37,557 bases of DNA, from the NCBI GenBank assembly GCA_947474705.1, contig CANJJS010000049.1, positions 1 through 37,557 on the forward strand. Reading direction: 5' to 3'. The stretch is from Acetobacteraceae bacterium. GTDB taxonomy: Bacteria > Pseudomonadota > Alphaproteobacteria > Acetobacterales > Acetobacteraceae. Position 1 is the first letter of the stretch; each line of letters starts with the position of its first letter. Positions 1 through 37,557 of this stretch are shown piece by piece. The notes below the pieces were generated by a model. The model did not search any database. It was given only the letters and a program-made list of their open reading frames with translations, and was not told the DNA's origin. The position numbers and the translations under genes are program-made.

Positions 1-35
1 ATCAAGGACGCGGCGGCTTTGTCGCGCCCCGACAA

Positions 36-139
36 TCAACCAGCGACATAACGCTTGCCAACGACAATCGGCGAGAACACCATGAGATCGTCGCGATTAC
101 CAAACGTCATCCTGTTTGTCGCTGATCACCATCCAGATT
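36..139 (-). pseudogene. degraded C-terminal coding remnant, left copy
   Basis: Read on the minus strand, this stretch encodes a peptide ending NRDDLMVFSPIVVGKRY-VAG before a TGA at 36-38. A very similar peptide (DRNDITVFGPIVAGRLYV, then stop) is encoded in the same orientation at the right edge (37351-37448). The 94-nt segments 46-139 and 37355-37448 align without gaps at roughly two thirds identity by eye, and 10 of 18 residues match over the end. An in-frame stop lies just upstream of the conserved part here, so this copy looks broken. I do not recognise the parent protein. Bases 1-35 and 140-264 hold nothing else that I can support. Confidence 0.4.
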
Positions 140-264
140 GTCGCGCTAAAGGCATTTGATCGTTTCGGGCGGATTGGGGTGTAGTTTGATGCCGGTTCGT
201 TTTGGGTCGCCGCCGGAAATCGTGGTCGCCGATTTGGGGTGATCCGATGACCCGCGCCAGTCGT

Positions 265-726
265 TCACGGGGTGCGGTCGAGACCGCTCAGATGCCGGTC
301 GAACGACCAGACCCTGACGCGGTGGCGTGGATGACGGTGACACGCCGCCTCCCATTCTTTGACGATCCACAAGTCCCCCAAACCGATCTCGCGCATCGCG
401 TTTTCTGGGAATGCCGCCAGCCAGGATTGAAAAACGCGAGAGTCCGGAAAGCCGGTGGGTTGCCACGGCGCCTCGCCGTCGAATGCCTGTGCGACTTGAC
501 CGACGAATATACCGCCATATTTTCGGCGCTGGCGGCCATCGCTCAAATGAGCAATGTGATTTCCGGTTTCCAAAATCGCGGGAATTGGCAGGAGAAGACT
601 GGTTCGGGGCTCGTTCACCATGACCGTCAGAACCTGGATCGCGTCATGCCTCCGTTGATTGAATCCGGGGACATCGAGGATATTCAGGAAGACTGACGTA
701 TCTACAAGAACAACCGCCGGATTCAT
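265..726 (-). CDS. PIN-like domain putative nuclease
   Basis: This is a 153-residue protein. It begins with a hydrophobic strand ending in an Asp-Thr-Ser motif (VLVDTSVFLN, D9), the usual start of a PIN nuclease. Further acidic residues fall where PIN active sites have them: E53 (ILETGNH), D118 (GLGDLWIVKEWE) and D143 near the C terminus (SFDRHL). By fold it would be a metal-dependent ribonuclease, as in VapC toxins, but it is longer than a minimal VapC and has no adjacent small antitoxin gene. Its ATG lies one base after the TGA of the upstream ATPase gene, so the two are almost certainly translationally coupled. The PIN assignment is by motif only; RNase activity and the target are inferred. 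Confidence 0.7.
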   Translation of the reverse strand: MNPAVVLVDTSVFLNILDVPGFNQRRHDAIQVLTVMVNEPRTSLLLPIPAILETGNHIAHLSDGRQRRKYGGIFVGQVAQAFDGEAPWQPTGFPDSRVFQSWLAAFPENAMREIGLGDLWIVKEWEAACHRHPRHRVRVWSFDRHLSGLDRTP

Positions 727-727
727 G

Positions 728-2026
728 TCAGGCCGTCTCCGCGAGGAGCCGGCGCATCCATTCCTCCGCGTGTTGCCTTTTCGCGTCCGGCCCGCGGTGC
801 CCCTTCACGAACCGGTCAATCGCTCCGCGGGTCAACAAATGCCCGAGCGTATCCTGGGCCACCAACAGCGGATAATCAGGGAGGTCGCCGAGCCGGATCA
901 GCCGGCTCGAACCGTTGGACGGATCTCTGTAGCAAAATACGACGTCGGCGACGGCCTCGTCCGGTAACGCATCCATAAGAGCGGGATTATGGGTGCTTAT
1001 GAGCACCCGCAAATCGCGCTCTGCGGCGATACGCGAGATATTTTTCAATATTCCCTCGGCACGGCTCGGGTGGATCCCGTTGTCGACTTCCTCCACGACC
1101 ACGAGACTTCCCTCGGGCGCCGACAAAATGGCCGCCGCGATGGATAAAACGCGAAGCGTTCCGTCGGACAACAGCGTCGCGTCGAATTTTCTTTTTTGCC
1201 CGCCAAAGGTTTCCTCGAGTTGCAGCATGACCTCGCCACGCGGCGTTTCGATGAAATCCAACCCGCTGATGTTCTGTTCCGGCAGACTGCGCACCAGATC
1301 GAGCACCTCGGCGCCCGGCCGATCCGCCTTTTGCAAATTATAAAGGACGCCCGAGAGGTTATCGCCATTGCCACTTAGCCGATGCTCGGTCTTATAGCTA
1401 TAATCCCGCATTACGGACGGGTTGGGATCGAGAAACAGAATCGATGAAAGCAGCTCTTGAAATTCCCGGCATACCCCGGGAATGGTGACCCGGGCGCCGC
1501 CATGGCCGACTGCGAACTGCGCCGCAGTCTGCATTTGCTGCAAGATGGCGATATTGTCGTTGCAGATGACCTGAGGTTTTTTTCCACCTCTGGCGAAATT
1601 GTTATAGGCGACAAAAAGATCGCTTCCGGATCCCTCGCTCCTCGCCACTACTTCGTACAAAGGAACGGCGCTCGCCGGTGTCGAAATCCGTTCATCGACG
1701 ATATGCAAATCGCCATCTTCGGCCAGGCCGAGGGTTATCTCGAACGCATTCCATTCCAGTGCCCTTTGCGCGGACAATGTGAAGTGTTCTCCCCCTTGAA
1801 ATCCAAGCGTCGAGACGGTACCGCGGATCGCTCTATCGCGCTGTGAGAGCGCGTGCTGAATCGATAACAGGCGATTGCCCTGCGCGATCCACGATAGCAG
1901 GCGAAGGGCTTCAATCGCGTTGCTTTTGCCGGATGCATTGGCGCCGATCAGGACAGTCAACGGGGCCAATGCCAGGGTCGCGTCGCGGTAACTCTTGAAA
2001 TTTCGGATTCGAATGTTTGTCAGCAT
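728..2026 (-). CDS. AAA family ATPase (SMC/OLD-like, AAA_21 type)
   Basis: This 432-residue ABC/SMC-superfamily ATPase has a complete set of nucleotide-binding motifs. The N terminus reads IRIRNFKSYRDA, Walker A is GANASGKS (residues 28-35), a signature-like LLSDGTLRVLS follows, Walker B is VVVEEVDNGIHP, and an ISTHNP H-loop lies near residue 345. There is no TOPRIM domain, unlike true OLD nucleases; a separate PIN-like protein encoded immediately downstream may supply the nuclease. ATPases of this type drive several two-gene anti-phage systems, where they act as sensors or complex scaffolds. The start is ATG with a GGGGAG ribosome-binding site about 10 bases upstream. The gene is noticeably richer in A/T stretches than its neighbours, suggesting horizontal acquisition. 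The defence role is inference. Confidence 0.85.
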   Translation of the reverse strand: MLTNIRIRNFKSYRDATLALAPLTVLIGANASGKSNAIEALRLLSWIAQGNRLLSIQHALSQRDRAIRGTVSTLGFQGGEHFTLSAQRALEWNAFEITLGLAEDGDLHIVDERISTPASAVPLYEVVARSEGSGSDLFVAYNNFARGGKKPQVICNDNIAILQQMQTAAQFAVGHGGARVTIPGVCREFQELLSSILFLDPNPSVMRDYSYKTEHRLSGNGDNLSGVLYNLQKADRPGAEVLDLVRSLPEQNISGLDFIETPRGEVMLQLEETFGGQKRKFDATLLSDGTLRVLSIAAAILSAPEGSLVVVEEVDNGIHPSRAEGILKNISRIAAERDLRVLISTHNPALMDALPDEAVADVVFCYRDPSNGSSRLIRLGDLPDYPLLVAQDTLGHLLTRGAIDRFVKGHRGPDAKRQHAEEWMRRLLAETA

Positions 2027-2073
2027 CTTTGCATTCTCCCCGTCAGACCCGTCCCGTGCGCTGTTTCAGGGCT

Positions 2074-2087
2074 GGCGTCCAGACGCC
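2074..2087. terminator. perfect 6-bp inverted repeat between MFS gene and ATPase gene
   Basis: GGCGTC-CA-GACGCC forms a short GC-rich hairpin in the 139-base gap downstream of the MFS gene and upstream of the ATPase-PIN operon, both read leftward. It could help end MFS transcription or act as an operator for the ATPase operon. There is no T-run, so a classical intrinsic terminator is not shown. Confidence 0.3.
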
Positions 2088-2165
2088 GGAGACAGAGCAT
2101 CGCGCGTGTGGCGCACGTGAGGCAAGCCCTGGAACTTGGATGGACCGGCCGGGCGGGCGAAGCGA

Positions 2166-3347
2166 TCATGCGGCCGCCGCCGCTGGCCGCGACAGCCGCA
2201 CGCCGACCCACACCGCCGGGATCGCGCAGACAGCCCAGCCCGCCAAATAGCCGCCGGTGACGCTCAGCAGCACCGAGAACACCACGGGGCCCAGCAGCGC
2301 GCCCATTTGCCCGAAGGACAGCACGCCGCCCGTGACCGCGCCGGTTTTCCCGGCGGGCGCGAGCCGCGCGGTTTCCGCCAGCAAGATGCCGTGCCACGAC
2401 ATGGCGCTGGCGCTGAGCACCGCGCTGACCGCGCCGATCGCCAGGATCGACCAGCCCGAGGTGAAGAAGCCGGTTGCCGCGATGCTCCCCGCCATGGCGA
2501 AGGCGAGGCCCGCCATGACGATGCGTGGGGGCACGTGGAAACTGCCCAGCCAGCCCCAGAGGATACGGCCGGGCACGGCGATCGAGACGACGGTGGAGAA
2601 CAGGAAGCCCGCTGCTTCCAGTGTGTAGCCCATTGCCACGAGGTAGGTGACGAAATACGCCGTGAATACCTGTTGGATGCCGTTGAAGGCGAAGCAGGCG
2701 AAGGCCAGGGCGCGCAGGTCGGGCCGCGCCAGCACGGAGGTGATGGTCGCGCGGAAATCCGACACCCGGAAGCGGTGTGTTGGCACCCGGTCGTCGTCGT
2801 AGCGGGGGCGCAGGGCCTGTAAGGCCACGGCGAACGCGCAACCGGCGGCGGCGATCAGCAGCATGCCGCCGCGCCAGCCCAGCGTGGAGGCCATCCAGGG
2901 ACCGATGGCGCCGCCGATCAGGAGGCCGGCGGGTACGGCGGTTTGTTTCAGCGAGAACACCAGGGGCGTGAGGCGCGCGGGGGAGGCGCGGCCCAGTAGG
3001 TGAGAGCTCGCGGGTGTCGAGACCGCCGCGCCGCAGCCGCCGATGATGGCGGAGGCGCCAAAGCCGGTCAGGCCGCCCGCCGCGGCGATCGCCATGCCGC
3101 CGCCTTGCAGGATCAGCGCCCATTGGCTCATGCGCATGGCGCCATAGCGGACGATGAAGCTGCCGCAGCCCATTTGTCCGATCAGCGACGAGGCGGCGGA
3201 GACGCCGTAATAGACTCCAACCCAGGCCGGATCGGCGTGGAGTTCGAGGATGATCAGCGGCGCGGTGATCGCGGGCAGCACGCGGCCGACGCTGACGAAG
3301 GTCTGCTGGAGGAACATCGCCACCAGGGCGATCAGCATGTGGGACAA
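2166..3347 (-). CDS. MFS transporter
   Basis: This 393-residue polytopic membrane protein has about twelve hydrophobic segments in two halves separated by a polar stretch (LRPRYDDDRVPTHRFRVSDF) near the middle, the usual layout of the major facilitator superfamily. It would move a small solute or drug across the inner membrane, but the substrate cannot be read from the sequence. The chosen start is TTG at 3347, which has AAAGGAAA at good spacing; an ATG three codons later is the alternative. It is the last gene of a leftward group after a TauE-like permease and a small winged-helix-like protein, with a 75-base gap before it, so co-transcription is plausible. Confidence 0.85.
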   Translation of the reverse strand: MSHMLIALVAMFLQQTFVSVGRVLPAITAPLIILELHADPAWVGVYYGVSAASSLIGQMGCGSFIVRYGAMRMSQWALILQGGGMAIAAAGGLTGFGASAIIGGCGAAVSTPASSHLLGRASPARLTPLVFSLKQTAVPAGLLIGGAIGPWMASTLGWRGGMLLIAAAGCAFAVALQALRPRYDDDRVPTHRFRVSDFRATITSVLARPDLRALAFACFAFNGIQQVFTAYFVTYLVAMGYTLEAAGFLFSTVVSIAVPGRILWGWLGSFHVPPRIVMAGLAFAMAGSIAATGFFTSGWSILAIGAVSAVLSASAMSWHGILLAETARLAPAGKTGAVTGGVLSFGQMGALLGPVVFSVLLSVTGGYLAGWAVCAIPAVWVGVRLSRPAAAAA

Positions 3348-3422
3348 AACGGCGATTTCCTTTGGGTAAGTTTGTTCCTACCCGCCGGTACCGCGACGTC
3401 AACGGTTTCTCCCGCATGCCTC

Positions 3423-3665
3423 TCACGCGCGGGGCAGGCGGCCGTTTTCCTGGAGGAAGCGGCGGCCGGCTTCGGTGGCCGCGACCAGCCGGGTGCGATC
3501 CTCGCCATGGGCGTGGACGATAAGCCCGCGGTCGATGGCGTCTTCCCAGACGGTCAGCCGGGGACAGGAGGTGCGCCAGGCTTCGATGACCTCGTCGTAG
3601 GGGCGCGGGTGGGGGCTGAGCCATTCGACGAGGTCCATGACGAGGGGGTCGACGATGGTGGACAT
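3423..3665 (-). CDS. small winged-helix-like hypothetical protein
   Basis: This 80-residue protein has the pattern of a compact winged helix: helices around PRPYDEVIEAWRTSCPRLTVWEDAI, then two short strands (GLIVHAHG, RTRLVAATEAG) and a final helix (RRFLQENG). Nothing identifies a DNA target or enzymatic role. AAGGAC lies about nine bases before the ATG. It sits 15 bases downstream of the TauE-like permease gene and upstream of the MFS gene. It could be a small regulator or an orphan structural protein; the function is unknown. Confidence 0.65.
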   Translation of the reverse strand: MSTIVDPLVMDLVEWLSPHPRPYDEVIEAWRTSCPRLTVWEDAIDRGLIVHAHGEDRTRLVAATEAGRRFLQENGRLPRA

Positions 3666-3680
3666 GGGCGGGTGTCCTTT

Positions 3681-4430
3681 TCAGGCGGGAGGGGAAAAGA
3701 GCAGCCAGGCGCCATGGGCGACATAGTAACCGGCGATCAGGGTGATGATCCGGTTGGCCCAGAGCCGGTATTGGGTGTCGGTCAGCCGTTCCAGCACGGG
3801 CCGGGCGAGGCTGGTGCCCGCCATCGACATCGCCACGGCGAGGCCCGCCATGATGGGATCGACGGAGGCGGCCTGGTCGATCGCCGCGCTGAAATAGACG
3901 AATTTCGCCGCGTGTCCGAAGACCTGGCAGACGGCCTTGGTGGCGATGATTTCTCGCCGGTCCATTTTGCCGCCGAGAAAGAACGTGTCCAGCAGGGGGC
4001 CGTTCACGCCGGTGAGCAGCATCAGCGTCATGCAGGCGCCGCCATAGGCGATCCCTTGCGCCGGATGTTCCGGATTGGGTTTCATGCGCGCGGGCATCAG
4101 CCGCACCAGGAACGGCGTCCCGCCCAGAAACAGCATCGCGAGCGATTTCGACGGGACGTAGCGCCAGAGCGACCAGACCAGCAGCGCCAGCGCGCATCCC
4201 GCGAGAAACCCGCCGATGGGACGCCAGCGCACGTAGCGCCACCACAGCATCCCGCGCCAGCCGTTCGAGGCGAGTTGGGTGATCGCGTGCAATGCCATCG
4301 CCTCTGGCAGCGGAAGAAGGGCCAGCAGGACGCCGATCAGGATCAGTCCGCCCGCCATGCCGAACACGCCGGACAGAAACGCGGTGCCGATCATCAGCAG
4401 GCTGATCCACAGCATCGGGATCGGTGTCAT
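3681..4430 (-). CDS. TauE/SafE-family sulfite exporter-like permease
   Basis: This 249-residue, highly hydrophobic protein has two similar halves. The first contains the glycine-rich FLSGVFGMAGGLILIG typical of TauE/SafE (DUF81) proteins; the second has the LTGVNGPLLDTFFLGGKMDRREIIATKA loop, where such permeases carry a basic conserved segment. The family exports sulfite, sulfoacetate or related organic anions; the substrate here is unknown. The start at 4430 follows GGAGG at good spacing, while an upstream in-frame extension is arginine-rich and lacks a ribosome-binding site. A LysR gene diverges from it across a 152-base gap, the classic arrangement of a LysR regulator and its target. Confidence 0.8.
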   Translation of the reverse strand: MTPIPMLWISLLMIGTAFLSGVFGMAGGLILIGVLLALLPLPEAMALHAITQLASNGWRGMLWWRYVRWRPIGGFLAGCALALLVWSLWRYVPSKSLAMLFLGGTPFLVRLMPARMKPNPEHPAQGIAYGGACMTLMLLTGVNGPLLDTFFLGGKMDRREIIATKAVCQVFGHAAKFVYFSAAIDQAASVDPIMAGLAVAMSMAGTSLARPVLERLTDTQYRLWANRIITLIAGYYVAHGAWLLFSPPA

Positions 4431-4560
4431 GTGGCGTTTTCCTCCAGACTGTTCGTTAGGCGGCGGCCAGGACCATGACGCGCGATCGACGCGTTCATCT
4501 TCGCGCGTTGCCTTACGCCCGTCACGCTGGCGTCGCGAGCGGCGATATGTCACCCTCACC

Positions 4561-4575
4561 CTCAGGAAACCTGAG
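4561..4575. promoter_or_regulatory. perfect palindrome with T-N11-A spacing upstream of LysR gene
   Basis: CTCAGG-AAA-CCTGAG is a perfect 6-bp inverted repeat with a 3-base centre, ending seven bases before the LysR ATG. It contains T-N11-A, the core pattern of LysR-family operators, and lies in the divergent control region shared with the TauE-like permease gene. It could be the autoregulatory site, or an mRNA hairpin near the start codon. Confidence 0.5.
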
Positions 4576-4582
4576 CCTGTCC

Positions 4583-5509
4583 ATGACCGGACTTCCCTAT
4601 CTGAACGGCGTCAAGGCGTTCGAAGCGGCGGCCCGTGTTGGTGGCTTCGCGGCGGCGGCGGAGGAACTTCACGTCACGCCCGCGGCCGTCAGCCGGATGG
4701 TGCGGCTGCTGGAGCAACGCATGGGTGTCGCCTTGTTCGAACGCCGTCCCAACGGTCTGGTGCTGACCGAGGCCGGTCGTGCCTACCAGGCCGGTCTCAC
4801 GCCGTTGTTCGCCGCGTTGACGCATCTGACCCGGCAGGTGACGGCGATGTCTTCGCGCGCGCTGACGGTGGGTGTCGGGCCGACCTTCGCGATACGCTGG
4901 CTGATCCCTCGCCTGGCCGCGTTCCGGCGTGTGGCGCCCGAGATCGATGTTCGTATCGCCACCGGTGGCGCCGCCGCGCCGTTCGACGAGGGCTGGACCT
5001 GCGGCATTCGGCTTGGAAACGGTGTCTGGCCGGGGTTGGACGCCGAGCCGTTGTTCGCGGCCAATTTGGTTCCGGTTTGCGCGCCTGCTTTGGCCGGTCG
5101 GTTGCGCGGGCCCGCCGATCTGGCGCCCGATACCATGCTGCGTGTCGCGCATGCGCCGGAGGACTGGCCGGCGTGGTTGGGCGCTGCGGGTTTGCGGGGG
5201 GTAAAAGCCCAGGGGCCGATGTTTGAGTTTTATGGGCAGGCGTTGCAGGCGGCGGCCGATGGCGTGGGTGTCGCGCTGGGCATTCGTCCCTATGTCGACG
5301 ACGATCTCGCCGCGGGAAGGCTGGTGACGCCCTTCGCGTTGCCGGTGCCGAAAGGCATGGGCTGGTTCCTGATATTTCGAAGTATCCGCCGCCGGGAACC
5401 GGCGTTCGTCGCGTTCCGGGACTGGATCGCGGACGCGGCGTTGGGCGGGCGGGGGGTCACGGGTCCGGCCCAAACCCCTGCGCGGTCCAAACGAGCGGGG
5501 CCGGACTGA
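4583..5509 (+). CDS. LysR-family transcriptional regulator (GcvA-like)
   Basis: This 308-residue protein starts at ATG 4583. The N-terminal winged helix-turn-helix (YLNGVKAFEAAARVGGFAAA, then ELHVTPAAVSRMVRLLEQ) matches the LysR DNA-binding domain, followed by a substrate-binding domain beginning at about residue 90 (LTVGVGPTFAIRWLIPRL), as in GcvA/AmpR-like members. The start was chosen because LysR proteins begin directly before this helix; an upstream in-frame ATG at 4547 adds a low-complexity extension. It is divergent from the TauE permease-MFS operon, its likely target. Its last 53 bases overlap the convergent DUF4239-like gene. Confidence 0.88.
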   Translation: MTGLPYLNGVKAFEAAARVGGFAAAAEELHVTPAAVSRMVRLLEQRMGVALFERRPNGLVLTEAGRAYQAGLTPLFAALTHLTRQVTAMSSRALTVGVGPTFAIRWLIPRLAAFRRVAPEIDVRIATGGAAAPFDEGWTCGIRLGNGVWPGLDAEPLFAANLVPVCAPALAGRLRGPADLAPDTMLRVAHAPEDWPAWLGAAGLRGVKAQGPMFEFYGQALQAAADGVGVALGIRPYVDDDLAAGRLVTPFALPVPKGMGWFLIFRSIRRREPAFVAFRDWIADAALGGRGVTGPAQTPARSKRAGPD

Positions 5510-6242
5510 CCCGCACCTGGCCGTCCCGCGTATCGTCGATGTCCAGGACGAGGACGATCGCGACCGTCCAGACCAGCAGCAACACCACGACGACGATCGG
5601 ATGGCGCTCGCCGATCAGTCCGAAATGATAACCGATTGAGGCAACCGTCAGCAGCGACACCGCCAGTAACAGCCGCGCGATGATCGCGGGCACGTGGCTC
5701 GCGAAATTGCGCCGGTTGGTCAGGGACAGATCGATCATGTCGTTCATCGACGCGACCAGTAAGGCCTCGATCGGGCCCCGGTCGCGTTGGGTGAGGGCCT
5801 CGACCCGAAGCCACATGTCTCGCTGCAACGCGTTGGTCCGGGCCGTCATGCTGGCGTCGTCCCGGTCGTCCGGTCCCTCGGTGACCTGAGCGATTCTGAC
5901 CTGGGTGTATTCGCGGAGAATCCGGCGGATTTCAGGACCTTCCGGACCGGCGGTCAGACCGGCGCGCAGCCAGACAGTCCCGATCGCATTGGCTTCGTTC
6001 AGCACGGAATCGCGCCGTGCCTCCAGCCGCGTGGACGCCATCGACAGCGCGATCCCCAGCACGAAGGCGAACAACGTCAACAGGCCGCCGGTGACCGAGC
6101 CCACCGCACCGACATCGATCGGATCCGTTCCCCGGCGGCGGCGGGTGTGGACCCCCACGAAGCGCCCGGCTTCGTTGGCCAGCGCCAACGAGACCAGAAT
6201 GCCGATCGCCATGAACCACAGCGCGGGGTGCGACAGGCTCAC
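5457..6242 (-). CDS. DUF4239-like (bestrophin-like) membrane protein
   Basis: This 261-residue protein has two N-terminal membrane segments (PALWFMAIGILVSLALAN and VTGGLLTLFAFVLGIALSMA), a central soluble helical region with RLEARRDSVLNEANAIGTVWLRA, and two C-terminal membrane segments (ARLLLAVSLLTVASIGYHFG and PIVVVVLLLVWTVAIVLVLD). The RRDSVLNEANAIGTVWLR segment and 2+2 topology are typical of DUF4239/bestrophin-like proteins; the function is unknown, with channel-like behaviour only suggested. The start is GTG without a clear ribosome-binding site; an ATG ten codons later is possible. Its 3' end overlaps the convergent LysR gene by 53 bases, and it follows the VOC gene by 21 bases. Confidence 0.7.
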   Translation of the reverse strand: MSLSHPALWFMAIGILVSLALANEAGRFVGVHTRRRRGTDPIDVGAVGSVTGGLLTLFAFVLGIALSMASTRLEARRDSVLNEANAIGTVWLRAGLTAGPEGPEIRRILREYTQVRIAQVTEGPDDRDDASMTARTNALQRDMWLRVEALTQRDRGPIEALLVASMNDMIDLSLTNRRNFASHVPAIIARLLLAVSLLTVASIGYHFGLIGERHPIVVVVLLLVWTVAIVLVLDIDDTRDGQVRVSPAPLVWTAQGFGPDP

Positions 6243-6263
6243 TTCGAGGACGCCGGGCCGGTG

Positions 6264-6803
6264 TTAATTGGCCAGCTTCGTTCGCATGGAGTCTTTATAC
6301 GCGTCCATCGTCATGAAGCCGGCGGTCGCGCGGCAATGCGCCTCGGTCCAGGCCAGGATCGCTTCGTCGGACGCCTGGAGGTCGAACGGCTCGCCATGCG
6401 GTTGCGGCACGTGGAACGGCGTGTCGAGATAGGCCTCCACGGTGTTGCCCTCGGGGTCCATGAAGTAACAGGACCAGGCGTTGCCATGGCAGGTCACGCG
6501 CATGCCGGTGGCGCCGTTTTCCAAAGCGCGGTTGTGGACTTCGCGGAGTTGCGACAACGAATCGACCATGAAGGAAATCTGGTTGATCGGGTTGTAGCCC
6601 GCCGTGTCCGGGCGTCCCGAGACCAGGACGAACTGGTGGTGATTGTCGGGGCTGCTGCTCATGAACGTCAGCTCGATCCCGGAACGGCCGACGCCTTTGT
6701 CCGTGATCAGCAGGCCGAGCACCGTCGTATAAAAATGTTCCAGTTTCGGCTTGTCGTGCGCGTAGATGCCGACATGCGCGAGGCGGGCGTGGATGGCTCC
6801 CAT
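6264..6803 (-). CDS. VOC (glyoxalase/extradiol dioxygenase fold) protein
   Basis: This 179-residue protein has paired beta-alpha-beta-beta-beta modules. It carries the metal ligands expected of the vicinal oxygen chelate fold: His in RLAHVGIYAHD, His in NHHQFVLVSG, and Glu in DPEGNTVEAYLDTP. Family members are glyoxalases, extradiol dioxygenases or fosfomycin-resistance enzymes; the HHQFVL and NQISFMVDS segments resemble catechol-2,3-dioxygenase-like members. The C-terminal ~45 residues extend past the fold with an aromatic-rich tail. AAGGGGAT precedes the ATG. It is divergent from the LLM oxidoreductase gene, so both may act on one aromatic or cyclic substrate, which is inference. Confidence 0.8.
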   Translation of the reverse strand: MGAIHARLAHVGIYAHDKPKLEHFYTTVLGLLITDKGVGRSGIELTFMSSSPDNHHQFVLVSGRPDTAGYNPINQISFMVDSLSQLREVHNRALENGATGMRVTCHGNAWSCYFMDPEGNTVEAYLDTPFHVPQPHGEPFDLQASDEAILAWTEAHCRATAGFMTMDAYKDSMRTKLAN

Positions 6804-6900
6804 GGTCGTATCCCCTTCCGGTTACGGTTGGCGCGGATTGAAGGACGATGCCGCGGACCGCGCAAGAGCGGGCCTCCTTCGCAAGGCGCGCTCAACCGGT

Positions 6901-6914
6901 ATGCTGCCGGAAAC
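6901..6914 (+). promoter_or_regulatory. 14-bp element shared with the SDR leader (copy 1)
   Basis: ATGCTGCCGGAAAC occurs here, 18 bases before the LLM oxidoreductase start, and again exactly at 8100-8113, 15 bases before the SDR start. Both copies also have GCGCTC a few bases upstream. The first copy contains TATGCT, which could be a -10 box. It may be a shared promoter or leader element. Confidence 0.4.
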
Positions 6915-6931
6915 ATACAGAGGACCCGGAC

Positions 6932-7744
6932 ATGAAATACGGCATCCACCTTCCCCACGCCGGCGAGCAGGCCACGCCCGCTTTGATCCGCCGCCACGCC
7001 GAGCGCGCCGAGGACCTCGGCCTCGAAGACGTCTGGGTCAGCGAACACATCATCGTGCCCCGCGACAAATTCCCCCGCTCTCCCTTGTTTTTCGATCCCG
7101 TTTTGTCGCTGACATGGGCCGCCGCCGTCACCAAACGGGTCAAACTGGGCACCAGCGTCCTGGTCTTGCCGATGCGCCACCCGCTGCCGCTGGCGAAGGA
7201 ACTGGCGACGCTGCAAAACTTTTCCGAGGGCCGGTTGATCCTTGGCGCCGGCTCCGGCTGGCTGAAAGAAGAATTCGCCGCCCTGGGCGTCCCCTTCAAT
7301 GAACGCGGCCGCCGGTTGGACGAGGGCCTGGCGATGATGCGCGCCGTCTGGTCGGAAGACCCCGTGACCTTCCCCAGTCGCTATATCCCCGCGGCGATCG
7401 AGGGTATGTCGATGACCCCCATGCCCGTCAGCCGCATCCCGCTGTGGTTCGGCGGAAGCTCCGACGCCGCGCTGAAACGCACCATCCGCATCGGCGACGG
7501 CTGGCACGGCAGCGGTCATACCGCCGAACAGGCCGCGCCCCTCATCGCGCGCCTGCGCGAGGCCCGGTCCGATCTCGCGATTTCCATGCGTATCCAGTGG
7601 GACGGCAAAGACCGTGGCGCGTTGCGCGCGCAGGTCGATAGCTATGCGGCGATCGGGGTGGGGCATCTGCTGATCGCGCCAACGGACCGGAACATCGACG
7701 ACTGGGAGGCGGTCACCGAGGGTGTTGGCGCGCTGGTGGGGTGA
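6932..7744 (+). CDS. LLM class flavin/F420-dependent oxidoreductase
   Basis: This 270-residue luciferase-like monooxygenase-fold protein shows the family landmarks: MKYGIHLPHAG at strand 1, AERAEDLGLEDVWVSEHII, VKLGTSVLVLPMRHPLPLAKELATL, then GRLILGAGSGWLKEEFAALG and the C-terminal IPLWFGGSSDAALKRTIRIGDGWHGSG. Proteins of this shape use FMN or coenzyme F420; because an F420 biosynthesis operon lies about 19 kb away, an F420-dependent reaction is plausible, but the cofactor is not shown by sequence. AGAGGA sits eight bases before the ATG, which favours this start over an upstream one at 6848. It is divergent from the VOC gene. Confidence 0.85.
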   Translation: MKYGIHLPHAGEQATPALIRRHAERAEDLGLEDVWVSEHIIVPRDKFPRSPLFFDPVLSLTWAAAVTKRVKLGTSVLVLPMRHPLPLAKELATLQNFSEGRLILGAGSGWLKEEFAALGVPFNERGRRLDEGLAMMRAVWSEDPVTFPSRYIPAAIEGMSMTPMPVSRIPLWFGGSSDAALKRTIRIGDGWHGSGHTAEQAAPLIARLREARSDLAISMRIQWDGKDRGALRAQVDSYAAIGVGHLLIAPTDRNIDDWEAVTEGVGALVG

Positions 7745-8127
7745 ACGGCGGGGATGTGTAGGTGCCGCGGCGCCGCCTCATAAGCATTGAGGCGATTCCC
7801 GACGCGGCTCGAATTGTTCCGGGTCTGGGTTCGGATGCCAGACGCATCGTCCCCGCCGCTCGATCGTTTCCCCGCCGTTCTGGGGCGGATCCCGTCCCAT
7901 ATCGCCTAAAGGCCCTCGCGCGGTCGACCTGGGCGTTTCCCCGCCCGCGCGGGGTGAGGTCGGGTACTGAGTTGTCGCCCCGTGGCCTCGACTGGGGTCA
8001 CGGGGACCGTCTTGGTGCTTGTGGGGCGGCGTTCCAGGGTTTCCATGTCTTCCTCCGATCGCCTTTAAGCGCCGGTTGCGCGCGGGTCGCGCTCGTTGGA
8101 TGCTGCCGGAAACGGAGGAACCAGTTC
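7745..8127. other. 383-base intergenic region, possibly an intergenic repeat
   Basis: No convincing plus-strand gene lies here. The SDR reading frame happens to stay open back to 7762, but the upstream part encodes Arg/Pro/Ala-rich sequence with no family resemblance, and the SDR has its own strong ribosome-binding site. On the minus strand a 46-codon ORF (8046 down to 7906) starts with ATG preceded by GGAGGA at five bases; its Arg/Pro/Thr-rich product looks like translated repeat rather than a protein. Several GC-rich inverted segments (around 7871-7890 and 7938-7955) suggest a structured intergenic repeat or untranslated RNA. I cannot name it. Confidence 0.35.
8100..8113 (+). promoter_or_regulatory. 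14-bp element shared with the LLM gene leader (copy 2)
   Basis: This second exact copy of ATGCTGCCGGAAAC ends just before the GGAGG ribosome-binding site of the SDR gene. See the copy at 6901-6914. Confidence 0.4.
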
Positions 8128-8955
8128 ATGACCGAGACCATTGCCATCGTGACCGGCGGCCTGCGCGGATTGGGCCGCGCCATGACCTTGGGCTTGTTGG
8201 GGCAGGGGCGCCGTGTCGCCGCTGTCGGCCATATCGCGGGGGACGCGGACGAGATGCGGGCGTTGGCGGGCGAGCACGCGTCGCGGTTGTTGCCGCTGGT
8301 CGCGGATTTGCGCGATCCGGCGCAGTGCGATCGGGTTTTCGCGATGACGCGGGCGGCGTTCGGCGGCGATCCCGGCATTCTCGTGAACAACGCTGGTCTG
8401 ACCTTCACCTTTATCGATCCGGCGCGATTCCGGCGCGAGACTCCGCAGCGGTTCTGGGAAACCGGCGACGACATTATTCAGGCCGTCATGGACACGAATT
8501 TCGTCGCCGCCGATCAGATGGCGCGGCGCGCGGTGCCCGGCATGTTGAAAGCGGGCTGGGGCCGGATCGTGAATGTCACGACGAAGCTCGACACGATGAA
8601 CCGGATCGGCAGCGATCCGTATGGGCCGTCCAAGGCGGCGCTGGAGATGGCCTCCGAGATCTGGGCCAAGGAGCTGGCGGGCACGGGCGTCAACGTCAAC
8701 ATCGTCAATCCCGGCGCGGGCGCGAACACGCCGGGTATGGCGGACGAGATGCGCGCGCGCTCGGCCGCGGCGGCGGTGCCGTTGCTGGTGGAACCGGACG
8801 ACATGGTGGCGCCGCTGCTGTTCGTCGTCTCGCGCGCGGCCGACGCGGTGAATGGATTTCGCTTCGACGCCAACAACTGGTTCGCCGATCGCGACCCGAA
8901 AACCCTGACGCGGCCGGCGGGCTTTGTTTTGCATCCGGAAGGGGGTTGGAACTGA
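8128..8955 (+). CDS. SDR family NAD(P)-dependent oxidoreductase
   Basis: This 275-residue short-chain dehydrogenase has the dinucleotide-binding TGGLRGLGRA near residue 9, ILVNNAG near residue 89, and the active-site YGPSK. At the position 13 residues before the catalytic Tyr, where most SDRs have Ser, it has Thr (NVTTKLDTM), so catalysis may be altered or Thr may substitute. The C-terminal region (NGFRFDANNWFADRD) is longer than the usual DGG ending. The start has GGAGG nine bases upstream. It may belong with the LLM and VOC genes to one catabolic set, supported by a shared 14-bp leader element. The substrate is unknown. Confidence 0.85.
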   Translation: MTETIAIVTGGLRGLGRAMTLGLLGQGRRVAAVGHIAGDADEMRALAGEHASRLLPLVADLRDPAQCDRVFAMTRAAFGGDPGILVNNAGLTFTFIDPARFRRETPQRFWETGDDIIQAVMDTNFVAADQMARRAVPGMLKAGWGRIVNVTTKLDTMNRIGSDPYGPSKAALEMASEIWAKELAGTGVNVNIVNPGAGANTPGMADEMRARSAAAAVPLLVEPDDMVAPLLFVVSRAADAVNGFRFDANNWFADRDPKTLTRPAGFVLHPEGGWN

Positions 8956-9052
8956 GCGGCGGCGGACCATTTGGTAACCGGGCGGACATCCCGGACGCTT
9001 CGCGGGCACGTCCCTCTTGCCGAACCCGTCCGGACGCGCGAACCTCTCATTT

Positions 9053-9078
9053 CCCGGCCCCGGCCGGGCTCGGGTTTT
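9053..9078 (+). terminator. possible intrinsic terminator after SDR gene
   Basis: CCCGGCC-CC-GGCCGGG forms a perfect 7-bp GC hairpin at 9053-9068, followed after six bases by TTTT. It lies between the SDR and clpS genes, which read the same way. The distance from stem to T-run is longer than ideal. Confidence 0.35.
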
Positions 9079-9188
9079 CGCGGCGGACGGTTCGGAATGC
9101 TTCCACCGGGGGCAGACGATCCGATAAGGTAACTCCCGCGAGGGGAAGGAACAGGCGACGTGCCGGTGCGTAGGAACAGGGCTGAACA

Positions 9189-9527
9189 ATGAGCGACGGC
9201 GACAGGCGCGGGAACGGTGGGAACACCGACAATCCCAACATCGGCGTGGTGGTCAAGGCGCGGCCCAAGACCCGCAAACCCGCGATGTACAAAGTTTTGA
9301 TGTTGAACGACGATTACACGCCAATGGAATTCGTCGTGCACGTGCTGGAACGGTTTTTTCAGAAGAACCGCGACGAGGCGACCGCGATCATGCTGCACGT
9401 CCATCGCCGCGGTGTCGGCGTGTGCGGTGTGTTCACGTACGAGGTCGCGGAAACCAAGGTGACTCAGGTGATGGATCTCGCCCGGCAGAACCAGCACCCG
9501 CTGCAATGCACGATCGAAAAGGAATAG
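9189..9527 (+). CDS. clpS: ATP-dependent Clp protease adaptor ClpS
   Basis: This 112-residue protein matches ClpS. After a disordered, Gly/Asn-rich N-terminal tail comes the core with [20 protein letters not shown], a pocket that in ClpS binds N-terminal destabilising residues, and then [21 protein letters not shown]. ClpS delivers N-degron substrates to the ClpAP protease in the cytoplasm. The next gene, 70 bases downstream, encodes its partner ClpA, the standard bacterial arrangement. An AGGAACAGGG stretch precedes the ATG. Confidence 0.97.
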
Positions 9528-9597
9528 CGGCCGATCCCCGCGCGTTTCAAGCCGCCCAGGTCCGGGGTTGGACCGGACAGACCAGGAGCAGAGAGCC

Positions 9598-11961
9598 ATG
9601 TTGTCCCGGAATTTGGAGCAAACGCTTCACAGAGCTTTGTCCCTGGCCAGTGACCGCCGTCACGAATACGCGACCCTCGAGCATCTGTTGCTGGGTCTGA
9701 CGGAGGACACCGACGCCGCGACCGTCCTTAAGGCTTGCGGCCTCGATCTGGATAAGCTGAAAGCCGATTTGGGGGAGTTCCTGGACAAGGACCTCGCGGG
9801 TCTGGCGACCGACCGGCCCGGCGATCCGAAGCCGACGGCGGGGTTCCAGCGGGTGGTGCAGCGCGCCGCGATCCATGTGCAGTCCTCGGGCCGCGACGAA
9901 GTGACCGGCGCCAATGTGCTGGTCGCCTTGTTCAGCGAGCGGGAGAGCCACGCGGTCTACTTTCTGCAAATGCAGGACATGACGCGGCTCGACGCGGTGA
10001 ACTTCATCAGTCACGGGATCGCCAAGGCGCCGGGACGGTCGACGCAGCGGCCGGTGCTGGGCTCGAACAACAACAACAAAGAGCCGAACGAAGGCGGCCC
10101 CGAGCAGGAGCGGGAGGAAAAACCGAACCGCCGGGGTAAAGAGGATGCGCTGTCCAACTACTGCGTGAACCTGAACAAGAAGGCGCAGGCGGGAAAAATC
10201 GATCCGTTGATCGGCCGTGACCTCGAAATCGAGCGGACGATCCAGATCCTGTGCCGCCGCACCAAGAACAATCCGCTGTATGTGGGCGATCCCGGCGTCG
10301 GCAAGACCGCGATCGCGGAAGGCCTGGCCAAGCGCATCGTCGAGGGCGATGTTCCCGAGGTGCTGCTGAAATCGACGATCTTCGCGCTCGACATGGGCTC
10401 GCTGCTGGCGGGCACGCGCTATCGCGGCGATTTCGAGGAACGGTTGAAGGCGGTCGTTACCGAGCTGGAGGCGCATCCCGGCGCGATTCTGTTCATCGAC
10501 GAAATCCATACGGTGATCGGCGCGGGCGCGACCAGCGGTGGGGCGATGGACGCCTCCAACTTGCTGAAACCGGCGCTGGCGTCCGGCAATATGCGGTGCA
10601 TCGGCAGCACGACGTACAAAGAATTCCGGAATTATTTCGAGAAAGACCGGGCGCTGGTCCGGCGCTTTCAGAAGATCGACGTCAACGAGCCGAACATCGA
10701 GGACACGATCAAGATTCTGCGCGGCCTGAAAACCAACTACGAAAAGCATCACAAGGTTGAGTACACGGAAGAGGCGTTGCGCGCCGCCGTGGAGCTGTCG
10801 GCGAAATACATCAACGACCGGAAACTGCCGGACAAGGCGATCGACGTGATCGACGAGGTTGGCGCGTCCCGGATGTTGCTGCCGGAAGACAAGCGCCGCA
10901 AAGTCGTGACATTGAAGGACGTGGAGGAGATCGTCGCCAAGATCGCCCGCATTCCCCCGAAGAGCGTTTCCGCCGACGACAAGGAGACGCTGCGGACTCT
11001 GGAACGCGATCTGAAGGCGATGGTGTTCGGCCAGGACAAGGCGATCGAGGCGCTGTCCGCCGCGATCAAGCTGGCGCGCGCGGGTTTGCGGGAACCGGAG
11101 AAGCCGATCGGCAATTACCTGTTCTCCGGCCCGACCGGCGTCGGCAAGACCGAGGTCGCCAAGCAGTTGGCGTCCACGATGGGCATCGAGCTGATCCGTT
11201 TCGACATGTCGGAATACATGGAACGGCACAGCGTATCCCGGCTGATCGGCGCACCGCCGGGCTATGTCGGGTTCGACCAGGGCGGTTTGCTGACCGATGC
11301 GATCGACCAGCACCCGCACGCGGTGCTGCTACTGGACGAAATCGAGAAGGCGCATCCCGATCTGTTCAACATCCTGTTGCAGATCATGGATCACGGGAAA
11401 CTGACCGACCACAACGGCAAATCCGTCGACTTCCGCAACATCATCCTAATCATGACCACCAACGCGGGTGCGTCGGATCTCGCGAAGGAAGCGATCGGTT
11501 TCGGCCGCGAGTCCCGGGTGGGCGAGGACGAGGAGGCGATCAAGCGTTTGTTTACGCCGGAATTCCGCAACCGCCTGGACGCGACCATCGCCTTCGCCGG
11601 TCTGACGCCGGAGATCGTGGGCCGTGTCGTCGAAAAATTCGTCATGCAGTTGGAGGCGCAGCTCGCCGACCGCAACGTGACGATCGAGGCGTCCTCGGCG
11701 GCCAAGGAGTGGCTGGCGGAACGCGGCTACGACAAGCTGTATGGCGCGCGTCCGCTGGCGCGGGTCATTCAGGAGCACATCAAGAAGCCGCTGGCCGAGG
11801 AATTGTTGTTCGGCAAGCTGATCAAGGGTGGCTCGGTCAAGGTCGGGTTGAAGGATGGCAAGCTGACGTTCGATATCGAGGAAGCGCCGGCGCCGGCCTC
11901 GACGTCGTCCGAGGGCGAGGCGGAAGACGGGTCCGGCAAGGCGCCCGAAGCCGTCGAGTAG
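9598..11961 (+). CDS. clpA: ATP-dependent Clp protease ATP-binding subunit ClpA
   Basis: This 787-residue Hsp100 unfoldase has two AAA+ domains. The N-terminal domain (residues 1-140) is where ClpS docks; a charged, Asn/Gln/Glu-rich linker ([19 protein letters not shown]) follows. AAA-1 has Walker [14 protein letters not shown] and Walker [13 protein letters not shown]-2 has [13 protein letters not shown] and [13 protein letters not shown]. The ClpP-binding tripeptide region lies in AAA-2. The C terminus adds an acidic tail. It unfolds substrates for ClpP. The start at 9598 was chosen because [14 protein letters not shown] is the usual ClpA N terminus and AGGAG lies upstream. The gene is paired with clpS. 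Confidence 0.97.
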
Positions 11962-12005
11962 GGGGTGGGCTGCCCCCCTCCGTCATCCCCCGACTCGATC
12001 GGGGG
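11961..12005. repeat. GC-rich hairpins after clpA
   Basis: Two stems follow the clpA stop. GGGGG and CCCCC flank a seven-base loop at about 11961-11977, and CCCCCGA-CTCGA-TCGGGGG forms a perfect 7-bp stem at 11987-12005. The second has the look of the short palindromes scattered between genes in alphaproteobacteria. They may also terminate clpA transcription, although no T-run follows. The rest of the 263-base gap to the next gene shows nothing else. Confidence 0.45.
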
Positions 12006-12224
12006 ACCGGGGGCGGCACGGAGGTATTTGTCCGGCACTTCCGGTGGCCCGATCGTGTCGGGCCATGACGAGCGAGGGGCCGTGCCAGGCGTCGAATTTT
12101 ATCGCGCGGAGGCACGTCGGCCAGAAGATCGAACCGGAAGCACACAAATAAGGGGTACCAACCCCAGGCATCGTTGGCCCAGGCATGGTTGGGCGAAGAA
12201 AAACCCGCCGAAAGGAGAAGTATC

Positions 12225-12989
12225 ATGGACGACCTGACCCCGGTTGGCGGCGTATGCGGCCCGGATGGATGCGACGACCTCGCCAGCGCGCCCGAGGCGT
12301 TGAACCCGGTAACGCTCGGCGCCGGGACGCGGATCGACATCGTCTCCGACGCGATTTGCCCCTGGTGCTATGTCGGCAAGCGCCAGATGGAGCGGGCGCT
12401 GGTCTCGTTGAACGGAGAGGGGTTGAACTTCTCGATCCATTGGAATCCCTTCCAGCTCAATCCGGACATGGCGAAGGAGGGCGTCGATCGCGCCGCGTAC
12501 CGCGCCTGGAAGTTCGGAAGCCCGGAGAAAGCCGCCGCGATCGACGCGCGGATCGTCGAAGCCGCCGCGCAGGTGGGTCTGACATTCCGTCCCGAGCGCA
12601 TCAAACGCACCCCCAACACGATCGACGCGCATCGTCTGATCTGGTTCGCGGGCCAGCAGGGCGTGCAGGACGCGGCGATGGAGGCGGTGTTCCAGGCCTA
12701 TTTCATCGAAGCGCAGGACATTGGTACCCACGAAGTCCTGGCGGATTGCGCCGCGGCGGCGGGGATTGGCAGGGCTGAGGCGCTGGCGTTCCTGAGCGGC
12801 GATCTCGCGGACCAGGAAATGCGCGCGGCCACCCGGGCGGCGCGCGAGGCGGGCGTGAGCGGCGTGCCGTCGTTCTTCCTCGACGGTTACACTCTGTTTT
12901 CCGGCGCCATGCCGGCCGCGACGATGGCGGACGCGTTCCGGCAGGGCAACAAGGTTCTGCGGGAACGGGCAGCGAACCCCGAGGCCTGA
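12225..12989 (+). CDS. DsbA family oxidoreductase (FrnE-like)
   Basis: This 254-residue thioredoxin-fold protein has the active-site CPWC (residues 45-48) in DAICPWCYVGKRQME, an inserted helical domain, and the cis-Pro loop VSGVPSFFLDG near the C terminus, as in FrnE/2-hydroxychromene-2-carboxylate isomerase-like DsbA proteins. There is no signal peptide, so it is probably cytoplasmic and may handle disulfides under oxidative stress. The N-terminal ~34 residues precede the first strand and include a second Cys pair (C11 and C16 in VCGPDGCDD), a possible extra redox or metal site. AAAGGAG precedes the ATG; an upstream in-frame ATG at 12174 lacks this. Confidence 0.85.
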   Translation: MDDLTPVGGVCGPDGCDDLASAPEALNPVTLGAGTRIDIVSDAICPWCYVGKRQMERALVSLNGEGLNFSIHWNPFQLNPDMAKEGVDRAAYRAWKFGSPEKAAAIDARIVEAAAQVGLTFRPERIKRTPNTIDAHRLIWFAGQQGVQDAAMEAVFQAYFIEAQDIGTHEVLADCAAAAGIGRAEALAFLSGDLADQEMRAATRAAREAGVSGVPSFFLDGYTLFSGAMPAATMADAFRQGNKVLRERAANPEA

Positions 12990-12999
12990 TGCGGGCCGG

Positions 13000-14139
13000 T
13001 CAGTTGGGAACGGCCGCCAGGTAAGGCGGTTCGTGCGCATGCACCAGCACGTCGCCGAGCTTGGCGACCAGGTAGTCCGCGATTTCCGGTTCGACGTTTT
13101 CCGTCATGGTCAGCACGCGGCTGATCACCCGTGCGCGAAAGCGTTCCAGGTCGCGCGGCCCGCCGTCGAAGGCGGTTTCATCGACAACCTGGACCGCCGT
13201 CTGGAACGCGCCGAACAGCGCTGGCGGCATGCGTGCTTTCCGGTACAGCGCGTCGAGGCCGCGGCCGGATTTTTCGTGGATCAGGATTTGCGCGTTGCCG
13301 ATCGGAATCTCGCCCATTTCCGCCAGGGCCACTTCGAAAAACGCGATATCGCCCAAACATAAAGCACGGAAGACCAAGGCCGGAGTCAGGCGTCCGGTAT
13401 GGTGCAACTGGGCGATCAATTGGCGAAGTTCCGTCTCGGGCGCGCCGGCGCTCAGCATGATCATCGCGTGTTCCCGGCAGCCCAGCACGATGTCGGTCGC
13501 CACGCCGGCGGGCAGCGCCTGGGTTTTCAGGATATGTTCCTGCAATTGCGCGGAGATCATCGTCACGAGACGCTCGCACACCGTCATCGGCAGGCCGTCG
13601 CGATGCGCCATCGCCGATTTCACCCGATCGGAGCCCGCGAATCTGGTCATCGCCCGCTGAAAGCTGGCCTCGGCGATCGCGGCGGTGGGGTTGCCCATCA
13701 GCACGGCCACGGCTGGTTCCGCGCCATGCTCGACAATCGCCTCGGATACGGTTTCCGTCAGGTGGGGCCGGCCCGCGATCGCCGATTGCTTTCTGGGCGA
13801 TCCGCCACGCACCAGCGCCACCAAATCGTCGTCCGTTAACACCACGGACTCGGCGAGAACGGGCAGCGCGACCGAGTCGATATCCGCCGCCAGCTTCATC
13901 GCCACGTCGTGCGGCAGGTTCGGCGAGTGCCGTAAGCCGTGCGACAGCGCCGCGCGTACCTTCGTTTCCACATCCCTGGCCAGCAACCGGACGATATCGC
14001 GGGCCAACGCGACCTCGCCCGGCGCGAGATCGTTGCCAGACAGATGCGCGGCCATGCTGTCGGCCAGTTCCGCGCGCAAATCCGGAGAAGGCTGCGCGAG
14101 CAGCCGGGCGACGTCCTGGGGGGTCAGCGGGGTGGCCAT
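13000..14139 (-). CDS. DUF2336 domain-containing protein
   Basis: This 379-residue, largely helical cytoplasmic protein has HEAT-like repeated helices rich in Leu/Ala, such as AELADSMAAHLSGNDLAPGEVALARDIVRLLARDVETKVRAALS split over several helices, followed by SVALPVLAESVVLTDDDLVALV. The order and spacing match DUF2336, a family known mainly from alphaproteobacteria and without assigned biochemistry. The ATG at 14139 follows GAGG at six bases, while the longer in-frame option begins with GTG and has no ribosome-binding site. It is convergent with the DsbA-like gene (10-base gap) and divergent from the sulfhydrylase operon. Confidence 0.8.
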   Translation of the reverse strand: MATPLTPQDVARLLAQPSPDLRAELADSMAAHLSGNDLAPGEVALARDIVRLLARDVETKVRAALSHGLRHSPNLPHDVAMKLAADIDSVALPVLAESVVLTDDDLVALVRGGSPRKQSAIAGRPHLTETVSEAIVEHGAEPAVAVLMGNPTAAIAEASFQRAMTRFAGSDRVKSAMAHRDGLPMTVCERLVTMISAQLQEHILKTQALPAGVATDIVLGCREHAMIMLSAGAPETELRQLIAQLHHTGRLTPALVFRALCLGDIAFFEVALAEMGEIPIGNAQILIHEKSGRGLDALYRKARMPPALFGAFQTAVQVVDETAFDGGPRDLERFRARVISRVLTMTENVEPEIADYLVAKLGDVLVHAHEPPYLAAVPN

Positions 14140-14200
14140 GGCGAACCTCGTGGGGAAACTCAACGCCACCACTCTGCGCCATCGAAATGAAGGATCGGTT

Positions 14201-14298
14201 AATACCGGCGCGTTTTCCCGGTTCGGCGAAAAAATACCGGCGATTTTTGCGGCACGCGAGTTTTCGCCTCATCGCGTTGACTATATTGGCGATTTTTC
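14201..14298 (+). promoter_or_regulatory. three direct repeats upstream of the sulfhydrylase operon
   Basis: AATACCGGCGCGTTTT begins at 14201, AATACCGGCGATTTTT at 14233, and a third diverged copy (ATATTGGCGATTTTT) at about 14284. The first two are 32 bases apart. GGCGAAAA at 14225-14232 and TTTTCGCC at 14261-14268 also form an inverted repeat around the second copy, and TTGACT at about 14277 could be a -35 box. Repeated sites of this kind between divergent genes suggest a regulator-binding array controlling the metabolic operon, the DUF2336 gene, or both. Confidence 0.5.
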
Positions 14299-14379
14299 CT
14301 CTTTCGCGGTTCCGCGTTTACCAGTCCGGCGCCGCGTGTTACCCATTGGACAGCGAAATAAACGTGGGAGCCCGCCGAC

Positions 14380-15672
14380 ATGACCTCCAAACATCCGGAA
14401 ACGCTCGCCCTTCATGCCGGCTGGCGCCGCGACAGCGCCACCAACGCGGTGGCGGTGCCGATCTACCAGACCACCTCGTTCCAGTTCGACAGTTCGGAGC
14501 ACGCGGCCAACCTGTTCGGGCTCAAGGAACTTGGGAATATTTACACCCGCATCATGAACCCGACGCAGGACGCGCTGGAACAACGCCTCGCCGCGCTGGA
14601 AGGCGGGGTCGCGGCGCTCGGCCTCGCGTCGGGCCAGGCGGCATCGGCGTTCTCGGTGCAGAACCTGTGCCGTGCCGGCGACAACATCGTCACCTCGACC
14701 GATCTTTATGGCGGCACCTGGAACCTGTTCGCGAACACGCTGAAGGATCAGGGTATCGAAGCTCGCTTCGTCGATCCAACGGACCCGGAGGCCTTCGCGC
14801 GCGCCACCGACGACAAGACTCGCGCCTGGTACGCCGAGACCCTGCCGAACCCGAAGTTGATCCCGTTTCCGATCGCGGAAGTGGCCGCCATCGGCCGTAA
14901 ATTCGGCATTCCGCTGATCATGGACAACACCGCGGCGCCGCTGTTGGTGCGCCCCTTCGATCATGGCGCGGCGGTCGTGATGTATTCCACCACGAAATAC
15001 ATCGGCGGCCACGGCACCTCGATTGGCGGCGTCGTCATCGACGGCGGCAATTTCGACTGGGAGGCGAATCCCGCCCGCCAGCCACTGCTCAATACCCCGG
15101 ACCCCAGCTATCACGGCGCGGTGTGGACGCAGGCGGTGAAGCCGCTCGGCCCGATCGCCTATATCCTGAAAATGCGCGTGACGCTGCTGCGCGATCTGGG
15201 CGCGGCGATGGCGCCGTTCAACGCCTTCCTGTTCCTGCAGGGCGTCGAAACCCTGGCTCTTCGCATGCGCGCGCATTGCGAGAATTCGCTGGCCGTCGCC
15301 AAATTCCTCGCGGGCCGCAAGGGTGTTTCGCGGGTTATCCATCCCTCCCAGCACACCGGTCTCGGGGCGGAACGCACCGCGAAATATCTCACAAAAGGCA
15401 TGGGCGGCCTCTGTGGCTTCGAACTCGCCGGTGGGGTCGAGGCGGGACGGAAATTCATCGACTCCCTGAAGATGATCTACCACGTCGCCAATATCGGCGA
15501 CGCGCGGACGCTGGCCATCCATCCCGCCAGCACCACGCATTCTCAGCTCTCGGCGGCCGAACAGGCGGCGACCGGCGTCACGCCGGGGTATGTCCGTCTG
15601 TCCGTGGGCATCGAGCACATCGACGACATCCTGGCCGATTTGGGCCAGGCGCTCGACGCAGCCGGCGCGTAA
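14380..15672 (+). CDS. O-acetylhomoserine aminocarboxypropyltransferase / sulfhydrylase
   Basis: This 430-residue PLP-dependent Cys/Met-metabolism enzyme has the family hallmarks: TLALHAGWRRDSATNAVAVP, YTRIMNPTQDALEQRLAALEGG, the substrate-face IMDNTAAPLL, and the PLP lysine in YSTTKYIGGHG (about residue 206), with SVGIEHIDDILADLGQAL at the end. Its length and the LYGGTWNLF and HPASTTHSQLS motifs fit O-acetyl-L-homoserine sulfhydrylase (MetY), which makes homocysteine or methionine from O-acetylhomoserine and sulfide or methanethiol. A cystathionine gamma-synthase role is less likely at this length. GGGAG precedes the ATG. It is the first gene of a four-gene operon. No SAM-II riboswitch was seen upstream. 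Confidence 0.88.
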   Translation: MTSKHPETLALHAGWRRDSATNAVAVPIYQTTSFQFDSSEHAANLFGLKELGNIYTRIMNPTQDALEQRLAALEGGVAALGLASGQAASAFSVQNLCRAGDNIVTSTDLYGGTWNLFANTLKDQGIEARFVDPTDPEAFARATDDKTRAWYAETLPNPKLIPFPIAEVAAIGRKFGIPLIMDNTAAPLLVRPFDHGAAVVMYSTTKYIGGHGTSIGGVVIDGGNFDWEANPARQPLLNTPDPSYHGAVWTQAVKPLGPIAYILKMRVTLLRDLGAAMAPFNAFLFLQGVETLALRMRAHCENSLAVAKFLAGRKGVSRVIHPSQHTGLGAERTAKYLTKGMGGLCGFELAGGVEAGRKFIDSLKMIYHVANIGDARTLAIHPASTTHSQLSAAEQAATGVTPGYVRLSVGIEHIDDILADLGQALDAAGA

Positions 15673-15685
15673 TCGGGAGAAGGCG

Positions 15686-16372
15686 TTGCCAGTCGCTCTG
15701 GTCACTGGCGCCGCCCGCGGCATTGGCGCGGCGATCGCGAAACGGCTGCGCGACGGCGGTTGGACCGTCGTCGCCGCCGACCGCGACCCCTCGCCCATCG
15801 GCCGCTCCGTCGTGTGCGACGTGGCGGACGAGGCCGCGGTCATCGCCATGATCGGCGATATCGCGGCGACCGAGGGCCGGCTCGACGCGCTGATCTGCAA
15901 CGCCGGAATCAATATCCGTAAACCACTCGGAAAACTGTCGCTGGCGGAGTGGTCGTCGGTCCTGGCCACCAACCTCACCAGCACCTTCCTCCTCGTCCGC
16001 GCGGCCGAAACGCTGCTGCGCGCGGCGAAAGGCGCGGTCGTGACCATCGCCTCCACCCGCGCCCATATGTCGGAACCGGACACGGAAGCCTACGCCGCCT
16101 CCAAGGGCGGTCTCGTCGCGCTCACCCACGCCCTCGCCATCTCTCTGGGCCCCGACATCCCCGTGAACTGCGTCAGCCCAGGCTGGATCGCGACAAAGGG
16201 CGGGGCGCCAACGGCGGAGGATCATGCGTTTCACCCCGCCGGACGCGTTGGCGTGGCGGAGGATGTCGCCGCGCTGACCGCCTTCCTGGTTGGACCCGAC
16301 AGCGGTTTCATCACCGGCGCCGAATTCGTCGCCGATGGCGGGGTGACCCGCAAAATGATCTACCCGGCGTGA
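15686..16372 (+). CDS. SDR family oxidoreductase
   Basis: This 228-residue SDR has TGAARGIGAA near the N terminus, CNAGIN in the middle, Ser in TIASTRAHMS, the active-site YAASKGG, and a C-terminal GAEFVADGGVTRKM. This is the full classical Ser-Tyr-Lys set, so it should be an active NAD(P)-dependent alcohol/ketone oxidoreductase. The start is probably TTG at 15686, preceded by GGGAGAAGG five bases upstream; it lies 13 bases after the sulfhydrylase stop, and the next gene overlaps its stop by four bases. The substrate is unknown; the operon suggests work on an amino-acid-derived metabolite. Confidence 0.85.
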   Translation: MPVALVTGAARGIGAAIAKRLRDGGWTVVAADRDPSPIGRSVVCDVADEAAVIAMIGDIAATEGRLDALICNAGINIRKPLGKLSLAEWSSVLATNLTSTFLLVRAAETLLRAAKGAVVTIASTRAHMSEPDTEAYAASKGGLVALTHALAISLGPDIPVNCVSPGWIATKGGAPTAEDHAFHPAGRVGVAEDVAALTAFLVGPDSGFITGAEFVADGGVTRKMIYPA

Positions 16373-17232
16373 CGCGGCTGTCCCCGGCACATCTTGGCGC
16401 CGTCCTCACGGCGCTGTCGATGCTCATGTTCGCGGTCATGGACTCCATGAGCAAACTTCTCGTTCTGGACTACCCGATCAGCGAGGCGCTGTGGATCCGT
16501 TACATGATCTACGCATTGTTCGCCCTCGCCATGGCGCGAAAGGGCGGCATCCTCCGCCTTGCCCGCTCCACCCGTCCCTGGATGCAGGCAGCGCGCTCCC
16601 TGCTGGCGCTGGTGGAGGGCGCGACCTTCGTCGTGGCGTTCAACTACCTGCCGCTCGCCGACACCCACGCCATCGCCGCCGCCTCCCCGCTGATGGTCGT
16701 GGCCATGTCCGCGCCCCTCCTGGGCGAGCGCATCGGGCTCCACCGCTGGCTGTCCGTCCTGGCCGCCTTCGCCGGAGTCATGCTGATCGTCCGGCCCGGC
16801 TTCGCCGAAATCTCCTGGCCGCTGTTCATCCCACTGCTGGGCGCCTTCCTGTGGGCACTCTACCAAATCATGGTCCGCTTTCTCGCCCGCGACGACGCGC
16901 CGGAAACCACCCTGCTCTGGTCCGCCTTCGTCGGCCTCGCCGCCATCACCTGCATCGCGCCCTGGGAATTCCGCTGGCCGGACACCACCGCCTGGCTGCT
17001 GTTGGGCGGAGTCGGACTGCTGGGCAGCCTGGCCCACTACGCCCTGATCAAAGCCCTGGATTACGCCGAGGCCAGCGCGGTCCAACCCTATGGCTACACG
17101 CTGCTGGTCTTCGCAACGCTGATGGGCTGGCTGGTCTTCGGCGACATCCCCGGCGCCTGGACCATCCTTGGCGCTTGCATTGTCGTTCTCTCCGGCCTCT
17201 ACACCTGGGCTTTGGACCAACGGAAATCATGA
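16369..17232 (+). CDS. EamA/DMT family transporter
   Basis: This 287-residue protein has ten hydrophobic segments in two EamA halves (first: AVLTALSMLMFAVMDSMSK; second: ISWPLFIPLLGAFLWALYQI), the arrangement of drug/metabolite exporters such as YdcZ/RhtA-like amino-acid exporters. The start GTG at 16369 overlaps the SDR stop (GTGA), so translation is coupled. The next gene again overlaps by four bases. In this operon it may export an amino acid or a sulfur-containing product, which is inferred from context. Confidence 0.85.
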   Translation: MTRLSPAHLGAVLTALSMLMFAVMDSMSKLLVLDYPISEALWIRYMIYALFALAMARKGGILRLARSTRPWMQAARSLLALVEGATFVVAFNYLPLADTHAIAAASPLMVVAMSAPLLGERIGLHRWLSVLAAFAGVMLIVRPGFAEISWPLFIPLLGAFLWALYQIMVRFLARDDAPETTLLWSAFVGLAAITCIAPWEFRWPDTTAWLLLGGVGLLGSLAHYALIKALDYAEASAVQPYGYTLLVFATLMGWLVFGDIPGAWTILGACIVVLSGLYTWALDQRKS

Positions 17233-17681
17233 GCCAGACCCGCCTGCCCTTGCTGATCTTCGAACCCCTTCCCTCGGACGATCTGCGCCAGTTCGTTGAA
17301 GACCAGGTCGTGAGCTTCACGACCGTTCTGACGCGGTCGCCCGACTACCAGCCCGTCGGATACTTCCTGCGGCAGGAACGCGGCGAATGGGTCGGCGGAT
17401 GCCTGGGGTATGTCTGGGGTAATTACCTCCACGTGCAATGGTTGTGGGTCGCGCCGAAATTCCAGGGCATGGGCCAGGGCCGCCGCCTGCTGGACGCCGC
17501 CGAGACCATGGCAATGGATTACGGCGCATTGTATTCCACTCTGGAAACCCTCAACCCCAGCGCGAAATCCTTTTACCAGCGCCTTGGCTATGAGGTCTTC
17601 GCGTCGCTGGATCGTTACACTGGAGAATATTCGAAATATTTCCTCAGGAAGCCGCTGAGAGATACGGCGCCGGCACGATGA
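17229..17681 (+). CDS. GNAT family N-acetyltransferase
   Basis: This 150-residue protein has the GNAT core: WVGGCLGYVWGNYLHVQWLWVAP (strands 3-4), the acetyl-CoA pyrophosphate loop KFQGMGQGRRLLDAAE (Q/R-x-x-G-x-G/A pattern), and ETLNPSAKSFYQRLGYEVF near the end. It would acetylate a small amine or a protein. Its ATG overlaps the exporter stop (ATGA). Grouped with an amino-acid sulfhydrylase and an exporter, acetylation and export of an amino-acid-like compound is a reasonable but unproven reading. The operon ends here, convergent with a histidine kinase gene. Confidence 0.85.
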   Translation: MSQTRLPLLIFEPLPSDDLRQFVEDQVVSFTTVLTRSPDYQPVGYFLRQERGEWVGGCLGYVWGNYLHVQWLWVAPKFQGMGQGRRLLDAAETMAMDYGALYSTLETLNPSAKSFYQRLGYEVFASLDRYTGEYSKYFLRKPLRDTAPAR

Positions 17682-17711
17682 TCGCCACGCCGGCCCGCCG
17701 AAGGAACCGGG

Positions 17712-20333
17712 TCAGGCGGCCGCCTGCTCGCCCGCCAGCGCGTCGCGCACGGCGGCACGCCATGTTTCGAAGGCCTCCGATAGCCCGGCCAAATCGTCCG
17801 GCGTAAGCGCCGCGCCCGCGATCAACCGCTGTTCCAGATCGGCGGCGCGCCGGCGCAGGGTCACGGCGAAGAACGCCGCCGCCGCGCCGTTCAGACTATG
17901 GACCTCCCAGATCAGCGTATCGCGCGCCAAATGCGGGTTAGAGATCGTCTCGAATCGGGCCTTCGTCTCATTTTCAAAATCCTCGCGCAATTCCAAAACC
18001 TTGGGATGGCCAACCGCGGCCGCGAAAAGCGCGAACTCCTTCAGGTCCAAAGGACGATCGTCCGGAACCGGCCAAGGCGCCGCCGCGGATAGCGGAACCG
18101 CGCCGCCGCCAGGAACCAGCGCCTTGAGCAGCACGGCGAGAAGCGTCTCCTTCCGGGCGGGTTTGGAAATAAAATCCGTCATACCCGCTTCCAGACACGC
18201 CTCTACATCTCGCGGAAACGCGTTGGCGGTCAAAGCGACGATTGGAACGGTGGCCAAACGTCCGCCGCGTGCCCGGATCGCCCGGGTGGCCGCGAGGCCG
18301 TCCATTTCCGGCATCCGCATGTCCATGCAAATGGCGTCGTAGTCGCGGCGCGACGCCGCTTCCACCGCTTCCACCCCATTCCCCACGAGGTCGATTTGCA
18401 CGTCGAGTCCCTGGAAGGCCTGAACCGCGACAAATTGATTGGTCGAGTTGTCCTCCGCGAACAGGATGCGCGCCGGCCGCTCCAACTCACGCAGAAACGC
18501 CTCGAATGCCTCGCAGATCCCGTCGGGCATGGCCATGTCTTCGGCGGTCAGTTCAGCCGGCGGAAGGGTCAGCGAGACCTGAAATTCCGAACCCATGCCA
18601 ACCGTGGACACGACGGAGATCGTGCCGCCCATTTGGGCGATCAGTTGCTTACTGATCGCGAGGCCGAGCCCGGATCCGCCGAAACGCCGGGCGATCGAGG
18701 TGTCAGCCTGCACGAATTCGGCGAACAATCCCTCCAGCCGGTCGGGCGCGATGCCAATGCCGGTGTCGCTGACCCGCCACACCATCGCGATCCCGTTCTC
18801 GCCGAGTCCCTGACAACTCGCGCGCACCGATACCGACCCGCGTTCGGTGAATTTCACCGCGTTCCCGATCAGGTTCAGCAACACCTGACCGATACGGCCA
18901 GAATCGCCCAGCAGCGCCGCGGGCAAATCGGGATCGCACACCGTCGACAGCCGCAGCCCTTTGCTCTCCGCGCTGGGGCCCAGCAGGGCGCCGACGTTGC
19001 GCGTCAACGCGGCGGGCGAAAACGGGCTTTCCTCCAGTTGCATCCGCCCGGCGCTCAATCGGGAATAATCCAGCGCGTCGTTCAAAATCCGGGACAATGA
19101 AACGCCTGAGTCCCTGATCGATTCGATCATCTCCCTTTGTCGCGCGTTCAGCGGCGTCTCCAGCAGCGACGCGGCGAGGCCGAGGACACCATTCATCGGC
19201 GTCCGGATTTCATGACTCATCGTCGCGAGAAAGCTGGACTTGGCCCGGCTGTCCGCTTCCGCGTTGCTCTCGCGCTCCCGCATCAGCTCCGCTTCCGCCA
19301 AAGCCCGGCTTTCCCGTTCCCGGCTCAACGCGTCGCGATGCCGCCAGCGGCGTTCCAGCAACAAGGCGCTGATCGCGGTTGTAAACGCGCAGCCCGCGGT
19401 CGCGAGGCTGAGAAGCCAGGCCATCTGGCGCCACTCGCGCAGGATCGAGGCTTCGTCCACCGAAATCAGGGTCGCGAGAGGATACGATTTCACGCGGCGC
19501 GCGGCCTTGACCCGCATACTTCCGTCGATCGGGCTCAGCTCCCGAATGGTGCCAGACTCGGCGTTGCCCAGAATGCGCGACACGGCCTGAAAATTGCGCC
19601 CCGTGACGCCCGCCGGAGGATAACGCGCCAGGAGCAATCCGTCGTCGCGTAACAACACCGTCGCGGTATCGCCATCCCGCGATACGGCCCGATAGAACTC
19701 CTCGAAATATTTCAGCTCGATGGCGGCGGCCAACAGACCGGTTGGCTCCCCGTCCGGACCGTACATCTTGCGCGCGAGGAGAATGGTCCAGGCACCCGTT
19801 CCGCGCGCCGTCAAAGGTTCCGAGATCGCGAGATCGCGGCCAGGGGACGCCATGATCGCCTTGAAATAGTTTCTGTCGCGAACGTCGATCCTGGGCACAG
19901 GCCAATAGCGCGAACTGTTGACGACATCCCCGGACAGGCTAATGGCCAGGAGCGCACCAACCTGCGGCAAACCAACCGTCCGCCGCCGCAGGGTCGCGTT
20001 GGCCTCCGCATCGGACATGACCCGATCGAAGTTTTCCGGCGTATTGGCGCCTTGAGACTCGGCATAGCGCATCGCATCGTCCAGGACCAAGCCGATTCCC
20101 TGTATCGCGCGTTCCGCCTGTTCCGCCAATATAAGGGCGGTCACACTGGCGCTTCGCTCCGCGCCGGCAAGCGCCTCCTCGCGCAACGTGTACAAAACCC
20201 CGATATCGGCCGCGGCGAAAAACGCGATCAGCAAAGCCACGAGGCCATTGACGAACCGGTTCGGCGCGACCGGCCGCCCGGTGCCGGAAGCCTCCCGTGG
20301 CTGCGCGCTCGATGCCGGGTCCGCGGTTAACAT
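17712..20333 (-). CDS. hybrid sensor histidine kinase with PDC sensor, receiver and Hpt domains
   Basis: This 873-residue inner-membrane protein (start at ATG 20333; an ATG at 20417 adds 28 hydrophilic residues) has TM1 at about 22-45, a periplasmic PDC/dCACHE-like sensor (including RDRNYFKAIMASPGRDLAISEP) and TM2 at about 310-330. Then come a HisKA domain with SHEIRTPMNG (His near 373), a HATPase with GNAVKFTERG, DTGIGIAPDRL and GGSGLGLAISKQL, a receiver domain (ARILFAEDNSTNQ; Asp near 669 in CMDMRMPEMDG), and a C-terminal Hpt domain (His near 811 in VHSLNGAAAAF). The Hpt motif normally reads HxLKG; here Lys is replaced by Asn. No response-regulator gene adjoins it, so it is an orphan phosphorelay kinase. 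Neither start has a clear ribosome-binding site. Confidence 0.92.
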   Translation of the reverse strand: MLTADPASSAQPREASGTGRPVAPNRFVNGLVALLIAFFAAADIGVLYTLREEALAGAERSASVTALILAEQAERAIQGIGLVLDDAMRYAESQGANTPENFDRVMSDAEANATLRRRTVGLPQVGALLAISLSGDVVNSSRYWPVPRIDVRDRNYFKAIMASPGRDLAISEPLTARGTGAWTILLARKMYGPDGEPTGLLAAAIELKYFEEFYRAVSRDGDTATVLLRDDGLLLARYPPAGVTGRNFQAVSRILGNAESGTIRELSPIDGSMRVKAARRVKSYPLATLISVDEASILREWRQMAWLLSLATAGCAFTTAISALLLERRWRHRDALSRERESRALAEAELMRERESNAEADSRAKSSFLATMSHEIRTPMNGVLGLAASLLETPLNARQREMIESIRDSGVSLSRILNDALDYSRLSAGRMQLEESPFSPAALTRNVGALLGPSAESKGLRLSTVCDPDLPAALLGDSGRIGQVLLNLIGNAVKFTERGSVSVRASCQGLGENGIAMVWRVSDTGIGIAPDRLEGLFAEFVQADTSIARRFGGSGLGLAISKQLIAQMGGTISVVSTVGMGSEFQVSLTLPPAELTAEDMAMPDGICEAFEAFLRELERPARILFAEDNSTNQFVAVQAFQGLDVQIDLVGNGVEAVEAASRRDYDAICMDMRMPEMDGLAATRAIRARGGRLATVPIVALTANAFPRDVEACLEAGMTDFISKPARKETLLAVLLKALVPGGGAVPLSAAAPWPVPDDRPLDLKEFALFAAAVGHPKVLELREDFENETKARFETISNPHLARDTLIWEVHSLNGAAAAFFAVTLRRRAADLEQRLIAGAALTPDDLAGLSEAFETWRAAVRDALAGEQAAA

Positions 20334-20629
20334 GAAAGCGATCCATTCCGTCGCCCGGGACGATCGCCCGGTTGCCTCGTTCGCTACATCTCCTGGCGGG
20401 CCATCGGAGAGCGGCATGTCGTGGCGGAGGGTGACGCCGCCCGTGCTGTTGGCGACACCCTCCGGACCCCTCGCGTCAGAAGGTTATTCCGGGCATGGCA
20501 TTGACGCAATTCCGATTTTGGAGGCGCCGCGGCGGCTGTCCGGGCACGAACGCGCCTTTTTCGCCGTCGCGCCGCGAGTCCCGCCGGTTTACAATCGTGG
20601 CGATATCGCGTCCGTGGCGGCGGCGGGTC

Positions 20630-20974
20630 TCACGGCTGCTTCGCGACGGAGGCGGACGCCCAGGCCTCGAGTTTCACGGCTTCGTCGCGTAATGCGCTGA
20701 CGCGGTTGTCGAGTTGGCCCAGACTGTCGTGATAGCCGCGCAGGCTGCCGCCCAATCGGCGAGTCACGGTACGCAGGTCGCCGAGCGCGGACTTCCAGGC
20801 GGCCATCGCCTGGCGTTGCCCGGCCAGAGCCTCATTCAGGTTCGCGAGGGCCCGCGTCAGGCGGGCGTCCGCCGGATCGGCCGGGGCCGTTGTCGCGGAC
20901 AATACCGCGCCGGGCTCCGGACTTCCCGCGCGAACCGGGAAACGAATAATTTCAGCCGTCGTGGATTCGGTCAT
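20630..20974 (-). CDS. small coiled-coil hypothetical protein
   Basis: This 114-residue protein has an N-terminal Pro/Ala-rich part (EIIRFPVRAGSPEPG) and a long C-terminal helical region (LTRALANLNEALAGQRQAMAAWKSALGDLRTVTRRLGG, in two helices, then GYHDSLGQLDNRVSALRDEAVKLEAWA) with heptad-like leucines, suggesting a coiled coil. AGGAG lies seven bases before the ATG. No enzyme motif is present. It may be a structural or adaptor protein. The 296-base gap from 20334 to 20629, upstream of the kinase, shows no further gene. Confidence 0.6.
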   Translation of the reverse strand: MTESTTAEIIRFPVRAGSPEPGAVLSATTAPADPADARLTRALANLNEALAGQRQAMAAWKSALGDLRTVTRRLGGSLRGYHDSLGQLDNRVSALRDEAVKLEAWASASVAKQP

Positions 20975-21097
20975 CGCAATCTCCTGGGCTTATCTCGAAC
21001 AAAAGTTAACAAAGCATGAAGACGCATCTAAAATCCATTACATTTTGTACTCGCAATGGTATGCCACATGCGTCCTGGTGCCGCGATGGCGACACCG

Positions 21098-21106
21098 TGA
21101 TATGAT
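21098..21106 (+). promoter_or_regulatory. extended -10 promoter before the CorC-like gene
   Basis: TG-A-TATGAT at 21098-21106 fits an extended -10 promoter (TGn followed by TATAAT-like). No good -35 is visible 16-18 bases upstream, as is common for extended -10 promoters. Transcription would begin at about 21113, exactly at an ATG. Confidence 0.5.
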
Positions 21107-21112
21107 CGGGCC

Positions 21113-21151
21113 ATGAGAACGATCGAACACGCACCGGCCGGCCGGGTATGA
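21113..21151 (+). CDS. possible leaderless 12-residue leader ORF
   Basis: ATG at 21113 opens a 12-codon ORF, MRTIEHAPAGRV, whose TGA (21149-21151) overlaps the ATG of the CorC-like gene (21148-21150). The ATG falls at the transcription start predicted from the TATGAT box, so it could be read as a leaderless message. The CorC-like gene has no visible ribosome-binding site, so its translation may depend on this ORF by stop-start coupling. This is inference from spacing; the peptide itself need not be functional. Confidence 0.45.
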   Translation: MRTIEHAPAGRV

Positions 21152-22446
21152 ATATCGGCCTCGAAATCCTGATCATCCTGTTCCTGATCGTGCTGAACGG
21201 ATTGTTCGCGATGAGCGAGCTCGCGCTGGTCTCCGTCCGCCGCGCGCGCCTGTCGGTGTTGGAGAAGAAAGCCCATCCCGGCGCCAGCGCCGCGCGGGCG
21301 CTGTCCGACGATCCGCATCGCTTTCTGCCGACGGTGCAGGTGGGTATCACACTCGTCAGCGTCCTGACCGGGGTCTTCGGCGGCGCCAGCGTGGCGAACC
21401 ACCTGAAGGACTGGTTCGAGACCATCCCGGACATCGCGCGGTTCGCGGATACCTTGTCTCTGGGCCTTGTCGTGCTGGTCACGACATACCTGACGCTGGT
21501 GCTGGGCGAACTGGTCCCCAAACAACTGGCCCTGCGTCAGCCGGAAATCATCTCCGCCTGGGTTGCCCGCCCCCTGACCGTGTTCATCCGGATCGTCGGA
21601 CCCGCCGCGTGGCTGCTGAGCCAATCGTCGGCGGTCATTCTTCGCTTGTTCGGGCTCCATCGCGCGCCGCTTCGGGTCGTGACCGAAGAGGAACTCAAGG
21701 CGCTGCTGGTCGAGGGCGCGCAGGTCGGAGTCGTGGAACCCGAGGAGCGCGACATGATCGAACGCGTGCTGCGCCTGGCCGATAAACCGGTCCGCGCGAT
21801 CATGACGCCACGCACGGAACTGGCCTGGATCGACCGCACGGACCCGCCGAAAGATATCGCGGTCGCGCTGAAAGCCGCGCCCCATTCGCGGATCGTGGTG
21901 TGCGAAGGGTCCATCGACAATGTCGTCGGCATCGTCCAGGCGAAAGACCTGCTCGACCGTATCCTCGGTGGCGGCGACCTGTCGATTGGCGCGGCGCTCC
22001 GGCAACCCATCGTGGTCCCGGATACGGTCACCGCGCTGGATGCCCTGGAACGCCTGAAGACAGATTCCCTCGGCCTCGCGCTGGTCCTGGACGAGTACGG
22101 CAGCTTCGAGGGGGTGGTGACGATCGCCGATATGCTGGAGGCGATCGTGGGCGACCCCGCCGATACCTCCGCGCGCCAGGGCCCGCCGGGCGAGGAAGGC
22201 GAGGAAAGCCTGGTGATGGACGGTCTGATGCCGGTCGACGAAGCGAAAGCCCGGCTTGGCCTGCCGGATCTACCGGGCGAAGGGACCTATCACACGCTGG
22301 GTGGATTGTTGCTGGCCCTGCTGCGGCGGGTCCCCCGGCAGGGCGACCGGATTGTGTTCGCGGGCTGGCGCTTCGAGGTTCTGACCATGGACGAACGGCG
22401 TGTCGATAAAGTGCTCGCGAAGGCGGAACCGGCGGCCGAACCTTAA
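21148..22446 (+). CDS. hemolysin C/CorC-type CNNM and CBS domain membrane protein
   Basis: This 432-residue protein has the layout of the CNNM/CorC (HlyC) family. An N-terminal DUF21/CNNM membrane domain (residues 1-190; first segment LEILIILFLIVLNGLFAMSE, then VLVTTYLTLVLGELVPKQLAL) is followed by a tandem CBS pair (RAIMTPRTELAWIDR; IVVCEGSIDNVVGIVQAKD; LALVLDEYGSFEGVVTIADMLEAIVGD) and a C-terminal CorC_HlyC domain (YHTLGGLLLALLRRVPRQGD). Members handle Mg2+/Co2+ efflux or related ion transport. The start ATG has no ribosome-binding site; see the leader ORF. Confidence 0.93.
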   Translation: MNIGLEILIILFLIVLNGLFAMSELALVSVRRARLSVLEKKAHPGASAARALSDDPHRFLPTVQVGITLVSVLTGVFGGASVANHLKDWFETIPDIARFADTLSLGLVVLVTTYLTLVLGELVPKQLALRQPEIISAWVARPLTVFIRIVGPAAWLLSQSSAVILRLFGLHRAPLRVVTEEELKALLVEGAQVGVVEPEERDMIERVLRLADKPVRAIMTPRTELAWIDRTDPPKDIAVALKAAPHSRIVVCEGSIDNVVGIVQAKDLLDRILGGGDLSIGAALRQPIVVPDTVTALDALERLKTDSLGLALVLDEYGSFEGVVTIADMLEAIVGDPADTSARQGPPGEEGEESLVMDGLMPVDEAKARLGLPDLPGEGTYHTLGGLLLALLRRVPRQGDRIVFAGWRFEVLTMDERRVDKVLAKAEPAAEP

Positions 22447-22455
22447 TACCGCGCG

Positions 22456-23445
22456 TTACCGGGCGCGGTTGCGCCAGATTTGCTCGGCCTCCGTGTTGGC
22501 CGCTTCGATGGTTCCGCGGCGATTCGCCGCCAGGAGGGCCATGCCGATCGTCGCGACGATGGTCGCGACGGGCGTGGGCGGCACCGCTTCGCCTCGCCAC
22601 ACCGCCGCGAACAATTCGGTGGTATCGGTGGCCGCGGGATGCGCGGTCAGATTGGGGGCCGCGGGGAAAGCGTGTTCCTCCGTGTCGCCGCCGGCGTTGT
22701 TCCATAGCCAGGCGGTGGCGGGTTTTAACGGACTCCGCTCCGCTTCGCCGCCGCCGCCTTTCAGGACCAGCAATCGGGGTTGGCCCAGACATTCGGCGAC
22801 ACCGAGATGCACCGCGATGTAGGCCGGGTGAAAGACCCCATCGACGCTGGCTGGCGCCCCCGATGGATTGGCGAGGCGCGCGACCGTATTGACTGGCGAC
22901 CGTAACCCCAACAGGTGGCGCAATCCCAACAACCGGTCCATGGCGGGAGACAGCGCCGCCAACGGCAAATACGCGAAACCGGTCTCGCGCAGGGACGCGG
23001 CTGCGCCGGGTCGATCGGTTGAGGGCGCTATGCCCAATGCGCGCAACGCGGTTTCAACCGGGATGCCCGTGGAAAAGGCGTTGGATCCGTGCATCGCGAC
23101 AGTCACACCGGCGCGGGCCAGCGCCAGCGCGGACAGCAGAAACCAGGGCGCGCCGCGGGTCCGTCCCGCGCCATAGGAGGGCCAGTCCAGCGCGGCATTC
23201 AGTTCGCGCCAAGGGGCGTCAATCGACGCGCGAAACGATTCCACCATGCCCGCGATTTCCGGAACGTCCTCCCCGCGAAACCGGAGCAGCATGAGGAACG
23301 CGCCGATCTGGTGTGGATCGGCTTCTCCGCGCAGCACCATCCCGAACGCGTCGCGCGCTTCGTCGCGGGTCAAGGCGCGCGATTTTCCGGGGCCGCGTCC
23401 CAATGCGGCGATATATTTCGAAAAAGTCTCATGTAAGATATTCAT
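22456..23445 (-). CDS. ybiB: YbiB/TrpD2-like glycosyl transferase family protein
   Basis: This 329-residue protein has the fold and order of YbiB, a relative of anthranilate phosphoribosyltransferase: RALTRDEARDAFGMVLRGEADPHQIGAFLMLLRFRGE, then IDAPWRELNAALDWPSYGAGRTRGAPWF, VAMHGSNAFSTG, and a C-terminal MALLAANRRG. The Gly-rich PRPP loop of true TrpD enzymes is changed to GAGRTRGAP, as expected of YbiB-type proteins, which bind nucleic acid rather than acting in tryptophan synthesis. GAGG precedes the ATG. It is divergent from the CbiX-like gene and convergent with the CorC-like gene (9-base gap). Confidence 0.85.
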   Translation of the reverse strand: MNILHETFSKYIAALGRGPGKSRALTRDEARDAFGMVLRGEADPHQIGAFLMLLRFRGEDVPEIAGMVESFRASIDAPWRELNAALDWPSYGAGRTRGAPWFLLSALALARAGVTVAMHGSNAFSTGIPVETALRALGIAPSTDRPGAAASLRETGFAYLPLAALSPAMDRLLGLRHLLGLRSPVNTVARLANPSGAPASVDGVFHPAYIAVHLGVAECLGQPRLLVLKGGGGEAERSPLKPATAWLWNNAGGDTEEHAFPAAPNLTAHPAATDTTELFAAVWRGEAVPPTPVATIVATIGMALLAANRRGTIEAANTEAEQIWRNRAR

Positions 23446-23471
23446 CTATGACCTCGGAGTCAGGTGGCGCG

Positions 23472-23496
23472 CTGGCGCCGGGGCAAGCCCCAGGAT
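23472..23496. repeat. partial copy of the GCCGGGGC intergenic hairpin repeat
   Basis: CGGGGC-AA-GCCCCAG forms a hairpin between ybiB and cbiX. With its flanks (GGCGCCGGGGC..GCCCC.GGA.C) it matches the left end of the large palindrome at 34954 base for base apart from the loop, so it looks like a fragment of the same intergenic repeat family. Confidence 0.45.
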
Positions 23497-23517
23497 CGAA
23501 CGGGCAGGGAGAGGCCA

Positions 23518-24255
23518 GTGTTTTCACGCGACGCAGTATTGCTGATCGGCCATGGTTCCGACAGCCTTCCGGATGCCGCGCGCCCACTTTTCGCGCATGC
23601 GGACGTGATTCGCGGTATGGCCCGGTTCGCGGAGGTCGGCGCCGGTGTTTTGCGCGGCGAACCCAATGCCGGACAGATTTTCGATGGTCTGACCGCGGCG
23701 GTTGTGCACGTGGTGCCGTTTTTTTTAGAGGACGGGTTTTTCACCCGGATGGCGATCCCGGATTTGTTGTTGCCGCGGGTGCCGTCGTCCCGGGTCGTGC
23801 GATTTTGCCCGCCCGTGGGAACATACGACGGCATTTCCGCCGCCATGTCCCGGCGTGTGCTGAATTATTGCGAACTCTTTGGCATCGCGCCGAACACGTT
23901 GACCGTGATTCTCGCCGGGCATGGATCGGCCCGCGATCCCGGCCGCGCCAGAGCCTTGAAGCGCCATACGGAGATGCTGGAAAACAGCGGACGGTTCGGC
24001 CGCGTAAAGGCCGCGTTTTTGGAAGAGCCGCCCAGGCTGGCGGCCGCCCTGGCGGCCAGCCGGGGGCACCATGTCGCGGTGCTCGGTTATCTGGCGAATG
24101 AAGGAACCCACGCGATCCAGGACCTCCCCCGTATCATCGGCGAGGAGCGGCAGGCACGCGGAACCCTGTGGCCCCCCGTTCACGATATGGGCACGATCGC
24201 CGCGGACGAGTTTTGGCCTGGTCTGATCGTCGATCGGATCGTCGCCAGCAGGTGA
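23518..24255 (+). CDS. CbiX-like (sirohydrochlorin chelatase family) protein
   Basis: This 245-residue protein has two similar halves, each with the CbiX pattern: LLIGHGSDSLPDAARPLF near residue 7 and VILAGHGSARDPGRARALKRH in the second half. The His of each GHGS is the metal or active-site His of class II chelatases that insert Co2+ or Fe2+ into sirohydrochlorin. The VVHVVPFFLEDGFFTRM segment is also typical of the family. The start is GTG at 23518 with AGGGAGAGG six bases upstream. No other tetrapyrrole genes are in the window, so the metal and pathway (cobalamin or siroheme) are open. Confidence 0.8.
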   Translation: MFSRDAVLLIGHGSDSLPDAARPLFAHADVIRGMARFAEVGAGVLRGEPNAGQIFDGLTAAVVHVVPFFLEDGFFTRMAIPDLLLPRVPSSRVVRFCPPVGTYDGISAAMSRRVLNYCELFGIAPNTLTVILAGHGSARDPGRARALKRHTEMLENSGRFGRVKAAFLEEPPRLAAALAASRGHHVAVLGYLANEGTHAIQDLPRIIGEERQARGTLWPPVHDMGTIAADEFWPGLIVDRIVASR

Positions 24256-24358
24256 CTCCGCCCGGCGGACCGTCGTGCCGGCGATCGGGGTTTCGGCGCG
24301 CGTCGCTTGACCGGCGCCGCGGGCGGGTGATCAATCTCCGGGAAGAGGGAGAAACGCC

Positions 24359-25492
24359 ATGCCAGCCGTGCACGCTCAGGTCCAAAAAGCACGCGATCTC
24401 ATGCCGGCGATCGCCGCCGCTTCGGCGGAGAACGACGACATCCGGGAACTGACGCAACCCGTCGTTAAAGCGCTGATCGATGGCGGGTTCTTCACCATGT
24501 TGAAGACGAAGGCGGTCGGCGGGATGGAGCTGAAACCTTCAATTTTCGCGCAGGTGACGGAAGCGATCGCCAGCGCCGACGGCTCGACCGGCTGGGTGGT
24601 TTGCCAAAGCAACGGATGCTCGACGACCAGCGCGTATCTGACGCCGGACATCGCCCAGACCATTTTTGGCCGGCCGGATGGCATCGTGGCCTGGGGGCCG
24701 CCTGGCTCGCCTTACGAGGCGACGCCGGTCGAAGGCGGATATCGCATCACCGGAAAATGGCGCTTCATGAGCGGTAGTCAGAACGCGACCTGGCTTGGGG
24801 CGCATCTGCGGGTCGCCGGAACCAGGGAAGCCAAGACTTTCCTCTATCCGAAATCCAGCGCCACATTCCACGATATTTGGCATACTCTCGGTTTGCGCGG
24901 CACCGCCAGCAATGAATATTCCGTCGATAATCTGTTCATTCCGCACGAACGCGCGATTTACCGCGACGACCCGCGCGACCGTCAAACCGATAGCCCGCTT
25001 TATCGTTTCAGTAGCAACCAGCTCTATTCGATCGGGTTCGGCGGAGTCGCGCTCGGCATCGCCCGTGGCACCATGGACGCGTTTCTGAACCTGCCACGGG
25101 AAAAAACCCGCCGCGGCGCCGCGAAACCCATGAGCGAAAACAACGTGGTCCAATCGCATGTCGCGCAATCCGAGGCCCGCTGGCGCTCGGCCCGTTATTT
25201 CCTGCACGCCGCCGCCGACGAAGCCCTCGAAACCATCGAGGAACGCGGCGCGATGGATCCGGAGCAACGCACCCGGCTTCGGCTCGCCTCCACCTGGGCG
25301 ATTCAATCCGCGCGCGAGATCGTCAATACGCTGTATCACGATTGCGGTTCGATGGCGGTCTTCGAGGAAAATCCCTTCGAGCGCCGGCTGCGCGATATCC
25401 ATACCGTCGCGCAACAAGGGCAGGGACGGATTCTGCATTACGAAACCGTCGGTCAGATCCTGCTGGGGCTCGACCCGGAAAACATTTTCTGA
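24359..25492 (+). CDS. acyl-CoA dehydrogenase-like flavin monooxygenase
   Basis: This 377-residue protein follows the acyl-CoA dehydrogenase fold of group D flavin monooxygenases (HsaA/HpaB C-terminal-like). An N-terminal helical domain is followed by a beta domain (YRITGKWRFMSGSQNATWLGAH; FHDIWHTLGLRGTASNEYSVDNLFIP) and a C-terminal four-helix domain (GVALGIARGTMDAFLNLP; SSTWAIQSAREIVNTLYHD-like). The GLRGTASNEY segment, where acyl-CoA dehydrogenases have a Gly-Thr-Ser-type flavin contact, supports flavin binding. The catalytic Glu of true acyl-CoA dehydrogenases is not evident. GAGGGAG precedes the ATG. It is convergent with the SDR that ends the F420 operon. Confidence 0.82.
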   Translation: MPAVHAQVQKARDLMPAIAAASAENDDIRELTQPVVKALIDGGFFTMLKTKAVGGMELKPSIFAQVTEAIASADGSTGWVVCQSNGCSTTSAYLTPDIAQTIFGRPDGIVAWGPPGSPYEATPVEGGYRITGKWRFMSGSQNATWLGAHLRVAGTREAKTFLYPKSSATFHDIWHTLGLRGTASNEYSVDNLFIPHERAIYRDDPRDRQTDSPLYRFSSNQLYSIGFGGVALGIARGTMDAFLNLPREKTRRGAAKPMSENNVVQSHVAQSEARWRSARYFLHAAADEALETIEERGAMDPEQRTRLRLASTWAIQSAREIVNTLYHDCGSMAVFEENPFERRLRDIHTVAQQGQGRILHYETVGQILLGLDPENIF

Positions 25493-25530
25493 TGGTGGGG
25501 GGAGGCGACGGTCTCCCGCCGCCATCGAGA

Positions 25531-26298
25531 TCACATCGCCGTCATGCCACCATCGACGGCACAGGCGGCGCCCGTGACGAAACGCGCGCGTTCCGAGCAA
25601 AGCCAGACCACGGTCTCCGCGACTTCTTCGGGCAGCCCAAGCCGGCCCATCGGAGTCCGTGCCCGAATCGCGTCGCCGTGCAACGCGGCCGCCAATTTCG
25701 TCATCCGCGTCTCCACGAAGCCCGGACAGACCGCGTTGACCCTGATCCCATCGGCGGCATATTCGATCGCGGCTGTTTTCGTCAGGCCGATCACCCCGTG
25801 CTTCGCCGCGACATACGCCGTTCCCGACGGCAGCCCCAACACCCCGGCGATCGACGCGTTGTTCGCGATGACACCGCCGCCATGCGCGAGCATCCAGGAA
25901 ATCTGATGCTTCATGCACAGAAAGACGCTTTTCAGATTGACCGCGATCATGCGGTCGAACGAGTCCTCCGACCACAGATGGGTCTTCTGTTGCAACGACC
26001 CCACCTGGTGCGGCGCGACCCCCGCGTTGTTGAACGCGATATCCAAACGCCCGAACGCGGCCACGGTCCCGGCGATCAGCGCCGCCACATCTTCTGGCCG
26101 GGTCACGTCGCCGCCCAGCGGCTCGGCCCGCCCGCCCATGGCGCCGATTGCATCCACGGTCGCGGCCGCGCTCTCACGCGTCAGGTCGGCGACAGCGACG
26201 AACGCGCCTTCTCGCGCCATGGCCAGAGCGGTGGCGCGGCCAATCCCACCGCCGCCGCCGGTCACCAGCGCCGTCTTACCATCCAGCAGCCCCGCCAT
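25531..26298 (-). CDS. SDR family oxidoreductase ending the F420 operon
   Basis: This 255-residue classical SDR has TGGGGGIGRATALAMAREGA, NNAGVAPH, Ser in ANNASIAGVLGL, YVAAKHGVIGLT and a C-terminal GAACAVDGGMTAM, giving the complete Ser-Tyr-Lys active site. The ATG at 26298 lies 11 bases after the cofC stop with GAGGGAG upstream, so it is the fifth gene of the fgd-cofE-cofD-cofC transcription unit. Classical SDRs use NAD(P); in this operon it could act on the same substrates as an F420-linked step. The longer upstream reading frame overlaps cofC and is not the start. Confidence 0.85.
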   Translation of the reverse strand: MAGLLDGKTALVTGGGGGIGRATALAMAREGAFVAVADLTRESAAATVDAIGAMGGRAEPLGGDVTRPEDVAALIAGTVAAFGRLDIAFNNAGVAPHQVGSLQQKTHLWSEDSFDRMIAVNLKSVFLCMKHQISWMLAHGGGVIANNASIAGVLGLPSGTAYVAAKHGVIGLTKTAAIEYAADGIRVNAVCPGFVETRMTKLAAALHGDAIRARTPMGRLGLPEEVAETVVWLCSERARFVTGAACAVDGGMTAM

Positions 26299-26309
26299 GG
26301 GAAACTCCC

Positions 26310-26957
26310 TCAGAGGCCAAAAGATTCCAGCAACCGCAGTGTTCGCGTGGGTTGACGTGGTTTGGCGCGCAGGAACGCCAACAGGTCGACGGGATGGTCG
26401 ATATCCAGCCCAATGCCGGGCATCCGGACGATCGTGGGCTCGATCCCCCGCGCCCGCGCGGCGATCAGATGCGGGAAGTAACTGTCGTCGCCAAACCGTA
26501 ACGTCACCGAGAACGGCGGCGAGCAGATCACCGCGTTCGATCCGAGTTCGTCGTGCGCGGGCACGATCGTGAATGAGGGCGCGTTCAGGCAGGACGACAC
26601 CACCGAGTCGATCTCCCACGACGTCACCCGCGGTATATCGCCGGGCATCGTCATCAGCGCGCCCTTGCCTTCCGCCGCCAGCACCCGCGCCATGCTGTTC
26701 ACCGCGCCGGTGTGTCCGTCGCGCGCGCCTTCCGTGACCACACGGGCGCCGTAACGTTCCGCCAGTGCCGCCGCGCGGGGATCGACGGTATTGACCAGAA
26801 TCCCCGCCAACCGCGTGGCACCGGCCAGCGCCGCCAGCACATCCTCCAGCATCGCTGCCGCCAGGAGTTCCCGCTGGTCCGGCCGCAACATCGCCGACAG
26901 CCGCGATTTGGCGCCGGTGAATTCCTTCACCGGCACGCAGGCCCAGACATCGGTCAT
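26310..26957 (-). CDS. cofC: 2-phospho-L-lactate guanylyltransferase (CofC/FbiD)
   Basis: This 215-residue nucleotidyltransferase-fold protein begins WACVPVKEFTGAKSRLSAML, the CofC nucleotide-binding start, and has the metal-site region ALMTMPGDIPRVTSWEID and the C-terminal GIGLDIDHPVDLLAFL. CofC activates 2-phospholactate, phosphoenolpyruvate or 3-phosphoglycerate with GTP for transfer to the deazaflavin Fo. Which substrate this enzyme prefers cannot be read here. Its ATG overlaps the cofD stop (ATGA), so the two are coupled. Confidence 0.92.
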   Translation of the reverse strand: MTDVWACVPVKEFTGAKSRLSAMLRPDQRELLAAAMLEDVLAALAGATRLAGILVNTVDPRAAALAERYGARVVTEGARDGHTGAVNSMARVLAAEGKGALMTMPGDIPRVTSWEIDSVVSSCLNAPSFTIVPAHDELGSNAVICSPPFSVTLRFGDDSYFPHLIAARARGIEPTIVRMPGIGLDIDHPVDLLAFLRAKPRQPTRTLRLLESFGL

Positions 26958-27901
26958 CGCGAGGCCTTGCGCCGCCGCAGGATCGCCGCGGCCTCGATGA
27001 CGGTGCGCGCCAAGGCCTCGCGATCTTCCATGGTCCGCATCAGCGTTTGCGCCAGGGTCACCCGCGCGTCGATCGAAACGACCTCCGACATATCGGCGTG
27101 GTCGATGACGTAGCCGTCCAGCAGATCGCGATATCTTTGCGCGACGGTGCCCGCGCTGGGGTCCATGCCGAGTTCCGTCATCATTTTCGCGGTCGGGCCC
27201 TTCACGGCCTGGCCCGCGATGATCGGCGAGACCGCGATGACCGGCGCCGGACTGTCGATCAGCGCCTGACGCACGCCGGGGATCGCCAGGATTGGCTCGA
27301 CCGAAATGAACGGGTTGGATGGGCAGATCACGATCGCCTGCAACGATGGGTCGGTCAGCGCCGCCAGAAATTCGGGATGCGCCCGCGCCGCGCCCGCGCC
27401 CTGGAACAGCAACTCGTGCACCACCGGCTCGCAGCGCCGATGGACGAAATATTCCTGGAAATCGAGCCAGCCCTCCGCGGTCCGCAGCCGCGTCCGCACG
27501 GGGTCGTCGCTCATCGGCACAACGCGGGATTTAATGCCGAGGCGCTGGCACAGATCGGCGGTCACGGCGGACAATGTCTCGCCTTTATGAAGGCGCCGTG
27601 TCCGTTCCACATGCAAGGCGATGTCGCGATCGCCCAAACGAAACCATGTGTCGCCACCGAGGGATTCCATGGTCTCCATGAACGACCAGGTCTCGTCGTG
27701 GCGCCCCCACCCCAGTTCGCGGTTGGCCAGTCCCGACAACGTATACGTCACCGTATCGATATCCGGCGAGATCGAAAGCCCGAGATGTTCGAAATCGTCG
27801 CCGGTGTTGACGACGACGACCAGTTCCTCGGGCGGCATGACGCGCGACAGGCCCAAGGCGAGTTTGGCGCCGCCGACGCCGCCGGATAACGCGACGATCA
27901 C
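26954..27901 (-). CDS. cofD: 2-phospho-L-lactate transferase (CofD/FbiA)
   Basis: This 315-residue CofD-family protein starts MIVALSGGVGGAKLALGLSRVM and carries NTGDDFEHLGLSISPDIDTV, the Asp-rich metal and Fo-binding motif; later segments PSNPFISVEPILAIPG and ISPIIAGQAVKGPTAK-like match the family. It transfers the activated phospholactyl (or related) group to Fo, giving F420-0 or dehydro-F420-0. The start is GTG, overlapping the cofE stop (GTGA). It is the central enzyme of the F420 pathway; its presence is strong evidence that the organism makes F420. Confidence 0.95.
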   Translation of the reverse strand: MIVALSGGVGGAKLALGLSRVMPPEELVVVVNTGDDFEHLGLSISPDIDTVTYTLSGLANRELGWGRHDETWSFMETMESLGGDTWFRLGDRDIALHVERTRRLHKGETLSAVTADLCQRLGIKSRVVPMSDDPVRTRLRTAEGWLDFQEYFVHRRCEPVVHELLFQGAGAARAHPEFLAALTDPSLQAIVICPSNPFISVEPILAIPGVRQALIDSPAPVIAVSPIIAGQAVKGPTAKMMTELGMDPSAGTVAQRYRDLLDGYVIDHADMSEVVSIDARVTLAQTLMRTMEDREALARTVIEAAAILRRRKASR

Positions 27902-28665
27902 TGGAACAAATCCTCATCGGGCGGGCGGACAAGTTCCGCGACGTTGGCTTCGGGCGCGGTCCAGGTCAGGCCGCGGACGACGACGACCGGCTGGCCCTCG
28001 GCCGCCTGTCCTTGCAACAAAGAGGCGGCGGCGGCGATTTCGTCGGCGAACCCGATGATGCTGACTTCCAGGATGCGGCCGAACAAATCGGGCTGTCCGC
28101 GGAGGTCGATGAACGAGGGCAGGCCCGCGCAACCGATCGCCACGCCCGCCGTGCCGCGGCGCCAGGGACGGCCGAAACTGTCGCTGATGACGCAGGCGAC
28201 GGGCGCGCCGAAATGTTCGCTCAACCCCGCCCGGATCTTTTCCGCCGACCCGTCGGGATCCAGCGGCAACAGCAGGGCCCGCTGGACACCGTCGTTGGGG
28301 GCGACATTCGATTGATCGACACCGGCGTTGGCCATCACGAAGCCCAGCCGGTGCTGCATGATCATCAGATTGGGCCGGCTGCGCACCACCCGCACCGAGT
28401 CCGACAGCACCACCTGCACAATCCGCGGGTCTTTCTCCACCTTCGCGGCGAGGTCCACCGCTTCCGGCGACGGAACGACCGTGGCGAGATCCACGGTGCG
28501 TCCTTCCGCCTTGGAGACGATTTTCTGCGCGACCACGACGACGTCGCGCGCCCGCAACGTCAGCCCCGCGGCCGCCGCCGCGGAAGCGATCGACGAGGGG
28601 AGATCGTCCCCGGCCTGTACCATCGGTATGCCGGGGATCGCGAAGATTTCCAGTTTGGCGCTCAT
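27898..28665 (-). CDS. cofE: coenzyme F420-0:L-glutamate ligase (CofE/FbiB N-terminal)
   Basis: This 255-residue protein has the CofE signature VISDSFGRPWRRGTAGVAIGCAG, the metal- and substrate-site motif, and an N-terminal GIPMVQAGDDLPSSIA as in the family. It adds L-glutamate to F420-0 with GTP. It is a single CofE domain, lacking the nitroreductase-like C-terminal domain of actinobacterial FbiB that reduces dehydro-F420, so that step (if needed) must be done elsewhere. The ATG lies 19 bases after the fgd stop. Confidence 0.94.
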   Translation of the reverse strand: MSAKLEIFAIPGIPMVQAGDDLPSSIASAAAAAGLTLRARDVVVVAQKIVSKAEGRTVDLATVVPSPEAVDLAAKVEKDPRIVQVVLSDSVRVVRSRPNLMIMQHRLGFVMANAGVDQSNVAPNDGVQRALLLPLDPDGSAEKIRAGLSEHFGAPVACVISDSFGRPWRRGTAGVAIGCAGLPSFIDLRGQPDLFGRILEVSIIGFADEIAAAASLLQGQAAEGQPVVVVRGLTWTAPEANVAELVRPPDEDLFQ

Positions 28666-28684
28666 GGGTGCGACGTGAGTTCGC

Positions 28685-29689
28685 TCAGTCGAAGCGCTTG
28701 CGCAGCTTCGGCAGCACCTGCTCGCCGTACAGCTTCAGGAACCGCGCCTGATCCGGGCCCGGCGCGTGGAACACCAGATGGCGGAATCCCATGTCGATAT
28801 AGGGTTTGATGCGTTCGATATGCTCGTCCGGGTCGTTGGACACGATCCAGCGGCTGGCGGCGCGTTCGATCGGCAGCGCGTCGGCCAGACGTTCCATTTC
28901 GACGGGGTCTTCCACCGACATTTTTTCTTCCGGCGTCAGCGCCAGGGCGGCCCAATGGCGGGTGTCGTCCAGCGCGCGCGCCTTGTCGGTGTCGAACGAG
29001 ACTTTCATCTCGATCATCCGGTCGTAATCCGGCTTCGGCTTGCTGGCGAGTTTCAGCCCTTCCTCGACGTTCGGCAACAGGGTCTTGTTGTAAAGGTCCC
29101 ACGCCTTGCCGCTGGTGCAGATGAACCCGTCGGTCATGCGGCCCGCGTATTTCGCGACCTGCGGCCCCGCGCCCGCGACATAGATCGGCACGGGGGTCGA
29201 GGGTTTGTCATAGATGGTCGCGCTCTCGGTCCGGTAGAATTCGCCCTCGAAGCTCAACCGATCCTCGGTCCAGAGGCGGCGGATCAGGGTCAGGGACTCA
29301 CGCAGGCGCGCGAAACGTTCTTTCATCTCCGGCCATTTCATGCCGGTGGAGGGCACTTCGTTCAGGCCCTCGCCGGTCCCAACTCCCAGAATGACCCGGC
29401 CCGGGAACATCGACCCGAGCGTGCCGAACACCTGCGCGACGACCGAGGGATGATAGCGGAATGTCGGCGTCAGCACGCTGGTGCCCATGACGATCCGGTT
29501 GGTGCTGGCGCCCAGCGCGCCCAGCCATGCCAAAGCGGAGGGCGCGTGGCCGTCGGTATGCTTCCATGGCTGAAAATGGTCGCTGATGAAGACGGAATCG
29601 AACCCGTTGCGCTCGGCTTCCACCGAGAAGTCCAGCAGCGGTTTGGGCGCGAACTGCTCCGCGGACGCTTTGTATCCAAGTTTCAGCAT
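28685..29689 (-). CDS. fgd: F420-dependent glucose-6-phosphate dehydrogenase-like protein
   Basis: This 334-residue LLM-fold protein is strikingly like mycobacterial FGD1 along its whole length: KLGYKASAEQFAP, SDHFQPWKHTDGHAP, GTSVLTPTFRYHPSVVAQ, GVGTGEGLNEVP, KYAGRMTDGFICTSGK, EEKMSVEDPVEMERLADALP and HLVFHAPGPDQARFL. The FGD active-site residues His40, Trp44 and Glu109 appear as H38, W42 and E107, and the phosphate-binding Lys198, Lys259 and Arg283 as K195, K256 and R280. This is unusual outside actinobacteria and indicates oxidation of glucose-6-phosphate (or a close sugar phosphate) with reduction of F420. It is the first gene of the cofECD operon, with AAGGAGGAT before the ATG. A related sugar-phosphate substrate remains possible. 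Confidence 0.88.
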   Translation of the reverse strand: MLKLGYKASAEQFAPKPLLDFSVEAERNGFDSVFISDHFQPWKHTDGHAPSALAWLGALGASTNRIVMGTSVLTPTFRYHPSVVAQVFGTLGSMFPGRVILGVGTGEGLNEVPSTGMKWPEMKERFARLRESLTLIRRLWTEDRLSFEGEFYRTESATIYDKPSTPVPIYVAGAGPQVAKYAGRMTDGFICTSGKAWDLYNKTLLPNVEEGLKLASKPKPDYDRMIEMKVSFDTDKARALDDTRHWAALALTPEEKMSVEDPVEMERLADALPIERAASRWIVSNDPDEHIERIKPYIDMGFRHLVFHAPGPDQARFLKLYGEQVLPKLRKRFD

Positions 29690-29780
29690 GACCGATCCTC
29701 CTTATCCCTGTCGCGTGGCAAGCTACCGTCCCGGGATGCGGGGGGCAATCGGGGGACCGCGCCCAACGTCCGGCGCGATG

Positions 29781-29957
29781 TCACGGAAACAGCGCGGTGT
29801 CCTGTTGGCCGATCGGGAACGCTTCGTCGCGCGTCAGGAAATCGCCCAAGATGTCCGCGAAGGCCTCGGGCCGTTCCGTCGCCGCTTCGTGCCCGGTATC
29901 CCGCATCGAACCCGGCGCGCGGTAGCGGCCGGTTTCGAAATACGAGCCTTCATCGCG
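29781..29957 (-). pseudogene. remnant of an alpha/beta hydrolase C terminus
   Basis: Read leftward, this encodes YFETGRYRAPGSMRDTGHEA followed by TERPEAFADILGDFL and a stop. DTGHEAATERPEAFAD is typical of the end of alpha/beta hydrolases, where the His of GH is catalytic. No nucleophile elbow or lid precedes it: upstream in the same frame the sequence overlaps the ABM gene and makes no sense. It appears to be the C-terminal tail of a deleted gene. Confidence 0.5.
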
Positions 29958-29959
29958 CC

Positions 29960-30250
29960 CTACCGGACGGGATTGTATTCGTAATCTTCGCGCGAACTCC
30001 CCTCGGCCCGTAAACCCGGCGGCAGCGGCGCGCGCGTGGCGTTGACACCGGCGTGCACATCCAGCGCCGCCTGGTCCTTCCACAGTTCCAGCAGCGTCAG
30101 CCGGTCGGGGTCGAGAACACTCTGAAACACCTCGAACTGCTCGCAGCCCGGTTCTTTCATGACCTCGGCGCAGCGCTCCCGGTAAACACGGGCCAGTTCG
30201 GCGCCCTTGCCAGGCATGGCGGCGATGTTGACGACCAGACGGACCTTCAT
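29960..30250 (-). CDS. antibiotic biosynthesis monooxygenase (ABM) family protein
   Basis: This 96-residue protein has the dimeric alpha/beta-barrel pattern of ABM proteins: VRLVVNIAAMPGKGAELARVYRE, GCEQFEVFQSVLDPDRLTLLELWKDQAALDVHAG. Such proteins include cofactor-free quinone monooxygenases (YgiN), heme-degrading enzymes and uncharacterised redox proteins. The ATG at 30250 follows GGGAG; a GTG five codons upstream is less likely. It lies upstream of the F420 operon on the same strand, separated from it by the hydrolase remnant. Confidence 0.75.
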   Translation of the reverse strand: MKVRLVVNIAAMPGKGAELARVYRERCAEVMKEPGCEQFEVFQSVLDPDRLTLLELWKDQAALDVHAGVNATRAPLPPGLRAEGSSREDYEYNPVR

Positions 30251-30308
30251 GTTGTTTTCTCCCACCCTTGAACCATAACGGGGAGTAGTGACCGGCCCCG
30301 CGCGGCCG

Positions 30309-30743
30309 TCAAGCGCCGGGGGACTCGCGTGCCCGCCGCAAGGCGCGCGCGGCGTCCTCCAGGGTGTCGCGTTCGCGCCGGTCCCGTTCGGCCAACACGC
30401 CGGCCTTCGCGCGGTCGAGGGCTTCTTCCACCGCCGTTTCCGCCAGGCGCCGCGCCGCTAGCGCCGCGCGCGCCTTGGCCGTGCGGGCTTCCGCCGCATG
30501 GTGGAATTCGGCGATGCCGGCGCGTTCGTCGCGCATGCGGGTCAGCCAGGCCGCGAAGCTGTCGCGATCGGGAACATCCGGGCGTTCGCGGGCCGCCTGA
30601 ACCTCTCGCGCGATGGCGGCGTCGCGCTCGGTCAGCGCCGCCTCATGGGCCAGGGCTTCGGCCAGCGCGCGGCGGGCCTGGTCGGTTTCCACGCGCCGGA
30701 CGCGGTGGAGGACAGCCAGGGCGCGGATGGCGGGCTCAACCAT
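30309..30743 (-). CDS. fliJ: flagellar export protein FliJ
   Basis: This 144-residue, Arg/Ala/Glu-rich protein is predicted to be almost wholly helical (RALAEALAHEAALTERDAAI and ETAVEEALDRAKAGVLAERD), the coiled-coil stalk expected of FliJ, which sits in the FliI ATPase ring and couples it to the export gate. FliJ diverges quickly, so the call rests on length, coiled-coil nature and its 8-base overlap with the end of fliI. It is the last gene of the fliI-fliJ unit. Confidence 0.8.
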   Translation of the reverse strand: MVEPAIRALAVLHRVRRVETDQARRALAEALAHEAALTERDAAIAREVQAARERPDVPDRDSFAAWLTRMRDERAGIAEFHHAAEARTAKARAALAARRLAETAVEEALDRAKAGVLAERDRRERDTLEDAARALRRARESPGA

Positions 30744-32067
30744 TGGCGTTCAATGCGTCGCGGAGGGACTGGAAGGAGTCCGTCAGGCCGGAGGCTTCGG
30801 CGCGGTCCTGGCGCAGCACCGCCTCTATCCGCGGCCCCAACAGCAGTGCCTCGTCGACGGCGGGGTCGGCCCCCATGCGGTAGGCGCCCATGCGCACAAG
30901 GTCGGACATTTCGCCCCGCAGCGCGAGCAGGCCCCGCGCGCGGCGCACCAAATCCATTTCCTCTGCCGTCAAACATCCTTGGGCCGCGCGAGACAGGGAT
31001 CGCAACACATCCACCGGCGGGTATCGGCCTGATTCCGCGATGCGGCGATCCAGAATGACATGCCCGTCCAGAATGCCGCGCACGGCGTCGGCCACCGGTT
31101 CGTTCGTGTCGTCGCCTTCCACCAGTACGGTGAACAAGGCGGTGATGAAGCCCGTCGCCGCGCCCAGGTCGACTCCCGGCCCCGCCCGTTCCAGCAATTT
31201 CGGCAGTTCCGCGAAGACGCTGGGAGGATAGCCGCGGGTCGAAGGCGGTTCCCCCGCCGACAGCCCGATCTCGCGCGCGGCGAGGCAGAACCGGGTGACG
31301 CTGTCCATCATGAACAGGACCGATTTGCCTTGGTCGCGGAAATGCTCCGCCACCGTCATGGCGGTGTAGGCGGCGCGGCGCCGCAAGACCGGCGGGGCGT
31401 CGGAGGTCGCGATCACCGCGACGGATCGCGCGAGCCCGGCCTCGCCCAGATCGTCTTCCAGGAATTCCCGGACTTCGCGCCCGCGTTCGCCGACCAGGGC
31501 GATGACCGCGACATCGCAGACCGCCGCGCGGGCCAACATGGCGAACAGGGTGGATTTGCCGACGCCGGAGCCGGCGAACAGGCCCAGACGCTGGCCGACA
31601 CGGCAGGTGGCGAAGAGGTCCAGGGCGCGGACGCCGAGCGAGATCCGATCGCCCAGCCGGGCGCGTTCCGTGGCGGCGGGCGGGCGGGCCGACACCGGGC
31701 GGGGCGTATCGCCCGCTGGTATCGGGCCCTTGCCGTCGATCGCTTTGCCCATGGGATCGACGACCCGGCCCAGCCAGCCATCCGAGACGGCCAGTGTGCC
31801 AGCGGCCCGCGGCAGCAGCGACGCCGTCTGGCCTGGCCCAAGGCCGTCGAGGCCCGCGAAGGGCAGGGCATAAGCGCGCCCATCTCGAAATCCGGCGACC
31901 TCCGCGCGCGTGCCGATCCCGTCTCGCCCGTGCAGCAAGATCTGATCGCCAACGAAAATCTGTCCCGCCAGGCCCGCGATTTCGGCGACAAGGCCAGAGA
32001 CGGAGGCCACGCGCCCGGCCACCTGGATGGGTGGGATATCGCGCAGGCGTGCCGCGCAGGCGGACAT
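30736..32067 (-). CDS. fliI: flagellum-specific ATP synthase FliI
   Basis: This 443-residue F1-ATPase-beta-like protein has Walker A GLFAGSGVGKSTLFAM, VIALVGERGREVREF, Walker B-like VLFMMDSVTRFCLAARE, and SAGEPPSTRGYPPSVFAELPKLLERAG, all typical of FliI/type III secretion ATPases. It energises export of flagellar subunits at the inner membrane. Its start codon lies 191 bases from the divergent ctrA gene with no strong ribosome-binding site. Neighbouring fliJ, together with ctrA, places this in a flagellar and cell-cycle locus; other flagellar genes lie outside the window. Confidence 0.95.
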   Translation of the reverse strand: MSACAARLRDIPPIQVAGRVASVSGLVAEIAGLAGQIFVGDQILLHGRDGIGTRAEVAGFRDGRAYALPFAGLDGLGPGQTASLLPRAAGTLAVSDGWLGRVVDPMGKAIDGKGPIPAGDTPRPVSARPPAATERARLGDRISLGVRALDLFATCRVGQRLGLFAGSGVGKSTLFAMLARAAVCDVAVIALVGERGREVREFLEDDLGEAGLARSVAVIATSDAPPVLRRRAAYTAMTVAEHFRDQGKSVLFMMDSVTRFCLAAREIGLSAGEPPSTRGYPPSVFAELPKLLERAGPGVDLGAATGFITALFTVLVEGDDTNEPVADAVRGILDGHVILDRRIAESGRYPPVDVLRSLSRAAQGCLTAEEMDLVRRARGLLALRGEMSDLVRMGAYRMGADPAVDEALLLGPRIEAVLRQDRAEASGLTDSFQSLRDALNANG

Positions 32068-32129
32068 ATTTTCAGTGAGATTATTTCGTCTTATAAAGAC
32101 ACAAACGCTCCCATATGCGGCATGTTCTC

Positions 32130-32150
32130 GGTATGTCTATGGGGCATACC
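32130..32150. promoter_or_regulatory. inverted GGTATG repeat in the fliI-ctrA control region
   Basis: GGTATG at 32130-32135 and CATACC at 32145-32150 form an inverted repeat. Related GTATC, CATAC and GGTATAC motifs recur to about 32230, in the AT-rich 191-base gap between the divergent fliI and ctrA starts. This could be an operator. No full CtrA box (TTAA-N7-TTAA) was found; a lone TTAA lies at about 32236. Confidence 0.4.
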
Positions 32151-32258
32151 AGTATCATCGCCATATTTTTTAGAATTACACCCGTATCCCGTGAAAATCC
32201 ACTGGTCATACACACGCTTGGGTGGTATACAGCCGTTAATGAGTTTGGAGAGGGCAAC

Positions 32259-32999
32259 ATGCGCGTCCTACTTGTGGAAGACGATCTGACAGCAGCCCAC
32301 GGTGTCTCTTTGATGCTGAAAAGCGCGGGTGCGGTTGTGGAACACGCTGAGACAGGCGAAGAGGCGATCGAACTGACGCGGCACTACGAGTACGATATCG
32401 TCTTGCTGGACGTTATCCTGCCGGATGTCGAAGGCTATGAAGTGGTGCGCCGCATGCGGATCGCCCGCAACGACACACCGGTGCTGATCCTGTCCGGTCT
32501 CTCCCGCCCCCAGGCCAAAGTCAAAGGCCTCGGCCTGGGCGCCGACGATTTCATCACCAAGCCGTTCGACAAGTCGGAGCTGCTGGCTCGCATGCAGGCG
32601 ATCACCCGCCGTAGCAAGGGATTCAGCCAGCCGACCTTGCGTCTCGGCGGGATCGAACTGAATCTGGACAGCCGCGAAGTGACGGTCGATGGGCAGGAAG
32701 TCCATCTGACCGGCAAGGAATACTCGATCCTGGAACTGCTGGTGCTCCGCAAGGGCATGGTGCTGACCAAGGAAGCGTTTCTGAACCACCTCTATGGCGG
32801 CATGGACGAGCCGGAGATGAAGATCATCGACGTGTTCATCTGCAAGCTGCGCAAGAAACTCGCCGTCGCGGGCGCGGACAATCTGATCGGTACTGTTTGG
32901 GGCCGTGGCTACATGATCCGCGAACCGATGGAAGACGGCGTGGACCAACTGCAACTGGAACCGCAGGACGGCTTTATGTTCAGGCCCTTCGCGGCCTGA
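32259..32999 (+). CDS. ctrA: cell-cycle response regulator CtrA
   Basis: This 246-residue OmpR-family regulator has a receiver with acidic pocket E7/D8/D9, the phosphorylated Asp at D51 ([10 protein letters not shown]), [35 protein letters not shown], and a C-terminal winged helix with [19 protein letters not shown] and [15 protein letters not shown]. These strings match alphaproteobacterial CtrA closely. The protein ends in Ala-Ala, as needed for ClpXP degradation of CtrA in Caulobacter. In this group CtrA often controls motility, fitting the divergent fliI-fliJ. The start at 32259 has GGAGAGG at six bases; upstream in-frame ATG codons are not supported. Confidence 0.96.
32980..32999 (+). 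terminator. hairpin over the ctrA stop codon
   Basis: TCAGGCC-CTTCGC-GGCCTGA is a perfect 7-bp hairpin whose 3' arm contains the ctrA TGA. There is no T-run, so Rho-independent termination is not certain; it could instead affect mRNA stability or translation termination. Confidence 0.35.
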
Positions 33000-33131
33000 C
33001 CGTCCCCGGGGTGCCGTTACATAAATCACGGGACTGTCACACCCAACCGGGCAGGGCCTCTGTAGACGAGGCCCACCATCGCACGCGGCCCCGCCGCGCG
33101 GCGCGATGGGCAACGGAAGACAGGCCCGATT

Positions 33132-33941
33132 GTGCTGGAACTCACCCATCTGACCCGCCGGTTCGGCGCGAACACGGCGGTGGCCAACGTGAACCTGCGC
33201 ATCGACGCGGGCGAAATGATTGGCATCGTCGGCCGCTCCGGCGCCGGGAAATCCACCCTGCTGCGCCTGATCAACCGGATGATCGAGCCCACCGAGGGTT
33301 CGATCAGGTCCAATGGCACCGATATCGTCGCGCTCCGGGGCAAGGACCTGCGGCAGTGGCGCGCCCGTGCCGCGATGATCTTTCAGCAGTTCAATCTGGT
33401 ACACCGCCTGGATGTGCTGACCAACGTGCTCTGCGGCGCGCTGCACGAGGTCCCCACGCACCGCATGCTGTTGAAATGGTTCACGGAAGCCGAGCGCATC
33501 CGGGCGATCCGGGCGCTCGATAAAGTCGGCCTCGCGGAGTTCGCGATGAACCGCGCCGACGCGCTCTCCGGTGGTCAGCAGCAGCGGGTCGCCATCGCCC
33601 GCGCGCTGATGCAGACGCCGGGGATCGTGCTGGCCGATGAGCCCATCGCCTCGCTCGATCCGATGAACGCGAAGACCGTCATGGACACGCTCGCCGCGAT
33701 CAATCGCGACGAGGGCATCGCCGTGCTTTGCAACCTGCATACGCTCGACACCGCCCGCGCCTATTGCCGCCGTATTATTGGCATGGCGGCCGGACGGATC
33801 GTGTTCGACGGCGCGCCGGAACAACTCACCGACGCCGCGTTGCGCGAGATCTATGGCGCCGGGGCCGCCGAGGGCCTGGACGAGCGCATGACCTCGACCA
33901 GCCTGCCCGAGGCGGCGATGCCCGCCATGGCGCGGGCCTGA
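33132..33941 (+). CDS. phnC: phosphonate-type ABC transporter ATP-binding protein
   Basis: This 269-residue ABC ATPase has Walker [20 protein letters not shown], the PhnC-like [21 protein letters not shown], signature [17 protein letters not shown], Walker [15 protein letters not shown] and switch His CNLHTLD. The [11 protein letters not shown] segment points to the PhnC subgroup (phosphonate, phosphite or related anion uptake). The start is GTG with a weak ribosome-binding site. It is followed by phnD after 31 bases. The 132-base gap from ctrA contains a lone CTGTCAC, which is only half of a PhoB box. Confidence 0.9.
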
Positions 33942-33972
33942 CCCCAATCCATCCACGATGAGGAACCACAGC

Positions 33973-34896
33973 ATGCTCCGCCGTACATTCGCGGGCCTCG
34001 CCTTGAGCGCGGCCCTGATCCCGGCCGCGAAGGCGCAGGACTGGAAAGCCACCGTCAAGGAACTTCGTATCGGGCTCTTGGGCGGCGAGAACGCCTCGGA
34101 CCGCCTGAAGAAGCACGACGGATTTCAGAAGCTGTTGGAATCCAAACTGGGCATTCCCGTGAAGATGTTCCCCTCCGCCGATTACGCCGGCGTGATGCAG
34201 GGCATGGCCGCGGGCCAGATCGACGCGGCCGGGCACGGCGCCTCGTCCTTCGCGGGCACCTGGCTGGATTGCAAATGCGTCGAACCCATTGTCGTCCCCC
34301 AGGAAAACGATGGGTCCGTCTTTTACTATTCCGCGATGGTGACGCGCAAAGACAGCGGCATCACTTCCATCGAGCAGATGAAAGGCCATTCTCTGGCCTT
34401 CGCCGATCCGAACTCCACGTCCGGCTATCTGATCCCCAGCGCGACGCTGAAAGCCAAGGGGATCGACCTCGCGGACGGGAAATATTTCTCCAAGGTCGGC
34501 TTCGCGGGCGGGCACGAGCAAGGCGTGATCGCGGTGCTGAACAAGCAATACGACGCCTGCGTGACCTGGACCTCCGGCCAGGGCGAGAAGTCCGAAGGCT
34601 ACAGCCGCGGCAATCTTCGCTCGATGGTCGACAAGGGCATGCTGAAAATGTCCGACGTGAACATCATCTGGCAGTCCGGCAAAATCCCCAACGGCCCCTT
34701 CGCGGTGCGCAGCGCGCTGCCCGCCGATCTGAAGAAACTGCTCACGGAAATCATGCTGGACCTGCCGAAATCGCACCCGGACATCTACAAAGCGATCGAA
34801 CAAGGCTCTGGCGTGGGCTACGTCCCCGGCACGATGGACCTTTACAAAGACATCATCGAACTGCGCGAAGCCGAACGCCGCGGCGGCCGGTCCTGA
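33973..34896 (+). CDS. phnD: phosphonate-type ABC transporter substrate-binding protein
   Basis: This 307-residue periplasmic protein has a signal peptide MLRRTFAGLALSAALIPAAKA (cleavage probably before QDW) and then LRIGLLGGENASDRLKKHDG, FPSADYAGVMQGMAAGQIDA, and SAMVTRKDSGITSIEQMKGHSLAFADPNSTSGYLIP, the last being the PhnD anion-binding loop. It captures phosphonate or a related oxyanion for the permeases downstream. The ATG at 33973 has AGGA ten bases upstream and gives the proper signal peptide. It is separated from the permease genes by 381 bases holding a large palindrome. Confidence 0.9.
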   Translation: MLRRTFAGLALSAALIPAAKAQDWKATVKELRIGLLGGENASDRLKKHDGFQKLLESKLGIPVKMFPSADYAGVMQGMAAGQIDAAGHGASSFAGTWLDCKCVEPIVVPQENDGSVFYYSAMVTRKDSGITSIEQMKGHSLAFADPNSTSGYLIPSATLKAKGIDLADGKYFSKVGFAGGHEQGVIAVLNKQYDACVTWTSGQGEKSEGYSRGNLRSMVDKGMLKMSDVNIIWQSGKIPNGPFAVRSALPADLKKLLTEIMLDLPKSHPDIYKAIEQGSGVGYVPGTMDLYKDIIELREAERRGGRS

Positions 34897-34953
34897 CGGC
34901 AACGTCGGGTTGGGCGAGGTGCCTCGGGCCGATGGGATGAGATGTGGCCGGCG

Positions 34954-35195
34954 CCGGGGCTTTGCCCCGGACCCCACGAGGGCTCTGCCCTTCGAACCCG
35001 CCCCAATGGGCCTTTGGGGCTCGCCCTTGGAACCCCGGGGTGCTGGGATGTCATGGGAGGGCCATCTCGGCCTTTTCAACGTCCTCGCATGGCCCTCCCA
35101 TGACATCCCAGCAAATCGATCGCGGTCCAGGGGACGTTCCCCTGGTGGGGGTCGAGGGGGCAAAGCCCCTCGTGGGGTTTGGGGCAACGCCCCAA
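34954..35195. repeat. 242-bp imperfect palindrome between phnD and phnE
   Basis: Two intergenic repeats face each other. The core is a perfect 25-bp inverted repeat: 35041-35065 and 35089-35113, with a 23-base loop. Outside it the arms (34954-35065 and 35089-35195) remain clearly complementary, sharing, for example, CCCCACGAGGG on both sides. Each arm also contains smaller hairpins: CCGGGGC-TTT-GCCCCGG at 34954, CCAGGGGA-CGT-TCCCCTGG at about 35127, TTGGGGC-AAC-GCCCCAA at 35179. In RNA it would form a very long stem separating phnC-phnD from the permeases. A non-autonomous mobile element or a REP-like repeat pair are both possible. Confidence 0.8.
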
Positions 35196-35277
35196 CGCGG
35201 CCTCTCCTCCATCCGATCGTCTCAGGCACCCCACCCGCCCGCGTTGACAGCGGGACGCCTGGGTTGGAAGCAAGGGC

Positions 35278-36192
35278 ATGACCGCCGCCGATCGCACATG
35301 GGATGTATTTCAGCAGCGCTTTGGCGCCCAGAGGCGCGCGCGGCGGCTGGAAAGCCTCCTTATCCTCGCCATTCTGGTGTTGTCGGTTCTGGTGTCCGCC
35401 GTTTGGACGGATTTCTCGCCCGCCAAAATTCTGGAGGGCGCGCCGCGGATTGGCGAGTATTTCGGGAAAATGTTCACCATCCAGCCGGAACGTGGCGCGC
35501 CGACGGTTGGCGTGCTGGCCTGGAGCCACTTGTTCGGCGGGGTGAAGGAGCCGCAATCCCTCGCGTATTGGTTCTACCGGATCGACGTGTATGCCACGCT
35601 GCTGTGGCAGACCGTGCAAATGGCGATCCTGGCGACGGTACTGGGTTACTGCGCGGCCTTCGCGCTGTCTTTTCCCGCCGCGCGCACGCTGACGGCCAAT
35701 CGGACGGTCGTGTTCCTGTCGCGGCGTCTGCTGGAGGTTTTTCGCACGATCCCGCAGGTCGTGCTGGCGTTTATCTTTGTCTGGCCCTTCGGCATCGGCC
35801 CGCTGGCCGGCATCCTGGCCATCGCCATTCACACCACGGGGGCGCTCGGAAAGCTGTTTTCCGAGCTGAATGAAAATGCCGACCTCCGCCCCATCGACGG
35901 GATCAAGGCGGCGGGCGGCGGCTGGCTCGCGCAAATGCGGTATGGCGTGGTGCCGCAGATGCTGCCGGGCTTCCTCAGCTATGGCCTGCTGCGATTCGAG
36001 ATCAACGTCCGCTCCTCCACCATTATCGGCTTCGTCGGCGCGGGCGGCATCGGCCAGGAACTGAAACGCGTGATCGGGTTCAATATTTACGAGGAGGTGA
36101 GCGCGATCTGCATCCTCATCCTTCTCATTGTCGTCGCGATCGACCTGCTGTCCGCCCGTGTCCGCCATCGCCTGATTGGAGCTTTGGGATGA
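35278..36192 (+). CDS. phnE: phosphonate-type ABC transporter permease 1
   Basis: This 304-residue permease has about six membrane segments (LESLLILAILVLSVLVSAVW; MAILATVLGYCAAFALSFPAA; VLAFIFVWPFGIGPLAGILAI) and the ABC coupling region GQRQ-type replaced by GVVPQMLPGFLSYGLLRFEIN, followed by FVGAGGIGQELKRVIGF, typical of PhnE. It starts at ATG 35278 with GGAAGCAAGGG upstream and overlaps the second permease by four bases (ATGA). The N-terminal soluble part is longer than usual (~100 residues). Confidence 0.9.
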   Translation: MTAADRTWDVFQQRFGAQRRARRLESLLILAILVLSVLVSAVWTDFSPAKILEGAPRIGEYFGKMFTIQPERGAPTVGVLAWSHLFGGVKEPQSLAYWFYRIDVYATLLWQTVQMAILATVLGYCAAFALSFPAARTLTANRTVVFLSRRLLEVFRTIPQVVLAFIFVWPFGIGPLAGILAIAIHTTGALGKLFSELNENADLRPIDGIKAAGGGWLAQMRYGVVPQMLPGFLSYGLLRFEINVRSSTIIGFVGAGGIGQELKRVIGFNIYEEVSAICILILLIVVAIDLLSARVRHRLIGALG

Positions 36193-37001
36193 GCGAGGCC
36201 GCGCTCCACCATTTGCCGCGAGTCTCGCTGGGCCGGCAGGCGCTCCGCTGGTGTTTCGGCGCCGGCGCCTTCGCGTATGTCCTGTACCTACTGTGGTTGT
36301 TCGACTTCGATCGCGTCTTCACCGGGCTCCCGAAATTGTGGGTCATCGTCCGGCTGATGATCGACTGGACGCTGTTCGCGGAATGGGACCATGCTGAGCT
36401 GATCCGTTCCATGGCCGAGACAGTCGCCATGGCGTTTCTCGGCACCGCGATCGCCACGGTGGTCGCGCTGCCGCTGGGGTTCATGGGCGCGCGCAATATT
36501 ATCCCGAACACGGTGTTCCGGTTTTTGACCAGGCGCTTGTTCGACGGCTGCCGCGGGCTGGACCAGTTCATCTGGGCTTTGGTGTTTGTCCGCGCCGTCG
36601 GCCTCGGCCCGATCGCGGGCATCCTGGCGATCGCGGTGGCGGAAACCGGCATCCTCGCCAAACTTTTCGCCGAGGCGATCGAAAACATCGACACCAAACA
36701 GGTCGATGGCATCCGCTCCACCGGCGCGTCCCGGCTGGCCGAACTGCGGTATGGCGTGGTGCCGCAGATCTTGCCGGTGATGATCAGCCAGGCGCTGTAT
36801 TCGATCGAGTCCAACTCGCGCGAGGCCACGATCCTTGGCCTGGTCGGCGCGGGCGGGATCGGGTTGCGGCTGTCGGAGCGTATCCAGATCAACGCGTGGG
36901 ATCAGGTGGCGTATGTCATCGTGCTGATCCTGATCACGGTGGCGTCGATCGACACGGTGTCGAAGTGGTTGCGGATGCGGTTGATTGGGGGACGCCGCTA
37001 A
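36189..37001 (+). CDS. phnE: phosphonate-type ABC transporter permease 2
   Basis: This 270-residue permease is a partner of the preceding one, with ETVAMAFLGTAIATVVALPLGFMG, VDGIRSTGASRLAELRYGVVPQ-like coupling helix and LVGAGGIGLRLSERIQI. Paired PhnE permeases are common in this transporter group. Translation is coupled by ATGA overlap. No C-P lyase or phosphite dehydrogenase follows in the window; 27 bases later the sequence runs into a broken IS630 transposase, so the rest of the locus may have been lost or lie elsewhere. Confidence 0.9.
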   Translation: MSEAALHHLPRVSLGRQALRWCFGAGAFAYVLYLLWLFDFDRVFTGLPKLWVIVRLMIDWTLFAEWDHAELIRSMAETVAMAFLGTAIATVVALPLGFMGARNIIPNTVFRFLTRRLFDGCRGLDQFIWALVFVRAVGLGPIAGILAIAVAETGILAKLFAEAIENIDTKQVDGIRSTGASRLAELRYGVVPQILPVMISQALYSIESNSREATILGLVGAGGIGLRLSERIQINAWDQVAYVIVLILITVASIDTVSKWLRMRLIGGRR

Positions 37002-37028
37002 CAGCCTGTCGGACGTATGCCAACGGTC

Positions 37029-37318
37029 CTATGGTGTGACGGTTTTCGTCCAGTCGCGTTGCGCGATTGATCGAATGCGATCGGGCGCCGCCATAAGGGC
37101 GTTCCAGGCGTTGCGATATCGTCGTAGGTTTCGAATATCCGGTTGCTCAGATAATTCTGTTTGAGAGACCGCCGATTGTTTTCCACTGGATTCAATTGCA
37201 GGGAACAGGGCGGAAGCGGCAAAAGTCTGATATTGTCCGGGATTTTTGGTTTGACGCCGGATTGGTGCCCGCGCGCGCTCTTCAGCACGATGACGGCGTG
37301 CGCGCCAGTTTGCCGGCA
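37029..37318 (-). mobile_element. IS630-family transposase C-terminal remnant, frameshifted
   Basis: Leftward reading gives GAHAVIVLKSARGH, then PDNIRLLPLPPCSLQLNPVE, then SNRIFETYDD, the catalytic C-terminal part of IS630-type DDE transposases (the last Asp/Glu region NPVE is preserved). After YDDIA the frame shifts, and the tail continues in another frame as AWNALMAAPDRIRSIAQRDW to a TAG at 37029. The N-terminal half and the first catalytic Asp are missing. The element is therefore dead; no inverted ends could be identified. Confidence 0.85.
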
Positions 37319-37350
37319 CCGCGTTCATGCAATGCACCGGGCGGTTGATA

Positions 37351-37448
37351 TTAAACATAAAGCCTGCCCGCGACAATCGGACCAAACACGGTAATATCGT
37401 TGCGGTCGGAGATTTTCACCCCGATTTCCGCTCTCTCCCATCCAGATT
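37351..37448 (-). pseudogene. degraded C-terminal coding remnant, right copy
   Basis: This encodes SGWERAEIGVKISDRNDITV, then FGPIVAGRLYV and TAA, homologous to the remnant at 36-139. Upstream in the frame are stops (TAG, TGA), beyond which a reading frame MLFPGREWPLFVMPMVCDD begins at the window edge (37557), perhaps the N-terminal half of the same gene. The family is unrecognised. Its position next to the IS630 fragment suggests an IS-mediated rearrangement. Confidence 0.4.
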
Positions 37449-37557
37449 CTCACGCGATATTCTATGGCATACCCGTCAAAAGCCGGCGGCAGGCGTCCAT
37501 GTCGTCGCAAACCATCGGCATGACGAACAGAGGCCATTCGCGACCAGGAAACAGCAT

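Follow-up and report, generated by a model that had tools for sequence, protein, structure and literature searches.

Does an alphaproteobacterium of the family Acetobacteraceae both build coenzyme F420 and reduce it with a sugar phosphate, and how did it come by this ability? The question is raised by a run of leftward genes in a stretch of 37,557 nt, referred to as the window, which is one entire contig (C49) of a genome of 5.48 Mb (205 contigs, 99.27% complete, contamination 3.2%). A first-pass annotation had described fgd, cofE, cofD and cofC as one leftward unit. Gene coordinates and equivalog scores bear this out, as all four F420 genes score above the cut-offs of their NCBIfam models and far beyond chance (Table 1). 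Overlaps of 4 bases, given in that annotation for the unit as a whole, are found at cofE/cofD and cofD/cofC only, and a gap of 19 bases separates fgd from cofE. A Shine-Dalgarno-like aaggagg precedes the ATG of fgd. The annotated range, 25531-29689, covers the four F420 genes and also holds a gene for an SDR oxidoreductase that had been omitted.

Table 1 Genes of the F420 operon, its last neighbor and a further candidate in the window
Gene	Positions	Strand	Product	Evidence
fgd	28685-29689	-	334 aa, predicted F420-dependent glucose(sugar)-6-phosphate dehydrogenase	TIGR03554 equivalog; full-length matches to 5lxe and 3b4y; residues
cofE	27898-28665	-	255 aa, coenzyme F420-0:L-glutamate ligase	TIGR01916; Pfam F420_ligase
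cofD	26954-27901	-	315 aa, GTG start, 2-phospho-L-lactate transferase family	TIGR01819
cofC	26310-26957	-	215 aa, 2-phospho-L-lactate/PEP guanylyltransferase family	TIGR03552
SDR oxidoreductase	25531-26298	-	last gene in the run	PRK06172 and PRK07231 scores
LLM-class oxidoreductase	6848-7744	+	possible F420 user, outside the operon	TIGR03619, 205.8 bits vs 166.9

The SDR gene follows cofC after 11 bases; its start at 26298 was chosen by us, and the longest ORF begins at 26619. The product scores 293.3 bits with PRK06172, under the cut-off of 336, and passes the model of the broad subfamily PRK07231 ('glucose 1-dehydrogenase', 227 vs 215). No SDR match of at least 150 bits was found in 20 kin loci, about 17 of which reach 1 kb past cofC, and the gene is probably a local neighbor outside the F420 pathway. 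HsaA-like and ABM neighbors were likewise considered as pathway parts and rejected together with the SDR, as no match to any of them reached the bit limits applied to the 20 kin loci.

The named loci nearest to the window FGD (P0001) are Acidisphaera and Rhodopila records (85-87%), a protein identity from which the host is taken to be an alphaproteobacterium of the Acetobacteraceae type. Of 74 proteobacterial loci, 64 have fgd directly before cofE, on the same strand and no more than 400 bases away; the 74 are the best 80 FGD matches minus six from other phyla and are near kin by choice. Bradyrhizobium, Ancylobacter, Devosia, Reyranella and others are represented among these best 80 loci.

P0001 reaches 479.7 bits with TIGR03554, the curated FGD equivalog of NCBIfam (cut-off 420). 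The full-length match to FGD that had been reported is confirmed by the solved structures 5lxe (59% identity) and 3b4y (58%). All F420-binding and catalytic residues tested (D37, H38, W42, E107) and all phosphate residues tested (T192, K195, K256, R280) are present and shared with both structures; the six residues named in the first-pass annotation, H38, W42, E107, K195, K256 and R280, align with their counterparts in 5lxe and 3b4y. The eight positions are identical in 37/37 alphaproteobacterial rows, the window included, and in 74/74 proteobacterial best-match rows, two sets that have some genomes in common. Locus L048, which is below the cut-off and has a stop within the match, was kept out of the residue table. 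Actinobacterial relatives below the cut-off retain K256 and R280, whereas T192 and K195 are replaced in 18/18. The telling residue is K195, which is Pro, Ala or Ser in all 18.

The phosphate residues are common to FGD and to the sugar-6-phosphate dehydrogenases termed FSD and do not separate the two, according to Mascotti 2018 (PMC6279831). The same paper names a pocket residue by which FGD, with Gly, differs from FSD, with Ser (175 in FSD-Noca). At this position (177 in 3b4y numbering) P0001 has Ala174, neither the Gly of FGD nor the Ser of FSD. Across the 74 proteobacterial rows, the position is Ala in 62, Gly in ten and Ser in two. Because of Ala174, P0001 is filed in the FGD/FSD family outside the glucose-6-phosphate (G6P)-specific subclade, for which Gly177 is the proposed marker, and the Ser of the FSD subclade is not found either. 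P0001 might instead be an FSD-like dehydrogenase acting broadly on sugar-6-phosphates. Such a reading, which we hold to be possible but rather doubtful, would fit the lack of the FGD Gly, the Met257 that replaces His260 next to the phosphate Lys of 3b4y, the place of P0001 outside the canonical actinobacterial FGD clade and a TIGR03554 score below the 551.6-735.5 bits of ten actinobacterial loci (L134-L143). It is weakened by the missing FSD-marking Ser and by the score above the cut-off of the G6P equivalog; moreover, G6P is preferred by FSD enzymes too, and the phosphate residues are no discriminator. Judged from these sequence features, P0001 is an FGD/FSD-family enzyme whose main substrate is most likely G6P.

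The remaining genes for F420 assembly were searched for in the whole genome, and the set FbiC (CofG+CofH), CofC, CofD and CofE was found in full. CofE (277.5 bits, cut-off 180.65) is a single-domain protein without the nitroreductase half of the FbiB type, CofD (309.8 bits vs 257.45) is the sole CofD match in the genome at E 0.001, and CofC scores 125 bits (cut-off 105). FbiC is encoded on another contig (G000:C22:41159-43501) as a fused CofG-CofH protein of 780 aa that scores 1121.3 bits with the CofGH equivalog (cut-off 1018) and passes both domain models. The fbiC gene adjoins, divergently, two LLM genes (TIGR03619). The LLM class includes FMN users too, and the proposed consumers of F420H2 are candidates.

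The best solved relative of CofC is the 3-PG enzyme 7p97 (E 4.4e-22), followed by 6bwg (6.6e-16). According to PMC8764529, Ser or Thr at a diagnostic position of CofC characterizes 3-PG enzymes. The window protein has Gly there, within RFGDDS, which speaks against the 3PG-F420 variant of the Mycetohabitans type; 2-PL or PEP is therefore the expected substrate. The mycobacterial PEP route involves an FbiB-type dehydro-F420-0 reductase. No such protein of its own was found in the genome, where the best match has 25.3 bits against a cut-off of 249.55, a model that was passed by 0/14 control genomes, and another nitroreductase may serve the last, saturating step of that route.

No match to Fno (TIGR01915) was found in the genome at E 0.001. 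Since FbiC, CofC, CofD, CofE and an FGD-family enzyme with sugar-phosphate residues are present and Fno is not found at this threshold, F420 reduction driven by FGD is the best reading, and the complete reduction route of the first-pass annotation stands in this respect. The locus is very probably an F420 operon whose FGD-family enzyme would charge the cofactor. From family membership and residues we infer the following activities and substrates. FbiC, encoded elsewhere, would provide FO, to which CofC, CofD and CofE would attach a phospho-lactyl (or PEP-derived) linker and glutamates. The FGD at the head of the operon would take a hydride from G6P, possibly also from other sugar-6-phosphates, and yield F420H2 and phosphogluconolactone, and F420H2 would then be passed to LLM-class oxidoreductases.

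A Gram-negative with such an enzyme had been regarded as unusual in the first-pass annotation, a view that the distribution of FGD does not uphold. FGD is found above the cut-off in 28 of the 33 genomes of the genus sample, the window's genome included, and the five genomes without it are 64-86% complete. In a 2021 review (PMC8498797), Fgd is already predicted in alphaproteobacterial F420 producers, 'in addition to Fno', and a table entry reads 'Alphaproteobacteria?'. The prediction made there is the same as ours, and the operon is an ordinary, well-formed alphaproteobacterial F420 operon of the kind already predicted. In the class sample, FGD above the cut-off is confined to nine of 385 genomes, all of them among the 58 that carry cofD. 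In the sample from the phylum of Herbiconiux it is found in 12/246 genomes, and in that from the phylum of the Chloroflexi record in 34/251.

A phylogeny of FGD, which had been suggested as a check, was reconstructed from 73 rows. They were chosen from a pool of 177 matching loci together with two solved chains and the window, with the outgroup left out and also L179, a duplicate of L111; the tree is unrooted. The 12 canonical actinobacterial rows form a clade of their own (100/99), 19 of the 20 Chloroflexota rows form another (95/87), and the window FGD is located within an Acetobacteraceae clade (99/88), separate from the former. The window gene also sits directly before cofE-cofD-cofC. No single branch separates all proteobacterial rows from the rest (4 changes); three rows from Herbiconiux/Nakamurella and one from Chloroflexi are interspersed with them. 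A set of 40 rows (97/89) unites the Herbiconiux/Nakamurella and proteobacterial rows, with weak support for the exact place (89/70).

These groupings bear on the proposal that the complete route was transferred into, or retained in, this lineage. A recent horizontal transfer from Actinobacteria, to which the patchy occurrence of FGD in the class (9/385) might point, is very unlikely: most members of the genus sample carry the gene, the misses are incomplete assemblies, and the window FGD groups with Acetobacteraceae while the canonical actinobacterial rows stand apart. Strongly supported nesting inside actinobacterial FGD was not seen, nor any other sign of a recent import in the FGD tree. On this unrooted tree, older transfers may have run in either direction. 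In a quick tree that used the below-cut-off family for rooting, FGD of Actinobacteria and Chloroflexi fell within the diversity of proteobacterial FGD; its very long outgroup branch (3.01) led us to set this tree aside.

Among the 58 cofD genomes of the class sample, nine have FGD and 46 have Fno above the cut-off, and none has both. Put the other way, Fno is found in 0/9 FGD genomes (best 29.5 bits) vs 46/49 other cofD genomes (Fisher p 2.1e-8, a statistic that ignores descent). The three cofD genomes with neither enzyme above the cut-off are G059 and G258, which hold pieces of Fno at contig ends before cofE, and G041, whose contig begins within cofE. A further Fno search covered 26 genomes, among them 23 proteobacterial ones with FGD (three of which resemble members of the genus sample); Fno above the cut-off was found in 0/23 (best 38.4 bits). 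The review places Fgd alongside Fno, whereas both were found together above the cut-off in none of these nine and 23 proteobacterial FGD genomes. A divergent Fno could be missed, because only 3/14 control genomes reached the model cut-off and matches of 81-87 bits, below it, were found in two actinobacterial genomes with FGD.

Both enzymes are predicted to serve the same role and often occupy the same slot before cofE, although they are unrelated in fold, Fno being a Rossmann fold and FGD a TIM barrel according to the review (PMC8498797). Of the 43 loci (out of 49 non-FGD loci) that hold the Fno gene npdG in the fetched stretch, 41 have it directly before cofE on the same strand, with a gap of 21-230. 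The fgd gene takes this slot in five of the nine FGD genomes of the class sample (window, L212, L217, L222, L238). It is adjacent to cofE but divergent in L201, 10 and 16 kb away in L203 and L249, and on a different contig from cofD in G050.

A careful tree built from CofE+CofD (57 rows) requires 5 changes of the FGD label (5-95% bootstrap range 5-5, with a bootstrap that is not fully settled). The count is again 5 on a quick tree with L232, which was left off the careful one for its long branch, and when L194/G041 (neither enzyme), otherwise labeled Fno-type, is given no state. The either-or pattern could also reflect descent, if FGD-type and Fno-type operons are ancient alternatives passed on by inheritance or transferred as complete operons. 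Four of the nine FGD rows, the window among them, do form one supported CofE+CofD clade (100/97). Over five independent pairs, Fno differs in the opposite direction in 4-5 and in the same direction in none, and the sign test (p 0.06-0.125) stays short of 0.05, which also leaves room for descent. Even so, this explanation appears rather unlikely, as a grouping of all nine FGD rows in a single clade is rejected (AU p 2.1e-6, in a test run after the tree was seen) and FGD and Fno rows are found as supported sisters, namely L201/L208 (100/99) and L200 with L238+L249 (98/90).

The pattern as a whole suggests that two unrelated F420-reducing modules were repeatedly exchanged. The slot before cofE would hold either FGD or the NADPH-dependent Fno as alternative chargers, replaced by one another several times. 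In-place exchange between sister species was not seen, and exchange is read from gene order. For Alphaproteobacteria in general, we give an even chance to the reading that FGD and Fno compete for one slot and are mutually exclusive, the cof operon having been kept while the module was swapped several times; the source of electrons for F420 would then be a switchable trait.

Among open-licence papers, no literature was found on F420 in Acetobacteraceae or on an either-or pattern of FGD and Fno. The FGD/Fno relation is what is new beyond the 2021 review and the part worth following. In these bacteria, outside Actinobacteria, no F420-reducing dehydrogenase had been studied experimentally according to that review (PMC8498797), and the pattern therefore aids the choice of strains for such tests. 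If true, it would mean that these bacteria rely on one main source to charge F420, and it would predict which of them owe their F420H2 supply to sugar phosphates and which to NADPH.

On its flanks, the F420 operon is accompanied by two further genes (see table). The HsaA-like gene is convergent with the SDR gene that ends the operon. The ABM-domain gene precedes fgd and shares its strand, and no match to it was found in the 20 related operon loci at the bit limits used. Further along the window, ORFs are present that, judged from their translation, resemble a phosphonate-type ABC transporter with its ATPase and binding protein.

Features around the F420 operon and fbiC
Feature	Location	Strand	Profile match
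HsaA-like flavin monooxygenase/acyl-CoA dehydrogenase fold protein	window 24359-25492	+	168.7 bits, under the cut-off of 450
Small ABM-domain (antibiotic biosynthesis monooxygenase) protein	window 29960-30265	-	52.3 bits vs 23.1
Presumed transporter ORFs	window 33132-34896	+	
Two LLM genes	L129 (fbiC locus) 10800-12739 = G000:C22:43799-45738	divergent from fbiC	TIGR03619, 238 and 216.2 bits (cut-off 166.9)

In the profile search of the genus sample, an additional FGD-related protein was found in six members (contigs G030:C97, G018:C38, G024:C49, G029:C277, G007:C90 and G006:C42), with scores of 208.6-220.3 bits, under the FGD cut-off. The MAG titles at the FGD-bearing loci L053, L091 and L106 (Asaia bogorensis twice, Bordetella parapertussis) may be mislabelled, and these loci were counted merely as proteobacterial.

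The two LLM genes next to fbiC overlap by 4 bases, and their products may be users of F420H2.
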